A DNA stretch of 64,000 nucleotides, taken from positions 1 to 64,000 of the forward strand of contig JABFSH010000028.1 in the NCBI GenBank assembly GCA_013140705.1, written 5' to 3'. The translations under genes were made by a program, and so were the position numbers. A model generated the notes under the pieces. It saw nothing but the letters and a program-made list of their open reading frames with translations, was not told the origin of the DNA and made no database searches. Of the stretch, positions 1 to 64,000 are shown in pieces. Source of the stretch: Methylococcaceae bacterium (lineage in GTDB: Bacteria > Pseudomonadota > Gammaproteobacteria > Methylococcales > Methylomonadaceae). Positions within the stretch are counted from its first letter, which is position 1; every line of letters begins with the position of its first letter.

Positions 1-607
1 ACAGTTCATTTCCAGTTACTTTCCACCCCACCTCGCGGTGACGCAGTTACTTTCAATTTCAGAGCTTTTGGCTTACTCTGGTACGGACTTTAACCGTACT
101 GATAGTACGCCCTTACGGGCGTACGGACCCCGGCAGTCCATGCCGGCATGACGGCTACTTGAGTGTCTGCTATTTCAGCTGAAACTTGAGGGTAATCAGG
201 TAAGATTTTAAATACTTTCTATTCGTTATATGCATCTGTTACTGCAAGTAAACAATCCCTGCCTGATAACGCGTTGCCGGCAAGTGCGAGGTATAGACGC
301 ATATACAAATAATTTATACAGTCTTGGGATATTCAAAGAGAAATGATTTTGGTTAAAAATTAAGCCGGCTTTAGAGCCCGGTAGCAGTACCTCATCTAAA
401 TTTATTCAACTAAGGAATTTATTCAGCTTAAATGTATCTATCAGTTTGAAGGAATTGTATTAACTTTAAGGTATAAGGGAACTGGTTTCTAATTAATTTG
501 TGGGTATACCCAGACAAATGCGTACATGTTGTTTTGTGCGAGATCGTATATATAAGTAAACCACTGTGGTGGAAAACGAGCCATCAATCATATAGGAGTG
601 TGTAGCC
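1..607. other. Intergenic region without a recognisable gene
   Basis: I see no coding region here. The first 60 bases carry two copies of a short motif (agttactttc, near 13 and 47); the same motif recurs near 16113, upstream of phoB. Bases 137-200 hold a dispersed repeat listed separately. The last 100 bases lead to the small gene at 608 and include a purine-rich ribosome-binding site (taggagtg) ending about 8 bases before its ATG. Confidence 0.5.
137..200. repeat. Dispersed repeat, copy 1
   Basis: This 64-base stretch matches 52237-52300 with 7 mismatches by eye. Both copies begin with a palindromic core (tccatgccggcatgacgg) and continue through a shared segment, acttgagtg...ttcagctgaa. Both copies are intergenic. 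The palindromic start suggests a REP- or MITE-type element, but I could not define inverted ends or a target duplication. Confidence 0.6.
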
Positions 608-919
608 ATGACTAGTTTTTATTTTATAAGAGTCATCAAAACATTAATGGTGACCACGCCTTTTTTAACGATGATTCTGATGGTACTCGCCTTATGGGGT
701 ATCGGTGGCAAAGCCACTTATAACGAACTGAACGCCACAAAGCAGCAAATGAAGCTTGGCGCCGGAGAGGCAAAAAATTATTTAGTCAACGGGACCAAAA
801 TTGACGAGCCACCTGCAACCGAGTTAGGGAACCCAGAAATTATTGTAGAACAAGAAAAAAGTGTCCCGAAAAAACGGGATCCAGTACCTAAAAAAATACA
901 ATGGGGGATTGCAGTTTAA
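608..919 (+). CDS. Small single-span membrane protein, unknown
   Basis: The 103-residue product has one strongly hydrophobic segment (about residues 10-33, ending in a Leu-Trp-Gly-Ile-Gly-Gly turn). A polar tail rich in Lys, Glu and Pro follows, with several Lys-Lys pairs. The start is supported by a ribosome-binding site just upstream. I recognise no family. A reverse-strand frame overlaps the 3' part, but it lacks a comparable start signal. It could be a small envelope protein anchored by its N terminus with a basic soluble tail; the function is unknown. Confidence 0.45.
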   Translation: MTSFYFIRVIKTLMVTTPFLTMILMVLALWGIGGKATYNELNATKQQMKLGAGEAKNYLVNGTKIDEPPATELGNPEIIVEQEKSVPKKRDPVPKKIQWGIAV

Positions 920-1230
920 GCAGGTACCTATTTGCGTCAATATGCTTAAGTCGATTACCAAACATGAATAATCCCGAATTAAATCCTCTGAATTGTCTCC
1001 GTTGGTTTCATCGTGTTTAAAAAACCGGTTGAGTAATCGCCACGCAAGCATCCCCAAATTCAAGGTTTTAAATTGGCTTTAACCGCCTATGCGATGACTC
1101 GTCAAGCATGCCAAAAAAAAACCCAATCCACCCGATCCGCTGATTAGCGCTTGCTACCCACAATGTTGTCACAACCAGACAGTAGGCCCGAACCGAAGTC
1201 GCGCATCATCTAAGCGTAATCATCATCTGC
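920..1230. other. Intergenic region, nothing recognised
   Basis: This lies between the small membrane protein and the 3' end of the leftward HMA/SafE gene. A run of nine A residues near 1113-1121 (T on the minus strand) sits about 110 bases past that gene's stop and could belong to a weak terminator, but the stem before it is poor. No gene is supported. Confidence 0.35.
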
Positions 1231-2745
1231 TCACTGCAAACCAGTCTGCCGCAAGCGCTGAATGCACTGGTGATAGAACTTGGCCAGCTTGTCCCAATAG
1301 GTTGTCCATGCCTTGGCCATCGCTTCCGTTCCTTGTTGTTTGAGCGGCGGCCCATCCTCAACGACGATGAATATGCCGGGGTTCATTCCCATCCAGCAAC
1401 TCCAGGGGATGATGCCATTTTCCGGCGGCATAAATTCAATCGTTTGCAGGCCCTCCTTTAGCTCGATTCTTAAGTGGTATTGAGGCACCAGAATGACCCT
1501 GTTACACTGAGTCAATGCCTTGGCGTTGATCAGCCATTTAACAGGAACGCCTTTGCGCAAAGTGAATTGGTTCGGTGAGTACCCGCTGCTAAGTACCTCC
1601 ATGGTAATGATCTGTAGCTGATCAGCAGAAGGCGAGTCCACCCATAGTGCCGGTGACAGTTCTTGTGACAGCCGTGCCACCGTAGTGTTGAAGTCTATGC
1701 CGGTGCCCGTTTTCACTAAACCGCGATTCAACATAATGACTCCGAGCGCAATAACCAAGAAACCGGAAGCCTTGAGCAATCGGGGTGTCAGGCTGGCCGA
1801 CAGCAGACTGGTCAGAAATCCGAAGCCCAGCAGTAAAGGCAGGGTGCCGAGACCAAAAAAGAACAGCATGGCTGCGCCTTCGATCCAGTGACCGGTACCG
1901 GCTGCCATCACATACATGGCTTGCAACGGGCCGCAAATAATCATCAGGCCATTTAACAGGCCAATGATGAACGGGTTGCTGTGTCGGCGGTAGGCATTGC
2001 CGACGAAATTTCTAATAAGAGGCGGTGTGATCATCTGAAAATGCCGCAGTGTCGAAAAGACCTCCAGCATATGCAGGCCAAACAACAGTAAAAAAATGCC
2101 GGCTGCAACGCCGACCGCGCCTTGCAGGACCGGTGTGAAGGCAATGACTGAGCCCAGCGCCCCGAACAGGGCACCGATCAGCGTGTAGGACAACGTTTTG
2201 CCGAAACCATACAGAAGATGCGAGCCAAAGGGATGGGAAGCACTGGCAGCATTTTTCGCCACATAGCCCAACATCAGCGAACCACACATACCGGCACAAT
2301 GAAAGCTGGTCAGGAAACCGATCAGAAGCAGTAAACTGTAGCTGACCTCTTGACCAAGCTGAAGTCGATCGGCATGAACCGTGAACCATCTATCCAGGCA
2401 AAGAATCAAAACAATCCCAACCACAGCCAGACTGGTGATCGCTGACTTTTTCAATACCCCAAGCAAACTGAATTGACGGGAGATGTCGTGGGTTGTGCTC
2501 GGAACACCGTTAAATGTCTCAGAAAATCGCTCGGGGCCAAGCTGATATCCCTGCGTTTCAATACAGGCATGAATTAATGCTACTGTAATGAGCGTCTCAT
2601 CAAAATGAATGTTAAGGGTATCGCAAGTATAATCCGCGCGGACAGCCAGTATCCCCGGCAATTGTCTGATTGCGTTTTCGATAACGGCTTCACATCCGGC
2701 ACAGTGCATGCCATGAATAACGAATGCTTGAGTACGTAGTGCCAA
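1231..2745 (-). CDS. HMA domain - SafE/UreH-like membrane protein - C-terminal cupredoxin-like domain
   Basis: The product has about 504 residues if it starts at the TTG at 2745, 13 bases after the upstream dsbD stop; the open frame itself runs back to 2889 inside dsbD. Near the N terminus is a heavy-metal-associated motif, GMHCAGC (about residues 12-18). Then come six or more membrane segments with the FHCAGMCG signature of the SafE/UreH-like (TauE-like) family near residue 150. A C-terminal domain follows with His, Cys and Met ligands (SCWMGMNPG), resembling cupredoxin-like copper-binding domains. Proteins of this architecture are linked to copper transport and oxidase assembly. Its pairing with dsbD fits periplasmic copper and thiol handling. 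The start codon is uncertain and its Shine-Dalgarno is weak. Confidence 0.75.
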   Translation of the reverse strand: MALRTQAFVIHGMHCAGCEAVIENAIRQLPGILAVRADYTCDTLNIHFDETLITVALIHACIETQGYQLGPERFSETFNGVPSTTHDISRQFSLLGVLKKSAITSLAVVGIVLILCLDRWFTVHADRLQLGQEVSYSLLLLIGFLTSFHCAGMCGSLMLGYVAKNAASASHPFGSHLLYGFGKTLSYTLIGALFGALGSVIAFTPVLQGAVGVAAGIFLLLFGLHMLEVFSTLRHFQMITPPLIRNFVGNAYRRHSNPFIIGLLNGLMIICGPLQAMYVMAAGTGHWIEGAAMLFFFGLGTLPLLLGFGFLTSLLSASLTPRLLKASGFLVIALGVIMLNRGLVKTGTGIDFNTTVARLSQELSPALWVDSPSADQLQIITMEVLSSGYSPNQFTLRKGVPVKWLINAKALTQCNRVILVPQYHLRIELKEGLQTIEFMPPENGIIPWSCWMGMNPGIFIVVEDGPPLKQQGTEAMAKAWTTYWDKLAKFYHQCIQRLRQTGLQ

Positions 2746-2758
2746 TGGAATGAAGGGA

Positions 2759-4516
2759 TTACGTTTTCGGTTTGTCAAAAACCTGATTAATAATAGTGAG
2801 AAAGCGATCGGCTTTAATAAAACCAACAATGCGGTAAGCACTGCGCTCCTGCTGATCAGGGCCAAAGTAAAGAATCGCAGGCGGGCCAATCAGGTTAAAT
2901 TGCCTCAACAATGCCTGATCGTCCGGGCTGTTTTTTGTCACATCAGCCTGTAGCAGCACAGTCTGAGATAAAGCCGCCCTAATCTTGGAGTCTGCAAAGG
3001 TATAAAGTGCCAGTTCTTGGCAGGAGGCACACCAGTCCGCATAAAAATCAAGCATAACCCATTGCTCGCTCGCCTGAGCTTTGGCCAGATAGTGTTGCAA
3101 ATCCAGGGAATTTTCAATCTTTTTAAACTTCAGAGTCAGCGATAGTTGCTCCTTGCAGGCAATGGCCGCCGTGCAGAGAAGAGGCCGCAAAACGTCGGGT
3201 TGATTGGTGGAAACGCCTATCCACAGGAGAATTCCGTAAACCGCTGTAAGTGCGACTGCGCCAGTCCATCGCTTATTAAAGAGCAAAAGCATGATTGGCA
3301 AAATGCCTAGCAGGAGACTTAAAAACACGGTTACCATCGGCGGCATGATGCGACTTAATAACCAGACGGCAACAGCAAAAAGCCCCATGCCAAAAATGAC
3401 TTTAGTGATGTTCAGCCAGGCACCCGCCTTTGGCAGTAATTTACCGGCATAAGTGCCCATGACAAGCAACGGGATACCCATGCCTATTCCAAGGGCAAAC
3501 AAGGCCAGCCCTCCCAAGATCGCATCACCGGTCTGACCGATATAGATCAGTGCACCGGTCAATGGCGCCGTAACACACGGTCCGATTGCCAAGGCTGAAA
3601 GAACTCCCATCACCGCGGCTCCGATCAGATTGCCACCCTGCTGTTTGGAGCCAAGTCCGATAATTCGGGTTTGTAGAGCCGAAGGTATTTGCAATTGAAA
3701 AACGCCGAACATGGACAGTGCTAAAAGAATAAATAGTACGCTCAATGCGCTGATTATCCATGGTTCCTGGAATAATGCCTGGAGGTTGCTGCCGAAAAGT
3801 CCTGCCAGAATACCAAATACCGTATAAGTCAGTGCAGATGTCATCACGTAGCTCAACGATAACAGGAATGCCCTGTTTGTGTTTATCTTTGTGCCCTGAC
3901 CAACAACGATGCCGGAAAGAATAGGCAACATTGGGAAAATGCAGGGCGTAAAGGCCAGCAAAACCCCGAAACCAAGAAAACTTGACACGACAAACCAGGC
4001 TGATCGGTTTTTTAATGACGTGGCGATGCTATTCTGTTCGGAGATAAACGGTTCGGCTTTATCAGACCATGTCATTGTGGCAAGTTTGTTGCCACTTATT
4101 CGTGGTAGATCGAAGACTAGCGTCTCATGGCTCGGCATATAGCAAATGCCGTCCTCGGAACAACCCTGAAAAGTCAGATCCAAAATAAGCTGACGGGCTT
4201 CTGGTTTCTGGCGCTGAATGGGGATTTCTAACACCAGACGCTTCCTGAATATTTCCACGTTTCCGAATAACGCATCCTGCCGGGTTTGACTGGGCGGGAA
4301 AAAAGGCGCCCCCAGCATGACGCCCGGCGTCAGAGAAGTCCATTTGAATTTATTGCGATACAAAAAACAGCAGTCTGAAATTGTCCAGGAAAGTAACACT
4401 GAATCGGCGTTGGTAAGGCTGGCCGAAAGACGAAACGCCTGCTCAGGGGGCAATAGCTCGACTGGGTCAGCTGCGCATACGGGATTGGCGAATCCGGCAA
4501 GCAGGCAGAATAGCAT
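2759..4516 (-). CDS. dsbD: Protein-disulfide reductase DsbD
   Basis: DsbD passes electrons from cytoplasmic thioredoxin across the inner membrane to periplasmic thiol partners, including cytochrome c maturation. All three modules are visible. The N-terminal periplasmic domain has the FQGCSEDGIC cysteine pair. The eight-segment membrane domain has the two redox cysteines in FTPCIFP and IGPCVTAP. The C-terminal thioredoxin-like domain has WCASC at about residues 495-499 of 585. I chose the ATG at 4516 because a signal peptide follows at once (MLFCLLAGF... ending near CAAD). The frame is open to 4765, but the extra N terminus has no family resemblance. It is followed 13 bases later by the HMA/SafE gene, probably in one operon. 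Confidence 0.9.
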   Translation of the reverse strand: MLFCLLAGFANPVCAADPVELLPPEQAFRLSASLTNADSVLLSWTISDCCFLYRNKFKWTSLTPGVMLGAPFFPPSQTRQDALFGNVEIFRKRLVLEIPIQRQKPEARQLILDLTFQGCSEDGICYMPSHETLVFDLPRISGNKLATMTWSDKAEPFISEQNSIATSLKNRSAWFVVSSFLGFGVLLAFTPCIFPMLPILSGIVVGQGTKINTNRAFLLSLSYVMTSALTYTVFGILAGLFGSNLQALFQEPWIISALSVLFILLALSMFGVFQLQIPSALQTRIIGLGSKQQGGNLIGAAVMGVLSALAIGPCVTAPLTGALIYIGQTGDAILGGLALFALGIGMGIPLLVMGTYAGKLLPKAGAWLNITKVIFGMGLFAVAVWLLSRIMPPMVTVFLSLLLGILPIMLLLFNKRWTGAVALTAVYGILLWIGVSTNQPDVLRPLLCTAAIACKEQLSLTLKFKKIENSLDLQHYLAKAQASEQWVMLDFYADWCASCQELALYTFADSKIRAALSQTVLLQADVTKNSPDDQALLRQFNLIGPPAILYFGPDQQERSAYRIVGFIKADRFLTIINQVFDKPKT

Positions 4517-4970
4517 TTTTATAATTGAACTGTAAGCTAAACGTAACACCCCGGTTCGCAGACTATTTGCAGATATCAGTTTATCGGAAGGTAAAAATGG
4601 AGTGTATGAAATCATCAGAAATGTGCTTGGAAAAATCCCTTGGAGCACTTGTTGCATCGTTATTTTATTGACAGGAAAAACTATTTGAATGAAAGGGGCC
4701 TTCATCTTTTCACGGCTAATTGGAGTTGCAAACAACGGTTCCCGGTAAATAGTGCGCCACGGCAAGCGGCCGTATTCAGAAGTAAAACATTAAACTTTAA
4801 ACCGTATGACAAAGGTGTACCTGTAAGAACTGCCCATAGTGTAATACCCCGCCCTGCGCCTGGAAATGTGGCAAATTGACGCGTTGCAATAGGGCATTTC
4901 AGACGCTGCCTTTTTGTCGAATAACCTTTACACCTGAAGTCCATCAGGGTGGGCAAAACAGAGTAATCAT
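4517..4970. other. Intergenic region between divergent genes
   Basis: This is the upstream region of dsbD on the minus strand. Frames on both strands remain open for short stretches, but none shows a family signature. It should contain the dsbD promoter, which I could not locate with confidence. It borders the palindrome at 4971-5002. Confidence 0.4.
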
Positions 4971-5002
4971 AATTAAACTGTGTTAATTAACACAGTTTAA
5001 TT
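4971..5002. promoter_or_regulatory. Perfect 32-bp palindrome, probable operator
   Basis: The stretch reads identically on both strands; the half-site is aattaaactgtgttaa, with its centre between 4986 and 4987. Its right end overlaps the -35 hexamer of the promoter at 5001-5029. It also sits between divergent genes (dsbD leftward, Cys/His-rich protein rightward). The size and the TGTG-N8-CACA core are typical of a dimeric helix-turn-helix repressor site. I cannot name the regulator, and no candidate regulator gene lies next to it. Confidence 0.7.
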
Positions 5003-5029
5003 GAAAGAATTGTAATTTTATGGTAAGAT
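5001..5029 (+). promoter_or_regulatory. Sigma-70 promoter of the Cys/His-rich protein gene
   Basis: A -35 element ttgaaa at 5001-5006 is followed, after exactly 17 bases, by a -10 element taagat at 5024-5029. Transcription would start near 5036. The gene has a strong ribosome-binding site (aggagg, 5047-5052) eight bases before the ATG at 5061. The overlap of the -35 with the palindrome suggests repression by occlusion. Confidence 0.6.
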
Positions 5030-5060
5030 TAAATCTCATTTAGGTTAGGAGGATAATATT

Positions 5061-5444
5061 ATGAAAATTCAGTCTCTTTTGATCGCCTTATTCTTGTCTA
5101 TTTCGCTTGTGTCAACTGGAGCGTTGGCCAAAACGCACCCAAAGCACTGCGATATTCACAAAACAGCGACTACACATGATTGTGCCAAACATTGTGCCGA
5201 TCATCCCGGTGCCAAAGATCAGGCCTGCGCTAAACATTGTGAGTCTGACCCGACCGCCAAAGCGCATGTATGCAACACAGCGCACTGCGATGAGCATCTG
5301 GCTTTAGCAGCAAAGAGTTGTACCACAGAAAACTGCTCAAAACATGAGGGGGCAGCCGCCCATAATTGCAGCACGGAGCATTGCGCCAAACACGGCGGTA
5401 ACATGGCCGATTGTTGTGGAACCACGCAACGTTGTGATGTTTAG
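5061..5444 (+). CDS. Secreted Cys/His-repeat protein, putative metal-binding protein
   Basis: The 127-residue product begins with a clear Sec signal peptide (about residues 1-23, ending STGALA). The mature part is built of tandem units of about 13-16 residues with the pattern C-x3-C or C-x4-C followed by Asp/Glu-His or Lys-His, for example DCAKHCADH, ACAKHC, CNTAHCDEH, CTTENCSKH and CSTEHCAKH. It contains 14 Cys and many His. Such density is typical of metal sequestration or a thiol buffer in the periplasm. I recognise no named family; it does not look like the four-helix Csp copper-storage proteins. The divergent dsbD and HMA/SafE genes make copper or another thiophilic metal the most likely ligand (inference). 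Confidence 0.75.
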   Translation: MKIQSLLIALFLSISLVSTGALAKTHPKHCDIHKTATTHDCAKHCADHPGAKDQACAKHCESDPTAKAHVCNTAHCDEHLALAAKSCTTENCSKHEGAAAHNCSTEHCAKHGGNMADCCGTTQRCDV

Positions 5445-5642
5445 GACTCTTTAGCATACCTGTAGTCGATCAACGCTTAGCAAGAAGTCTTTACCGGGCC
5501 AACGCCTTGTCTCAATGGACTTGATAATCTGTTTGCAGGCTATCAAGTCCAAGAGCTGACATTCCCAATCCTTGACAATTCAGTTCATACTTTCTGATTT
5601 CGGGAATTTATTTTTTCCAAGTCCTGATAGGTTCCTGCGCAA
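5445..5642. other. Non-coding stretch with a stem-loop
   Basis: A 10-bp perfect inverted repeat (ggacttgata / tatcaagtcc, 5517-5526 and 5541-5550, loop 14) lies about 75 bases after the Cys/His-rich gene. There is no T-run after it on the plus strand, so it is not a textbook terminator. Nothing else is seen. Confidence 0.4.
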
Positions 5643-5855
5643 TCACTTTGCTTCTGGCGAGACAAAGCATAAGTTATGTTGATGGCGATTAGTTTCAAAC
5701 TTGATAATTCGATTGAAAATGTCCTCAACACTGCGACCTCCTATTGGCCCCGCAGTGATATGACCGGTTGCTGTGCTAATCAGATGCTCATAGCTCTGGT
5801 GTGGGCCTCCTACATGTGTTGAGTTGATTAACAACACCGTTTCATCCGGCTCCAC
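5643..5855 (-). CDS. Hypothetical short protein (doubtful)
   Basis: This 70-codon reverse-strand frame has an ATG preceded at suitable spacing by ggag. Its composition is protein-like (hydrophobic core LLINSTHVGG, then GHITAGPIGGRS). I recognise no family and no neighbour gives a role. It could be chance or the fragment of a decayed gene. The rest of 5856-6053 shows no gene. Confidence 0.25.
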   Translation of the reverse strand: MEPDETVLLINSTHVGGPHQSYEHLISTATGHITAGPIGGRSVEDIFNRIIKFETNRHQHNLCFVSPEAK

Positions 5856-6053
5856 TACTTTTATCGGAGCTTTAGAACCCGGGTTACAGTCCCCGAAAAA
5901 ATAAGGCCGTCTGGTGTAATCAACGAATTCAGCGATTTTGTGAAATGAAAGAAGCGCTCAGGGGAATCAAGATATTACGAAAAAATACTTTTTTATACGA
6001 GTTATTACCCCACCCTGTTAAAATATCGCCATAGCAATTCCAAACTCGCCCTA

Positions 6054-7217
6054 TTAGCAACCCGCCATATAATGACTAAATAGGCTTGGATTTTGGTTTC
6101 TAAGCTTGGACCTAAGACAAAGGGTTTTTTCATCGATATCCTTGCCTGCACAAAGAATTAAACCGCATATCAATGTGAATGCGTCTTGACCGATATTTTC
6201 TTCATCGACATTCACCTTTAACTTAGCTAAAGCTGGCTTTTTCAGCACCGTCCAGGCGGGAAAAAAGATGGCATCAAGTTCTGGATCAAGTTCATTGAAA
6301 TTACGCCAATCTGACAACAACAAAAAGTTGTCGGTGCCGTTAACTAGCCGTTCGGCGCTTTCAGGGAAAAGCATATACAATCTGAACCAGCTTGCTAATC
6401 CCTCCGCTTCCCTATTCAATTTAAAACAAGCTTCGGCATAACGATAGAGTAATATCGGTTGCCTTTGCCAGCCTTCTTCACCTTCGATCGCAACAAGAAC
6501 CTCCCGCCAATCAAACGCCTTAATGGCGGTAAAGCTTAAATGATCTTGAGGGGATTCTGCGTCAAAAGTTCTTCCTGAAATTTCTTGCGATAACTGTTGC
6601 CAAATAGGTGTGAGGTAATCGCCCGTAAATCGGCCCAAAACGCTAAAAGCCATTGGTGTCAGCGTATCTAGCAAGTATTCAATTTTGCTTTTGGTTGTTG
6701 GGTAATGACATAATCGTTCTTGCTGAGCCAACAAACGTTCAAATGACGTGTATGTTTCCGGAGCTAGCGACTCTACTCGCTCCATTAAATTCGGAATGTC
6801 TTCCCCCCGCCTTTCGACGATGGCTCTTGTCAGGTCTTGAACTGCTAAAATGGGGGCACTATCGAAAAACAGATCCATCTGAACCCGGTTCTCTGCGGGT
6901 TGATAAACTGTGGTTAAGATAATTTCGTTAGTCTTGGATCGACAAATAGTGAGCGATTTTTGCTCTATTGATTTATAGGGCTGGCAAACAGCATCCAAAT
7001 TTAATTTTTCGGCGTAGTCTCGTGCCAACTTCAAGCTTGCAATAATCTCCGCTAACGGGTTCTTGAAGGAATCTTCAAGAAAACCTCCGCAGGCGTTTCT
7101 CCAACTATCGTAATCGGCGTAATCAAGATGCCCTACCTTGAGCAGCCACGGGATTGCCGAAAAACTTCCTTGTTCGAACAGAATCGAATCGAATTGGTTT
7201 TGGATAGAATTGGGCAT
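6054..7217 (-). CDS. Conserved-looking hypothetical protein, 387 aa
   Basis: A long open frame with normal composition encodes a soluble protein with no signal peptide or membrane segment. It looks mainly alpha-helical (for example LLYRYAEACFKLNREAEGLASWFRLYMLFP around residues 265-295, reminiscent of a TPR-like helix pair). I recognise no catalytic motif. It is transcribed alone, leftward, with the toxin-antitoxin remnant upstream on the same strand. A scaffold or assembly role would be a guess. Confidence 0.7.
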   Translation of the reverse strand: MPNSIQNQFDSILFEQGSFSAIPWLLKVGHLDYADYDSWRNACGGFLEDSFKNPLAEIIASLKLARDYAEKLNLDAVCQPYKSIEQKSLTICRSKTNEIILTTVYQPAENRVQMDLFFDSAPILAVQDLTRAIVERRGEDIPNLMERVESLAPETYTSFERLLAQQERLCHYPTTKSKIEYLLDTLTPMAFSVLGRFTGDYLTPIWQQLSQEISGRTFDAESPQDHLSFTAIKAFDWREVLVAIEGEEGWQRQPILLYRYAEACFKLNREAEGLASWFRLYMLFPESAERLVNGTDNFLLLSDWRNFNELDPELDAIFFPAWTVLKKPALAKLKVNVDEENIGQDAFTLICGLILCAGKDIDEKTLCLRSKLRNQNPSLFSHYMAGC

Positions 7218-7274
7218 AATCGAGTTTCGGTTCGGTATTAAACACTCTCACTATATCCCACGGAACCTGTCCAT

Positions 7275-7695
7275 TTAAGTACCTGTAAGATAAAGCTCAA
7301 AAGTGGCAGTTGTCCAAGTGGCCATGCCGGCGCCAAAATAATCTTTGTCCTCCGACCATACGGGGCAGTCGAGCAGGAGTGCCGCAGCCACTGCTGGCCA
7401 GTCATTCACGGAGCGAAATGCGTGCTGCATTACACTCCACTTCAGTTAAGATGTCATCTGTTATGATTTGGACGGTATTCATTACACCATTAAATACTGG
7501 ACGCCAATACGACTCACTCAAATTACGCTTCGCAGCCAATTCTGTTGAGAGATAAAACTCAGCCTCTACCGCATTCGCTTCTGTGGCGTAGAAAGCCACT
7601 GATTCACTGTAGCGCTCTATTAAATGTCTAACTTTAGATCCTAAAACCACGCGAACGAGGATGTTTGCGTCAATGACTAAACGTTTATGCTGCAT
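7275..7695 (-). pseudogene. PIN-domain toxin (VapC-like), frameshifted
   Basis: The N-terminal part starts at 7695 with the PIN core VIDANILVRVVLG (first acidic residue Asp) and continues to a stop at 7402. The missing C-terminal third is present in another frame, from about 7405 down to a stop at 7275. It reads VNDWPAVAAALLLDCPVWS and then EDKDYFGAG, the characteristic PIN end with its acidic residues. One frameshift near 7402-7407 therefore splits the gene. It overlaps the antitoxin gene by 11 bases. The toxin is probably inactive unless the shift is a sequencing error or is bypassed. Confidence 0.8.
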
Positions 7696-7948
7696 GTGAC
7701 CGCTGATGCCGCCATTGTCTAAATTCCTCTAACAACTCATCTTCTTTGAGTCCCAAGCGGATTAATTCATCATCCATGCGTTTTCCTGCCTCCAAGAGTG
7801 CTTCACGCTGTGCTTGTCCCGGTTTTTTCGGAATAGGTATAAAGAAACCGATGGTTTGACCGTGCCGCGTCACCTCAATGGTTTCGCTTGATTCGAGAAG
7901 CAATGAAAATTTTTCGCGTAATTCTCTTACACCAATACGCTGGGTCAT
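7685..7948 (-). CDS. Phd/YefM-type antitoxin
   Basis: This antitoxin of a type II toxin-antitoxin pair would bind the PIN toxin and autoregulate the operon. The N-terminal Phd-fold signature is clear: GVRELREKFSLLLE, then IEVTRHGQTIGFFIPI, followed by an acidic helical tail that would wrap the toxin. I prefer the ATG at 7948 (MTQRIGVRE) to the GTG/ATG four codons upstream (7960). It is intact, while its toxin partner is frameshifted, a common end state for decaying pairs. Confidence 0.8.
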   Translation of the reverse strand: MTQRIGVRELREKFSLLLESSETIEVTRHGQTIGFFIPIPKKPGQAQREALLEAGKRMDDELIRLGLKEDELLEEFRQWRHQRSHAA

Positions 7949-7960
7949 ATACACCCCCAA

Positions 7961-8405
7961 TTAATGAACACAAATATGTACACAACTGTAACAGAATAAA
8001 ATCAATTCGGCAGAAATTTCATGCAATTTCGGAGGCAACATGGACTTTGCCAACGTCTGGTTTGGGTATTCTAATCCTTAGGATATGACAAAAAATAACT
8101 TACCGATTGGGTACCGAGATAATTTTTGCGTTCGTCTGAGGTTGTCGAAGGATGGACACAAAATTCCACTCCGTCGCGGCAAGCCATTCATGCTTTGACA
8201 AGCTCTCAAGAAACAGCTTTTTTTGTATTTATAATATCAATAACTTGCAAAGATATGAAAACGAAAAAAGTACGTCGAACAGCGACTGTTTCATGGTACC
8301 TCCATGTCTCCGAAGGGGGGGGGGCTTATTTTGCTCAGCACGAACGGCTTGCGGGCGATTTTGCGTTTTCGGGTAGTTATTTTTAACGGAATCCTTAGAG
8401 GCCCC
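7961..8405. other. Intergenic region with degraded repeat sequence
   Basis: There is no gene. Fragments such as cattcatgctttgacaagctc (about 8186-8207), cagcacgaacgg (about 8337-8348) and ttagaggcccc (8395-8405) resemble parts of the MITE-like elements at 33130 and 36291. A decayed copy may therefore be present, but clean ends are missing. A G-run of nine lies near 8316. Confidence 0.35.
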
Positions 8406-10603
<2,198 letters not shown>

Positions 10604-10653
10604 AGAACCAAAGCAACTGCATCATTATTTAATGCAGCATGCCTGCAATATTT

Positions 10654-10911
10654 TTATGCAGGAACAATACTGATAAACTTACGACTGTTTGGACCTTTAA
10701 CTTCAAAAATAACTTTTCCATCAGCTGTTGCAAACAACGTGTGATCTTTTCCGCAGCCAACATTAACGCCAGCATGAAAATGGGTTCCGCGTTGACGAAC
10801 AATAATATTGCCTGCCGTCACAATTTCACCACCAAATCGTTTGACGCCTAATCTTTTGGCATTAGAGTCACGTCCGTTACGAGTACTACCGCCTGCTTTT
10901 TTATGAGCCAT
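10654..10911 (-). CDS. rpmA: 50S ribosomal protein L27
   Basis: The 85-residue L27 starts [20 protein letters not shown], the universal N terminus that reaches the peptidyl transferase centre. The [22 protein letters not shown] block follows. It lies 18 bases after rplU on the same strand. Confidence 0.98.
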
Positions 10912-10929
10912 CTAAAACACCTCTTGGTA

Positions 10930-11241
10930 TTAAGCAGAAATGCCAGTGATTTGCACTTCTGTATAGTATTGACGATGCCCCATTTGTTTCATGTGGTGCT
11001 TACGTCTTCTGAATTTAATGATTTTTATTTTTTTGTGTCGTCCCTGAGACAAAACCGTACCAGTAACCTTGCCACCTTCAACAAAAGGCAAGCCTACTTT
11101 GACAGAGTCACCTGACTGGACCATCAGTACCTTATCAAATTCAATGCTGTCGCCTGCACCTAGCTCCAGTTTTTCTATTTTTAGGGTGGTACCCTCTTCA
11201 ACCCGGTATTGTTTACCGCCAGTTTGAATTACCGCATACAT
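10930..11241 (-). CDS. rplU: 50S ribosomal protein L21
   Basis: The 103-residue L21 starts [17 protein letters not shown] and ends with the basic [19 protein letters not shown] block that binds 23S rRNA. The frame is open to 11316, but family length fixes the start at the ATG at 11241. It is the first gene of rplU-rpmA, divergent from ispB. Confidence 0.97.
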
Positions 11242-11494
11242 CCGCGTAAGCTCCATCAAGCATAAATCTGTTAAAAGTGAACAAAAAATTGTATGTATTA
11301 TACGAAGAAAAGTCAACTAAATAATTAAACCGACTGATTAATCATCCAATATAATTGCACATTTTAGCGACTGCAGGCAATTTACCGCATCATTAGCATG
11401 ACTTAACTGCGAGTTATTCGGGTATAATGACCAATCAACACTGGTTCACAGAAATGATCATGAAATATAAAACAAACTGCACGCGCTTTATCTA

Positions 11495-12505
11495 ATGGCC
11501 TCACATTCACAACCCCTACCAGAACTGCTTGTGCCCATAGATTTTAATTGTATTAAGAGCTTGACGACTGTCGAAAGCAAAGCAGTTGACCAACTCATTA
11601 TTGACGAATTAAGCTCGGATGTCATTCTCATTAATCAAATGAGCCATTACATTGTCGGCAATGGTGGAAAAAGGTTACGACCAATGCTCCTCCTGCTTGC
11701 TGCCAAAGCACTGGGTGGAGCCTCCGACAATCATCTGATACTCGCTGCCGTTATTGAATTCATACACACCGCAACTTTACTACACGACGATGTTGTGGAT
11801 GATTCAGACCTCAGACGGGGCAAAGAGTCTGCCAATGCTGTTTGGGGTAACGCAGCCAGTGTCTTGGTCGGTGATTACTTATATTCAAGAGCATTCGAAA
11901 TGATGGTCCGAACAGGCAATATGCGTGTTATGGAAATTCTGTCAAAAACCACTACAGCAATCGCCGAAGGCGAAGTGCTGCAATTATTAAACTGCAACAA
12001 TCCTGAAACCACTGAAGAAAAATACCTTGAAGTCATTGCCAGAAAAACGGCAATTTTATTCAGCACCGCAGGCAGATTAAGCGCCATAATATCAGGAGCA
12101 TCCGTCGAAACTGAGGAAAATTTAGCTCGATATGGGCAACATTTGGGTGTTGCGTTTCAATTGATCGACGACGCGCTAGACTACAAAGCCAATCAAGAGG
12201 AACTCGGCAAAAATCTGGGTGATGACCTTTCCGAAGGCAAACCCACCTTGCCGCTCATTTATGCCATTCAAAACGGTAGCAACAGCGAAGCACAGGTGAT
12301 TATCGATGCCATTAAAAATGGCAATCGTGATGCATTCAATGACGTTTATGCCATCGTGCAGCGAACCAAGGCTATTGATTACACCGAGCAACGTGCCGAC
12401 GAAGAATCTCTAAAGGCTATCAATTCTCTGAATGTACTTCCTCCTTCCGAATACAAGGAAGCACTGATCTCATTAGCCAAATTTTCTGTACAGCGAAATT
12501 ATTAG
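11495..12505 (+). CDS. ispB: Octaprenyl diphosphate synthase (polyprenyl synthase)
   Basis: IspB makes the isoprenoid side chain of ubiquinone by adding IPP units. The first Asp-rich motif is in LLHDDVVDDSDLRRG (about residues 91-105) and the second in QLIDDALDYKAN. GKNLGDDLSEGKPTLP follows, all typical of trans-prenyltransferases. Length (336 aa) fits. It is divergent from rplU, the conserved gammaproteobacterial arrangement. Confidence 0.93.
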   Translation: MASHSQPLPELLVPIDFNCIKSLTTVESKAVDQLIIDELSSDVILINQMSHYIVGNGGKRLRPMLLLLAAKALGGASDNHLILAAVIEFIHTATLLHDDVVDDSDLRRGKESANAVWGNAASVLVGDYLYSRAFEMMVRTGNMRVMEILSKTTTAIAEGEVLQLLNCNNPETTEEKYLEVIARKTAILFSTAGRLSAIISGASVETEENLARYGQHLGVAFQLIDDALDYKANQEELGKNLGDDLSEGKPTLPLIYAIQNGSNSEAQVIIDAIKNGNRDAFNDVYAIVQRTKAIDYTEQRADEESLKAINSLNVLPPSEYKEALISLAKFSVQRNY

Positions 12506-12848
12506 CGCTAACGATCTATCCAAGCGTAGAGATTCGCTTAGCAGTAATTCAGTAGTCGACAATGGGTGTACAACATTTACGCAATCATCGTATTTTTTAT
12601 ATCTACAGTGCTATATCGCCTTCCGTTAACCTTAGCTTTCATCTTAAGGCTTTTTGAGTAAGGTCATTAACCTTGGCAAATTCAGGCTTAAAAGGGACAT
12701 TCAAATGTCAAGAGAGCCTCCCCCCCTGATTAATCTTTGGCAGCTTCATTGAAACCACTTTTAACATTCATAAATTTATGCTGGGGCATTACACTAGATT
12801 AAAAGACCTGACGGCCAAGTCCAGATAACATGTTATGGTTGAAACCCT
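12506..12848. other. Intergenic region between ispB and greB
   Basis: I see no gene or convincing RNA gene. A short imperfect hairpin (aagcg...cgctt near 12523-12540) follows the ispB stop without a T-run. The remainder is AT-rich leader of greB. Confidence 0.4.
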
Positions 12849-13322
12849 ATGAATACACCGTTAGTTACAAGACAAGGTTATGAAAGACTTCAGAAGGAAT
12901 TGGATCATTTATGGCGTGTCGAGCGCCCTGAAGTGACAAAAATGGTGGCCTGGGCTGCGAGCCTCGGTGACCGTAGCGAAAACGCTGATTACCAGTACAA
13001 CAAAAAAAAATTGCGGGAAATTGATAGGCGTGTCAGATACCTACAAAAACGCTTGGACTGCCTTAAAATTGTCGATTACCATCCTGATCAAGAGGACAAA
13101 GTGTTTTTTGGCGCTTGGGTAGAGGTAGAAAATGACACTGGTGAGATAAAGCGGTTTCGGATTGCCGGATATGACGAAATCTTTGAACAGAAAGATTATA
13201 TCTCCATCGATTCGCCGATGGCTCGTGCCTTATTAAAAAAAGAGACCGCTGATGAGATTATAGTAAAAACCGAAGCTGGAGTATTCACCTGGTATGTAAG
13301 TTCCATTGAATATGAGAAATAG
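12849..13322 (+). CDS. greB: Transcription elongation factor GreB
   Basis: Gre factors enter the RNA polymerase secondary channel and stimulate cleavage of backtracked RNA. The coiled-coil N domain is present, with the acidic tip in GDRSENADYQYNKKKLREIDRRVRYL (residues about 41-66). A FKBP-like C domain follows. The 157-residue length and the basic KKKLREID and RVRYLQKRLD pattern favour GreB over GreA. Confidence 0.93.
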   Translation: MNTPLVTRQGYERLQKELDHLWRVERPEVTKMVAWAASLGDRSENADYQYNKKKLREIDRRVRYLQKRLDCLKIVDYHPDQEDKVFFGAWVEVENDTGEIKRFRIAGYDEIFEQKDYISIDSPMARALLKKETADEIIVKTEAGVFTWYVSSIEYEK

Positions 13323-13517
13323 CAATGAGATAGTTCACCAATTATTTCCGGCCTCTAAACCTCAAGCTGGAAAGAAAAAGCGTATCAAATAAGTATGCAG
13401 GTAGATAGCCCTAAAAAAGGTAATCACGTAATCCGATAACGCAGAATTAAATTTTCAGACAAAATCGCTTTTAATCTATATCATAGGCCCTTTTTAAATT
13501 ACCAAAAAGGTTTTATC

Positions 13518-13997
13518 ATGCAAGTGTCTGACAATACTGCAGTTTCTATTCACTATACACTCACGAATGATAATGGTGAAGTATTGGATAGCTCAATCGG
13601 CAAAGATGCTTTAGAGTATCTCCATGGCGGTGGAAATATCATTTCCGGACTGGAAAGCGCGCTATCAGGCAAAGTTGTTGGAGATAATTTCAATGTCCGT
13701 ATTGCAGCGACAGATGCCTATGGTGAATTTACCGATGAAATGATTCAGGTAATCCCCAGATCCATGTTTGAAGGAATTGATAGCATCGAAATAGGCATGC
13801 AATTTCATGCTGATGTCAATTACGGAACCGGCGTGGTAACCGTGACAGCCATTGACGGCGACAATATCACCATTGACGGCAATCATCCCTTAGCAGGACA
13901 AGCTCTTACATTTGATGTGGAAGTTGTTGCTATAAGGCCTGCTACTGCTGATGAAAAAGCACATGGCCACATTCATGGCGAAGGCTGCCATCACTAA
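13518..13997 (+). CDS. slyD: SlyD-like FKBP peptidyl-prolyl isomerase
   Basis: The protein is a peptidyl-prolyl cis-trans isomerase and chaperone with a C-terminal metal-binding tail; SlyD supplies nickel to hydrogenase maturation in E. coli. The FKBP core is visible (VSIHYTLTNDNGEVLDSS; GGGNIISGLESAL). An IF domain is inserted, then NHPLAGQALTFDVEV. The short tail HGHIHGEGCHH is His/Cys-rich. This is notable because the window also holds a complete NiFe maturation set, though a functional link is inference. Confidence 0.92.
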   Translation: MQVSDNTAVSIHYTLTNDNGEVLDSSIGKDALEYLHGGGNIISGLESALSGKVVGDNFNVRIAATDAYGEFTDEMIQVIPRSMFEGIDSIEIGMQFHADVNYGTGVVTVTAIDGDNITIDGNHPLAGQALTFDVEVVAIRPATADEKAHGHIHGEGCHH

Positions 13998-14063
13998 CCG
14001 CCAAGCAATAAGCATCTGCATTAACGCTGCGCTTTTAGCGGCGCAGCACAAAACAACTTCAAC

Positions 14064-15350
14064 TCAGCCACATTGTCTTGAGAGCGGAAAACAGCAACGA
14101 AAACAACTGCCTTTGCCGAGTTCACTGGAAATATTCAAAACTGCATCATGACGCATTAACACATGCTTAACAATCGCCAAGCCAAGTCCTGTTCCCATCA
14201 CTTTCTTGCTGCGCTTGACTTCAACCCGGTAAAATCGCTCCGTCACTCTTGGAATGTCGGCCGGCCCAATCCCTTCGCCCTGATCTTCAACTTCCAGTAA
14301 TATCGAGCTTTCAGACCGATACCATCGCACTTTTACGACAGAATTATCCGGCGAATATTTAAGTGCATTCCCCAGTAAATTGGTGAAAGCGCTACGCAGC
14401 TCATGCGCTTCTCCGAAGATATGCGAATCAATTTCCAGCGTTAATTGAATTCTTCCCTTGTAAACATGTTGTAATACATCACCTTCATTGCATATTTGGC
14501 TCAATAATGCCGGGACATCAACGCACTCCGATTTTCTTTGATTCGTTTCCAAGTGTGTCAATAACAACAAATCATCAACCAGATGCTGCATGCGCTCAGT
14601 CTGACCCTGCATTTGCTGGACTGATCCAGTTAACAGCGGCGAATCGCCATTGTCCATATCCGACAATGTTTCCAGATAACCCTTTAGCACAGTTAAAGGC
14701 GTTCTGAGCTCATGAGACACATTGGCGACGAAATCCTTACGCATTCTTTCCATTTTTTTCAGTTGAGTCACATCTTGCGCCAGCAACAACCGTAATCCTG
14801 GACCGTAAGCAATAATGCGCACAGACAGAATAATTCGGTTATTAACCGGAGAAGGCAGCGTAACGGATTCGTTATAATCACCCACTCTGAGATAACGAAT
14901 GAACTCCGGAAAACGAATCAGATTTGGAATGCGCTGACCTTTATCGGATTGCTGCAACCCCAGCACCTCTCGAGCCGCTTTATTAGCCCATTCAATTTCA
15001 TCATTAGCTCCCAGAACCACAGCGGCATCCGGTAACGCTTCGGTGGACTGCCGAAACTGGTCTATGATTTTGCTGAGTTTCTTTTTTCGGCGTTTTTCGT
15101 TCTTTTTTATGCGATAGACATGGTAATAGATCTCTTCCCAAATCCCTTTCGTTTTTGGATAACGACTTTTTCCACCCATACTGACCCAACTTTCAAATCG
15201 GGTGACCTGAATAACCTGCCGAATAAGCAATCCTAATGTTAGCAAAAACAATAACGGCAAAAACAAACCGGTGATAACACCCAAAATGGAAATCACCAAC
15301 AGCCAAAGCAATAGTATTTTTATTTCTCTTTGCCAAACACCCATAAGCAC
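14064..15350 (-). CDS. phoR: Phosphate regulon sensor histidine kinase PhoR
   Basis: The 428-residue kinase has two N-terminal membrane segments (about residues 9-45), a PAS domain (near 110-180), and the HisKA phospho-acceptor in NVSHELRTPLTVL (near 212). The HATPase domain has N box NLLGNALKYSP, G1 DQGEGIG and G2 GTGLGLAIVKH. It starts with GTG directly after the phoB stop; an ATG two codons later is an alternative. Confidence 0.93.
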   Translation of the reverse strand: MLMGVWQREIKILLLWLLVISILGVITGLFLPLLFLLTLGLLIRQVIQVTRFESWVSMGGKSRYPKTKGIWEEIYYHVYRIKKNEKRRKKKLSKIIDQFRQSTEALPDAAVVLGANDEIEWANKAAREVLGLQQSDKGQRIPNLIRFPEFIRYLRVGDYNESVTLPSPVNNRIILSVRIIAYGPGLRLLLAQDVTQLKKMERMRKDFVANVSHELRTPLTVLKGYLETLSDMDNGDSPLLTGSVQQMQGQTERMQHLVDDLLLLTHLETNQRKSECVDVPALLSQICNEGDVLQHVYKGRIQLTLEIDSHIFGEAHELRSAFTNLLGNALKYSPDNSVVKVRWYRSESSILLEVEDQGEGIGPADIPRVTERFYRVEVKRSKKVMGTGLGLAIVKHVLMRHDAVLNISSELGKGSCFRCCFPLSRQCG

Positions 15351-16043
15351 TTAATCAAGTAAGGAAAATCGATATCCGAAACCACGCACCGTCTGTACCA
15401 GATCCTCTCGACCGTACTCACCAAGAATCTTTCTCAATCGGCGTATATGAACATCAATGGTGCGCTCCTCAATGTAGACACTACGCCCCCAGACCTGATC
15501 CAATAATTGACTGCGGCTATAAACTTTATCCGGGTGGGTCATAAAAAACTGCATGAGGCGAAATTCGGTAGGACTCACTTCCAGTTGCTTATCCCCTATG
15601 CTTAATCGATGCTTCTCGGTATCCAGGATCAAGTCGCCCAGATTAATCTGCGCGGAATCCTGTAATTTTCCACTTCTGCGCAAAACGGCACGAATGCGAG
15701 CAATCAATTCCTTGGGGGAAAAAGGCTTGGTGATGTAATCATCGGCACCGATTTCAAAACCTTTGACCTTGTCTTCCTCCTCACCTCGCGCAGTCAACAA
15801 AATAATCGGCAACTCCTTGAAAATGGCTTCTTTTTTTAAACGCCTGGCCCATTCGACACCGCTAATCCCAGGCAGCATCCAGTCCAGCAAAATCAAATCC
15901 GGAAATACCTCATCCAAGGACTTCTGAGCCTCCTCTGCATCTGCAGCCGCAACCGCTGAAAAACCTGCCTGATCAAGCACCATCATCAACATACCTCTGA
16001 TCGCCTCTTCATCTTCAACAACGAGAATATTTAACTTGGACAT
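15351..16043 (-). CDS. phoB: Phosphate regulon response regulator PhoB
   Basis: OmpR/PhoB-type regulator of 230 residues. The receiver domain has the acidic pocket (VVEDEEA), the phosphorylated Asp in LILLDWMLPG, Thr in LLTARGEEEDKVKGFEIGAD and Lys in ITKPFSP. A winged-helix DNA-binding domain follows (SPTEFRLMQFFMTHPDKVYSR; VDVHIRRLRKIL-type end). It abuts phoR with no gap. A Pho-box-like sequence lies upstream, suggesting autoregulation. Confidence 0.95.
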   Translation of the reverse strand: MSKLNILVVEDEEAIRGMLMMVLDQAGFSAVAAADAEEAQKSLDEVFPDLILLDWMLPGISGVEWARRLKKEAIFKELPIILLTARGEEEDKVKGFEIGADDYITKPFSPKELIARIRAVLRRSGKLQDSAQINLGDLILDTEKHRLSIGDKQLEVSPTEFRLMQFFMTHPDKVYSRSQLLDQVWGRSVYIEERTIDVHIRRLRKILGEYGREDLVQTVRGFGYRFSLLD

Positions 16044-16088
16044 AATTTAATGATGAATTAATAAATCTCTGCATTGTAACAAACCCCA

Positions 16089-16107
16089 TGTTACCTTTTT
16101 ATGACAA
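16089..16107 (-). promoter_or_regulatory. Candidate Pho box upstream of phoB
   Basis: Read on the minus strand this is ttgtcataaaaaggtaaca. The first half-site tgtcata followed by four A matches the Pho-box half; the second half (ggtaaca) is degenerate. It lies about 46-64 bases before the phoB start, in a position suited to autoactivation. Confidence 0.45.
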
Positions 16108-16160
16108 AAGGCAGTTACTTTCCATTATAACTGCAGAGATGCTTATCCTCGTGCCCGGCA

Positions 16161-16631
16161 TTAGAGGTATGCATGTTTATGATAGGGCCCTCTTGGCGCC
16201 CGCTCAAATAATGCATTGCACTCAGTCTCTAAGATGCCGCCGATGATTCGGGTGCGTCGAAAGGATGTTTGCGCTATTACTTCCTCAGCCCGAATAGTGA
16301 TTTGCCTCCATTGCTGTTGCTGTAAAAAGATCATGGAGGTCCCATAGAAAACCGTGGCAATCCCAGCCCATTCGATAGCGCTTTGACACATCGGACAAGG
16401 CTCTGCCGTTGTGTACAAATCATATTCACTCCAGTCTTCAGGACGGTACAATTCTGCGCAACGATTAATTGCCACCATTTCGCCATGAAACGTCGGATTT
16501 AGGGAAGACTGATTATAGCCTTCGGCAATAATCACACCGGTAGCACGCCGAACCATAATAGCGCCAAACGGAAACTCGGGAACTTTTAGAGCCTGCTCGA
16601 TGGCCTTGCGCATGTACTCTTCGCTCTTCAT
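16161..16631 (-). CDS. Nucleoside/tRNA-adenosine-type deaminase, CMP/dCMP deaminase family
   Basis: Zinc deaminase of 156 residues. The catalytic HGE is in NPTFHGEMVAINR (Zn ligand His and proton-shuttle Glu), and the other ligands are in TAEPCPMCQSAIEWAG. The C-terminal part (RTRIIGGILETECNALFERA) resembles guanine or nucleoside deaminases more than TadA. The substrate cannot be fixed from sequence. It stands alone, upstream of phoB on the same strand. Confidence 0.85.
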   Translation of the reverse strand: MKSEEYMRKAIEQALKVPEFPFGAIMVRRATGVIIAEGYNQSSLNPTFHGEMVAINRCAELYRPEDWSEYDLYTTAEPCPMCQSAIEWAGIATVFYGTSMIFLQQQQWRQITIRAEEVIAQTSFRRTRIIGGILETECNALFERAPRGPYHKHAYL

Positions 16632-16801
16632 TGCAATAAAACAGGTAATGAATTGATTGAAAATTTAGTCAAAAAGCGTTAACTTCATATGAGGCAGCAA
16701 GATGGTTTTTTTAAATCCTGGCAAATTGTATTAATAGCATTGCCGCTTTAATAACATGGTTTATACACCTGTTAATGGCCAATTAAACAACGGAGATTTA
16801 T

Positions 16802-17206
16802 ATGCGTATATTACAAGAATTTAAAGATTTTGCGATAAAGGGCAATGTGATTGACATGTCCGTCGGGATTATCATCGGCGCGGCTTTTGGCAAAATCGTT
16901 TCTTCGTTCGTAGCTGATGTCATCATGCCACCCATCGGCGTACTGGTCGGTGGTGTCGACTTTACCAAGCTGGCATTCACTATTAAAGAAGCCTCAGGGG
17001 ACGTGCCGGCCGTGACCTTGAAATATGGCAACTTTATTCAAACAATGGTTGATTTTACGATTATTGCTGTTGCAATTTTTCTTGTCATAAAATTGATCAA
17101 CAAATTGAAAAAGGCAGAGGAGGCCACGCCAGCAGCCGCACCTGAGCCGAGCAAAGAGGAATTACTGTTAACTGAAATTAGAGATATTCTCAAATCAAGT
17201 AAATAG
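16802..17206 (+). CDS. mscL: Large-conductance mechanosensitive channel
   Basis: MscL opens under membrane tension to release osmolytes. The 134-residue product has the conserved start ([34 protein letters not shown]1 with the pore constriction), an extracellular loop, TM2 ([18 protein letters not shown]) and the charged C-terminal helix ([13 protein letters not shown]). The ribosome-binding site is ggag, 7 bases before the ATG. Confidence 0.97.
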
Positions 17207-17526
17207 CCATCCTCTGGCGGCTCAATAAACTTCATACCATTGATTCATGTTCAATAAATCGATCTATGGGGAAAATATGGGTTCTACAGACATAAAGACT
17301 TTCATTTCCGAATTAGACTTTATGACTGGCGGGTGCGATTGAGCTAGAATCAAAAACAAGATCGCACCACACAATAAGTGAACTATCAGCAACTTACGCC
17401 GTTTGGCGCAAAATAAACCCAACCTGCTGATCTGGATGTTCGGCCTCGGCTTGCAGTAAGTGACGTAGCAGCCCTCCAAGCCTTGTAAACCACCGAGGCC
17501 TAGACTAGCAACTTCGGCGTCACCTG

Positions 17527-18000
17527 ATGCCATGCCAAAGAGTTTTTCAAAGATACAAGGGGGCAGTCAACGAAAAGGGCCACCGGATTGCTATAAATAT
17601 GAATGTAGTCAACGGTTTTCGCTCCAAAGAGAACGCGAAGTGGGCAAAGTGCCATCTTGGCGCCGATAGCCTCGTGGTCTCGGATGAACAGGCCTGTTTT
17701 ACTGCTGTTTCCGAGTCCGGTTGTCAACATGTGGATATCGTCACTGGAGGTGGTCCTGAATGTTTTTCACTGGTGGCCTTTAGTTTGTCAATACCATGAT
17801 AAGCAATGTGAAAAGGTCGATTAACGGCGCGTATCACGCTATTCATTACAAACACCTTCACACTATTTGGCAGAGTTTTGTTATCGCTTCAATCGAAGGT
17901 TTGTTCTTGAAGGTATGCTGTCCCGATTTTGTTACGTTGCCGCCAGAACGCAGCCTATGCCCATGCGGTTGCTGAAGACAGCTGAGAGTTTTATGGGTAA
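17527..18000 (+). pseudogene. IS1595-family transposase remnant, frameshifted
   Basis: The pieces add up to the C-terminal half of an IS1595/ISXO2-like DDE transposase spread over three frames. 17527-17799 gives VVNGFRSKENAKWAKCHLG then ADSLVVSDEQACF and VDIVTGGG. A second frame around 17797-17865 gives NTMISNVKRSINGAYHAIH. A third from 17867 gives LAEFCYRFNRRF then RTQPMPMRLLKTAE. The N-terminal zinc-ribbon part and clean inverted ends were not found, so this is a decayed, immobile copy. 17207-17526 holds nothing else recognisable. Confidence 0.8.
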
Positions 18001-18040
18001 TCAGGAAAATATTTTCAGCCTTAACTATTTACATGAGTAC

Positions 18041-18319
18041 CTAACCTCCGCTCAGTGCCTGGAAGATGTATACAGTTCCATCATCTGGAACACGATCTGA
18101 CAGTGTCTTTCTATCGATCAGTATGGTGTTATTAATACAGAGATTGACATGCCTGCGTAGCGCACCGCGTTCGTCCAGCACGTAATCTGTGAACCCGGGA
18201 GCGATCTCGTTGATCGCACTTAAGATCTCAGCGACCGAATCAGCCTGCACCGTAATTGTACGGTTCTCGAGTACCGGGAAGAACCGGTAAAGATGTTGAG
18301 TCATTTTTACCGTAGGCAT
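18041..18319 (-). CDS. MoaD/ThiS-family sulfur carrier-like protein
   Basis: The 92-residue ubiquitin-fold protein ends in Gly-Gly (FQALSGG), the tail that is adenylated and thiocarboxylated in MoaD/ThiS carriers. The VYIFQALSGG end and the hydrophobic strand pattern fit the family. No moaE, moeB, thiF or thiG is nearby. The partner lies 5 bases upstream on the same strand, a BNR-repeat protein, and the two form a conserved type of pair. Its sulfur acceptor is unknown. Confidence 0.8.
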   Translation of the reverse strand: MPTVKMTQHLYRFFPVLENRTITVQADSVAEILSAINEIAPGFTDYVLDERGALRRHVNLCINNTILIDRKTLSDRVPDDGTVYIFQALSGG

Positions 18320-18324
18320 GTCAT

Positions 18325-19509
18325 TTAGCCAAATCGCACCGAATAGACCGGTGGAAAATTGTTACCCAGGCAGTGCCAGGTTTCACCGCGATCTTGTGAC
18401 AGGTAAACGTTGCCTGTTGTAGTACCGAAACATAGACAATCGCCTGCTACATCCAGTCCATGCCTCAGGACGATGTCGTATGCATTTTTCTGCGGCAGAC
18501 CGCTGCGAAAAGATTGCCAGGACTGTCCACCATCTGTCGTCCGCGCAACACACAGACCACCGTCAATCGCCATGCGATGAGAGTCTGCACGTGCGGGCAC
18601 AACCCATGCGGTACGCCCGTCATGAGCATCAACTGCAATAGGAAAACCGAAATGTACACCGGCATCAGGCATACTAACCTTAAGCCAGTTCTGTCCCCCA
18701 TCATTGCTGTAAAACACACCGCAGTGGTTCTGCTGCCAGAGATGATCCGGTAGCCCTCGGCAACCCGTCACAAAATGCGGATCGTGCCCCCACTCGGATT
18801 CCGGATTCGGCATATAGTCATTCAACATACCCCGGTTACGGCTATTCCAGGTTTGACCGCCATCGATGGTCTCCAGCACTCCGGCTGACGAAACCGCAAT
18901 GAGGATATGATTCGAATCGCGCGGGTCGAGCACGATTGAGTGGATGCCCGGTTCGAACACGCCATAATCTATACTCGCCGGTGTGCCAAACCAGCGGTTC
19001 TCACTGGTCGCCTCACCGGCGAACAGATCGCCACCACGACTTTCATGATTCCATAATGGCCGGTTGAGTTCCCAACTGTCGCCGCCATTATCGCTAACGA
19101 ACAAACCGCCAGGGATCGTACCCGCATACAGCCTGCCATGTTGCTCATCGTTGCCAAACGCAAGACTCCAGATCTTGAATACGGTAGCTTCCTTATATTC
19201 AGGCTGCCCCACAGGGGCTTCTGGATCGAAATCCGGTGTAGGTAGGTACTTGACAATATAACGTGCGCCATCCGGGTACTTTAAAGACAGCACATCCTCC
19301 CATGTCTTACCCCCATCGCGTGAACGCGACAGCTTGGGTCCCCAGTGACCATGATCCAGGCTAGCCCATAGCGTACCATCACGCGGATCACGGGCTGCGT
19401 AACATACCGGAATACCGGCATGTTCGATGGGTCGAGGATGCCAGGTAGAATTCGAACGATCAAATATCACCGTACCCTTGCGAGTACCCAGAAGAATCAT
19501 GTCAGGCAT
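18325..19509 (-). CDS. BNR/sialidase-like beta-propeller protein
   Basis: The 394-residue protein has at least six Asp-box (BNR) repeats of the form S/T-x-D-x-G-x-T/S-W: SRDGGKTWE, SDNGGDSWE, TIDGGQTWN, SNDGGQNWL, TTDGGQSWQ and SQDRGETWH. This predicts a beta-propeller. There is no signal peptide, so it is probably cytoplasmic and not a secreted sialidase. It is cotranscribed with the MoaD-like protein 5 bases downstream. The block sits between two transposase remnants, which suggests acquisition by transfer. Confidence 0.85.
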   Translation of the reverse strand: MPDMILLGTRKGTVIFDRSNSTWHPRPIEHAGIPVCYAARDPRDGTLWASLDHGHWGPKLSRSRDGGKTWEDVLSLKYPDGARYIVKYLPTPDFDPEAPVGQPEYKEATVFKIWSLAFGNDEQHGRLYAGTIPGGLFVSDNGGDSWELNRPLWNHESRGGDLFAGEATSENRWFGTPASIDYGVFEPGIHSIVLDPRDSNHILIAVSSAGVLETIDGGQTWNSRNRGMLNDYMPNPESEWGHDPHFVTGCRGLPDHLWQQNHCGVFYSNDGGQNWLKVSMPDAGVHFGFPIAVDAHDGRTAWVVPARADSHRMAIDGGLCVARTTDGGQSWQSFRSGLPQKNAYDIVLRHGLDVAGDCLCFGTTTGNVYLSQDRGETWHCLGNNFPPVYSVRFG

Positions 19510-20049
19510 TAGTTTGACCTCATATACTTAAAATATACTTCCGCGGAAACATCAATTAACATGCGACACATAACGTGCCGTTGAGCGGCGCCGGCTAGCA
19601 CTGTGCGGAGGCGTCCCATCCAATTTGTTGTCAAACCCCGACTCAGTAAGTCGCACCCCGGTTTCGGAATAGAAGCAGTGCATTGTTAAAGCGAACGCGA
19701 CGGTTATCGAAGGAACAAATAGACGCGTAAATAGCGAAACCACACCAATAGATAGACTTTCAACGACGATCAAAGCCGCAAATCTCCAGGTAAGACGCCA
19801 GTTAAGGGGGATTGGACGATTGGTTGGCCCTTAGTTCAGCATATGACGCCCACACCAGGTCGTATTTTTGTGGCAGGAATGTGACGACTGTATTCATATG
19901 GCACACCGGTGGTCTGGACTTATAAAGTTCATACAAGATATTACCTAATTCTGGTTAACATACGTCTTTTAAAATCTAGTTGTCAATACTGAATGAGCTT
20001 TAATACCTGATTTTCTATGCGGTTTAGAATACATTTTAATGTGAATTAA
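19510..20049. other. Intergenic region left of the IS701-like element
   Basis: There is no convincing gene. A reverse-strand frame at 19552-19773 has no family resemblance. A GC-rich segment near 19562-19625 has integron attC-like features but fails the core-site consensus (see rejected items). The region ends in ttaa (20046-20049), the left target duplication of the insertion element. Confidence 0.45.
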
Positions 20050-21006
20050 TTCTACTTTGTCAGATTCATTCCAGCGCTATCTGAGACCGTCTTGCATGAT
20101 ATTCTTTGGCTTTTGCCGCAGATCCTGCCGTTTGCGGATGGTGTCCGCCAATTCTTCAGCGGTGAACTGCCGACGTAGGTGCAGATGCTCCAGCACCGCA
20201 CCAAGTCGTTGAAGGACAACAGGGGCCACTGTTGCCGCCCTGCAATTTTCTGCTTAACCAGAAAGTGTTCCCAGCATGCCCATGGCCATGTGGTGATGCC
20301 AGGCATCCCAGCAGCGAACTGGGTAGTCAGCCTTGCCCCATTCGCTTTTCGCCTCTCGAAAGCTGTGCTCAATGAAGAAGTGTTGCGCCTGTACCCTCGC
20401 AAGTTCCTGCCAGGCTGTAATCCAGCGGTACATTGATTGGATAAGCAGTAGGGCGCTATAGCCTCCGCATCGACTTCTCGGCGCACCAAGAGATGCCAGC
20501 AGCGCGCTTTGTCTTCCTCGCCATCCCAGACCCCAATCAGGGTATGCAGCTAACCGGCTACCAACCAGCCTTTTTTGCCTTCCCGCAGGGTCAGACGCCG
20601 CCAAGCCTCCGGTGGTTTGTGCCGCTGCCCATCGATCAACGCGCGGTGAAGCGCAGTGAGGCTGACGAGACGGGTTTTCCACCCCGTCCAGCCCATTCAA
20701 GCAACCGGGGTTCTGGGTCTTGAAGATAATTCATTTGATCGCAATGCCCATCCGCTATAAACGGGTAACCTTGCCAATCCGCGCATATAGCCTTCAAACG
20801 TTGATGTGGAGCCGTGCGTGGACGACACGAAAAATGATGAAACGTGGCAAAATGCGCACTGAGCGCCTATGGAAACTCTTAGAGAGCATGTAAGAGCATG
20901 GTTCAAAACTTCCACGACAGCATTATAAGTAACTTATATAAAACAATAACTTATTACACACTGATTCTGCCTTTCTGAATAACCAAGCTACTCTAACAAA
21001 GTAGCA
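20050..21006 (-). mobile_element. IS701-like insertion element, decayed, with intact ends
   Basis: The left end ttctactttgtcagatt (20050-20066) and the right end actctaacaaagtagca (20990-21006) are inverted repeats matching at 14 of 17 positions. They are flanked by a direct 4-bp duplication ttaa (20046-20049 and 21007-21010), as in IS701-family insertions. The 957-bp length is well below a full IS701 copy, and the transposase is broken. The element lies just past cydX. Confidence 0.8.
20052..20915 (-). pseudogene. DDE transposase (IS701/IS4 type), frameshifted and internally deleted
   Basis: Fragments occur in at least three reverse frames. 20697-20915 gives a possible N-terminal part. 20254-20489 gives HFFIEHSFREAKSEWGKADY then WHHHMAMGML, the Glu-containing catalytic C-terminal block of this transposase group. 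Part of 20052-20489 in another frame gives LVRREVDAEAIAPYCLSNQ-like and C-terminal sequence. No full-length product is possible. Confidence 0.75.
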
Positions 21007-21022
21007 TTAAACTGATCCGGTA

Positions 21023-21121
21023 TTAACTATCCGGTTCATCGTTTATTTCCAGCCATAAGGCATTTATGATGGCCAACGCACAGGCCAGGCCGACCCCTAA
21101 AATCCACGCGAAATACCACAT
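21023..21121 (-). CDS. cydX: Cytochrome bd oxidase small subunit CydX
   Basis: The 32-residue peptide starts MWYFAWILGVGLACALAI and ends in a polar ...LEINDEPDS tail, which matches CydX/YbgT: one transmembrane helix beginning MWYFAWILG. It has a good ribosome-binding site (aggaga, 8 bases before the ATG) and lies 19 bases after the cydB stop on the same strand. CydX stabilises the bd haem site. It is too short for routine ORF calling. The right end of the IS701-like element is only 16 bases past its stop. Confidence 0.92.
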   Translation of the reverse strand: MWYFAWILGVGLACALAIINALWLEINDEPDS

Positions 21122-21140
21122 GTTTATTTCTCCTTGATTT

Positions 21141-22280
21141 TTAATATAAGACGTGCTGATTTTTCTGAATATCGTCCACTGTTATTTTGCCGCGCATGAC
21201 GCGGTAAACCCAGAGGGTATAGGCGAGGACAATGGGCATTAAAACAACGGTTGCGAAGAATAATAAATGCAATGTGTAGCGGCTGGCGCTGGCATCCCAT
21301 ACTGTCAGGCTGCTGGAGGGCGCGATACTGGAGGGGATGATGAACGGAAATAGCGAACCTCCCGCCGTCACAATAACGCTGATAACGACTAAACTGCTCA
21401 TCAAAAAAGCAGAGCCGAGATACCGTTTAGCCGACAACAATATAACTAGCCAGGCACCGACGATGGCCAGCACTGGCGACACAAGCAACACAGGATAGTG
21501 CCCGTAGTTAGCTAACCAAAGGCCAGAGGTTTTTTCTACGGTTTTTGCGAGTGGGTTGGCAATGTGCCCTGTATCGATCACCGACGTAATCCGATAACCG
21601 TCGACGCCGAAGGCAATCCACAGACCCGCAGCGATGAAACTTGCCGTAAAAATCAGGCTGCTCCATAGTATCACGCACCGTGCCCGTTGTGCCAAAGCCG
21701 CCTCGGTTCGCCAGTGCAGAAATACGGCGCCATGCAGACATAACAACGAGACGCCGACTATGACACAAAGCAAGGCAAAGGGTTGAAATAACTCCCAGAA
21801 ACCGCCGGTGTAAATGGAACGTAAATCCGCGTCTAGTTTAAAGGGCAAACCTATAATCAGATTGCCTGCGGCGAGACTTAACACGACGGCAGGTACCGCG
21901 CCGCCTGCAAATAACGCCCAATCCCAGGCGGAACGCCAGCGCGGATTAGCCAGTTTGCTGCGATAATCGAAGCCGACCGGTCGTAAAAATAAGCCAAATA
22001 ATAGCACCAACATACCGGTATAAAGCCCGGAAAACAAGGTGGCGTACACCAGCGACCAGGCGCCGAACGAAATTCCGCCCAGTGTGACCAGCCAGGTTTG
22101 GCTGCCCTCCCAGGTCGGTCCGACCGTATTCAGCATCACGCGCCGTTCATCGTCGGTTTTGCCGAGAAAGGGCAACAAAAGTCCGATCCCCAGATCAAAG
22201 CCGTCCAGGACGGCAAATCCGCAAATCAGAAATACCAGTATCGCCCACCAAATAATGCGCAGTGTTTCGTAGTCAAACAT
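21141..22280 (-). CDS. cydB: Cytochrome bd ubiquinol oxidase subunit II
   Basis: The 379-residue membrane subunit has about eight or nine membrane segments and starts with the CydB signature WWAILVFLICGFAVLDGFDLG, followed by LNTVGPTWEGSQTWLVT. It forms the bd complex with CydA. It overlaps cydA by 8 bases and is followed by cydX. Confidence 0.96.
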   Translation of the reverse strand: MFDYETLRIIWWAILVFLICGFAVLDGFDLGIGLLLPFLGKTDDERRVMLNTVGPTWEGSQTWLVTLGGISFGAWSLVYATLFSGLYTGMLVLLFGLFLRPVGFDYRSKLANPRWRSAWDWALFAGGAVPAVVLSLAAGNLIIGLPFKLDADLRSIYTGGFWELFQPFALLCVIVGVSLLCLHGAVFLHWRTEAALAQRARCVILWSSLIFTASFIAAGLWIAFGVDGYRITSVIDTGHIANPLAKTVEKTSGLWLANYGHYPVLLVSPVLAIVGAWLVILLSAKRYLGSAFLMSSLVVISVIVTAGGSLFPFIIPSSIAPSSSLTVWDASASRYTLHLLFFATVVLMPIVLAYTLWVYRVMRGKITVDDIQKNQHVLY

Positions 22281-23841
22281 GACTCAATCCCTCTTCTTGT
22301 TCAAAATGATAGCGGCCGGTATGCAAACTGCTCGGACCCAGACGTATATACTTGATCATTAAAAATAACTCAATCCCGAGCAACACGGTGTAGAACACGA
22401 AGAAGCCCGCCAGACTTAAATATAACTGCCCGGCATCCACACTGGACGTGCTCAAATGGGTCGGCAAAATATTGGCGATGGTCCAGGGTTGACGGCCGTA
22501 TTCGGCGACGACCCAACCCAGTTCGCTGGCGATCCAGGGCAGGGGAATACCATAAAATGCCAGGCGCAGCAGCCAGCGTTGCTTATGAGCGGTGCGTTTG
22601 GCGTTGAAGTAGAAAGATGCCGCGAAAATAAACAGCATCGCCACGCCGCAAAATACCATGCCGCGAAAAGTCCAAAACATCGGTGCCACTCGGGGGATGG
22701 AATCATGCACCGCCGCTGCGATTTGTTCGGGCGTGGCATCAACAACGTTTTCCGTGTATTTTTTCAGCAGCAATCCATGTCCGAGGTCGTTTTTATGAAG
22801 TTCAAAAACCGATTTTGCCGCTGTATTGGTTTTATCCTGCCGCAAAAGTTGCAAGTTTTCATAAGCGATCATGCCACTTTCTATCCGCTGATGCTTGCGT
22901 TCACGGATTTCCTTAATGCCGTCGACCTTTTCGTCGATGGAGCGGGTGGCAATCAGGCCCATGACCCAGGGAATTTTGATCGCATAGTGGGTCGTCATGG
23001 TGTCTTCATCCGGAAAACCAAATAAAGTAAACGAAGCGGGCGCTGCTTCCGTTTCCCATTCGGCTTCGATAGTCGCCAGTTTAGCGCGTTGTACTTCACC
23101 GATGGTATAGCCGCTTTCGTCACCGAGTACGATGACCGATAACACCGCCGCCAAGCCGAAGCCGGAGGCAATTCTGAATGAACGCCTGGCAAAGGCGACA
23201 TCTCTATTATTTAGCAGATAGTAAGCGCTGATGCCGAGTACAAACATCGAGCCTGTGACATAACCGGCCGCCACCGTGTGCACAAATTTAACCTGAGCGA
23301 CGGGGTTAAAAAACAGTTCGGAAAAGCTGGTCAGTTCCATACGCATGGTTTCGTAATTGAATTCGGCACCGACCGGATGCTGCATCCAGCCGTTGGCGAT
23401 CAATATCCATAATGCGGACAAACTCGTACCTAGTGCCAGCAGCCACGTAACACCCAAATGCTGTAATTTACTCAGGCGCTCCCAGCCGAAGAAAAATAAA
23501 CCCACGAAAGTCGATTCCAGAAAGAATGCCATCATGCCTTCTATCGCTAGAGGCAGTCCGAAAATATCGCCCACATAATGGGAATAATAGGCCCAATTGG
23601 TACCGAACTGAAATTCCATGGTGATGCCGGTGGTGACGCCCATCGCGAAATTGATGCCGAACAGTTTGCCCCAGAACCGCGTCATGTCCTTATAGATAGG
23701 CCGGTTGGACATCACGTACACGGACTCCATAATGGCCAGTAAAAACGACAAGCCCAGCGTTAGCGGTACAAACAAAAAATGATAAAGCGCCGTCAGCGCA
23801 AACTGGAGCCGCGAAAGCTCCACAACTTCTTGGGTGATCAT
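22273..23841 (-). CDS. cydA: Cytochrome bd ubiquinol oxidase subunit I
   Basis: CydA carries haems b558, b595 and d and the quinol site. The 522-residue length is typical. Visible signatures are LSRLQFALTALYHFLFVPLT (axial His near residue 19), GRQPW (proton/quinol region), and the GDESGYTIGEVQRAKLATIE part of the Q loop. The oxidase is high-affinity and in studied bacteria tolerant of sulfide and NO, which fits the adjacent sulfide genes. Confidence 0.97.
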   Translation of the reverse strand: MITQEVVELSRLQFALTALYHFLFVPLTLGLSFLLAIMESVYVMSNRPIYKDMTRFWGKLFGINFAMGVTTGITMEFQFGTNWAYYSHYVGDIFGLPLAIEGMMAFFLESTFVGLFFFGWERLSKLQHLGVTWLLALGTSLSALWILIANGWMQHPVGAEFNYETMRMELTSFSELFFNPVAQVKFVHTVAAGYVTGSMFVLGISAYYLLNNRDVAFARRSFRIASGFGLAAVLSVIVLGDESGYTIGEVQRAKLATIEAEWETEAAPASFTLFGFPDEDTMTTHYAIKIPWVMGLIATRSIDEKVDGIKEIRERKHQRIESGMIAYENLQLLRQDKTNTAAKSVFELHKNDLGHGLLLKKYTENVVDATPEQIAAAVHDSIPRVAPMFWTFRGMVFCGVAMLFIFAASFYFNAKRTAHKQRWLLRLAFYGIPLPWIASELGWVVAEYGRQPWTIANILPTHLSTSSVDAGQLYLSLAGFFVFYTVLLGIELFLMIKYIRLGPSSLHTGRYHFEQEEGLSHV

Positions 23842-24080
23842 GAGTGCCTCTCCTGAGGGGTTTGAGAATGCGTGAAAGTCCGCTGTTCACCGAAAAGTTT
23901 GCCGGCAATAATGGCTTCATCAACAGGTTGCTTATGTCCGGCAAAAAATAGCCACCACAACCCGCCTAATAAAAGAAATTTAACCAGTAAAGCTATCATT
24001 ATTTCTCGGCTATACGAGGACGAATGCGTTTGTTTGAGTGGCTTTTGGTGCACTAGAAGGATTCCATTTTTAACACGCAT
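23838..24080 (-). CDS. cydP: CydP-like small subunit of cytochrome bd
   Basis: The 80-residue product has one membrane segment (IALLVKFLLLGGLWWLFFAG) preceded by SREI and followed by a short polar tail. This matches the small CydP protein encoded before cydA in many proteobacteria. Its TGA overlaps the cydA ATG by 4 bases. The N-terminal start is uncertain; an internal ATG at 23999 would give 53 residues. Confidence 0.75.
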   Translation of the reverse strand: MRVKNGILLVHQKPLKQTHSSSYSREIMIALLVKFLLLGGLWWLFFAGHKQPVDEAIIAGKLFGEQRTFTHSQTPQERHS

Positions 24081-24150
24081 TAACTATCAACCTTAAAAGC
24101 TATAAATTCAGTGCTATTAACCCGTGAATGGTTAATAGGCCGCAACAAAA

Positions 24151-24465
24151 TTATTTTCTATTGAAAAATAGAATGAGAGCGATGACACCGATGAACAAAG
24201 CCGGTACGACATAAAAACTCCACTGGGACTCTTCCCAGTTTTCTGTGCCTCGACGCAGAGTAGGATCTTTCGATTCATCATAAGGAACGCCGGTTTTCAC
24301 GAGTAATGCCTGCGGCCAATGCGATTGGCTATCAAAAACAGTGACTCTGCTCGAAAAAAAATCAAACCCTTTAAAATCGGTGTTGTAAAGGGTAGACGCC
24401 TGAGTAAGCGGGGAACTTCCCAATACAAAAAGGAGACTGAGAGTTAACATTAATTTTTTTAACAT
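24151..24465 (-). CDS. Exported protein with C-terminal membrane anchor, unknown
   Basis: The 104-residue product has an N-terminal signal peptide (about residues 1-23, ending LTQAS) and a C-terminal hydrophobic helix (YVVPALFIGVIALILFF) with a short Asn-Arg-Lys tail. The domain between, about 55 residues, would face the periplasm. No family is recognised. It lies between cydP and sulP on the same strand; a role with either is possible but not shown. Confidence 0.7.
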   Translation of the reverse strand: MLKKLMLTLSLLFVLGSSPLTQASTLYNTDFKGFDFFSSRVTVFDSQSHWPQALLVKTGVPYDESKDPTLRRGTENWEESQWSFYVVPALFIGVIALILFFNRK

Positions 24466-24531
24466 GATTTTTTGTCCGGGCTGAGTGTCAAAAATTACCG
24501 ATTTTTATAAGCTATTTAAAATAGTCCGCAT

Positions 24532-26259
24532 TTAGCTCAATTCTCTGACCGCATCGGTATTGCGAAAAAAGACTTTGCCGGGTTTTAATTGGGCAATAAA
24601 ATCGGTCTTTTCCAGCTTATCCATAATCGGACCTTTTGCTTCTGAGAGATTCAAGGTTTTACCTGACGCTTGCAGCGTATGATTCAAGTTTTCCAAGGCT
24701 TCCAAGGCCGTGGTATCGATATCGCTGACAGAAGTAAAAATGAGGACGACGTGTTTAATAGCCGGTTGCCGCCGCAATTCGGCGGCAAGGAAGTCTTCAA
24801 TGTAATTGATATTGGTAAAGGTGATACTTTCGTCAATACGAAGCAATAATAAGTGCCGCCAGGTTTCTACGTGATGACGCTTGATATTTCGAAACTGCTC
24901 GGTACCCGGAATACGCCCCACCACGGCAATATGCGGTTGACTGGATTTACGTAAATGGCGGGCGATGGTCAGCAGAATTCCTAATGTGATGCCTTCTTCA
25001 ATGCCTAAGACAATAACTCCCAACAACGTAACCAGCTCTGCAAGACCATCACCCCGATCATACTGCCAGGTGTGCACTATGTTTTTTATCCGCACCAAGG
25101 GGATGATGGCGACTAAAATGATGGCGGCCAATACGGCTTTGGGGATCGTTTCAAACCAGCGCGTTAAAAAAACGACTGCTATAGCCAGCAATCCGGCGGC
25201 AATCAACATCGCCATTTGCGTCCGGGCACCGGCGGCAAAATTCACCATGGTTCGGCTAAAGCCGCCGGCAACCGGCATGCCGCCGGAAAATGCCGTCGCC
25301 AGATTCGCCGCCCCCAACGCGATCAGTTCCTGGTTGGGTACAATTTTTTCACCCCTCAGGTTCGCTGTTACTTTCGCAATGGCGACACTTTCCACATAAG
25401 CTATTAACGCAATAAACGCAGCGCTGGGTAATAATAGCTGCCATCTTTCAATACCGGTAAAGTCAAAACTTAATACCGGAAAACCACCTGGTACCTGTCC
25501 TATGACCGCAATGTGGTGGTTTGCTTGCAGATTAAAATAACTTACTACCGTTGTGCCCAATAAAACCGACAGTAATGGCCCGCATTTGCTGATGGCAGTG
25601 ACGACAGAAAGCGAGAGGCCCATTTTTTTGAGTAATGACGGCAGCAATTTGCCAAACAGGATTAATAAGCCTATGGATGCCAAACCCATGGCCAATGTCA
25701 CAGAATTAAAGCCTTGGACATAACGGCCGTAACAGGCAAAGCTCAATCCACACTCGGGACTTTTTAAGCCGGCAATTTGCGGTATTTGGCTTGCGATAAT
25801 CAACAGTGACGCGCCGCTGGTAAATCCTGTCAAGACCGGATGACTGATAAAATTCACTAGTCCACCCATGCGTAACAATGCCATCAACAACAGAATCAAA
25901 CCGCTTTCTGCCGATAATATCAAGGCACTGTGTACGGAGTCACCCAACGCTTGAATCTCAGGCGCACCTAACGCACTGGCAATCATTATGGCTGCTATGG
26001 AAGCCGGACCTACCGATAACGTTCTGCTTGTACCTAATACGGCATAAACCATTGGCGGTAAAATACTCGCGTACAAGCCCAGTTCCGGCGGCAATCCTGC
26101 CAATACCGCATAGGCTATCGCTTGTGGAACCAGTAAAATCGCCGTAATGATTCCTGCAAATACGTCACCGTTAAAATCCTGACGGCTATAGGATTTTAGC
26201 CAGGCGATGATTGGCAAGCACTTGGTTACGGGTAACTCCGTCTTGGTGGATTCAGTCAT
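24532..26259 (-). CDS. SulP-family anion transporter with STAS domain
   Basis: SulP proteins carry sulfate, bicarbonate or other anions. The product of about 575 residues has the SLC26 signature (GIITAILLVPQAIAYAVLAGLPPELGLYAS), some 10-12 membrane segments, and a C-terminal STAS domain (VLIFTSVSDIDTTALEALENL). I prefer the ATG at 26259 (MTESTK) over the upstream frame start at 26322. Next to sulfide oxidation genes, export or import of a sulfur oxyanion is plausible, but bicarbonate cannot be excluded. Confidence 0.85.
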   Translation of the reverse strand: MTESTKTELPVTKCLPIIAWLKSYSRQDFNGDVFAGIITAILLVPQAIAYAVLAGLPPELGLYASILPPMVYAVLGTSRTLSVGPASIAAIMIASALGAPEIQALGDSVHSALILSAESGLILLLMALLRMGGLVNFISHPVLTGFTSGASLLIIASQIPQIAGLKSPECGLSFACYGRYVQGFNSVTLAMGLASIGLLILFGKLLPSLLKKMGLSLSVVTAISKCGPLLSVLLGTTVVSYFNLQANHHIAVIGQVPGGFPVLSFDFTGIERWQLLLPSAAFIALIAYVESVAIAKVTANLRGEKIVPNQELIALGAANLATAFSGGMPVAGGFSRTMVNFAAGARTQMAMLIAAGLLAIAVVFLTRWFETIPKAVLAAIILVAIIPLVRIKNIVHTWQYDRGDGLAELVTLLGVIVLGIEEGITLGILLTIARHLRKSSQPHIAVVGRIPGTEQFRNIKRHHVETWRHLLLLRIDESITFTNINYIEDFLAAELRRQPAIKHVVLIFTSVSDIDTTALEALENLNHTLQASGKTLNLSEAKGPIMDKLEKTDFIAQLKPGKVFFRNTDAVRELS

Positions 26260-26340
26260 GGTCTTGGTTGTTGCGATTGAAAAAGGTACGGGCTTAAATT
26301 TAAAGGTGTCCAGCAGGCACACCTTAACGTCAATCCATTT

Positions 26341-27597
26341 TCAGCTTTCGTCTTTCATAAAGCGTTTGGCGTAGGATTCCAGATGTGGAAAATCTATGCG
26401 ATAGCCTTTGATCATAATGTGCCAGTACAGCCACGGAAAACCCATTTTTTTGCCTATCCACCAGATAAACAGATTTTTTCTTGGGTCCAACAATGGAAAT
26501 GAGGGGGTTACCTTGCCGCCATAGGCAAACTCCGCCAACATAACCGTACTCAATGACGTCGTTAACGGACACGAGCCATAACCGTCATATTTCTCTTCGA
26601 TGGTTATATTTTTGATGAGATGCAAAATATTGTCGACGACAATCGGCACCTGCTTTCTGACGGCTGCAGCGGTTTTGGCATTCGGGGTTGAAGTAGCGTC
26701 ACCCAGGCCGAAGATATTGGCGTATGCATTGTGCTGCAAGGTTCTTTCATGCACATCGACCCAGCCGGCGGCATTGGCTAATGGACTTTTTTTGATGAAA
26801 TCAGGGGCACTTTGAGGCGGTGTCACATGGATCATATCAAAGGTTTTCACAACTTGGGTTTTGTTACCGTCACTATCTGTTTTTTCAAACGTCGCGGTTT
26901 TGGCGGGTCCATCAATCGCCACCAGGTTATGATTGAAACTGGTTTTAATGCCGTAACCGGCTACCACCTTCATTAAAGCCTTGGCAAAAAACGGGATACC
27001 GAATATTGCAGGACCGGCGTTACAAAACTCCACGTGAATATCTTTTAAAATACCCGATTTCCGAAAGCGGTCTGCGGCCAGATACATGATTTTTTGGGGG
27101 GCGCCGGCACATTTAATGGGCATCGGGGGTTGGGTAAACAATGCTGTGCCGGATTTGGTTTGCTGGATACAGGCCCAAGTATATTCGGCCGTGTCTGGCG
27201 AATAATTGCTGCAGACATTGTTTTTGCAGAGTGTTTCTTTTAGTCCTTTAATTTTATCCCAATCCAGTTGTAAGCCTGGGCAGACCACCAGGTAATCGTA
27301 GCCGATAACGTCACCTGAACGTAAGGTGACCGTGTTGTTTTCCGGTTGAAAGCTTTCGGCATACTCTTTAATCCATTTAACGGTCGGATGAATTAAATCG
27401 GCTTCTTTTCGAGTCGTTTGTTTTAAGGTGTAGGCACCACCGCCAATAATGGTGAAGCCGGGTTGATAATAATGTTTTTCAGACGGCTCGATAATCGCAA
27501 TATCGATATCGGCATTTTGCCGACGCATATTATTGGCAACCGAAACGCCGGCAGCACCGCCGCCGACGATCAAGAGTGTATGGTGTTGTTGTGACAT
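26341..27597 (-). CDS. sqr: Sulfide:quinone oxidoreductase
   Basis: SQR oxidises sulfide and passes electrons to the quinone pool. The 418-residue flavoprotein has the N-terminal FAD motif VGGGAAGVSVANNMRR and a second Rossmann block. The redox cysteines appear in KCAGAPQKIMYLA and YGSCPLTTS, the pattern of the mitochondrial SQOR-like branch. That branch typically passes sulfane sulfur to a thiol acceptor for persulfide dioxygenase, and such an enzyme is encoded just upstream here. The interval to that gene contains a MITE-like insertion. Confidence 0.92.
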   Translation of the reverse strand: MSQQHHTLLIVGGGAAGVSVANNMRRQNADIDIAIIEPSEKHYYQPGFTIIGGGAYTLKQTTRKEADLIHPTVKWIKEYAESFQPENNTVTLRSGDVIGYDYLVVCPGLQLDWDKIKGLKETLCKNNVCSNYSPDTAEYTWACIQQTKSGTALFTQPPMPIKCAGAPQKIMYLAADRFRKSGILKDIHVEFCNAGPAIFGIPFFAKALMKVVAGYGIKTSFNHNLVAIDGPAKTATFEKTDSDGNKTQVVKTFDMIHVTPPQSAPDFIKKSPLANAAGWVDVHERTLQHNAYANIFGLGDATSTPNAKTAAAVRKQVPIVVDNILHLIKNITIEEKYDGYGSCPLTTSLSTVMLAEFAYGGKVTPSFPLLDPRKNLFIWWIGKKMGFPWLYWHIMIKGYRIDFPHLESYAKRFMKDES

Positions 27598-27635
27598 GTT
27601 TTCTCCTCCAAGTGATATTATTTTTTATTTTGTAA

Positions 27636-27806
27636 TTCTACTTTGTCAGATTTTCACGAGCTCGTCATACTCGCCTGGAAGCGAGTGGATGGCAAGCTCG
27701 AATCCAGCCGTAGCACCTGGATTCGCTTCGCGCTCTAACGGGTCCTGCCATCCATGCCGGAAAGACGGGCTTTAAAAAAATTATCAGGCAATCTGACAAA
27801 GTAGAA
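27636..27806. mobile_element. MITE-like element with IS701-type ends
   Basis: The 171-bp element has perfect 17-bp inverted ends (ttctactttgtcagatt at 27636-27652; complement at 27790-27806) and a 4-bp duplication gtaa on both sides (27632-27635, 27807-27810). The end is identical to the left end of the decayed IS at 20050-20066. The inside is not transposase but nested inverted repeats (cgaatccag/ctggattcg; tggatggca/tgccatcca). It is therefore a non-autonomous derivative mobilisable by that IS family, inserted between the persulfide dioxygenase and sqr. Confidence 0.88.
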
Positions 27807-27895
27807 GTAAGCGAGTTAATTAAATAGATTTCCTGTTGTACGGGTGTTGAGCGTTGGGTCAGCCCAGCAAACGCTCAACACGCTTCGGAATGCTG

Positions 27896-29035
27896 TTAAA
27901 CAGCTTTCTGCCACGCTTCATAGCCGCCAGCCATGGAGAGCACATTCGTATAACCTAATGTTTTCATGGTTTGGGCTGCCATTGCTGAACGCCCCCCTGT
28001 GCGGCAGTAAATCAGTACAGCTTTTGATTTATTGGCTAATTCAGGCATATTGCCTATCTTAAATTCGAGCACGCCGCGGGGTAATAGCACAGCTTGATCA
28101 AGATGGCCGGCCGTATACTCGTTTTCCTCGCGGGTGTCGATAACGGTCAGGTTGCCTTCAGCAATCAATTGCCTGGCTTTTGCCACATTAATTTCGGTAA
28201 TGTGTTGTTTAGCCGCCGCGACCATGTCTTGCACCGACATACCGCCGGTCTTTGGCATGTCGCCGCCGCAGTTAACAATGGGTGCATCTCCTGTTTTTGT
28301 GCTTTCTCGAACTGTTTCCCGTTGCGCGATGGCATCCTGGCGTTGGTTTTCTTCCAGTCCGCAAAAACGGTTGGCGGGTACTGCCTCATCGATCAATTTA
28401 GGCTTCGGAAGGTTCAGGTTATTCATGATTTCGATAAATTGTTCCCGCGATTTACCCGCCAGTCTTGGATTTGTCGTGCGTTCCTGCATGACATTGCTGA
28501 CCCAGCGCTGTTGGTAATCGTGGCCAGGATAAACCAGGGTATCATCGGGCAGAGTGAATAAGCGTTGGGTAATACTGTCGTACTGAGCGCCGGCATCCCC
28601 GCCTTGAAAATCGGTACGTCCGCAGCCGCCAATAAACAAAGAGTCGCCGGTAAATACACGGTCTCGCCACAAAAAGGAAATGCTGCCTTTGGTATGTCCT
28701 GGGGTGGCGATAACCTTGATCTGTTCGTCATTGGTAAAGGAAAAAACGTCGCCATCCTGAATCTGAAAATCCGCCGTTTCCGCACCGCAAAGAGCGCTCA
28801 CGCCGGTTTGTGCTCCCAGCTTTTGCCGCAACAAGCCGCTGGCGGTGATGTGGTCGGCATGGACATGGGTTTCCAGGGTATAGATAAGTTTCAATCCCAT
28901 ATCTGCCAGCATGGACAGATAACTGTCAATATGGGTGTTGACGGGATCAATCAACATGGCTTCTTTGTTGACAGGATCAGCAATCAGGTAAGTGTAAGTC
29001 CAGGTTTCCTGGTCAAATAGTTGTTTAAATAGCAT
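27896..29035 (-). CDS. Persulfide dioxygenase (ETHE1-like) - rhodanese fusion
   Basis: The 379-residue enzyme has an N-terminal metallo-beta-lactamase fold with the mononuclear iron motif THVHADHITASG (about residues 57-68), GHTKGSISF and VYPGHDY, as in ETHE1/PDO. A C-terminal rhodanese domain follows (about 280-379) with active-site loop YCRTGGRS. It should oxidise glutathione persulfide to sulfite and transfer sulfane sulfur. It is the first gene of the leftward sulfide block, ahead of sqr. A sigma-54 promoter and an upstream inverted repeat precede it. Confidence 0.93.
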   Translation of the reverse strand: MLFKQLFDQETWTYTYLIADPVNKEAMLIDPVNTHIDSYLSMLADMGLKLIYTLETHVHADHITASGLLRQKLGAQTGVSALCGAETADFQIQDGDVFSFTNDEQIKVIATPGHTKGSISFLWRDRVFTGDSLFIGGCGRTDFQGGDAGAQYDSITQRLFTLPDDTLVYPGHDYQQRWVSNVMQERTTNPRLAGKSREQFIEIMNNLNLPKPKLIDEAVPANRFCGLEENQRQDAIAQRETVRESTKTGDAPIVNCGGDMPKTGGMSVQDMVAAAKQHITEINVAKARQLIAEGNLTVIDTREENEYTAGHLDQAVLLPRGVLEFKIGNMPELANKSKAVLIYCRTGGRSAMAAQTMKTLGYTNVLSMAGGYEAWQKAV

Positions 29036-29101
29036 GTTGTTTCTCCTCGTTGTTACTGGTTATTGACTATCGAAATGTACCTTTTATAGACTGAATATAA
29101 A

Positions 29102-29116
29102 GCAAAGCGTGTGCCA
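29102..29116 (-). promoter_or_regulatory. Sigma-54 (-24/-12) promoter of the persulfide dioxygenase gene
   Basis: Read on the minus strand: tggcacacgctttgc. The GG of tggcac and the GC of ttgc are separated by exactly 10 bases, matching the RpoN consensus. The predicted start lies near 29090, leaving a leader of about 55 bases to the ATG at 29035. Sigma-54 promoters need an enhancer-binding activator, and a strong inverted repeat stands about 130 bases upstream. Confidence 0.75.
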
Positions 29117-29192
29117 TTAATAAATTTGTCATGTAACGTATTGTTAATATTTATTTTTATTACAGACACCAGGCGTTTATGATTTGCTATTG

Positions 29193-29250
29193 CTGTTTCA
29201 TTATGTTTCATTGAAACATAATTATGTATCAATGAAACATAATGAAACAG
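29193..29250. promoter_or_regulatory. 22-bp perfect inverted repeat, probable enhancer-binding site
   Basis: The arms 29193-29214 and 29229-29250 are perfect complements, separated by 14 bases. Each arm holds two copies of tgtttca (or tgaaaca), giving an array of four half-sites. Its place 110-130 bases upstream of a sigma-54 promoter is that of an activator binding site. FisR, a sigma-54 activator responding to sulfane sulfur, controls pdo-sqr genes in other proteobacteria and is the obvious candidate (established for those hosts, inferred here). No such regulator gene is in this window. Confidence 0.7.
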
Positions 29251-29709
29251 TTGAAACACCATTAATACGTTACTTCACTGAAGTATCGCCCTTTTGAGAA
29301 CAAGTCGGGATTAACAACATTAATCGCTACGGTTCTATCCGTAGGCATGACTAATCGAGGCAGCAGGATTAATGAATCTGGATGGGGCATTCAACAGTGT
29401 TAATCGGCTTCCAAAAATTATCAGTACGCCGCAGGGCAATTAAAATGCAATGCCTGCCGCTTATCTAATTGTTTTAAATACATTTTATTTATTATTGGTT
29501 TGTTGCTACGTGCTGAAATCGTCATAATACTGGCATATATTGGAAGCAGTTTTACACACGTAGATTCCCTAGTTTTGATTAAATAATGCTTTTGGTTGTC
29601 CGTTCATTTACACTGAACTCATAAATACAAACTAGGCGACAAACTATAACTCTTTTGCCCTTGATACATTTTTTTCAATTTCCCCCTATTCAATTAACGG
29701 ACTTTTCCA
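29251..29709. other. Intergenic region, nothing recognised
   Basis: This AT-rich divergent region lies between the persulfide dioxygenase regulatory repeat and the SHOCT gene. I see no gene and no further clear repeat; the promoter of the rightward gene must lie here but was not resolved. Confidence 0.4.
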
Positions 29710-30576
29710 ATGAGACAGCTTACGCCTGAAGGCCAGCAACTGATTAACAATCTTGCACAACGTTATAACTTTAGCCCTGATGCCGTATTCTGCATGCTGC
29801 AGTCGGTCATCAATGGTAACGGCTCTATGGCACAGTTTAATCATCGAGAATTTGGAGGCTCAGGCCAATGGATGAAAGGTGGCATGATTATGCTGGGAGA
29901 CATGTTCAATCATTACTTGAAAAACAGTGTCGCCGGACTGTGTCAGGAACTCTCTACTCTGGTTGCCAATCAACCGAACCTCATTCAAGAGGGCAATTTT
30001 CAGTCACAAAACCAGGGCACCCAGCAACAAAGCAACGGGGGAAACAATTTTTCTACCAGCGGTCAACAACAAAATAGTTCCGGTCCTATGGGTCCTGTCA
30101 GCTTGTTTGTGCCGCCAGCGACCGGTAGTTCAGGAAACTGGTGGCCCGCAGGACTGCAATTTCCTAACAGTACAGGTGCTCAGAATAACGTGCGTTATGC
30201 TTATTTTGCGACCATTCGGCGCTTAGCGATCGAAGTCAATGGGCATGTGACACTTTACGATACACTCGATCATCAGATTGGTGGCTTTTCGCAACAACAG
30301 TCAGTAGGTGGCTCTATAACTTTTACCAGTCAATATGGCTTGGTCGATGTAAAAACATTACCCATCATTTCTATCGACAATGAACCGGTGCATGCACCGG
30401 TTCAATCGCAACCCACCCACTTCAACATTCAGCCCAGCCCTGTGACTACGCAAATGGTAAATCAGGAATCCGATATTTTCAGCGCTATCGAGAAATTAGC
30501 CCAGCTGAAAGAAAAAGGTATATTGTCGGATGATGAGTACAGTGTTAAAAAAGCTGAACTGCTGGCCAGGTTATAA
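29710..30576 (+). CDS. SHOCT-domain protein with Gln/Asn-rich linker
   Basis: The 288-residue product has three parts. An N-terminal domain (about 1-95) holds a conserved-looking LTPEGQQLINNLAQRYNFS segment. A low-complexity Gln/Asn/Gly/Ser stretch follows at about 98-140. Then a beta-rich middle domain (NVRYAYFATIRRLAIEVNGHVTLYDTLDHQIGGF) leads to a C-terminal SHOCT motif (DIFSAIEKLAQLKEKGILSDDEY...KKAELLARL). SHOCT motifs usually mediate oligomerisation. There is no signal peptide or membrane segment. Function unknown. Confidence 0.75.
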   Translation: MRQLTPEGQQLINNLAQRYNFSPDAVFCMLQSVINGNGSMAQFNHREFGGSGQWMKGGMIMLGDMFNHYLKNSVAGLCQELSTLVANQPNLIQEGNFQSQNQGTQQQSNGGNNFSTSGQQQNSSGPMGPVSLFVPPATGSSGNWWPAGLQFPNSTGAQNNVRYAYFATIRRLAIEVNGHVTLYDTLDHQIGGFSQQQSVGGSITFTSQYGLVDVKTLPIISIDNEPVHAPVQSQPTHFNIQPSPVTTQMVNQESDIFSAIEKLAQLKEKGILSDDEYSVKKAELLARL

Positions 30577-31107
30577 GTTATATCACCCTCACAAATACGT
30601 AGGGCGATTGATGTCAACAAGAGTTTATTGATTAAATCAATTTGACTATTTGGGTAGGATTGTGGATTTCCTTGACGGGGAGTCTTACAACCCCCACTTA
30701 AGCCTGAGCTGAATCGGGAAATTTATACCTGCAAAACACTGCGTCATAATTGCTGCACCGGGAAGTCGAGGAGGTTGAAAATATCCATCGTCAATTGAGG
30801 CCGACAAAACATTTTCTGTTTATACCCACATTAAATTCACTATCGATCCATTCGTCAGACATACGATCATAAAGCGGGTCGCGACGGATCAACCCGGCCT
30901 GCCTTCAAAAATTGGGCAAGCTATTCTCCAAAAGCTTTTCAACGATGAAAGGAACTACCCATCAATGGCGGTCGTAAGCTGTACTGGGTTGTAAACAGGT
31001 GCTATAAAAACTGCGGCAAATAGAGTACCTTGATGTGTTGCTTGAGCTTCAACCGCCAGGTTTTTTTTCATTTGCTCAGCTTATCTGCTAAACCTGACTA
31101 TTCCGAT
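30577..31107. other. Intergenic region with an unassigned open stretch
   Basis: No gene with a start codon is supported. On the plus strand about 30797-30993 stays open for some 65 codons without an ATG (giving for instance ...HIKFTIDPFVRHTIIKRVA), and the reverse strand is also open there. It may be the remains of a lost gene; no family was recognised. Confidence 0.3.
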
Positions 31108-32436
31108 ATGCAAAAAGACTCAGCCGACAAACACACTAATAGCCCGCATAATGTGCTTGATATACTGCTCAAGCACAAATTGATTGCCGATTTAGTACAT
31201 AAACAGGATATGCCTCACCATGATCTGGTAGAAACGCTGGTTCACAAAGAACACATGGTGCAATTGCAGCAGATACTGAATAATTTAACAACTGCGGAAA
31301 TCACCGATATTCTGGAAAATTTACCACCGGACGATCAATTGCTTATCTGGGAGCAACTGGATGATGTCCATAAGCAACCGGTTCTCCGAGATGCCCCGAC
31401 TTCCATCCTGCAAACGCTTGGCAGGCAGGCCTACAAAGTCGAAAAATCGCGGGTCAAAGCGTTTGCCTTGCAGGAGGGTCGTTTGCTGGAGATTTCAATA
31501 ACTTCTTCACAAGATTTGATTGAGGCCAAACCCATTTGGATAGATCTGGTTGCACCGAAATTTGAGGATCGAAAGTGGCTTGGCGATATTTTCGGGATAG
31601 AATTTCCTGACCCGGATAAATTGAGCGATCTGGAGTCAAGCGCCCGGTTTTATGTGGAAGAAAATGGTGAAATTCACTTGCATTCGGATTTCTTGCTGGA
31701 CAAGGATGACGTGTCACGCAACGTCGTTGTCGCTTTTATCCTGTATCAGGATATTTTGTTTTCTATTCGCAAGGAAGAGTTACCGGTTTTCCGGCTTCAG
31801 CGTTTACGCGCCTTAACTCAACACAATTATGTTTCTGGCTCAAGAGATATGTTGCTCGATCTCTATGCCGCCAATGCCGAATATTCAGCCGGGGCCCTGG
31901 AAGATGTTTATCTGGCGTTGGAAGTTGTTGGCAATCATGTTCTGAGTAAACAAATGAGCGATGAAGAAGCCGCCAGTATATTGAATGACATTGCTCAGGA
32001 AGAGGATCTGAACGGGCGGATTCGCCGGAATGTCATGGATACGCGGCGTGCTGTTTCATTTCTGATGCGTAGCAAGTTTCTTGCAAAAGACCAACTGGAG
32101 TACTCCCAACAGATTCTGCGTGATATCGAATCGTTGGACGGACACACTGCATTTCTTTTCGACAAAATCAACTTTCTGATGGATGCTTCCGTGGGCTTCA
32201 TCAATATCAACCAGAACAAGGTCATCAAGCGTTTGACGGTAGTCAGTGTCGTTTTTATGCCTCTCAATATTTTAGCTGGCATCGGTGGTATGTCCGAATT
32301 CTCAATGATGACGCAAGGGATACCCTGGCCCCTCTCTTACAGTATTTTTACCATTGGATTGGTAGTGATCGGCTGGCTGACTTATGCCATTTTGCGGTTA
32401 CTTGAAAATCGCGAGCACGGTAAGTCTTTAAAATGA
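31108..32436 (+). CDS. CorA-like divalent cation transporter with MgtE-N-like domain
   Basis: The product has about 442 residues from the ATG at 31108 (the frame is open from 31030). The N-terminal part (LVHKEHMVQLQQILNNLTTAEITDILENLPPDD) resembles the MgtE N domain. The rest follows CorA: cytoplasmic alpha/beta domain, long stalk helix and two C-terminal membrane segments (LTVVSVVFMPLNILAGIGG; WPLSYSIFTIGLVVIGWL). At the pore mouth the usual Gly-Met-Asn is Gly-Met-Ser (GGMSEFSMMT). The ion may therefore differ from Mg2+. Confidence 0.85.
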   Translation: MQKDSADKHTNSPHNVLDILLKHKLIADLVHKQDMPHHDLVETLVHKEHMVQLQQILNNLTTAEITDILENLPPDDQLLIWEQLDDVHKQPVLRDAPTSILQTLGRQAYKVEKSRVKAFALQEGRLLEISITSSQDLIEAKPIWIDLVAPKFEDRKWLGDIFGIEFPDPDKLSDLESSARFYVEENGEIHLHSDFLLDKDDVSRNVVVAFILYQDILFSIRKEELPVFRLQRLRALTQHNYVSGSRDMLLDLYAANAEYSAGALEDVYLALEVVGNHVLSKQMSDEEAASILNDIAQEEDLNGRIRRNVMDTRRAVSFLMRSKFLAKDQLEYSQQILRDIESLDGHTAFLFDKINFLMDASVGFININQNKVIKRLTVVSVVFMPLNILAGIGGMSEFSMMTQGIPWPLSYSIFTIGLVVIGWLTYAILRLLENREHGKSLK

Positions 32437-33129
32437 CAGAAGCATACTCGTAGTCATTTAACTATTTGGAGTTTTGGCGCGAGACTACATTGAAACGAAA
32501 TTCTCATAACAAAATACAGTTTGGAAGTTGGTGGGGCTGGAAAGGAAAAGTTGGTGAATTCCACCCGACAACCGCTCCTTGATACCCAACTTATTCAATT
32601 TGCGCAATGCAACGTCGATGCTGTATCGGCAGGGTTAAATAACCAGTCCGTGGACTTAAGTGAGCTCCAGACCAATCTTCGACGGGTAAAGATTGGTCTG
32701 AATGAAATCGTCCATGCGAATCCGATAAAGTGGTACGTCCAATTTTTTTAGCCGCTTCAAGGCACTGGTTTTAAGTCAATGATCTCTCATGCACTCGCCT
32801 ATGTTCAATGGATGTGCGGGGTGTCGTATCAACGGCAAAACATGAACCCTTTTTCGTGGGTATGCTATAACTAATCATGGTCATCATAAAAATTGATGAC
32901 AAAGAAGTTGGCCAGAATGTTTGGTCTAACTTTTGTTTTTTAACAAGCTGACAGCGGATAAAAAAATTCTAATTTCCTACATAACTCATTGACCTGGCAT
33001 ATCCTTTGTTTGCGGATCAAAGCCCGCAAGTCATAAAAATTGCTTTCAAGTAGCCATGGAAGGTTTGTCGGGGCTGGATTAATGCATGCATGCCGAACCG
33101 AGGCAAACCTGGTATAACGATACAAATAA
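32437..33129. other. Intergenic region, no clear gene
   Basis: Open stretches occur on both strands near 32521-32751, but I recognise nothing in them. An 11-bp inverted repeat (agaccaatctt / aagattggtct, about 32668-32699) is present without a T-run. The stretch ends in ataa at the left edge of the MITE-like element. Confidence 0.35.
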
Positions 33130-33320
33130 GGGAACCCCTAAAGATTATTCGTTCATGCTTCGACAAGCTCAGCACGAACGGATAAGCAGCTGATTTAACT
33201 AAACACCCGTTCGCACTCGACTGCATGGATCCAGGAGGTAGAGCACCGACAGTAGGCGCTTTAAGCGACGCATGGAGCAGTTGCCGAGAGCTTGTCGAAG
33301 TGCAATTTTTAGAGGTTCCC
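33130..33320. mobile_element. MITE-like element, copy A
   Basis: This 191-bp element has imperfect inverted ends: gggaacccctaaagatt on the left and, read inward from the right, gggaacctctaaaaatt. It is flanked by a direct 4-bp duplication ataa (33126-33129, 33321-33324). A second inverted pair inside (cttcgacaagctc / gagcttgtcgaag) makes it strongly foldable. The first 70 bases align closely with copy B at 36291. No coding sequence is inside. Confidence 0.75.
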
Positions 33321-33418
33321 ATAAATGTATTCAGCATTAGAGCCAGCAGCTCGACACAGGTCAGAGCGGTTTGAGGTTTCTATCCGTCTCTGTCAATAAT
33401 TACAGAGGTAATATTGCT

Positions 33419-33826
33419 ATGTCTTTAATCACTTGGAGCGACCAGCTTTCAGTTGGTATAACAGAAATCGATGAACAGCATCAAAAACTTGTTCAACTTA
33501 TTAACGGCCTACATAATCATATGGTTGCAGGCGATGCCAAGGACATCATGAGTAAGGTACTCGATAGAGTGGTTCAGTACACAGGATTCCACTTTGAAAC
33601 GGAGGAAAAATTGATGCAGGAGTATGACTACCCAGCCTCGGCAAAGCATAAGCATGAGCATGCTGACCTAGTCAATACCGCTGTTGATCTGCAGCATAAA
33701 CTAAAGAGCGGAAATGCCCATATCACAATGGAAACCATGCATTTTTTACAAGACTGGCTCCAACACCATATACTCGGGTCAGATAAGGCATTTGCCGACT
33801 TTCTCAAATCCAAAGGGGTTAACTAA
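33419..33826 (+). CDS. Bacteriohemerythrin
   Basis: This 135-residue single-domain O2-binding di-iron protein has the full ligand set: His in ITWSDQLSVGITEIDEQHQKL, His and Glu in YTGFHFETEEKLM, His residues in HKHEHADLV, and His-His plus Asp in WLQHHILGSDKAF. The start is the ATG at 33419, giving MSLITWSD; the frame is open upstream to 33371. In methanotrophs such proteins are abundant and proposed to deliver O2 to membrane oxidases; no partner is adjacent here. Confidence 0.95.
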   Translation: MSLITWSDQLSVGITEIDEQHQKLVQLINGLHNHMVAGDAKDIMSKVLDRVVQYTGFHFETEEKLMQEYDYPASAKHKHEHADLVNTAVDLQHKLKSGNAHITMETMHFLQDWLQHHILGSDKAFADFLKSKGVN

Positions 33827-34173
33827 CCCAAAAGTCAAAATTGAATCCCATAAAATGAGGATGGATAAATTACACCCCCGTTTTTCAAGCTATCCACCGC
33901 CGCATAGGTAACTCTCAATCAAGACTACCTAATACGAGCAGAGATAGGATCTTTGAATATTCAAGCGGTTTACACACCAGAGCCGGATAAGTTAGAGGTA
34001 TGACGTCCGGCTTTTGTTTGCAGATGAACTGATGTCTATGAATACCACTAAACCCGGCAATTGGCACCATCCGTTATGATCGGATTGGCGCGATCTAATT
34101 CTACTTTAAAGCATCCATGCTCATGATCTATCTGCTTGTTTCGATTCCGGCAGTAGCAACAACGGCGACAGAA
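33827..34173. other. Intergenic region between convergent genes
   Basis: This lies between the bacteriohemerythrin gene and the 3' end of the alcohol dehydrogenase gene. A short match to the IS701-type end (attctacttt, about 34099-34108) is too short to call. No gene was found. Confidence 0.4.
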
Positions 34174-35367
34174 TTAAAGGCGCTGCACTAGGATGTCATT
34201 AATCTCGGCATCCGTCAGCACAATGGGGTTGGTTTGCATACTACTGCCTCGGCTATTCGCGACGATCAACGGGAAATCCTCTGTGGAAATGCCATAGCTA
34301 TGGAGTCTGGGAAGTTGCAGTCGTTCGCTCCAATCGGCCAGCAGAGCAATTAACAAGGCGTGAGCCCTTATATCATCAACCTCAGTTTGACCAGTCAATA
34401 ACCTTCCGACTTGCGCGTATTTAACCAGAGCCGGATTGTGCTGCTCGCGTTCCTGCATTGCCTTGATGTTGACTTTGGTAGCAGTAGCTACCAACGTGCC
34501 GCAGACAACGCCGTGGGGAATGGGGAAATAAGCGCCCAATGGCGAAGCCAAACCATGTACCGATCCTAAGCCTACCTGAGCCAAGGTGATGCCTGAAAGC
34601 AGGGCAGCGTAGGCCATGGCGCCACGCCCGTGACTTGCGGACGGTTCGTTGCCTTCCCAGGCTGCAAAAAGCCCGTCTTTAACGGCTGACATGCCGCTCC
34701 AGGCCAGTGCGTCAATAAACGGGTTAGCCTTGATTGAGACATAGGACTCCAGCAATTGAGTAAATGCGTCCATGCCATCGGCAGCCACCAGTTCGCGGGG
34801 GCAAGTCGCTAACAATTCGGGGTCAATCACAGCGTATTCGGGTATTAGACACTCATCACGGAAGGACTTCTTGAAGCCGTCGCGGCCTTGTACACTTAAT
34901 ACCGAGTTTTTTGTTGCCTCGCTGCCGGTCCCTGCTGTAGTGGGCACGGCGATGAAAGGGGTGCTGGGGCCATGGTAAGCGATGTTTTTGCCCACACCTT
35001 CAAGGTGATCCATTACCGAATTACCGTGCGGCAACAATCCGGCTATCGCTTTGGCGGCATCGAGCACACTACCGCCACCAATGGCGATGACCACGTCAAT
35101 TGCTTCACCACGAAACCGGCTCACGGCCTCATCCACCAGCGTCGGGGATGGCTCACCCGAGACGGTAAAGTGCAGCCACGATATACCCTTCGCTTCCAGC
35201 AACTGGATGAATGCCGGCCAGCGGGGAGTCGCACAAAAGGATTGTTTACCGGTTATCAGCAAGGCAGTACGACCATAAGTTGATGCCAACGCGGGTACAT
35301 CACTGATACGACCGTTGCCAAAGCTAATGCGAGGCAAGCGCGATATGGAAAATTGGGTCAATTGCAT
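34174..35367 (-). CDS. Iron-containing (group III) alcohol dehydrogenase
   Basis: The 397-residue NAD(P)-dependent dehydrogenase has the nucleotide site IGGGSVLDAAKAIAG (near residue 97), VPTTAGTGSEATKNSV, and the metal ligands Asp in AADGMDAFTQLLESY with the His residues in SVHGLASPLGAYFPIPHGVVCG. The substrate is unknown. It is 6 bases downstream of a small monooxygenase-fold gene on the same strand and probably cotranscribed, so the pair may act on one aldehyde, ketone or quinone metabolite. Confidence 0.92.
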   Translation of the reverse strand: MQLTQFSISRLPRISFGNGRISDVPALASTYGRTALLITGKQSFCATPRWPAFIQLLEAKGISWLHFTVSGEPSPTLVDEAVSRFRGEAIDVVIAIGGGSVLDAAKAIAGLLPHGNSVMDHLEGVGKNIAYHGPSTPFIAVPTTAGTGSEATKNSVLSVQGRDGFKKSFRDECLIPEYAVIDPELLATCPRELVAADGMDAFTQLLESYVSIKANPFIDALAWSGMSAVKDGLFAAWEGNEPSASHGRGAMAYAALLSGITLAQVGLGSVHGLASPLGAYFPIPHGVVCGTLVATATKVNIKAMQEREQHNPALVKYAQVGRLLTGQTEVDDIRAHALLIALLADWSERLQLPRLHSYGISTEDFPLIVANSRGSSMQTNPIVLTDAEINDILVQRL

Positions 35368-35373
35368 GCGGCT

Positions 35374-35670
35374 CTACTCTTTCGGAAAAAGGCCTTCGTA
35401 TAGGACGCCCTGCCGGGGTTTCGCCATCCACGAAGCCACTGTATCGCGCCAGGTTAAATAGTGGGTTGTTTGCTTATGGGCGGCCGCCGCCTCGGCAGAG
35501 ACATATGCTTCATAAAGAATGAAGTGGTCGGGGTTATCGGGTGATTGCAGCACGTCAAAACGCCGGTTTCCGGGTTCCTGGAGGGATGCTTCCTGGTTGA
35601 GCCGCGTAGCTGCAATAAATTCTGCTCGATGAGCAGGGTAGACTTCAACATGGACCAAGGTAACGTGCAC
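35374..35670 (-). CDS. Antibiotic biosynthesis monooxygenase (ABM)-fold protein
   Basis: The 98-residue ferredoxin-like protein has the family pattern: VTLVHVEVYPAHRAEFI at the N terminus, NQEASLQEPGNRRFDVLQS, FILYEAYVS, then HKQTTHYLTWRDTV. Related proteins include quinol monooxygenases and LsrG. It is the first gene of a two-gene unit with the Fe-ADH. Confidence 0.88.
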   Translation of the reverse strand: MHVTLVHVEVYPAHRAEFIAATRLNQEASLQEPGNRRFDVLQSPDNPDHFILYEAYVSAEAAAAHKQTTHYLTWRDTVASWMAKPRQGVLYEGLFPKE

Positions 35671-35954
35671 GGCGGTTCCTCATATACTAGGGATGTTAAT
35701 TCTATTATACTTCACGCGACAGAGTTTCCGGTTTATGAATATAACTGGAACTTTAGATCGCTCAAAGGTAGCATTAGGTTTTTGAGTAGGTAGTGAAGTT
35801 GCCGCGAACGCTGTGGATCGTGATTTGATGGTTTATTTCTGGTCGATCTGGCGATTCGTTTGCTAATTGATAACTTTCAAATAAAAAAACAATTTTCTTC
35901 GGAAGGCAAATTGACGATTTATCAGGCCCCTCTTTTAATTGAGAAAAATTTATA

Positions 35955-36290
35955 ATGGATACATACCCTCAAAAAACTTGTTCGATCGACCGTTTACTCA
36001 CTCAACCAAAACTGATAGCTGCTGCAAAAGCAGGCATAAAAACCCAGCAGCGCCGTGATGGCGTTTATGGCTGGCCCGGAGAAGAATTTGCGCTGGACGG
36101 CATGGTTTTTGTCATAACCGAATTAACGCGTCAGAGTTTAGGGGATATGACTGATGAACATGCCAAAGCTGAAGGGTTTCCTGATCTTGTAACCTATAAG
36201 GACATAATCATAAAAATGCATGCTGGCATGACCTGGAATATCGAACACTTGGTCTGGGTGCATGCATTTGCTGCTAAGGAGAACACTTAA
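35955..36290 (+). CDS. ASCH/PUA-like domain protein
   Basis: The 111-residue protein has the ASCH-type features KAGIKTQQRRDG (basic, near residue 28), WPGEEFALDGMVFVITELTRQSLGDMTDEHAKAEGF and a C-terminal TWNIEHLVWVHAF. ASCH domains have a PUA-like fold thought to bind RNA. No partner gene is adjacent. A MITE-like element begins right at its stop codon and may supply its 3' end. Confidence 0.75.
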   Translation: MDTYPQKTCSIDRLLTQPKLIAAAKAGIKTQQRRDGVYGWPGEEFALDGMVFVITELTRQSLGDMTDEHAKAEGFPDLVTYKDIIIKMHAGMTWNIEHLVWVHAFAAKENT

Positions 36291-36409
36291 GGGAACCTCT
36301 AATAATTATCCACTCATGCTTCGACAAGCGCAGCACGAGCGTATAAGTCGCTGATTTAAAAGACTACCGTCTGCACTGAGCTTGTCGAAGTGCAATTTTT
36401 AGAGGTCCC
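36291..36409. mobile_element. MITE-like element, copy B
   Basis: This 119-bp copy has ends gggaacctctaataatt (left) and, inward from the right, gggacctctaaaaattg. Target duplications are cttaa at 36286-36290 and 36410-36414. It contains cttcgacaag on the left and cttgtcgaag on the right, as in copy A (33130-33320). Inserted at TTAA, it overlaps the region directly after the ASCH stop codon. Confidence 0.75.
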
Positions 36410-36566
36410 CTTAAAATATGCAATATTCTGCGCCGCAGAGCATTAATCAAAACCTCTTCTTCTCAGGTCATTAACAATCAAAGATGGCCAGTATTTTTCC
36501 CATGAACTGAAAACTTCGGGTCAGATAAGAATCCCATGTGCCCGACACACGAAAGATAAACTGACA

Positions 36567-37061
36567 ATGAACGAAAAAGAAAACCAGATCGACAGGGCAA
36601 GGGCTTTACGGAACTTAATTGCTTCGCAGCAAACACTGCTGCTGTCAACAGCCTCAGTAGCCAATGTTCCTGACCTTAGCTACGCACCCTATGTAAGAGA
36701 TCAGTCCGGATGTTTCTATATCCTTGTCAGCGAACTCGCCGCTCATACCGCCAATTTGCTGAATAACCCGCAGGCCTCAGTGATGATTATTCGCCCTGAA
36801 TCCGAATCGGGCAATCTGTTTGCACGTGAGCGAGCGGTATTCAATTGCATTGCCATGGAACTTCAGCGCGATCACCAGGATTACAATACGCAGTTATTGG
36901 CGCTACAGGATAAGTTTGGCGAAATTGTCAGGCTACTACGCTCGTTATCGGATTTTCACATAGTTGCCTTATACCCGAAAAGCGGCCGATATGTTGCAGG
37001 TTTTGGCCTGGCTTACACTATTAATATCAACGATGGTTCCTTATCTATCTTAAATAACTGA
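36567..37061 (+). CDS. HugZ-like haem-utilisation / pyridoxamine oxidase-fold protein
   Basis: The 164-residue split-barrel protein has RALRNLIASQQTLLLST at the N terminus, ASVANVPDLSYAPYVRD, and FYILVSELAAHTANLLNNP near 55-73, ending with FHIVALYPKSGRYVAGFGLAY. That ending is the HugZ-type haem-contact region. Related proteins bind or degrade haem. It lacks the extra C-terminal domain of longer HugZ proteins, so activity is uncertain. Confidence 0.82.
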   Translation: MNEKENQIDRARALRNLIASQQTLLLSTASVANVPDLSYAPYVRDQSGCFYILVSELAAHTANLLNNPQASVMIIRPESESGNLFARERAVFNCIAMELQRDHQDYNTQLLALQDKFGEIVRLLRSLSDFHIVALYPKSGRYVAGFGLAYTININDGSLSILNN

Positions 37062-37352
37062 TGTTTCGCACTGTCCGCGAAAAGTTTAACAGACACGAAA
37101 AAGTTTCCTGCCGCAATCCGCATTCAGTTCCTGCATCTTAGCCATTTCTTTCGTGTATTTTGTGAATATTGATCGCGTGCAAAATCCGTTAAGATGGTTT
37201 TGCATGCTTTTGCAACTGTACATTTATTGCCGTCTATCCGACGGCAAGCTGACATGATCCTATTTACACTTGAAAATCTTATTGCAAGGTTTCTGCAATA
37301 AGGGTATTAATAGTGTCGTAAGCATCCAGAAAACATTAGAACTGGGCCAAAA
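37062..37352. other. Upstream region of the hox operon with two hairpins
   Basis: There is no gene. Two small perfect inverted repeats are present: gccgtc-tatcc-gacggc (37229-37245) and cttattgca-aggtttc-tgcaataag (37278-37302), the second about 50 bases before hoxF. They could be an operator or attenuator; neither has a T-run. I found no sigma-54 consensus here. Confidence 0.4.
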
Positions 37353-39227
37353 ATGAAACAATCTATTCAGAATCTTGCAAAGAAATACGATCATCAGTCA
37401 ACGCATTTACTGCAAATACTTCGAGAAATCCAGGCTATTCATCATTTTGTACCCGAGGAAGCCATTGATGCGCTGGTCGAGTTATTGCACATTCCCCGAA
37501 CCCGTATTATTAGTGTTATTGAGTTCTACAGTTTTCTTCATCTAAGCCCTCGTGGCAACTATGAACTCCTGATCAGTGATTCCATTACGGATCACATGTC
37601 AGGTAAAAAGGAGCTGACTCATTATCTGTCCAAGCAGTTGAATGTAGCCGTCGGGAGCGTCCGTGAGGATGGTGTGGTGAGCCTCGATAACACCTCTTGT
37701 ACGGGATTGTGTGATCAAGGACCGGCTGGTTTGATCAATGGTTATCCGTTGACGCGATTGGATCGCCCGCGCATAGACTGCATTGCCGATTTGATCAATC
37801 AGCAAAAACCGTTAACAGAGTGGCCCAGCGAATTATTTCAGGTAAACGACAACCTGATCAAATCCGGCTTGCTGCTGGAGCACACGATTGCACCGGGTGA
37901 GGCGCTTAAAGAGACATTTAAGCGGGGTTTGCAGGAAACTCTGGCGGAAATTAATCAATCGGGTTTACGCGGCCGCGGGGGAGCCGGTTATTCCACCGGG
38001 TGGAAATGGCATCTGTGTTATGAAGGGCCAGAAGAGGATGCATTTTGCGATGTAGACGCACAAAACCAGCTGCAGCGTTATGTCATTTGTAATGCCGATG
38101 AAGGCGAGCCGGGTACGTTTAAAGACAGGGTATTGTTAAATAGTTTCGCGGACCAAGTGTTTGAGGGCATGACACTCTGCGCTGTCATTACCGGCGCCAG
38201 CAAGGGCTTTTTATATTTGCGTGGCGAGTACCTGTTTCTATATGACAAGTTACAATCACAATTAGCTGAACGCCGGCAATCGGGTTTGTTGGGTAACAAT
38301 ATCCTGGGGCAAGGTTTCTGTTTTGATATTGAAATCTGTTTAGGTGCGGGCGCTTATATCTGTGGTGAAGAATCTGCATTGATTGAGTCGCTGGAAGGTA
38401 AACCCGGTATTCCCAGAAATCGGCCTCCATACCCCGTCACACAGGGCTATTTGGGGAAACCGACTGTCGTTAACAATGTTGAAACTTTTCTGGCGGCCAC
38501 CGCGATTGCACTGCATGGTGGAGAGTGGTTTGCGAAGATAGGAACGGAAAAATCAAAAGGCAGCAAAATCCTGAGTATCTGCGGCGATTGCACGCAGCCC
38601 GGCATCTATGAATTCCCGTTTGGAACCAACCTAAAAACCATCCTGGCGGAATGTGGTGCCGACGATGTATTGGGGATTCAGATTGGCGGACCATCCGGTA
38701 CCTTTGTGTCTAATCAAGAACTTGATCGAACCTTGGCATTTGAAGATTTAGCCACCGGCGGATCCTTTATCATTTTTAATAGCCGCCGCAATATTCTCGA
38801 TATTGTTCACAACTTTACGCACTTTTTTGCGCATGAAAGCTGTGGATTTTGTACGCCCTGCCGGGTAGGCACGTCGCTATTGGCAAAACAAATTGATAAA
38901 ATTGTTGAGGGGCACGGTTCGGCCGGTGATGTTGTGGCACTCGAAGAATTGTGTCAGATTATTAAAAAGCAGAGTCATTGCGGCTTGGGGCAAACAGCAG
39001 CTAATCCTGTTTTGACAACACTGGAACGTTATCCCGAGTTGTACCAAAGCCAATTAAAAAAAATCAGTTATGAACCGGGATTTGACCTGGATGGTGCACT
39101 GGAGACAGCACGCCGCCTGGCAAACCGAAATGATGCGGGCGCTCATTTAGCTCAAACGGACGCATCCGGTTCCCTACCGATTGCGTCATTTCCACCATCC
39201 CTGGCAGTCGCGGAAGATCATGAGTAA
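37353..39227 (+). CDS. hoxF: NAD-reducing hydrogenase diaphorase subunit HoxF
   Basis: The 624-residue subunit reduces NAD+ with electrons from the hydrogenase module. The N-terminal part (1-150) is NuoE-like. It keeps only the second cysteine pair (SCTGLC) and has lost the first, as in Ralstonia-type HoxF. The NuoF-like part has the NADH/FMN glycine loops LRGRGGAGYSTGWKW and GAGAYICGEESALIESLEGKPGIPR. The [4Fe-4S] ligands lie in ESCGFCTPCRVG and CGLGQT. There is no separate hoxE. It is the first gene of the operon and overlaps hoxU by 8 bases. Confidence 0.95.
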   Translation: MKQSIQNLAKKYDHQSTHLLQILREIQAIHHFVPEEAIDALVELLHIPRTRIISVIEFYSFLHLSPRGNYELLISDSITDHMSGKKELTHYLSKQLNVAVGSVREDGVVSLDNTSCTGLCDQGPAGLINGYPLTRLDRPRIDCIADLINQQKPLTEWPSELFQVNDNLIKSGLLLEHTIAPGEALKETFKRGLQETLAEINQSGLRGRGGAGYSTGWKWHLCYEGPEEDAFCDVDAQNQLQRYVICNADEGEPGTFKDRVLLNSFADQVFEGMTLCAVITGASKGFLYLRGEYLFLYDKLQSQLAERRQSGLLGNNILGQGFCFDIEICLGAGAYICGEESALIESLEGKPGIPRNRPPYPVTQGYLGKPTVVNNVETFLAATAIALHGGEWFAKIGTEKSKGSKILSICGDCTQPGIYEFPFGTNLKTILAECGADDVLGIQIGGPSGTFVSNQELDRTLAFEDLATGGSFIIFNSRRNILDIVHNFTHFFAHESCGFCTPCRVGTSLLAKQIDKIVEGHGSAGDVVALEELCQIIKKQSHCGLGQTAANPVLTTLERYPELYQSQLKKISYEPGFDLDGALETARRLANRNDAGAHLAQTDASGSLPIASFPPSLAVAEDHE

Positions 39228-39978
39228 AACCATTACGATTGACGGCAAAACCATCCCTTTTGAAGAAGGGCAAACCATTATGGATGCAGCATCCGCAGCG
39301 GGTGTCTATATCCCTCACTTATGTCATCACCCCGATTATAGTCCGCACGGCAGTTGTAAGCTCTGCAATGTCAGTGTGAATGGCCGCATCTGCTCATCCT
39401 GCACCTTCCCTGCCATGGACGGGCAGACTGTTCTTAGCGATACCCATGAACTGAATGAGGATAGACGCCGAATTACCCAAATGCTTTTTGTTGAAGGCAA
39501 TCATTTATGCCCAGGCTGCGAAAAAAGTGGCAACTGCCAGTTACAGGCCGTAGGTTACCACCTGAATATGCTCGATAATCACTTTCCGCATTTTTATGCC
39601 TCACGAGAAATGGATGCTTCGCATCCAGACGTTTTGATTGATCATAATCGCTGCATTTTTTGTACATTGTGTGTTCGTGCCAGTCAGCAAGCCGATGGTA
39701 AGGACGTATTTGCAATCAGTGGCAGAGGAATCAACAAGCATCTCATCGTGAATTCCCAAAGTGGACTGTTAAAAGATACCGATTTTGAAGCGACTGATAA
39801 CGCTGCGCATATCTGTCCAACCGGTGCTATTCTGGCCAAACGTCAAGGTTTTCGCGTGCCTATTGGACGGCGTACCTACGATCACAAGGAAATCGATCAA
39901 GTCAGTTTGGCCGAGTCTGGTTACCGACCGAATACGACCCTCATAGCCGAAACGGAGCAGTCTCAATATGACGAGTAA
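39220..39978 (+). CDS. hoxU: NAD-reducing hydrogenase diaphorase subunit HoxU
   Basis: The 252-residue NuoG-like iron-sulfur subunit links HoxF to HoxY. It has the N-terminal [2Fe-2S] ferredoxin fold (IPHLCHHPDYSPHGSCKLCNV), the His-Cys3 cluster (EGNHLCPGCEKSGNC), and a further [4Fe-4S] set (NRCIFCTLCVRAS with HICPTGAI). I chose the ATG at 39220, which overlaps the hoxF stop and gives MSKTITIDGK. It overlaps hoxY by 11 bases. Confidence 0.95.
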   Translation: MSKTITIDGKTIPFEEGQTIMDAASAAGVYIPHLCHHPDYSPHGSCKLCNVSVNGRICSSCTFPAMDGQTVLSDTHELNEDRRRITQMLFVEGNHLCPGCEKSGNCQLQAVGYHLNMLDNHFPHFYASREMDASHPDVLIDHNRCIFCTLCVRASQQADGKDVFAISGRGINKHLIVNSQSGLLKDTDFEATDNAAHICPTGAILAKRQGFRVPIGRRTYDHKEIDQVSLAESGYRPNTTLIAETEQSQYDE

Positions 39979-40510
39979 AATTAGAGTAGCGACTACATCG
40001 CTGGCGGGTTGTTTCGGTTGCCATATGTCATTCCTCGATATTGATGAACGTATGCTGAAATTGGTTGAAGTCGTGGAATTTGACCGGTCGCCGATTAACG
40101 ACATCGAACACTGCAGTAGCAACTGTGACATTGGCTTGATTGAAGGCGGTGTTTGTAACTCGGAGAATGTGCATGTTCTTCGAGAATTTCGCAAGAACTG
40201 CAAAATTCTGGTTGCCGTTGGCGCATGCGCCATCAACGGTGGCTTACCGGCCTTACGTAACTTTGTGCCGCTGGAAGAATGTCTGGCGGAAGCCTACCTT
40301 GATGGCATCGGTGTCGAAAACCCACAAATTCCCAGCGATCCTGAATTGCCCTTACTGCTTGATAAGGTGCGCCCATTGCATGAAGTGGTAAAAATAGATT
40401 ATTACCTGCCAGGGTGCCCGCCCTCTGCCGATGTATTCTGGAAATTTCTGACCGATTTGATTGCCGGAAGTGAGCCCTCATTACCATATGAGTTGGTGCA
40501 TTACGATTAG
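39968..40510 (+). CDS. hoxY: NAD-reducing hydrogenase small subunit HoxY
   Basis: The 180-residue short small subunit carries the proximal [4Fe-4S] cluster: ligands in SLAGCFGCHMSFLD, ...LIEGGVCNSEN, ALVAVGACA-like and YYLPGCPPS. The lack of an extended C terminus and of a Tat signal places it in the soluble group 3d hydrogenases. It follows hoxU with an 11-base overlap and precedes hoxH by 108 bases. Confidence 0.95.
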   Translation: MTSKIRVATTSLAGCFGCHMSFLDIDERMLKLVEVVEFDRSPINDIEHCSSNCDIGLIEGGVCNSENVHVLREFRKNCKILVAVGACAINGGLPALRNFVPLEECLAEAYLDGIGVENPQIPSDPELPLLLDKVRPLHEVVKIDYYLPGCPPSADVFWKFLTDLIAGSEPSLPYELVHYD

Positions 40511-40618
40511 TCCAGCAGGGTAGACTACGTTTTTCTGCCCACCATCTGGTATAACCGACTTTATTCAGCGTGGGCATAAAATGCATGTTCCCACCCTACA
40601 AGAACCTTAAGGCAGTGT

Positions 40619-42121
40619 ATGTACGAACATTTAGAAACAGCTAAACGGACAGAAAACCTGAAACGAATTGTCGTCGATCCGGTCTCTCGCGTAGAAGGTC
40701 ACGGCAAAGTCACATTAATGCTGGACGAGAATAATATGGTGCAGCAGGCTCGCCTGCATATCGTTGAATTCCGTGGATTTGAACGCTTTATACAGGGGCG
40801 GCCTTATTGGGAATTGCCGGTATTGGTGCAGCGACTTTGCGGTATCTGTCCCGTTAGCCATCATTTGGCTGCAGCTAAAGCCATTGATCAATTGGTCGGT
40901 GTTGATCCGGTAAACCTGCCGGTAACGGCCGACAAATTAAGACGTCTGCTGCATTTTGGGCAAGTTCTGCAATCGCACGCCCTGCATTTTTTTCATCTCT
41001 CAAGCCCCGATTTACTGTTCGGTTTTGAAAGCGATATCAACAAACGTCATATTGTTGCTGTGTTGGCTGAATATCCGGACATCGGCGTGCAGGGCGTCAT
41101 GATGCGCAAATACGGTCAGGAAGTGATTCAAACCATTTGCGGTAAACGGGTGCATGGGACCGGCGCCATACCCGGCGGTATGAATAAGTCGCTAAGCACA
41201 GTCGAACGCGATAATCTGTTACAGAATATCGATCAGATCATTGACTGGAGTATCTCCTCGGTTGAGCTGATTAAAAAAGTGCATTGTTCCAATCTGCCTT
41301 ATTACGACGATTTTGCTACCATCCGTTCCAATTACCTGGGACTCATCAAGCCGGATGGCGCGCTTGAACTTTATCATGGCGGTATCCGGGCAAAAAATGA
41401 TAAAGGCGAAACCATTATCGATCACGTCGATTACTGCCGATATAACAGCTATATCCATGAAGAAGTCCGCTCCTGGACCTACATGAAGTTTCCCTATTTA
41501 TTGTCATTAGGACAGCAAAACGGCTGGTATCGCGTCGGGCCACTGGCTCGCGTCAATAACTGCGACTTTATCAATACCCCGATGGCAGAGGCTGCTCGGC
41601 TGGAATTTAAAGCACACAGTGGTGAAGCCATGGTGCACAGTACACTGGCGTTTCATTGGGCGCGATTAATTGAAACGTTGCATTGTGCCGAAAGTATTAA
41701 AGCCTTGCTGAACGACCCTGATATTCTTGGGCAGGATTTGCTTACTCAAGGTGAAAAACGCTACGAAGGCATTGGTGTCATTGAAGCGCCGCGTGGCACC
41801 TTGTTCCATCATTACCAGATTGATGAAAACGACATAGTGACTAAAGCCAATTTAATCGTTTCGACCACCAGCAATAACATGGCGATGAATGAATCGGTGC
41901 GTCAGGTGGCGGCAGAATATCTGTCAGGCCGGGAACTGACCGAACCCTTACTGAACAATCTGGAAGTGGCTATTCGCGCTTACGATCCGTGTCTGTCGTG
42001 CGCCACGCATGCCGTCGGGAAAATGCCCTTGCAGCTTGAGTTGATCGATGCTGAAGGCAACTTGATTGACAAGTTGATTAAACATGGCAACGGCCAGGTT
42101 GAACGAAACTGCGTGTCTTGA
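40619..42121 (+). CDS. hoxH: NAD-reducing hydrogenase large subunit HoxH
   Basis: The 500-residue NiFe catalytic subunit has both cysteine pairs binding the active site: RLCGICPVSHH (near residue 78) and DPCLSCATHAVG near the end. About 35 residues follow the second pair and would be removed after the His by the HoxW protease. The N-terminal RIVVDPVSRVEGHGKV is typical. With HoxFUY it forms the cytosolic enzyme that couples H2 to NAD(H). Confidence 0.97.
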   Translation: MYEHLETAKRTENLKRIVVDPVSRVEGHGKVTLMLDENNMVQQARLHIVEFRGFERFIQGRPYWELPVLVQRLCGICPVSHHLAAAKAIDQLVGVDPVNLPVTADKLRRLLHFGQVLQSHALHFFHLSSPDLLFGFESDINKRHIVAVLAEYPDIGVQGVMMRKYGQEVIQTICGKRVHGTGAIPGGMNKSLSTVERDNLLQNIDQIIDWSISSVELIKKVHCSNLPYYDDFATIRSNYLGLIKPDGALELYHGGIRAKNDKGETIIDHVDYCRYNSYIHEEVRSWTYMKFPYLLSLGQQNGWYRVGPLARVNNCDFINTPMAEAARLEFKAHSGEAMVHSTLAFHWARLIETLHCAESIKALLNDPDILGQDLLTQGEKRYEGIGVIEAPRGTLFHHYQIDENDIVTKANLIVSTTSNNMAMNESVRQVAAEYLSGRELTEPLLNNLEVAIRAYDPCLSCATHAVGKMPLQLELIDAEGNLIDKLIKHGNGQVERNCVS

Positions 42122-42652
42122 ATGGTTAATCCGGTTCTGTTTTTTGGCTATGGCAATCTTAGCCGCGGTGATGATGCCCTGGGGCCGTTATTGCTGGAAC
42201 ATATCGAAAAAACCTCTTTATCCAGTCAGTTAGCCATACTGACAGATTTTCAGTTACAGATTGAGCATGCGCTTGATTTGGCTAACCGCGAACTGGTCTT
42301 GTTTGTCGATGCCTCAGTCTCCTGTGCTGGCGCCTATGAGTTTGTCGAAATCCAGCCGGCGCTGGATAAAAGTTACACGACACATGCCATGAGTCCTGCT
42401 GCGGTGTTGGCAGTCTACCAATCCATCAAAGGTCAGGTGCCGCCGCCCAGTTTTTTGCTGAGCATCAAGGGCGAATCGTTTGAATTGGGCGATGGCTTAA
42501 GCGCCGATGCACAAAACCATTTGCAACAAGCCAGTCAGTTTGCCGATCAATTACTTGAACGTACGAGTCTTAATCAATGGCGAAAATTGGCAAGTACGGG
42601 TCGGGAATCGCTCGGCAAACACCCGATCGATCACTTAAAAAGCCATGCATGA
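42122..42652 (+). CDS. hoxW: Hydrogenase maturation protease HoxW
   Basis: This 176-residue HycI/HoxW-type endopeptidase cleaves the HoxH C terminus after nickel insertion. The nickel-sensing Asp/Glu motif lies in FFGYGNLSRGDDALGPLLLE (residues about 7-26), with the family's FVDAS strand and SIKGESFELGDG. It starts directly after the hoxH stop and overlaps hypA by 8 bases. Confidence 0.92.
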   Translation: MVNPVLFFGYGNLSRGDDALGPLLLEHIEKTSLSSQLAILTDFQLQIEHALDLANRELVLFVDASVSCAGAYEFVEIQPALDKSYTTHAMSPAAVLAVYQSIKGQVPPPSFLLSIKGESFELGDGLSADAQNHLQQASQFADQLLERTSLNQWRKLASTGRESLGKHPIDHLKSHA

Positions 42653-42986
42653 ACTATCCCTGCTGGAGAATGTGCGGGACATTCTGGAAGAGCATGCGGT
42701 GACTCAAAACTTCAGTAAAGTGACACAAGTCACGCTGGAAATTGGCAAATTGTCCTGTGTAGAGCCGGAAGCCTTGCGCTTCGGTTTTGATGTCGTGATG
42801 AAAGACTCGCTGGCAGAGAATGCCACATTACTGATTTCCGAGCTTGATGGCCTGGGACTCTGCCAACAATGCCATCGTGAAATGCAAATGAAAACCCTGT
42901 ACGAACCCTGTATCCATTGTGGTCATGCGTTTGTTAGAATTACTCAGGGCGCAGAAATGAAGGTTAAGGATTTAGTCGTGATCTGA
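42645..42986 (+). CDS. hypA: Hydrogenase nickel chaperone HypA
   Basis: The 113-residue protein starts MHELSLLEN, with the nickel ligand His2. Zinc CxxC pairs are in LCQQCHREM and PCIHCGH. HypA works with HypB to deliver nickel to HoxH. It overlaps hoxW by 8 bases. A palindromic repeat follows before hypB. Confidence 0.95.
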   Translation: MHELSLLENVRDILEEHAVTQNFSKVTQVTLEIGKLSCVEPEALRFGFDVVMKDSLAENATLLISELDGLGLCQQCHREMQMKTLYEPCIHCGHAFVRITQGAEMKVKDLVVI

Positions 42987-43039
42987 CTGCGGAATAGGAT
43001 GCCGCTAATAATCACTTCCCTGATATGATTTGGGAAAAA

Positions 43040-43111
43040 TGTAGGCGAGGCGCCCTCGCCGCGATTGATCATCCAGGTGGCACTGTTCGCGGCGAGGGCG
43101 CCGCTCCTACA
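43040..43111. repeat. GC-rich palindromic repeat between hypA and hypB
   Basis: The arms tgtaggcgaggcgccctcgc (from 43040) and gcgagggcgccgctcctaca (to 43111) are nearly perfect complements around a loop of about 24 bases. The sequence type (gtaggagcggcgccctcgcc) is that of a REP-like dispersed palindrome. It would form a strong hairpin in the hyp transcript and could lower hypB expression or stabilise the upstream mRNA. Confidence 0.75.
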
Positions 43112-43187
43112 AAGATTTCAGGATACCGAGCTTTTTCGGAAAGTTATTTTTTACCATATCCTTAGTAAAACACTCTCAAGGCTATTT

Positions 43188-43973
43188 ATGTGTGGAATCT
43201 GCGGCTGCAGCCAAACAAACCAGACAACAAAACTGAAACCTGTTGTGAAACAAAATCAGCACCTGCTGACATCGGCTCATGGCCATGCCGGACATGCGCA
43301 TGATCATCATGAAAATGAACGCCTGATTCAGGTTGAACAGAACCTGCTCAATAAAAACAACAGCTATGCGGCGCAAAACCGTGCCTATTTCAAACAGCAT
43401 CAAATTTTTACCTTGAATCTGGTTTCAAGTCCCGGGGCAGGCAAAACAACATTGCTGGTGGAAACCATCAAGCGATTAAAAGACCGTTTTCCGATAACTG
43501 TCATCGAAGGCGATCAGCAGACCGAACGCGATGCCGACCGAATTCGGGCTACCGGTGTGCAAGCATTGCAAATCAATACCGGACGCGCCTGCCACCTGGA
43601 TGCTCATGGTATTGGTCATGCCATTAGGGAACTGGATGTTAAAGACCATAGTTTGCTGGCAATAGAAAATGTCGGTAATTTAGTCTGCCCCTCATCGTTT
43701 GATCTGGGCGAAGCGCTAAAGGTCGTGGTGTTATCGGTGACGGAAGGCGATGACAAGCCGATCAAATACCCGGATATGTTTCATGCCGCCGATTTAATGC
43801 TGCTCAACAAAACGGATTTATTACCTTATGTCGATTTTGATGTCGAGCAGTGTATCCGGTACGCCAGGCAGGTCAATCCGGACATAGAGATCATCAAGCT
43901 GTCATCGACCAAAGGGGATAATTTTTCGACTTGGACGGACTGGTTAACCGAAAGGTTGAGTGCATTGCCTTAA
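43188..43973 (+). CDS. hypB: Hydrogenase nickel-insertion GTPase HypB
   Basis: The 261-residue protein starts MCGICGCSQ, the high-affinity nickel motif (CxxCGC). It has a His-rich segment (GHAGHAHDHH), then the G domain with P-loop SSPGAGKTTL, ENVGNLVCPSSFDLGE metal site and NKTDLL. The frame is open upstream to 43065, but that part reads through the palindromic repeat, so the ATG at 43188 is right. It ends 30 bases from the convergent hypE. Confidence 0.96.
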   Translation: MCGICGCSQTNQTTKLKPVVKQNQHLLTSAHGHAGHAHDHHENERLIQVEQNLLNKNNSYAAQNRAYFKQHQIFTLNLVSSPGAGKTTLLVETIKRLKDRFPITVIEGDQQTERDADRIRATGVQALQINTGRACHLDAHGIGHAIRELDVKDHSLLAIENVGNLVCPSSFDLGEALKVVVLSVTEGDDKPIKYPDMFHAADLMLLNKTDLLPYVDFDVEQCIRYARQVNPDIEIIKLSSTKGDNFSTWTDWLTERLSALP

Positions 43974-44003
43974 CCACGTGCCAGTCTAAGCCTTGGCACA
44001 GGA

Positions 44004-45050
44004 TCAGCAGATTCTCGGCAATTGTTCACCGCTCAATAAATCCAGAACCCGGCTAATACCCATCGCTGTCTGGAGCGTGACGATACCTTTGGGATGAACA
44101 GACTTCACCGACCCTATCAAACAAGCCTGTTGGCCGAGCGCATGCTCGTGCATTACGGCCAGAGCCTGCTCAGTTTTATCTTCAGGCACAAACAACGCAA
44201 AGCAGCCTTCATTGGCGATATACAAAGGATCAAAGCCAAGAATTTCACAGGCACTGTTTACATCGGGGCGAATAGGTACGGCGGTTTCGTTGATCTCGAT
44301 ATGATGCCCAGAGGCGCTGGCAAGTTCTATCAAACCGCTGGCCAGTCCGCCGCGCGTCAGATCCCGCATACAATGTAGAGTGATCTCGGCCTGAATTAAG
44401 GCCTGAACCAGACCGGAAAGATCGGCGCAATCACTGCTAATATTGTTGTCGAAGCGCATGCCTTCGCGCTCCAGCATGATCGCCATGCCATGCCGGGCAA
44501 TATCACTGTTTATGATGATACTGTCACCGACCTGAATGTTGGCGGGGGCACTATGGGTTGATCCACTAAGCAGCCCGATCCCTGCGGTATTGATATAAAC
44601 GCCGTCGCCGCTGCCATGATCAACCACTTTGGTATCTCCCGTTACGATCAACACATCGGCCTGCTTAGCGATCTCCTGCATGGACGCGACAATGCGCTGT
44701 AAATCAGTTATCGGAAAGCCTTCTTCAATGATCAGTGAGCAGCTTAGATAAAGCGGCTTGGCGCCGCTCATCGCCAGATCGTTCAGGGTCCCGCAGACGG
44801 CCAGTTTGCCAATGTCACCACCGGAGAAAAATAAGGGCTTTACAACATACGAATCGGTTGTAAAGGCCAGCTGGGCGTTATTGATGGTGAAAACGGCGCT
44901 GTCATGTTTCTGATTCAGTATCGGGTTGTTAAATACTGGCTGGATGATATCGTTCAGTAATTGCTGCATCAATCGGCCGCCGCCGCCATGCGCCATAACG
45001 ATTTGGTCGTATTGCAAAGGGAGTGGACAATTAAGGTTCTGATCAGGCAT
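44004..45050 (-). CDS. hypE: Hydrogenase maturation protein HypE
   Basis: HypE dehydrates the carbamoyl group passed from HypF to its C-terminal Cys, making the thiocyanate used for the Fe-CN ligands. The 348-residue protein has [13 protein letters not shown] near the N terminus, [36 protein letters not shown], and ends PRIC with the essential Cys. The start is the ATG at 45050, overlapping the hypD stop by 8 bases; the frame is open upstream into hypD. Confidence 0.95.
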
Positions 45051-46137
45051 GTTGTCGACCGCGGTAACGGTAATAGGCTGCGCAAGCGCCTTCTGAAGAA
45101 ACCATGGTGGCCCCCAGCGGATGCTCCGGCGTGCAGAGGTTGCCAAAGGCAGCGCATTCTGGTGGTTTTATCAAGCCTTGAAGAATTTCGCCACTTCGGC
45201 ATTCCGACGGCTCTTCCGACTGTATGGTTGACACGTCAAAGCGCAGTTCGGCATTCAACTGATTGTATTCATCGGCCAATGCCAGACCGCTAGCGGCAAT
45301 CTCACCCAGCCCGCGCCAGCTCCTGTCGACGCCTTTAAAGACGCGTTGCATCAGTTGTTGTGCAGGTTCATTGCCCCGTTCCTTGACGACGCGGCTGTAG
45401 CTGTTTTCAACCTGATAGCGGTGCTCTTCCAGTTGTTTAATGCATAAATAAATGCCGTGCAAAATATCGACCGGCTCAAAACCGGTGATGACGATAGGGA
45501 TGCGATATTCCGAGCAAATCGGCTCGTATTGCTGAGTGCCCATGATGGTGCAAACATGGCCTGCCCCCAGAAATCCCTGCACTTGATGTGTCGGGGACGC
45601 CAATAAGGCCTGCATAATCGGTGGCACACAGACGTGACAAACCAGCAGCGAGAAATTTTGCAAGCCTTGTTGCTTGGCCTGATACGCCGCTAAAGCAGTA
45701 GCTGGCGCCGTGGTTTCAAAGCCGACACCAAAGAAAACAATGTGTTTATCTGTATGTTGTCTGGCAAGCGCCACGGCATCCAAAGGTGAATAGACAATTC
45801 GAATATCGGCGCCCTGCGCTTTAAGACTCAACAAATCAGCATGGCTACCGGGCACACGCAGCATGTCGCCAAAGGAACAGAAAATCACCCCAGGTTGTCT
45901 GGCAATCGCCAGGGCTTTATCAATATAGGCCAGCGGCGTGACACAAACCGGGCAACCGGGGCCATGAATCAGTTGAATGCTGTCGGGCAGAAGCTGATCA
46001 AGACCGTGCTTGACAATACTGTGGGTTTGACCGCCACAGACTTCCATGATGCGCCAGGGCTGAGTAGTGATCGAATTGATTGCGGAAACCAGATTTTTGA
46101 CAGTATCCGGATCTCGATATTCATTCAAAAACTTCAT
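45043..46137 (-). CDS. hypD: Hydrogenase maturation protein HypD
   Basis: The 364-residue [4Fe-4S] scaffold assembles Fe(CN)2CO with HypC. Conserved motifs include [44 protein letters not shown] and [13 protein letters not shown]; the C-terminal cluster cysteines lie in [12 protein letters not shown]-like sequence, [29 protein letters not shown]. It overlaps hypC by 4 bases. Confidence 0.97.
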
Positions 46138-46379
46138 GAGAGGCTAGTAAAGGCCGCTAAGTCATCTAAAGCCTGCAAACTGGCCAGTGCCTCGGCTTCA
46201 TCCAGAATGGAAAGGGCAAATCCGGCGTGCACGATCACATAATCATTGATTTTTGCCTCGGGCACATAAGCAAGGCTGATTTCCTTGCTGATACCGGAAA
46301 AGCTAACCCGGCCTTTGCGACCTAAGGGGTCAGTGTCGTCAATCAGGCTGATGATTTGTCCGGGGATGGCTAAGCACAT
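46134..46379 (-). CDS. hypC: Hydrogenase maturation chaperone HypC
   Basis: This 81-residue chaperone starts MCLAIPGQI, with Cys2 as Fe ligand, followed by an OB-fold pattern and [23 protein letters not shown]. It shuttles the Fe(CN)2CO unit from HypD to HoxH. It lies 5 bases after hypF and overlaps hypD. Confidence 0.97.
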
Positions 46380-46384
46380 GGGTA

Positions 46385-48613
46385 TTAACCTCTAAAGTTT
46401 AAGGCATACAATTGGCCAAGAGCCAATCCGCCGTCGTTAGGCGGTATTTTTTCATGGCAGTATACGTCAAAGCCAGCAGTTTTTAATTTACTGACAGCCT
46501 TTTCCACCAGCAAGGCATTTTGAAAACAGCCACCACTCAGAACGATGGTTTCAAGTTCTGCCTGTATGGCAATGACTCGAATGATGTCGGCCAGCGTATT
46601 ATGAAATTTCATCGCAATCAAGGCGGGAGAACTGTTCGCGATATCGTCCTGCAGTTGTTCCAGCATGGGTTGCCAGTCTATGATGACAGGTTTCGCACTC
46701 AATAGTTGATAATCATACTGCGCATCCGAAGTCACTGAATCCGCCAGCGATTCCAGCATCATGGCCGCCTGTCCTTCATAATGATTGATGTGGCAGAGAC
46801 CTAAAAGACTGGCAACGCCATCAAATAAGCGCCCTAGGCTGGAAGTGCGAGGGCAGTTGATGCTTTTATTCAATGCCTGACTCAGCAAAGTCTGTTCTAG
46901 CGAAGTGAAAGGCAGGTTTCTATTTTCGAATTCATTGCCGGGACTTATCTCATGCCGTAAACCCAAGGCTGCACGTCTGGGTTCCTGAATAGCCTTTACG
47001 CCACCCGGCAAGGAGAAGGTACGGAAATGAGCAAAACGTTCAAAACCGGACCGAGTGATTCGCAAAAACTCCCCGCCCCAAAGCGTGTTATCGTCACCCA
47101 GGCCTGAGCCGTCCCAGACAATACCCAGTACCGGCGGCTCAAGTCCATGCTCGGCCAAGCACGACAGGGCATGTGCATAGTGATGCTGTACCGGCTCCAG
47201 GGTCTGACCAAGATGACTGGCAAGCTGGCTGCTGCTATAGCCGGCATGCAGGTCATGGATGATCCCTGTGGGTATGATTTGAAAGAAATGTTTTAAATCG
47301 CTAATTGTTGCCTGGAATTGCTGCCGGGAAGCCTCGGAATCCAGATCACCCAGGTGCTGACTTAAAATGATGTGTTCATCCTGATTGATGGCAATGGTAT
47401 TTTTCTGTTGCCCTCCAACAGCCAATGTTGAAGGTAAGGCGGTTTTTAAGCTTACCGGCAACGGCGTATAGCCTCGGGCTCGACGCAAGACCGTTATCTT
47501 GCCGTTAATAAGCCGGACAATCGAATCATCCACGGGACGCAAAATAGGCCGGTTATGGATTAAAAAACAGTCGGCAACCTTGCCAAGCCGAGTCAAAGCT
47601 TGCTGGTCTTCAAAGCAAATCGGCTCATTGTGAATATTGCCGCTGGTGGCAACCACCGGAAAACCCAAGTCATGCAGCAATAGATGATGTAAAGGCGTAT
47701 AGGCCAACATGACGCCAAGCAGATTGCTGTCGGGAGCGACACCTGGTGCAAGCAGAAAAACGGTACTCTGATTATTGCCGAGATTAGGCGTTTCGCGTCG
47801 TTTCAATAATACAATCGGCGCTGCAGGTGATGCCAGTGCCACCTGTTCCATTTCATTGACACAGCAGATTTGTTGCGCAGCGGCTAAATCCGAGACCATT
47901 AGCGCAAAGGGTTTGTGCGGACGGTTTTTACGCTGTCTAAGCCGTTCTATGGCTTGCTGATGCGTCGCGTCGGCCAATAATTGATAGCCGCCGATACTTT
48001 TTATCGCGACAATTTTTCCGGATTGCAAGGCGTTAATTGCGGCACTCAAGGCCGCCCGGGATTCAGCCAGTACCTGTCCGCCAGGATCGAGTAATTTTAT
48101 CTGAGGTCCACAGTTCGGGCAGGCGATCGTTTGAGCATGAAAGCGACGATTATCAATGGATTGATAGTCCGTTTCGCAGTCATGACAGATCGTGAAATCA
48201 AGCATGCTGGTTTGCTGGCGATCATAAGGCTGCCTGATCATAATGCTGTAGCGTGGCCCGCAATGGCAGCAGCTGGTGAAGGGATAGTGGTAGTATCTGC
48301 TGGCGGGATTGAAGATATCGTCTGTACAATCCGGGCAAATTGCCATATCCGGCAATACAAAAGTCGATCGTTTGCCATCGGAAATGCTATCTTTAATCTG
48401 AAAGTCCGCAAAATTCTGTAACGCTTGCTGAGTAACGCTGAGAGATCTGATTTCGGCAAGTGGTGGCAGGTTGTTGTTCAGGCTGAACAGAAATTCTTGT
48501 TGCTGGTCGAAAAGTCCCTCTATCGCGATGGCGACCCCCTCGGAGGTGTTTGTGATCCAGCCATTTTGTTCGTATTGCCGGGCAAGCCGAACGATAAAGG
48601 GACGAAAACCCAA
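46385..48613 (-). CDS. hypF: Carbamoyltransferase HypF, with no standard start codon for its full N terminus
   Basis: HypF makes the carbamoyl-adenylate and transfers it to HypE. Visible are two zinc-finger blocks (CPDCTDDIFNPASRYYHYPF; CHDCETDYQSIDNRRFHAQ), the YrdC-like domain (KSIGGYQLLADATHQQAI) and the C-terminal Kae1-like domain (VQHHYAHALSCLAEH; LSGGCFQNALLVEKAV). The frame begins at a TTG (48613) in the middle of the acylphosphatase motif. Upstream codons in the same frame (48614-48643) give KIIITGFVQG, completing G-F-V-Q-G-L-G-F-R. The frame stays open to a stop at 48680-48682 but contains no ATG, GTG or TTG. Translation probably begins at a rare codon (for example ATT at 48661), or a start was lost. 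Confidence 0.9.
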   Translation of the reverse strand: MGFRPFIVRLARQYEQNGWITNTSEGVAIAIEGLFDQQQEFLFSLNNNLPPLAEIRSLSVTQQALQNFADFQIKDSISDGKRSTFVLPDMAICPDCTDDIFNPASRYYHYPFTSCCHCGPRYSIMIRQPYDRQQTSMLDFTICHDCETDYQSIDNRRFHAQTIACPNCGPQIKLLDPGGQVLAESRAALSAAINALQSGKIVAIKSIGGYQLLADATHQQAIERLRQRKNRPHKPFALMVSDLAAAQQICCVNEMEQVALASPAAPIVLLKRRETPNLGNNQSTVFLLAPGVAPDSNLLGVMLAYTPLHHLLLHDLGFPVVATSGNIHNEPICFEDQQALTRLGKVADCFLIHNRPILRPVDDSIVRLINGKITVLRRARGYTPLPVSLKTALPSTLAVGGQQKNTIAINQDEHIILSQHLGDLDSEASRQQFQATISDLKHFFQIIPTGIIHDLHAGYSSSQLASHLGQTLEPVQHHYAHALSCLAEHGLEPPVLGIVWDGSGLGDDNTLWGGEFLRITRSGFERFAHFRTFSLPGGVKAIQEPRRAALGLRHEISPGNEFENRNLPFTSLEQTLLSQALNKSINCPRTSSLGRLFDGVASLLGLCHINHYEGQAAMMLESLADSVTSDAQYDYQLLSAKPVIIDWQPMLEQLQDDIANSSPALIAMKFHNTLADIIRVIAIQAELETIVLSGGCFQNALLVEKAVSKLKTAGFDVYCHEKIPPNDGGLALGQLYALNFRG

Positions 48614-48810
48614 ACCCTGAACGAAACCGGTGATGATGATTTTTAGATGATCCTTGTGAATACTTAGACCTTCAGTGAGTTAAAAATTTGAATCTTTTGC
48701 AAGAAGTTTCCATTCTTATTGGCATAAGGCGATGAATCAGGAACTATTGTTGCACTTATTGCATGAATCCGCGAGGATTTTGCTTACTTCAAATCCAGAT
48801 TAGTCCGAAC

Positions 48811-50169
48811 ATGAGTACAGTACCCGAGATAATCCTCAAGGTAAAAACCCCGGCCGTATTGTTTGTCGATGATGAGCCTAATGTGCTGAAGTCGTTGCGT
48901 CGACTATTTCATGGCGAAGGTTATGAAATTTATACGGCTCCCAGCGGTGCAGAAGGTTTGAACAGGCTACGGCAGTCTGCAGTGGATTTAATTATTTCTG
49001 ACATGCGCATGCCGGGGATGAATGGTGCCGAGTTTTTAGCGCACGCGGTTGAATTATGTCCTGAGACTATTCGCATCATATTGACCGGCTATGCAGATTT
49101 GCAATCCACTATTGATTCGGTCAACAAAGGCCGGATTTTCAGTTATTGCAATAAACCCTGGCATGATGAAGAACTGAAGCTACTGGTTCGCAATGCGCTG
49201 GAACAAAAACGTTTGCGGGAAGAGCATGATCGGTTATCGGCCATTATTCGCTTGCAGAATGACGAACTGAAAATACTCAATGAGCACCTGGAGGAAAAAG
49301 TTGATCAGCGCACGGAACAACTCAGAAAAACTTTAAAGAATCTGGATCAGGCCAATATCACGTTAAAAAAACAATATCTCGACTCCATCAAGGCGTTTTC
49401 CCGCATCATAGAAATGCGTCCGGGTATCAAGGCCGGTCATTCAAAGTATATTGCCGAGAACGCGCATGCCGTGGCTAAAAAAATGAACATGAGCGAGGAG
49501 GACGCCAAGTCAATTTTCTACGCAGGCTTGCTGCTGCAGATAGGGAAAATGACGTTGCACGATGAAATTCTCGCACAACCTTTTTATGTGTTGCATGCGC
49601 ATCAAAGGATCAGTTATTTAAAGCATGCCGAAGAAGCTGGCGCCTTGCTGAAAGGGATCACTCAACTTGAAAATGCCATGATACTGATTCGCTACCAGCA
49701 TGAATATTATGACGGTTCGGGATCGCCTGAAAACCTGGTGGGCAAACAAATACCGCTGGGCTCAAGAATATTGACAGTCATCAGTGAATACATTTCCTAT
49801 TTTGAAGGTTCAATGACGGGCAAACCCATGCCGGTTGCCGAAGTTCGCAAGCGGCTGGATTCGTTTAAAGGCAAAAAATATGACCCTCACGTGGTTGATG
49901 TTTTTTTTCAGTATTTGGAAGAAAGCCAAACTGCCGAAAATAAGCGCCCGATAATCGAAATTGCCTGGACTCAGCTCTGTCCTGGCATGGAAATCGAAGA
50001 AATTTCTTACGAGGGAAAAGTCTATCTGAAGGACTGCCTTATCAATGACCGAATGATCAATAGTTTGAATCATCTACGCGCGCAAAACGGTATTTCACCC
50101 GTCATCAAGATCCGCTTGGGTGTCAATGAAAACGCTCCACTTCTGCAGACACCCGATGATCAAAGCTAG
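48811..50169 (+). CDS. Response regulator with degenerate HD-GYP domain
   Basis: The product has about 452 residues from the ATG at 48811 (the frame is open from 48763). The receiver domain is complete (FVDDEPN; phospho-Asp in LIISDMRMPGMNG; Lys in YCNKPWHDEEL). A long coiled coil (about residues 130-190) leads to an HD-GYP-like region in which the catalytic His-Asp is replaced (GLLLQIGKMTLHDEIL) and HDGxGYP reads YYDGSGSPENL. It is probably not a c-di-GMP phosphodiesterase and may act as a binding or output scaffold. It is divergent from hypF, so it could regulate the hydrogenase, but this is untested. Confidence 0.85.
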   Translation: MSTVPEIILKVKTPAVLFVDDEPNVLKSLRRLFHGEGYEIYTAPSGAEGLNRLRQSAVDLIISDMRMPGMNGAEFLAHAVELCPETIRIILTGYADLQSTIDSVNKGRIFSYCNKPWHDEELKLLVRNALEQKRLREEHDRLSAIIRLQNDELKILNEHLEEKVDQRTEQLRKTLKNLDQANITLKKQYLDSIKAFSRIIEMRPGIKAGHSKYIAENAHAVAKKMNMSEEDAKSIFYAGLLLQIGKMTLHDEILAQPFYVLHAHQRISYLKHAEEAGALLKGITQLENAMILIRYQHEYYDGSGSPENLVGKQIPLGSRILTVISEYISYFEGSMTGKPMPVAEVRKRLDSFKGKKYDPHVVDVFFQYLEESQTAENKRPIIEIAWTQLCPGMEIEEISYEGKVYLKDCLINDRMINSLNHLRAQNGISPVIKIRLGVNENAPLLQTPDDQS

Positions 50170-50190
50170 TTGATTGCTTTGATCATCGGG
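50152..50190. terminator. Perfect 15-bp stem-loop between convergent genes
   Basis: The arms cccgatgatcaaagc (50152-50166) and gctttgatcatcggg (50176-50190) are perfect complements with a 9-base loop. The hairpin includes the stop codon of the response regulator gene and lies about 30 bases from the end of the convergent methyltransferase gene. It probably works as a bidirectional terminator, although no long T-run follows. Confidence 0.6.
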
Positions 50191-50220
50191 GAGTGAATAA
50201 GCGTATTACGGAAGTTTACC

Positions 50221-51021
50221 TTATTGTCTGGGCATTGCCGAAAGGGGTTTACGCGCCCGATGGCATCCCAGCATCCCTGAAAATATTGCTTTTGCAGAAA
50301 TATCGCAATAGCCCTTCTCCTCAAGCAGGACCGACAGCTCTTCGGTCGAATAAAAAATTTCCAGGGCATTAATAAAATACTGGATAAGATTTAATGCCGC
50401 CGGACTACTGCGAAACAAAAAACCAGTTCCACTCAGACACAAACGCAAATAGGCATAATAAATTTTTTCAACTACACGATTGCTGGGTCTTAGCATATCG
50501 CAGTGGTAAAAATAACCACCGGGTTTTAGCACGCGATTAATTTCGCCAAACATATGGGCGATTCGCAAGTGCCGAGAAGCAAACTGAAGGGTGACCACAT
50601 CAAAATGATTGTCAGGAAAAGGTAATGTGTGAACATCCGCAATCACACTATTAATATGAAAGCCAAGACGTTCAGCGCGTTGGCGACCGACTTCCTGCAT
50701 GTCGATGCTTCGATCAATCGCATGTATTTCAAGGGTTGGCTCACGCTTAAGCAAAGCAATGCCAATGGCGTTAGTGCCAGCACAAACATCCAGCACACGC
50801 TGTTTAGGCTGCAATTCGATCATCGACATAAAGCATCGTAGAAACCAGTTCCAGCAACCCAGGCTGGCAACTTGATTGCCGCGATCGTAATAGGGAGCAA
50901 TATTTTTAAATGCGTCATTGAGTTGATCAGACCAAACCGCATTAAATGATGATTCGCGGACCTGTTCGCGTTTGAGGAGCGGGGGTAAAGCCATAAATAT
51001 AAAATTCCCGTCAATTAACAT
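50221..51021 (-). CDS. UbiE-like class I SAM-dependent methyltransferase
   Basis: The product has about 266 residues. Motif I is VLDVCAGTNAIGIALL (near residue 77), then HAIDRS (motif II), VIADVHTLPFPDNHFDVVTLQF and INRVLKPGGYFYHCDMLRPS, the layout of UbiE/MenG quinone methyltransferases. The real ubiE is normally next to ubiB, which is absent here, so this is a paralogue of unknown substrate. The exact start is uncertain: an internal ATG ten codons in (MALPPLL) is equally good. Confidence 0.8.
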   Translation of the reverse strand: MLIDGNFIFMALPPLLKREQVRESSFNAVWSDQLNDAFKNIAPYYDRGNQVASLGCWNWFLRCFMSMIELQPKQRVLDVCAGTNAIGIALLKREPTLEIHAIDRSIDMQEVGRQRAERLGFHINSVIADVHTLPFPDNHFDVVTLQFASRHLRIAHMFGEINRVLKPGGYFYHCDMLRPSNRVVEKIYYAYLRLCLSGTGFLFRSSPAALNLIQYFINALEIFYSTEELSVLLEEKGYCDISAKAIFSGMLGCHRARKPLSAMPRQ

Positions 51022-51035
51022 TAGTAGGGGTTGTG

Positions 51036-51173
51036 GCTACCAATATAACACGGGGCAGTTTAAAGTTAATCCATTCGTGGTGAGCCTGCCGAACCATGAA
51101 CGAATTAACCGTCCACCCTTTGACAAGCTTAGGGCGAACGGTTAATTCGTTCACTGTCCCTTAAGTTGGTAGC
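51036..51173. repeat. Palindromic intergenic repeat
   Basis: Nested inverted repeats lie between the methyltransferase and cytochrome genes: an outer pair ggctaccaa / ttggtagcc (51035-51043 and about 51165-51173) and an inner perfect 15-bp pair gaacgaattaaccgt / acggttaattcgttc (51098-51112, 51138-51152). The inner loop contains ctttgacaagctt, resembling the MITE-like copies at 33130 and 36291. It is likely a mobile palindrome; a target duplication was not resolved. Confidence 0.55.
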
Positions 51174-51216
51174 CAGGTTGGTCGGATACGCTAGCGCGAA
51201 CCCGACCAACGAGCTA

Positions 51217-51942
51217 TTATTTCTTTGTCCAGCGAGGCAGCCACATTTGAGCAAACGATGTTGCAAACATAACAACTGCAGCCAGGCTATATCCCAAGCC
51301 ACCAATCATGGTAATCCAGGCACATCCTGGCCAGAATTTCGTTAGCCACCAGGAGGCCACATCCAGTACCAGAAAAGCAAATGGCGTGGATATCAGAATC
51401 AGTTTCCAGGTTTGATTAAACTCTGCCATGCCGAAAATCCAGCCGACAAACAGAAATATAAAGCTGATACCGAACAAGTGAATATGCGAAACACGAGTCA
51501 ACGAGGCGATGCTGGCGCCATGATCGACCTCGGCCAGACTTTTTGCCACTTCAAGTTTTGCCACTTCGGGCAATCCGGATTCTGAATCGTGACAATTGGC
51601 GCAGTGTTTCTCAAACAACGGCCCTACTTTTTCCCATTCCGCTGCCGGAGCTTCATCACGCACCCATTGAATCATGATGAATTTAACCTCTTCAGGGGCT
51701 TTATCCTTCATTTTTCCGGTCAGCGAAGATTCCATTTTTGAGCCTGACCGGTTACCGTAATAACTGTAAACTATGTCATTCATCGACAAGCCAACCTTGC
51801 CATCCGCCATGCCATGAGTGAGCATGATTTGTGCGCCTGCCATGCACAAGCCCAGGCCAATCACCAACATAAAGCCAGTGAACAAAACCCGGTAGGTTTG
51901 CGAGAGCTTGCCTAATGTTAATTCATCTTTCATTTCAATCAT
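51217..51942 (-). CDS. Membrane-anchored monohaem cytochrome c protein
   Basis: The product has about 241 residues from the ATG at 51942 (the frame is open to 52026). An N-terminal membrane segment (VLFTGFMLVIGLGLCMAGAQ) is followed by a periplasmic domain with one haem motif, HCANCHDSESG (near residue 113), then three more membrane segments (HLFGISFIFLFVGWIFGM; LILISTPFAFLVLDVASWW; ITMIGGLGYSLAAVVMFATSF). It is transcribed in the same direction as the MtrA/MtrB-like genes just upstream. It could be the inner-membrane quinol-to-periplasm link for that conduit (inference). Confidence 0.75.
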   Translation of the reverse strand: MIEMKDELTLGKLSQTYRVLFTGFMLVIGLGLCMAGAQIMLTHGMADGKVGLSMNDIVYSYYGNRSGSKMESSLTGKMKDKAPEEVKFIMIQWVRDEAPAAEWEKVGPLFEKHCANCHDSESGLPEVAKLEVAKSLAEVDHGASIASLTRVSHIHLFGISFIFLFVGWIFGMAEFNQTWKLILISTPFAFLVLDVASWWLTKFWPGCAWITMIGGLGYSLAAVVMFATSFAQMWLPRWTKK

Positions 51943-52026
51943 GTTTATGTGCCTGGAAGTTATAGATATAAGACAACCCCTCGGGTAGAGCAGGTTGGTG
52001 ACTTCATAATGCCAAACTGAATTCAA

Positions 52027-52377
52027 AAATTTTGCAGCAGAAAAGACCGGCTAAATGCCCGGTACTTTGATATACCTGATTACCAACAAGCTTCAGCCGA
52101 AATAGAAACGATGATGATCTCACTAATTCCCCAAGATCGTCTCCCCGGCAGATTGCCGGGGTCCAGGTTACACGGATGTAAACCCGGCAGATAGCCATCC
52201 TGATGAGTCACATCCCTGTGTTCTGGATACCGGCTATCCATGCCGGCATGACGGCTACTTGAGTGCTTGCTATTTCAGCTGAAGATTGTTGGTAATCGGG
52301 TGGAAATATGCCTCGCTTTCTACTGTAAACTGTAAAGCTTAAGTTACTACCACTCTAAGGTGGTAATAATGATTTCA
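52027..52377. other. Intergenic region with palindromes and a dispersed repeat
   Basis: There is no gene. Besides the dispersed repeat copy at 52237-52300, a GC-rich inverted repeat (ccccggcagattgccgggg, about 52142-52160) and a 6-bp hairpin (taccac...gtggta, 52348-52365) just past the mtrB stop are visible. The latter may end the mtrB transcript. Confidence 0.45.
52237..52300. repeat. Dispersed repeat, copy 2
   Basis: This matches 137-200 with 7 mismatches over 64 bases and shares the palindromic start tccatgccggcatgacgg. The two copies are 52 kb apart in the same orientation, both intergenic. Confidence 0.6.
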
Positions 52378-54726
52378 CTAGAACACCAAATTATAAGACA
52401 GGGCAACTGCATTAACCGTGTAATCCTGCTCCTGCAGTCCATTCGGCATCACGCGATTGGGTGTGTAACCGAACTGCTGGCCGTTGTAAAAATAGTCATT
52501 GCTGTTTAATTTTTGGTAGATATAAGCCACAGCAATCTTGCCGTTTTTATGGACCTTATAATTACCGGTTAGTTTTAAGCTGATGAGTTCGTTTCTAATA
52601 GGTGACAAATTCCCGCACAACAGTGCAATTGGACTGTCGCAGGCAGTAGGTGTATTACTAACAGTCGGCACATAAAATAGTTTCGTTGAATATTCTGATG
52701 TATCTCGCGCATAGGATAAATCACCGATGATTTCCAGTTTTCCTGCCAGTAGACCGCCGTGTCGGGTAAGCAGACCAACAGTGTTGCTGTAATCTTCAAG
52801 CCGGTTGGTCCAGATATTCGTAGAAACTTCTGTTGGACTGCCGTTATTGCCACTACGGAGATTCCGTTCCCCTTTTTGCCAGCTCCAGTAGGCCGAAACG
52901 CTACTGTTTTCCTGATAGTTATAGCTAGCATCAACATTGACACCTGCTGAGCGTCCATTTTGCACACCTAACGAAGCGAGGTAATCGTCATAGCTAAAAT
53001 GGCCATTCACACCTAAATCCAGTTTTTGGGTGATCTGCCAATTGATACCGGTTTTTACCAAATTTCTGTCTCGGGATGCATACGGATACGCCACGAAACC
53101 TATTTTATTTTGGCTATTCAATTCAGCTACACCATAATCGCCGGTATTGGCTTGGTAATTATGATCGAAATTTGCGTGTCTATTGGCAAAGCTGTAGCCC
53201 GCATTAAAATTGACAGCTTCAAACGCTTTTAACCGATAGGTCAGGCTAACTTTGTCTTCGTCACTGCCAGGACTGGCAACGCATTGGGCGCCGCCTACCA
53301 CACCATTGCACCAGCGTTTGATGTCCTCGCGCTCATAAGCCAGCCGCAGATTCTGCGCCTTGGTCAGACGATAAGCCGCCGCCACTTCGTATTGCGTCCT
53401 GCTGTTGCTATACGGTGTATTGACACCGGTGTATTGATTATCTACTCCAACACCGCCGAGGTTAAAGTAGTTATACGCATTCGAATCTGTGCGGTTGTCG
53501 CGTTCGTTGTATTTAAACCCCGCGCTTAGCGTAAGATCCTTGATGCTCTGATCGGTCAGTTTTACGTCCCCATGCGTCGTTTCCACATGACCGTTGAGTT
53601 GCGATGTAGGTAGCCCTCCAGGCTGCATCATATCAAACGGATTCGGAGTATTCCCATTGACTTGCGGTATTTGGCTGGGCGGAAAACTCTCATTTTGTGT
53701 GTTATAACCGTAGGAGAATCCGCCGGTCAGTTTTGTCGTGGGCGTAAAATCATAGCCACCGCTCAGGTTAGCCTGGTGCAGACTGTTGGTCGGCGCAGTA
53801 CTCATGGTGTTATTAACGAAGCAATTGACGCCTGTACAGCCACTTGCTCCAGAGGCCAGTGCATTTTGCCAGCTCAGACTGTTATAGTCATCATGAAAAA
53901 ACGAGGCATAGTAGCCGCCGGTGAGATGGGCCTTGTCGCCAACCCAGTTCAGCGCGGCATTGAGGTTATCCGTACTGTAATTGGTGGGGTTCATGATGAT
54001 GTTTACTGCTTCCGCCCGCCCGGTAGAACCGCCATCGAGACTTATCCCACCTTGAGATCCGGTGCCGATCAACTTGGCGCCTGACTGTTCCAGATGATTG
54101 TAATCAACCTGCGCGCTTAACTGCTCGGTAATCGAATAAGTTGTGCCTAACGAGGCGTTCCGGCGCGTGGTGTACTCTTTTTCGGTATGGAACGCATTTA
54201 ATTGCTCCGGTGTCAATTCCCTTGCACTAGGCTGACCATTCGCTGCGTTAATCGAACCAAAATTTGCGGGCAGCGTAAAATTATTTCCGCCGGTTTTGCC
54301 TTGCTGCGGCGTTTGAAACGTATCGGTAATGTTGTGCTGCAATTCGTCGTAGCCCAGGTTTAATTTCCATTTGCCCTGATCGCTTATCGATGCGCCGAAT
54401 GACCGAGAGGTGGTGCCAATGTTGGCCCCATTCAGCTTCCAGCGCAGGCCACTGTCCTTGCTGTCGTAGCCCTTGCCGCCCCGTATATCAAAGCTGCCAA
54501 GGCCATAGAAACCCTGGTCATTCAAGCCATTGTACTCGCCGAACTTGGCTGATTTCTGGCTGACATACAAGGCGCCAAAATCCACCGTGTTGGCAGGATG
54601 GGTTAAGCCATAGAGTTCATCTTCTTCAGCATGAGCGCCCAATGGCAGGGCAACGGAAGCTATAAACACGCACTGTACTGCCAAAGTCAAAAACCGGACG
54701 TTCTTTTTTTCATTATGAGTTTTCAT
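52378..54726 (-). CDS. mtrB: MtrB/PioB-family outer-membrane beta-barrel protein
   Basis: MtrB-type barrels form a sheath in the outer membrane through which a decaheme cytochrome passes electrons. The product has about 782 residues from the ATG at 54726, with a signal peptide ending near LPLGAHA. It then shows repeated amphipathic beta strands with aromatic girdles (for example LRLAYEREDIKRW, VSLTYRLKAF) and ends on Phe (ALSYNLVF), as barrels do. The MtrA-like gene lies directly upstream on the same strand. Unlike Shewanella MtrB, no N-terminal CxxC is seen. No outer-surface multihaem cytochrome gene accompanies the pair here. Confidence 0.88.
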   Translation of the reverse strand: MKTHNEKKNVRFLTLAVQCVFIASVALPLGAHAEEDELYGLTHPANTVDFGALYVSQKSAKFGEYNGLNDQGFYGLGSFDIRGGKGYDSKDSGLRWKLNGANIGTTSRSFGASISDQGKWKLNLGYDELQHNITDTFQTPQQGKTGGNNFTLPANFGSINAANGQPSARELTPEQLNAFHTEKEYTTRRNASLGTTYSITEQLSAQVDYNHLEQSGAKLIGTGSQGGISLDGGSTGRAEAVNIIMNPTNYSTDNLNAALNWVGDKAHLTGGYYASFFHDDYNSLSWQNALASGASGCTGVNCFVNNTMSTAPTNSLHQANLSGGYDFTPTTKLTGGFSYGYNTQNESFPPSQIPQVNGNTPNPFDMMQPGGLPTSQLNGHVETTHGDVKLTDQSIKDLTLSAGFKYNERDNRTDSNAYNYFNLGGVGVDNQYTGVNTPYSNSRTQYEVAAAYRLTKAQNLRLAYEREDIKRWCNGVVGGAQCVASPGSDEDKVSLTYRLKAFEAVNFNAGYSFANRHANFDHNYQANTGDYGVAELNSQNKIGFVAYPYASRDRNLVKTGINWQITQKLDLGVNGHFSYDDYLASLGVQNGRSAGVNVDASYNYQENSSVSAYWSWQKGERNLRSGNNGSPTEVSTNIWTNRLEDYSNTVGLLTRHGGLLAGKLEIIGDLSYARDTSEYSTKLFYVPTVSNTPTACDSPIALLCGNLSPIRNELISLKLTGNYKVHKNGKIAVAYIYQKLNSNDYFYNGQQFGYTPNRVMPNGLQEQDYTVNAVALSYNLVF

Positions 54727-54745
54727 GAGGGTCTCCTGGTTCAGT

Positions 54746-55726
54746 TTAGCGATGCAAGAGCGCACCGGCAGGATGGTTTGATCCATGCACCATGCTGTGG
54801 CAATTCATGCAGGCGCGGCCCGTAAAGTTTTCACTTGCGGAAAAGTTTCCATTTGGAAGTGTCGGGCTAAGGCCACCTTGAATCCCTGCGGCATTGCCAG
54901 CAGCGGGAGCATCACTTTGATGCGGGCCATCGTGACACTCCTGGCATAAAAATGGCGCCCGTGATTTCAGCAAGGGCGTGATGTTGGAGCCGTGCGGCGT
55001 ATGGCAATTGGAGCAGTCTTCGGTCACCGGCTGATGTTCCCACAGGAACGGTCCGCGTTTTTCGGCATGGCAGGTGTAGCAAGTTTCGGTCACAGTATTT
55101 TTAACGAGCGATTTTGGACCGGCTGAACCATGCGGGTTATGACAATCGGCACAAGCGACTTTGCCCTCGGCAATCGGGTGATGAGAAAACTTGCGGACTT
55201 GTGCTCGCTGATCTTTATGGCAGGTAAAGCAAACTTCGGGTTGCGTCTGTTTGTCGCGGACCTTGTCATGTGCCGTATGGCTGACATGGCAGGACGTACA
55301 CGCAACATCAGCAACCTGATGAGCGCCACCCTGCCAGTTGGTGCGCTTTTGATCTTTATCGTGACAGGTGAGACAGGCGGTATTCTGGTCTTTTACGTCG
55401 CTCGGAGCAAAGACGCCTTTCTTTGATCCAAAAATAATATCGGGAGACACGCTCTTGCTGCTCAGATGTTTTTCGCTCTCGCCATGGCATGACTGGCAGG
55501 ATGGCGTTCGAGAGTCCGCCTTGTTGCCATGCGCGGTTTGATAAATTGAAAGAATCGGCTTGTTTTCGGTTTCGTCGTGACAGCGTGTGCAAGCCGAATC
55601 TCTATCAAGGGCATCAGAGGGTTTAACAGTAGCTGTTGCTTTGGCTTCAGTTGCTGGGGTGTTTTCGGCGTGTGCAGACGTCATGATCAGTCCGCATAGC
55701 ATGATCAGTTGAATAAATAGTTTCAT
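54746..55726 (-). CDS. mtrA: MtrA/DmsE-family decaheme cytochrome c
   Basis: The product has about 326 residues from the ATG at 55726, with a Sec signal (MKLFIQLIMLCGLIMTSAHA). Ten CxxCH haem motifs can be counted in order: CTRCH, CQSCH, CLTCH, CTSCH, CFTCH, CADCH, CYTCH, CSNCH, CQECH, CMNCH. The spacing and length match MtrA/PioA, the periplasmic decaheme that inserts into the MtrB barrel. It starts the mtrA-mtrB unit; the two genes are 19 bases apart. Confidence 0.95.
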   Translation of the reverse strand: MKLFIQLIMLCGLIMTSAHAENTPATEAKATATVKPSDALDRDSACTRCHDETENKPILSIYQTAHGNKADSRTPSCQSCHGESEKHLSSKSVSPDIIFGSKKGVFAPSDVKDQNTACLTCHDKDQKRTNWQGGAHQVADVACTSCHVSHTAHDKVRDKQTQPEVCFTCHKDQRAQVRKFSHHPIAEGKVACADCHNPHGSAGPKSLVKNTVTETCYTCHAEKRGPFLWEHQPVTEDCSNCHTPHGSNITPLLKSRAPFLCQECHDGPHQSDAPAAGNAAGIQGGLSPTLPNGNFSASENFTGRACMNCHSMVHGSNHPAGALLHR

Positions 55727-55798
55727 TTGTACCATTCCTACAAGTTGTAATATCCTCAGAAACTACTCAGTCACGGCTATTGTCATAATAGCGGTGCT

Positions 55799-55837
55799 AC
55801 ACAAACCTGCTTGTCCTGAATAATCGCAGGCTTGTGT
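55799..55837. terminator. Stem-loop upstream of mtrA
   Basis: The imperfect 12-base arms acacaaacctgc and gcaggcttgtgt lie between the end of the cytochrome c gene (55949) and the mtrA start. It may end the cytochrome transcript or be part of the mtrA leader. No T-run follows. Confidence 0.4.
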
Positions 55838-55948
55838 AACAGTGCTATGCTACGCAGCTAGGTCTCGTGTAATTGACTAAGTACACAGAAGAGTTTTAGT
55901 TTAGATATCGAAGCGAAGATAATCTGCCCAACAGGATTTCACCTGATG

Positions 55949-56296
55949 TTAAAGGGACAGAATCCAATCCACTAAATTTTGGGTTTCTTTGGGGTCATCC
56001 GATTTTAAAATCATATGAGGTTCTTCATGCCCGTCCGGAAATTTAGCTTTTTCTCCTGAGCTTAAGTGATGGAGAAGTTTCTCCTCACCTTTAGGATCCA
56101 CCTTGAATTTAGCCGCGATCTTTTTCCATGCGGGACCGTCCTTATCCTTATCAACGCCATGACATCTAAAACAACCGTTTTGTTTGGCTAGGGCTTTGGC
56201 TGCGTCAACATCGACTTCAGCATTGGCAGATAAACAAAAGAGGGCTAGGAAGGCCGCTAAAATGGTATTTAAAATCGATGGTTTGTGACGCTTCAT
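55949..56296 (-). CDS. Small periplasmic monohaem cytochrome c
   Basis: The product has about 115 residues from the ATG at 56296 (MKRHKPS; the frame is open to 56371), with a signal peptide ending LCLSANA. The class I haem motif is GCFRCHGVDKDKDGPAWKKIA, with the distal Met probably in EEPHMILKSDD. The fold resembles cytochrome c551/c5 types. It stands upstream of mtrA on the same strand and may feed electrons into or out of the decaheme. Confidence 0.88.
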   Translation of the reverse strand: MKRHKPSILNTILAAFLALFCLSANAEVDVDAAKALAKQNGCFRCHGVDKDKDGPAWKKIAAKFKVDPKGEEKLLHHLSSGEKAKFPDGHEEPHMILKSDDPKETQNLVDWILSL

Positions 56297-56371
56297 AGTT
56301 GTCCCTGAAGGAATAGACGAAATAGACATGTTATTTGTAAGGATATTTGATTCGATAATAGCATACGGCAA

Positions 56372-56813
56372 CCATCGGGAACGTTATTTATCAATAAACA
56401 TTAGAAACAAATGATAGTTATTTGATTAATATCAAATATAACTGTAAGAATTGCATGTCTGGCAACACATGGGAAATCGACGGTGAAGGGTGACGGAAGC
56501 CTGGTATCCGCAACCGTTGGATTTATGGGAACTTGACCACTCAACCATCGACAAATCGTAGTACGCCACATAACACGAACAATATACTGAAATTGACTGT
56601 ATTTTAGGTTTATTGAGCAGGTTTGATAGCCTTTCCTACCAACAAGTGGAGGATCTTTTCAGGTGCTGCTTGAATGGATAGCGGGCAATTTCTTATACTC
56701 GGCCCACTTGAAAACAGGACTGGTTGCTTGAGCTTCACTTATAATACACTTGCTCATGACGAACGCTGGTATTGGAACGAGATAACACTTAAAAATTAAC
56801 GCATCAGGATTTT
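56372..56813. other. Intergenic region, nothing recognised
   Basis: This divergent region lies between the small cytochrome c gene and the DUF2959 gene. It is AT-rich near 56390-56455, which may hold the cytochrome promoter. No gene or strong repeat is visible. Confidence 0.4.
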
Positions 56814-57506
56814 ATGGCCGAAAACAGTAAACCATCATCAAGTGAAATCACTCTATTCTCGCTGGGTTTTGTCAAACGTTTATTTTCGAAGCAAATCAGG
56901 TCGGCTTATTTCAACGCAAGAGAATCAATCGGCGATCATAAGCGGTCCATCGTTGTTCACCAGGTTGAACAAGCCTGTACGAGCCTGCAAGAAACACGGG
57001 ATGAATTTCAGGATGCTTTGAAACATCTCAAAACCCTGGCATCCATTGACGATACGTCGATGGATCATCGGTACAATTTGCTTAATCGACAGTACCTATA
57101 TTGCCGTGCAAAATCTGAAAATGTCAGTCATAAAATCAGGGCGATAGAAAATGTCAGTGAAGCACTGTTTCTGGAATGGGAAAAAGAATTGAACGAGTAT
57201 TCAAGCAAGTCCTTGCGCAACAGCAGCAAACTTCAACTCAAAATGGCAAGGCAAAATTACACACGATTAATCAAATCCATGCAGAACGCCGAGAATAAGA
57301 TACAGCCGGTTTTATTGGCTTTTAAAGACCAGGTACTCTATCTGAAACATAACCTGAATGCCCGTGCAATAGCTGCCTTGCAACATGAATTTGTGGTTAT
57401 CGGTATCGATATTTCTCAACTCATTCATGCGATGGAGCAGACTATTACAGAGGCCAGTTTATTTGTTTCCCTGATTACCGAACAAAAAGCATTGCCTGGT
57501 CGGTGA
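56814..57506 (+). CDS. DUF2959-family coiled-coil protein
   Basis: The 230-residue, largely helical protein matches the DUF2959 pattern: QETRDEFQDALKHLKTLASI, LNRQY, AIENVSEALFLEWEKELNEYS, then KLQLKMARQNYTRLIKSMQ and VLYLKHNLNARAIAALQHEF. There is no clear signal peptide here, although many relatives are lipoproteins. Function unknown. It is convergent with the lipoprotein gene 2 bases away. Confidence 0.82.
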   Translation: MAENSKPSSSEITLFSLGFVKRLFSKQIRSAYFNARESIGDHKRSIVVHQVEQACTSLQETRDEFQDALKHLKTLASIDDTSMDHRYNLLNRQYLYCRAKSENVSHKIRAIENVSEALFLEWEKELNEYSSKSLRNSSKLQLKMARQNYTRLIKSMQNAENKIQPVLLAFKDQVLYLKHNLNARAIAALQHEFVVIGIDISQLIHAMEQTITEASLFVSLITEQKALPGR

Positions 57507-57508
57507 TT

Positions 57509-57943
57509 TTAACGAAGATCATATAATATGGTGTCGTTTGGTCTCTTTTTTGATTCATCCTTTTTTAGGGCTCTACGATTATCCTGATCCATACGATCCT
57601 TGACATACTTGGAGATCATTTCGCCCCAGCTTGCGTATTCTGTATAGCCCTGAATACCGCTATCCTTACGTTTCTGGTAAATTTCTTTGCCTAGAGCAAT
57701 GATTTCCATCGGTGTTTTTCCATCAACAATATCAAGAAACTCATCGTTATTTTTGTATTCGTCACGAATTGACCAGTAAGCAACTTCAAATTCAATACGA
57801 TTTTCAGGGGGTAAGCGTTCCTTTAAGAATTTAACCGATCTATCGGCGGTACGAAGATTATGGCCGTTAATTTCTTGACCTTTGCCGCAAGCAATAAGGG
57901 CGGTACTGCAAAGAACAAAAAGCAAAACAGGAAATTTTTTCAT
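57509..57943 (-). CDS. Lipoprotein, unknown function
   Basis: The 144-residue product starts with a lipoprotein signal (MKKFPVLLFVLCSTALIAC) whose lipobox LIAC places the acylated Cys at residue 19. The mature domain is charged and helical (SVKFLKERLPPENRIEFEVAYW; KTPMEIIALGKEIYQKRK), resembling small DUF6694-type lipoproteins, though I am not certain of the family. Confidence 0.75.
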   Translation of the reverse strand: MKKFPVLLFVLCSTALIACGKGQEINGHNLRTADRSVKFLKERLPPENRIEFEVAYWSIRDEYKNNDEFLDIVDGKTPMEIIALGKEIYQKRKDSGIQGYTEYASWGEMISKYVKDRMDQDNRRALKKDESKKRPNDTILYDLR

Positions 57944-58110
57944 TATTATGACCTCGAAAATGCCATGAGTGGCATGAAGTAGGGTTCTGCAAGTAAAACA
58001 CCTGACAAAATGAGAGTGTTCGTTTGGAGTTGATGGTTCTTGTTATTATTAACCTCATATTACTAAACTAAGTAAAATGGTCAGTCATTATAAACCCAAG
58101 CTAATTTCAT

Positions 58111-59865
58111 ATGCTGGAATTTATCCACTTACTCAGACAGCGCTACCAGGCGCTTTTGTTTCAACAGAATGGCGAAAACCCCAGAGCAGCGTATCAACAA
58201 CGCATTGATCAGTTAATTCTGACTGAAGCCTTTATCCGCAAAGGCCAATTCAGCGACTCATTACCGGAGCAGTTGTTACAAATAACCGTGATTGGGCCTA
58301 CGCAGGCGGGTAAAAGCTCGCTGGTAAATGTACTGTTAGGCAGTCAATTAGCAGGCGTCAGTCCCTTGGCCGGTTATACGGCGCATCCCCAAGGTTTTTG
58401 TCAGAGCGTGACAGCCGAGGATTGCAGTGGGTTACAGCGTTATTTTGGGCGCTTCCAGCAATTGTTGCCCAGTCAATTATCCAAAAATCGGTTTGATTGC
58501 TATGCATTAGTTGCAAATTCCCATGAGTCAGATTATTTACCGCGCTGTATCCTCTGGGATACACCTGATTTTGATTCGATCGATTCAGACCACTACCGGG
58601 AAGGTGTACTCAGAACGATGGCCCTGGCAGACATCCTCGTTCTGGTCGTCAGCAAAGAAAAATATGCCGACCAATCGGTTTGGGACATCATGTCTGACCT
58701 TGAAACGCTGCATCAACCGACGATCATTTGCCTGAACAAGCTCAATGAAGAGTCAGAAAACCTGGTGATTGAATCCCTCAAAGAAAAATGGCAACTGGCC
58801 AGAAAAGATAATTTTCCGGAGATCGTGCCGTTGTATTATCAAAAATCGACCGGTCAGCCTTTGTGGCCTGAAGCAAAAAAAATGCTGTTTCATAAACTGG
58901 CAGACCGAATAACGCAGTCTGCTCAAACAGGCAAAAGCAAACAGGCCCGCTTTGAGCAGGAGTTATTGCAGAAGCATTGGCAAACCTGGCTGGAGCCTGT
59001 GAATGCCGAGCATCAGGCATTGACGGATTGGCAGGAGCTTGTCGATCTTGCCCTAAAACAGGGACTGGACAACTACCAGCGTGATTTTTTGCATCATCCC
59101 CGGCATTATGAAACCTTTCAACAGGCCCTGGCGGAATTGCTAACCTTGCTGGAAATACCCGGTCTGGCGGGTATTCTCTCCAACACCCGAAAATTTCTGA
59201 CCTGGCCGGTCAAACAAATATCCCGACTGGGCCGCAAAAACCGGAATCGTAACAACAGCAACGAATTGACCTTATTGAATCAAATCGCCGAGCATGTGTT
59301 GATACAAGTGGCGGACAAATTGATCGATAAGGCCGAACAGAGCAAACAAGGCCATTGGTGGAAAGAATGCGGCAGTTTGCTTCGGTCTCATCGGCCTGTT
59401 ATTTTGCAAAACTTCAATCTGGCAGCCCTGTCCTATCACGAAACGTTTCAACAGGATGTGGCAACAACAGCGCATCGCTTGTATGAAAAACTGCAGGAAC
59501 AACCCATCGTATTGAATAGCCTGCGAGCCACGCGCGCAACCACCGATGCCGCGGCCATCGCCTTTGCCTTGCATACGGGCGGTATCGGCGTGCAGGATCT
59601 AGTGCTCGCACCGGCCATGTTTACCGTGACGTCCTTGTTGACCGAAAGCGCCATTGGCGGGTACATGCACCGTGTCGAGGCTGAATTAAAACAGCATCAA
59701 TTATCGACGGTTAAGCAGGCATTATTTACCGATAGCCTACGAAAATACTTGTTAAAGTTGCCGGAACAATTATCGACGAACACCCACTTTAATATATCGC
59801 CGGATCAGCTTCGAGCTGCTGAATCACTACTTACAGAAAAACGACATGGTTTACGATTACTTTGA
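58111..59865 (+). CDS. Dynamin-like/YfjP-type GTPase, first of a tandem pair
   Basis: The 584-residue protein has an N-terminal G domain with P-loop GPTQAGKSS (residues 62-70), G3 WDTPDFDS (near 149-156) and G4 NKLNE (about 209-213). Helical regions follow, then a hydrophobic/amphipathic segment near the C terminus (VLAPAMFTVTSLLTESAIGG) that could touch membrane. This is the architecture of bacterial dynamin-like or septin-like large GTPases. It overlaps the second GTPase gene by 20 bases, so the two are probably produced together and may form a hetero-oligomer. No specific name is justified. Confidence 0.85.
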   Translation: MLEFIHLLRQRYQALLFQQNGENPRAAYQQRIDQLILTEAFIRKGQFSDSLPEQLLQITVIGPTQAGKSSLVNVLLGSQLAGVSPLAGYTAHPQGFCQSVTAEDCSGLQRYFGRFQQLLPSQLSKNRFDCYALVANSHESDYLPRCILWDTPDFDSIDSDHYREGVLRTMALADILVLVVSKEKYADQSVWDIMSDLETLHQPTIICLNKLNEESENLVIESLKEKWQLARKDNFPEIVPLYYQKSTGQPLWPEAKKMLFHKLADRITQSAQTGKSKQARFEQELLQKHWQTWLEPVNAEHQALTDWQELVDLALKQGLDNYQRDFLHHPRHYETFQQALAELLTLLEIPGLAGILSNTRKFLTWPVKQISRLGRKNRNRNNSNELTLLNQIAEHVLIQVADKLIDKAEQSKQGHWWKECGSLLRSHRPVILQNFNLAALSYHETFQQDVATTAHRLYEKLQEQPIVLNSLRATRATTDAAAIAFALHTGGIGVQDLVLAPAMFTVTSLLTESAIGGYMHRVEAELKQHQLSTVKQALFTDSLRKYLLKLPEQLSTNTHFNISPDQLRAAESLLTEKRHGLRLL

Positions 59866-61486
59866 GCTGGTAGACAAAGCGAAGCGCTGGGCAGAACAGG
59901 CACATGCTCAGGGATGGATTAATGCCGATGCCGTTCGGCAGTTAAGCGAAATTGATACCCGAACGCCGACGGCATTATTCGATGAGCTACATACCAGACC
60001 TTTGATTGTGGCCTTTATGGGTGGAACCGGTGTCGGCAAAAGCAGCTTGTTGAATCGTCTGGCGGGATCTGCGATTGCCAGAACCGGCGTGCAACGCCCC
60101 ACTTCGCTCGAGGTCACCCTGTTTCATCATCATCGCATTGCGATCCAGCATTTACCGGAGAACTTGCCGCTGACCAGCACTCGCATTGCGCAACATGCGG
60201 ATGATTTGAAGAAAAATATTATCTGGATTGATATGCCGGATTTTGACAGTGTTGAACAGGCCAACAAACAACTCGTGTTAACGTGGTTACCACATATTGA
60301 TATCTTGATTTATGTTGTGAGCCCTGAACGTTACCGGGATGACAAGGAATGGCGTTTACTTCTTTCCGAAGGTGGTCGGCATGCCTGGTTGTTTGCGTTC
60401 AATCAATGGGATAAGGGGGTTCCAGAGCAATTTCAGGATTTTCAACGACAGTTGTATAAAGCAGGCTTTGTCGATCCAATTATCTATAAAACAGCCTGTA
60501 TCGTTACCAACGAATCCGATGAGTTCAGTTTGCTGGAAGATACATTAGGCACATTGGCCAACGCACATACCATTCAGTATCTGGAACAGCGGAATTTGGG
60601 GGTTAAAAAAAATGAGCTGAAACAAAAGTTACTTATTTGTGAGCGCTTATTGGGAAATGCGCACAGTTATCAACAGATACTGTCGCATTGGACGGAGCAG
60701 TGGCAGAAAACGACTATGCTGCTGCAACAAGGCTTTGTTTGGCCGACACAACAACTGGCAAAATTTTATGCGGAACACACTGTTGATCTGATTACGAATG
60801 CCAATATCAAACCCCATTCGTTATGGGATGAATGGGCACAAACCCGATTTAATGATGCGCTGGATGCGTTGATTGAGTCAGCCGATCAATTAGCAGTTCC
60901 GGTCGCGTCATTAAGATCCCAATTGTCGACAGTACACAGTAAGGCAGCGAAAATTTTAAAGGATAATACCGAGTTATCTGTACGACAGTCATTAGCCCAT
61001 CCGGGAAACTCGTTGCAACGTCATTTAATGAAGCTGGCACGGGTATGTGAAGTTTTGCTGCCGCTAGCCAGCATTTGCTGGGTTGGCTATCAGGTTTTTA
61101 TCGGGTATTACACCAGTACGATGACGAATACCCACTATTTGGGAGTTGATTTTGCCGTGCATAGCAGCTTGATGATTACCTTGTCCTGGCTGGCGCCATT
61201 TTTCCTGCTGAAAAAGTTAAAGCCCTCTTTGGAAAAAAGTGCATTACGGGGCCTGAACAAAGGCTTCAGCTTGTCCATGAATGAAATTGACACGCTCGTG
61301 GTTTCGCTTATCAAGCGGGTTGCCGAACAACAGGCGGCGCAAAAAAAGGCACTTATTGAGATAATACAACAATGCTGCTTAGAACAGCCTGAACCATCAA
61401 TGGTGACTGAACAAACACCGTTAACGCGCATGTTAATCGACACACCACATGCAATCACAACACTTCTCGATAAGGTCGGTGAGTAG
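59846..61486 (+). CDS. Membrane-associated GTPase, second of a tandem pair
   Basis: The 546-residue protein has P-loop GGTGVGKSS (residues 59-67), G3 IDMPDFDS (near 128-135) and G4 FNQWDK (about 185-190). A long helical middle follows, and then two hydrophobic segments near 405-455 (VLLPLASICWVGYQVFIGYY; SLMITLSWLAPFFLL) that should anchor it in the membrane. A C-terminal helix rich in Ala/Gln/Lys follows. It shares the PDFDS G3 variant with its partner. Coupled translation and the common motif suggest paired membrane-remodelling or assembly GTPases. Confidence 0.85.
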   Translation: MVYDYFELVDKAKRWAEQAHAQGWINADAVRQLSEIDTRTPTALFDELHTRPLIVAFMGGTGVGKSSLLNRLAGSAIARTGVQRPTSLEVTLFHHHRIAIQHLPENLPLTSTRIAQHADDLKKNIIWIDMPDFDSVEQANKQLVLTWLPHIDILIYVVSPERYRDDKEWRLLLSEGGRHAWLFAFNQWDKGVPEQFQDFQRQLYKAGFVDPIIYKTACIVTNESDEFSLLEDTLGTLANAHTIQYLEQRNLGVKKNELKQKLLICERLLGNAHSYQQILSHWTEQWQKTTMLLQQGFVWPTQQLAKFYAEHTVDLITNANIKPHSLWDEWAQTRFNDALDALIESADQLAVPVASLRSQLSTVHSKAAKILKDNTELSVRQSLAHPGNSLQRHLMKLARVCEVLLPLASICWVGYQVFIGYYTSTMTNTHYLGVDFAVHSSLMITLSWLAPFFLLKKLKPSLEKSALRGLNKGFSLSMNEIDTLVVSLIKRVAEQQAAQKKALIEIIQQCCLEQPEPSMVTEQTPLTRMLIDTPHAITTLLDKVGE

Positions 61487-61511
61487 CTTTCCGTTTCAGA
61501 AAACCAGCTGT

Positions 61512-62126
61512 TTAAACCGACTTTAATTTTCCCGTTGTTAATGCGAGCTTTTTTATACGTGCGCGTTCGGCTTTTTCTGCCGCTTCATTTTCCATCCGGA
61601 CATTGCGCGCTTCGTAACGTTGCCTGGCCCGTTGAGCCTGTTCTGATTTGCTCTGCAAATTTGACAATGCTGCTTCATCTGCGGGTAGTGGTTCCATAAT
61701 AATGCAGTCTACCGGACAAGGTGCCACACATAATTCGCAGCCCGTACATTCCGAGGCAATCACGGTATGCATCCATTTTGCAGCGCCTAATATGGCATCA
61801 ACCGGGCACGCGGCAATACATTTGGTGCAACCAATACAGTCCTGTTCAATAATGAAAGCAATCTGCCTGGGCTTGTGTTCGCCAAATTGCGGATTCAGGG
61901 GTTTTGGCGTTAGGCCTAATAATCTGGCCAGTTCAATGATGCCTTCTTCACCGCCAGGAGGGCATTGATTAATATCGGCCAACCCGTTTGCAATAGCTTC
62001 GGCATAGGGACGGCAGCCATTGTAGCCGCAGCGTCCACATTGAGTTTGCGGGAGCAATGCATTAATTTGGTCTATCACGAAGTGGCTTTCATTATCAATG
62101 GTGGTAAAGGCTTGGTTGAGACGCAC
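61512..62126 (-). CDS. rnfB: RnfB/RsxB-type ferredoxin without N-terminal anchor
   Basis: The 204-residue protein has the Rnf-type [4Fe-4S] module [16 protein letters not shown]...CPPGG (residues about 30-59) and two ferredoxin clusters ([32 protein letters not shown]). A highly charged Ala/Glu/Arg-rich tail follows. The hydrophobic N-terminal helix of RnfB in Rnf complexes is missing and no other rnf gene is near. This is a soluble, stand-alone version probably acting as an electron carrier. Confidence 0.9.
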
Positions 62127-62198
62127 TATTTTGCATCCAGTGGATCACATAAGCTGACAAAAATTATAAAAAAATTGTCCATCTTCTCGAAACCGATT

Positions 62199-62768
62199 TT
62201 AGAATTCATTTTCAACTCCCTGCCTGAATTTTTCAGATAACCTCAAAAGCACAAAAACTGCTCCGGTTCCGCCACTTTTGGGCGGCGTTGAGCAGAATGC
62301 CTGTACATCGCAGTGCTGTCTTAGCCAGGTATTCAGGTTGTTTTTCAAAACAGGTTGATGGTCTGGGGAGCGAAAGCCCTTGCCATGCACGATATGAACA
62401 CAACGGCGTCCATTTTCTACACAGTGATGAAGGAAATGCAGTAACTGCTGTTTTGCCTCATAACTGGTCAAGCCATGCAGGTCAATTTCGGCATCCAGGC
62501 CAAAATAACCATTACGCAGCTTTTTTAATACGTTTTTTTGTAATCCGGGCGCGTAAAAGCTGAGCGAGTCTTCGATGCCCAGTGTAGTGAGATCCTGATC
62601 GAAATAATCCAGTAATGTGTCATCCGGGCTAAAAACTGATGGTTTTGGAAAAGGCTTGGGTTTTGTTTTGTTTTCTAACAATATCTTGTCGTTTTTTATA
62701 ACGCGGACATCACCAATCGATTGCCGAAACAAATCACTCTCTTTGGGGGTTAGACTTTTTTTTGTCAC
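62199..62768 (-). CDS. Smr-domain protein
   Basis: The 189-residue protein has an N-terminal low-complexity part and the C-terminal Smr domain with [20 protein letters not shown] and [20 protein letters not shown] (HGKG loop). Smr domains are small nucleases acting on DNA or, in ribosome rescue (SmrB), on mRNA. This resembles the stand-alone SmrA/YdaL type. It is divergent from surE. Confidence 0.88.
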
Positions 62769-62842
62769 GAAAGCTGATTTTGCAGATTATTGTTGCTAAG
62801 ATGATCAATTTTAAAGCTTATTCTGCTTCAGAGCGACTGATA

Positions 62843-63598
62843 ATGCATATTTTGTTAAGTAACGACGACGGATATTTGGCTAAAGGACTTATTACACTTG
62901 CGCTGGCATTGCGCGAGTATGCCGAGATTTCGGTCGTGGCACCTGATAAAAACCGCAGTGCGGCCAGTAATTCCTTAACACTGGAAATGCCGTTGCGAGC
63001 TGCAAAGGAAGATAATGGTTTCATCAAGGTTGATGGCACACCGACCGATTGTGTGCACTTAGCGATAACCGGTTTGTTAACCCATGAACCGGACATGGTG
63101 TTTGCCGGCATCAATCATGGTGCCAATTTGGGTGATGATGTCTTGTACTCGGGTACCGTTGCAGCCGCAACCGAAGGTCGCTTTTTGGGCTTACCCGCAA
63201 TTGCAATTTCGTTGGCGTCCAGCGACCCTGTGCATTTTGATACTGCCGCACACGTTGCGGTGGTACTGCTCAAAAATTTGATGGCCAGTCCCTTACCCCG
63301 TGATACTATTCTTAACGTCAATGTACCTGATATTTCGCTTAATGAGCTAAAAGGCTTCCAGGCAACTCGACTCGGCCAGCGACATAAATCAGAGCCGGTA
63401 ATCAAGAGTCTGGATCCCCGAGGACGCAATATTTACTGGGTAGGCCCGCCAGGTGCTGAGCAGGATGCAGGGCCAGGAACGGATTTTTACGCGATCAACT
63501 CAGGCTATGTGTCGGTCACGCCCTTGCAGGTTGACTTAACCTGGTATGATCGTATCAATACATTGAAGACATGGTTACCTCAGGAGCTAGCATTATGA
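62843..63598 (+). CDS. surE: 5'/3'-nucleotidase SurE
   Basis: The 251-residue metal-dependent phosphatase acts on nucleoside monophosphates. It starts [11 protein letters not shown] with the Asp-Asp metal site, followed by [27 protein letters not shown] and [23 protein letters not shown]. The ATG at 62843 gives the family N terminus; the frame is open to 62762. Its stop overlaps the pcm start by 4 bases (atga), the classic surE-pcm pair. Confidence 0.96.
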
Positions 63599-64000
63599 AC
63601 CTCAGTCTGCAAGGAATCGGCATGACTTCACGGCGTACGCGCGAGCGCATGATTAGCCGATTGATGGAGCAGGGTATAACCAGCAATAAAATTCTGGATG
63701 TGATGAGAGACACGCCAAGGCATATTTTCATGGATGAAGCACTGTCCAGCCGTGCCTATGAAGATACGGCCTTGCCGATTGGCTACAATCAGACCATTTC
63801 ACAGCCTTATATCGTTGCCAAAATGACGGAATTGTTGCTGGAATTTGGTCGTTTGAAAAAAGTATTGGAAATTGGTACCGGTTGCGGGTATCAAACCGCC
63901 GTTCTGACGCAACTGGTCGATTACGTTTACTCGGTTGAGCGTATCCTGCCGCTACAGAAAAAAGCCAAAACCCATTTGAGTGACCTAAAAATCAAGAATG
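63595..64000 (+). CDS. pcm: Protein-L-isoaspartate O-methyltransferase, partial at window end
   Basis: The first 135 or so residues are visible and the gene runs off the window. It repairs isoaspartyl residues in aged proteins. Features are [48 protein letters not shown], and SAM motif [16 protein letters not shown]. The start overlaps the surE stop. Confidence 0.95.

Follow-up and report, generated by a model that had tools for sequence, protein, structure and literature searches.

On comparison across genomes, the perfect 32-bp palindrome in front of a gene for a Cys/His-rich secreted protein is a genuine cis-regulatory site, conserved together with the promoter of that gene, and it is one member of a multi-gene regulon motif, a level of organization beyond the reach of the original prediction, which had been made from the letters of this DNA alone. 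On balance, we lean towards reading the palindrome as the site of a dimeric protein of a metal or copper regulon, which would work as an enhancer-binding protein (EBP) at sigma-54 targets and would act directly at the Cys/His promoter. Within the window, by which we mean the whole 64,000-nt stretch of DNA analysed, the site and its promoter are laid out as follows.

4971 to 5002, no strand assigned: perfect 32-bp palindrome AATTAAACTGTGTTAATTAACACAGTTTAATT, a predicted operator whose AT-rich flanks (AATTA/TAATT) are kept in homologues
4976 to 4997, no strand assigned: 22-bp core AACTGTGTTAATTAACACAGTT, a dyad of TGT-N10-ACA type that recurs genome-wide and family-wide
5001 to 5006, plus strand: -35-like hexamer TTGAAA, called from the sequence, with comparable hexamers in homologues
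5021 to 5029, plus strand: extended -10 element TGGTAAGAT (TG at 5021-5022, TAAGAT at 5024-5029), called from the sequence, 26 bp after the core
5047 to 5052, plus strand: Shine-Dalgarno sequence AGGAGG, called from the sequence
5061 to 5444, plus strand: gene for the 127-aa secreted Cys/His-rich protein, a probable metal-binding protein

The palindrome is the longest perfect one in the window, where the next reaches 24 bp, and 24 bp was also the maximum found in 200 first-order Markov simulations of the window, so that the 32 bp originally reported were borne out and exceed the simulated range. (The second-longest, TGAACCGGTGCATGCACCGGTTCA, lies at 30381-30404, and its length of 24 bp was reached in 2 of the 200 simulations.) The promoter was likewise as first described, with 17 bp separating TTGAAA from TAAGAT and the strong ribosome-binding site in place before the ATG at 5061. 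The statement that the palindrome overlies the -35 box held in part: only the first two bases of the hexamer are overlapped, and the 22-bp core lies wholly upstream of it. Taking the -10 hexamer as -12 to -7 relative to the predicted start, the core spans about -61 to -40 and is centred at about -49.5. About 70 bp past the stop codon of the gene is an imperfect inverted repeat (5516-5551; 16-nt arms, 88%), a possible terminator that has no clear T-run.

The product of the gene agrees with its description as a Cys/His-rich secreted protein, with a Sec-type signal peptide followed by about 104 mature residues that include 14 Cys and 14 His, and all 14 Cys are invariant among 12 homologues. Searches of the protein against Pfam and NCBIfam gave no match and those against the PDB no relative, and a structure model (mean pLDDT 46.6) was too poor for use. 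By this protein the closest named relatives are Methyloglobulus and Methylobacter records, which places the window in a gammaproteobacterial methanotroph of the Methylococcaceae/Methylomonadaceae type. A 128-aa paralogue with 72% identity is encoded on contig C52 of the same genome. Relatives occur in 31 of 201 genomes of the family, spread over 7 of its 29 genera, some of which carry longer, lipoprotein-like versions.

Two genes lie to the left of the site, both on the opposite strand.

1231 to 2889, minus strand: 552-aa HMA plus DsbD_2 (SafE-like) membrane protein, left of dsbD
2759 to 4765, minus strand: dsbD (protein-disulfide reductase), the divergent left neighbour; coordinates of the listed open reading frame, whose true start is probably nearer 4520

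The site had been placed between divergent thiol/copper genes, and this was right for the left side, where dsbD diverges from it, and wrong for the right side of the Cys/His gene, where we found no thiol or copper gene. Nor is the neighbourhood conserved, as dsbD was not found beside orthologues of the Cys/His gene. In two other genomes (loci L073 and L163), a dyad comes after a homologue of the 552-aa protein with about 61% identity. Further along the window, 7402-7695 encodes a probable PIN-domain toxin, and an overlapping small gene upstream of it (7685-7960) weakly matches the PhdYefM antitoxin.

Comparison of upstream regions, which the original prediction had itself proposed, revealed the dyad with its AATTA/TAATT flanks in front of most orthologues and paralogues in several genera, with the 128-aa paralogue having the same site at the same distance as the 127-aa gene. 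Because the palindrome sits at the same place upstream of both the paralogue and the orthologues, the prediction came through this comparison, the dyad being missing or degenerate at some orthologues (L022, L023, L024, L028, and L038). Across 20 divergent promoters, conservation averaged 1.53 bits per position in the core and 1.39 in the downstream flank, compared with 0.11 further upstream. In most homologues a -10-like hexamer follows the 22-bp core by 26-28 bp. A mobile repeat element was also considered as an explanation for the palindrome and rejected, because the sites keep a fixed distance to orthologous promoters across genera, and the sequences flanking them are not conserved.

Within its own genome the 22-bp core occurs at 6 sites, as against none for a reversed control; a degenerate core allowing at most one mismatch gave 7 against 0, and a half-site plus flank gave 13 against 1, all at the same loci. 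The other copies form tandem arrays on contigs C64, C76, C51, and C27, with spacings of 52 and 23 bp recurring, and stand before PEP-CTERM genes, a DUF3570 operon, an ECF sigma gene, and others. Locus L008 holds three arrays of three dyads each (4186-4282, 4917-5013, and 6858-6954), all repeating the 52 and 23 bp spacings, with partly conserved sequence between the sites, which looks like a duplicated regulatory unit. Eight dyad clusters of this genome have a -24/-12 sigma-54 element between the site and the gene, the best being TGGCACAAGTGTTGCT, which matches at 11 of 11 positions. No such element was found in this genome at the two Cys/His genes, the SmbP-like gene on C24, the TetR gene on C59, or two of the C64 arrays. 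At locus L016 (2821-3389), a dyad precedes the possible sigma-70 promoter of an SmbP-like gene for a small His-rich protein, and this gene adjoins a second dsbD gene.

Beyond this genome, a strict form of the dyad pattern was found in 37 of 201 family genomes and 14 of 29 genera. Outside the family it matched in one genome of a class-wide sample of 369, and the reversed control also matched in one. That sole match in a genome of another family (L162, 1501-1522) lies about 90 bp upstream of a gene for a Sec-dependent nitrous-oxide reductase, a copper enzyme, and the dyad there may be due to chance. At most targets the dyads, single or in tandem, lie 60-725 bp upstream of sigma-54 promoters. Scoring a match as at least 8 of 11 positions within 450 bp and leaving the Cys/His loci aside, we found a sigma-54 element at 20 of 26 dyad loci, compared with 26% when points were chosen at random and 17% when flanks were shuffled; these 26 loci come from the strict pattern and include related species, so that they sample the targets neither at random nor with full independence. 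The other 6 loci are without a good match. At the Cys/His genes, no -24/-12 element was found between dyad and ATG in the window or at the paralogue (L005), nor at a plausible position in homologues of the gene.

The genes behind these dyads include TonB copper-receptor-like genes, ECF sigma genes (in two genera), surface-type proteins carrying a haem-binding-like CxxCH motif, PEP-CTERM proteins, and DUF3570. For the TonB receptors the best NCBIfam model was the copper receptor TIGR01778, with scores of 167 and 48 bits that are both below the curated cut-off of 472, one of the two receptors being partial. Two further target families are secreted proteins, distantly related to a target in the window's own genome, in which His is predicted to be the first residue after signal-peptide cleavage. 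For the secreted protein of L084, a PDB search gave no relatives. Because the site recurs in front of many genes of metal uptake and the cell surface, a metal regulon, most likely one for copper, is its probable meaning. Copper as the signal is suggested by the types of target together with work on other species, and the metal theme of the original prediction appears likely to be right. Many targets are PEP-CTERM or uncharacterised proteins whose link to copper is at most putative, and since the target at L086 is a siderophore-receptor-like gene, the signal could instead be iron or some other metal.

The work on other species concerns copper-responsive genes in related methanotrophs. The copper-limitation clusters of Methylococcus capsulatus contain surface cytochromes, MauG-type di-haem proteins, a TonB receptor, and putative sigma-54 promoters (PMC4831470), and CorA/CorB of Methylomicrobium album are copper-repressed (PMC3912023). 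The dyad targets resemble these copper genes in their surface cytochromes, MauG-type di-haem proteins, TonB receptor, and putative sigma-54 promoters; what sets the two apart is that neither report, in its available portion, names a shared 22-bp dyad.

Among known regulatory sites, the nearest in form is the NifA upstream activating sequence, a sigma-54 enhancer site of the form TGT-N10-ACA. The dyad TGTGTTATATAACACA fits this form, lies upstream of -24/-12 promoters, and often comes in multiple copies. It differs in that its targets are metal-uptake and surface genes rather than nif genes, and in that it also occurs at about -50 of the Cys/His sigma-70 promoters.

Together, these patterns point to a mechanism in which the palindrome would be bound with high affinity by a dimeric protein in control of a metal regulon, most likely for copper, in this methanotroph family. 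At most targets, that protein would be a sigma-54 EBP switching on metal-uptake and surface proteins. An EBP is the probable binder because most target sites, often tandem, lie at such distances upstream of a -24/-12 promoter, and since sigma-54 promoters need an EBP and the dyad is their shared upstream element, it is also the simplest one. At the 127-aa gene, the same site adjoins a sigma-70 promoter, with its flank touching the -35 hexamer, and the bound protein probably changes the access of RNA polymerase directly. The product would then be a periplasmic metal buffer, repressed in conditions when the uptake genes are on.

The direction of control at the Cys/His gene is the part of this mechanism with the strongest competitor. 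With the same operator, the regulator might instead bind at about -50 of the sigma-70 promoter to activate the gene, the product then being co-expressed with the uptake genes and acting in the periplasm as a scavenger or chaperone rather than as a buffer, and we regard this as a serious possibility though not the probable one. It accords with a core that lies just upstream of the -35 at a constant distance from the -10, and with -35 hexamers that vary among homologues beside -10-like hexamers that are often near consensus. Against it, a good -35 hexamer spaced by about 17 bp, which needs no activator, is present in several homologues (TTGACA in L005, TTGAAA in the window, and TTGATA in L020), and EBPs normally work through sigma-54. 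These good -35 hexamers are why we lean slightly to repression over activation. The tightly repressed, inducible stress promoter originally proposed is a possibility only, given a core centred near -49.5 and a dyad that elsewhere looks activator-like for sigma-54.

As to which protein binds, no regulator gene was consistently linked to the dyad at the loci examined, and the candidates that we weighed each fall short of probable. The best of them, itself rather unlikely, is a receiverless EBP of 320 aa whose gene shares an operon with that of a SafE-like membrane protein. Dyads lie upstream of this operon in two genomes (L130 and L131), yet none was found within 1.5 kb at 30 other loci, that of the window's own genome included. 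The protein is encoded in 189 of 201 family genomes, covering every one of the 29 genera, and it was also present in those dyad-bearing genomes that were checked (in G183 as split fragments); because its presence is near-universal, this co-occurrence is uninformative.

A regulator other than an EBP, for example a factor of CRP/FNR type (TGTG-N8-CACA) with an accessory role at the sigma-54 promoters, we judge unlikely. The core does fit the half-site spacing of CRP-like proteins, and promoters that lack sigma-54 elements make use of the same site; nevertheless, an EBP is required at the 20 of 26 other loci that have sigma-54 promoters, where no shared element other than the dyad was seen. To our knowledge, a centre at -49.5 is also no usual class I or class II position for CRP/FNR, which counts against this type of regulator.

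Still less probable, in our assessment, is PrsR, the exosortase/PEP-CTERM response regulator, with the dyad as the site of the known PEP-CTERM regulon. PrsR is encoded here (C46:81196-82521; 718 bits, over the TIGR02915 cut-off), and, as with the PrsK-PrsR cis-element, the dyad lies, in the window's own genome, upstream of several PEP-CTERM genes with sigma-54 promoters. However, the published PrsR-associated motif 1 is 17 nt long, ends in TTTACA, and lies about 63 nt upstream of a sigma-54 motif 2 (PMC1569441), whereas the 22-bp dyad AACTGTGTnATATnACACAGTT stands at variable and mostly larger distances of 60-725 nt, and many of its targets elsewhere are not PEP-CTERM proteins. Finally, that the dyad is the operator of a TetR-family protein encoded on C59 is very improbable, for although two overlapping dyads lie 92-110 bp upstream of its own start, autoregulation is largely refuted by 29 orthologues that have no comparable pair, one of them with a single weak match. 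At that TetR locus (L018), where the overlapping dyads occupy 2875-2914, a methanethiol oxidase (MtoX) gene lies further on, and 4037-5428 was noted together with the pair.

Returning to the EBP that we favour as binder, the literature search found no published description of the dyad, and reports on gammaproteobacterial methanotrophs whose copper-limitation genes have putative sigma-54 promoters name, in their available portions, no enhancer site or regulator for these genes. We offer, tentatively and as a possibility short of probable, that one EBP and one dyad serve two uses, as a distal sigma-54 enhancer and as a proximal switch at -50, setting uptake against storage, and that this EBP is the missing regulator of the copper-repressed surface proteins. 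Copper controls the expression of methane monooxygenase and of surface proteins in methane-oxidising bacteria, and if this proposal is true, a single site would set copper uptake and surface genes against storage in a periplasmic metal buffer. A family-wide site with a defined consensus makes the question of the copper regulator testable, and it gives a probe for listing the regulon elsewhere.
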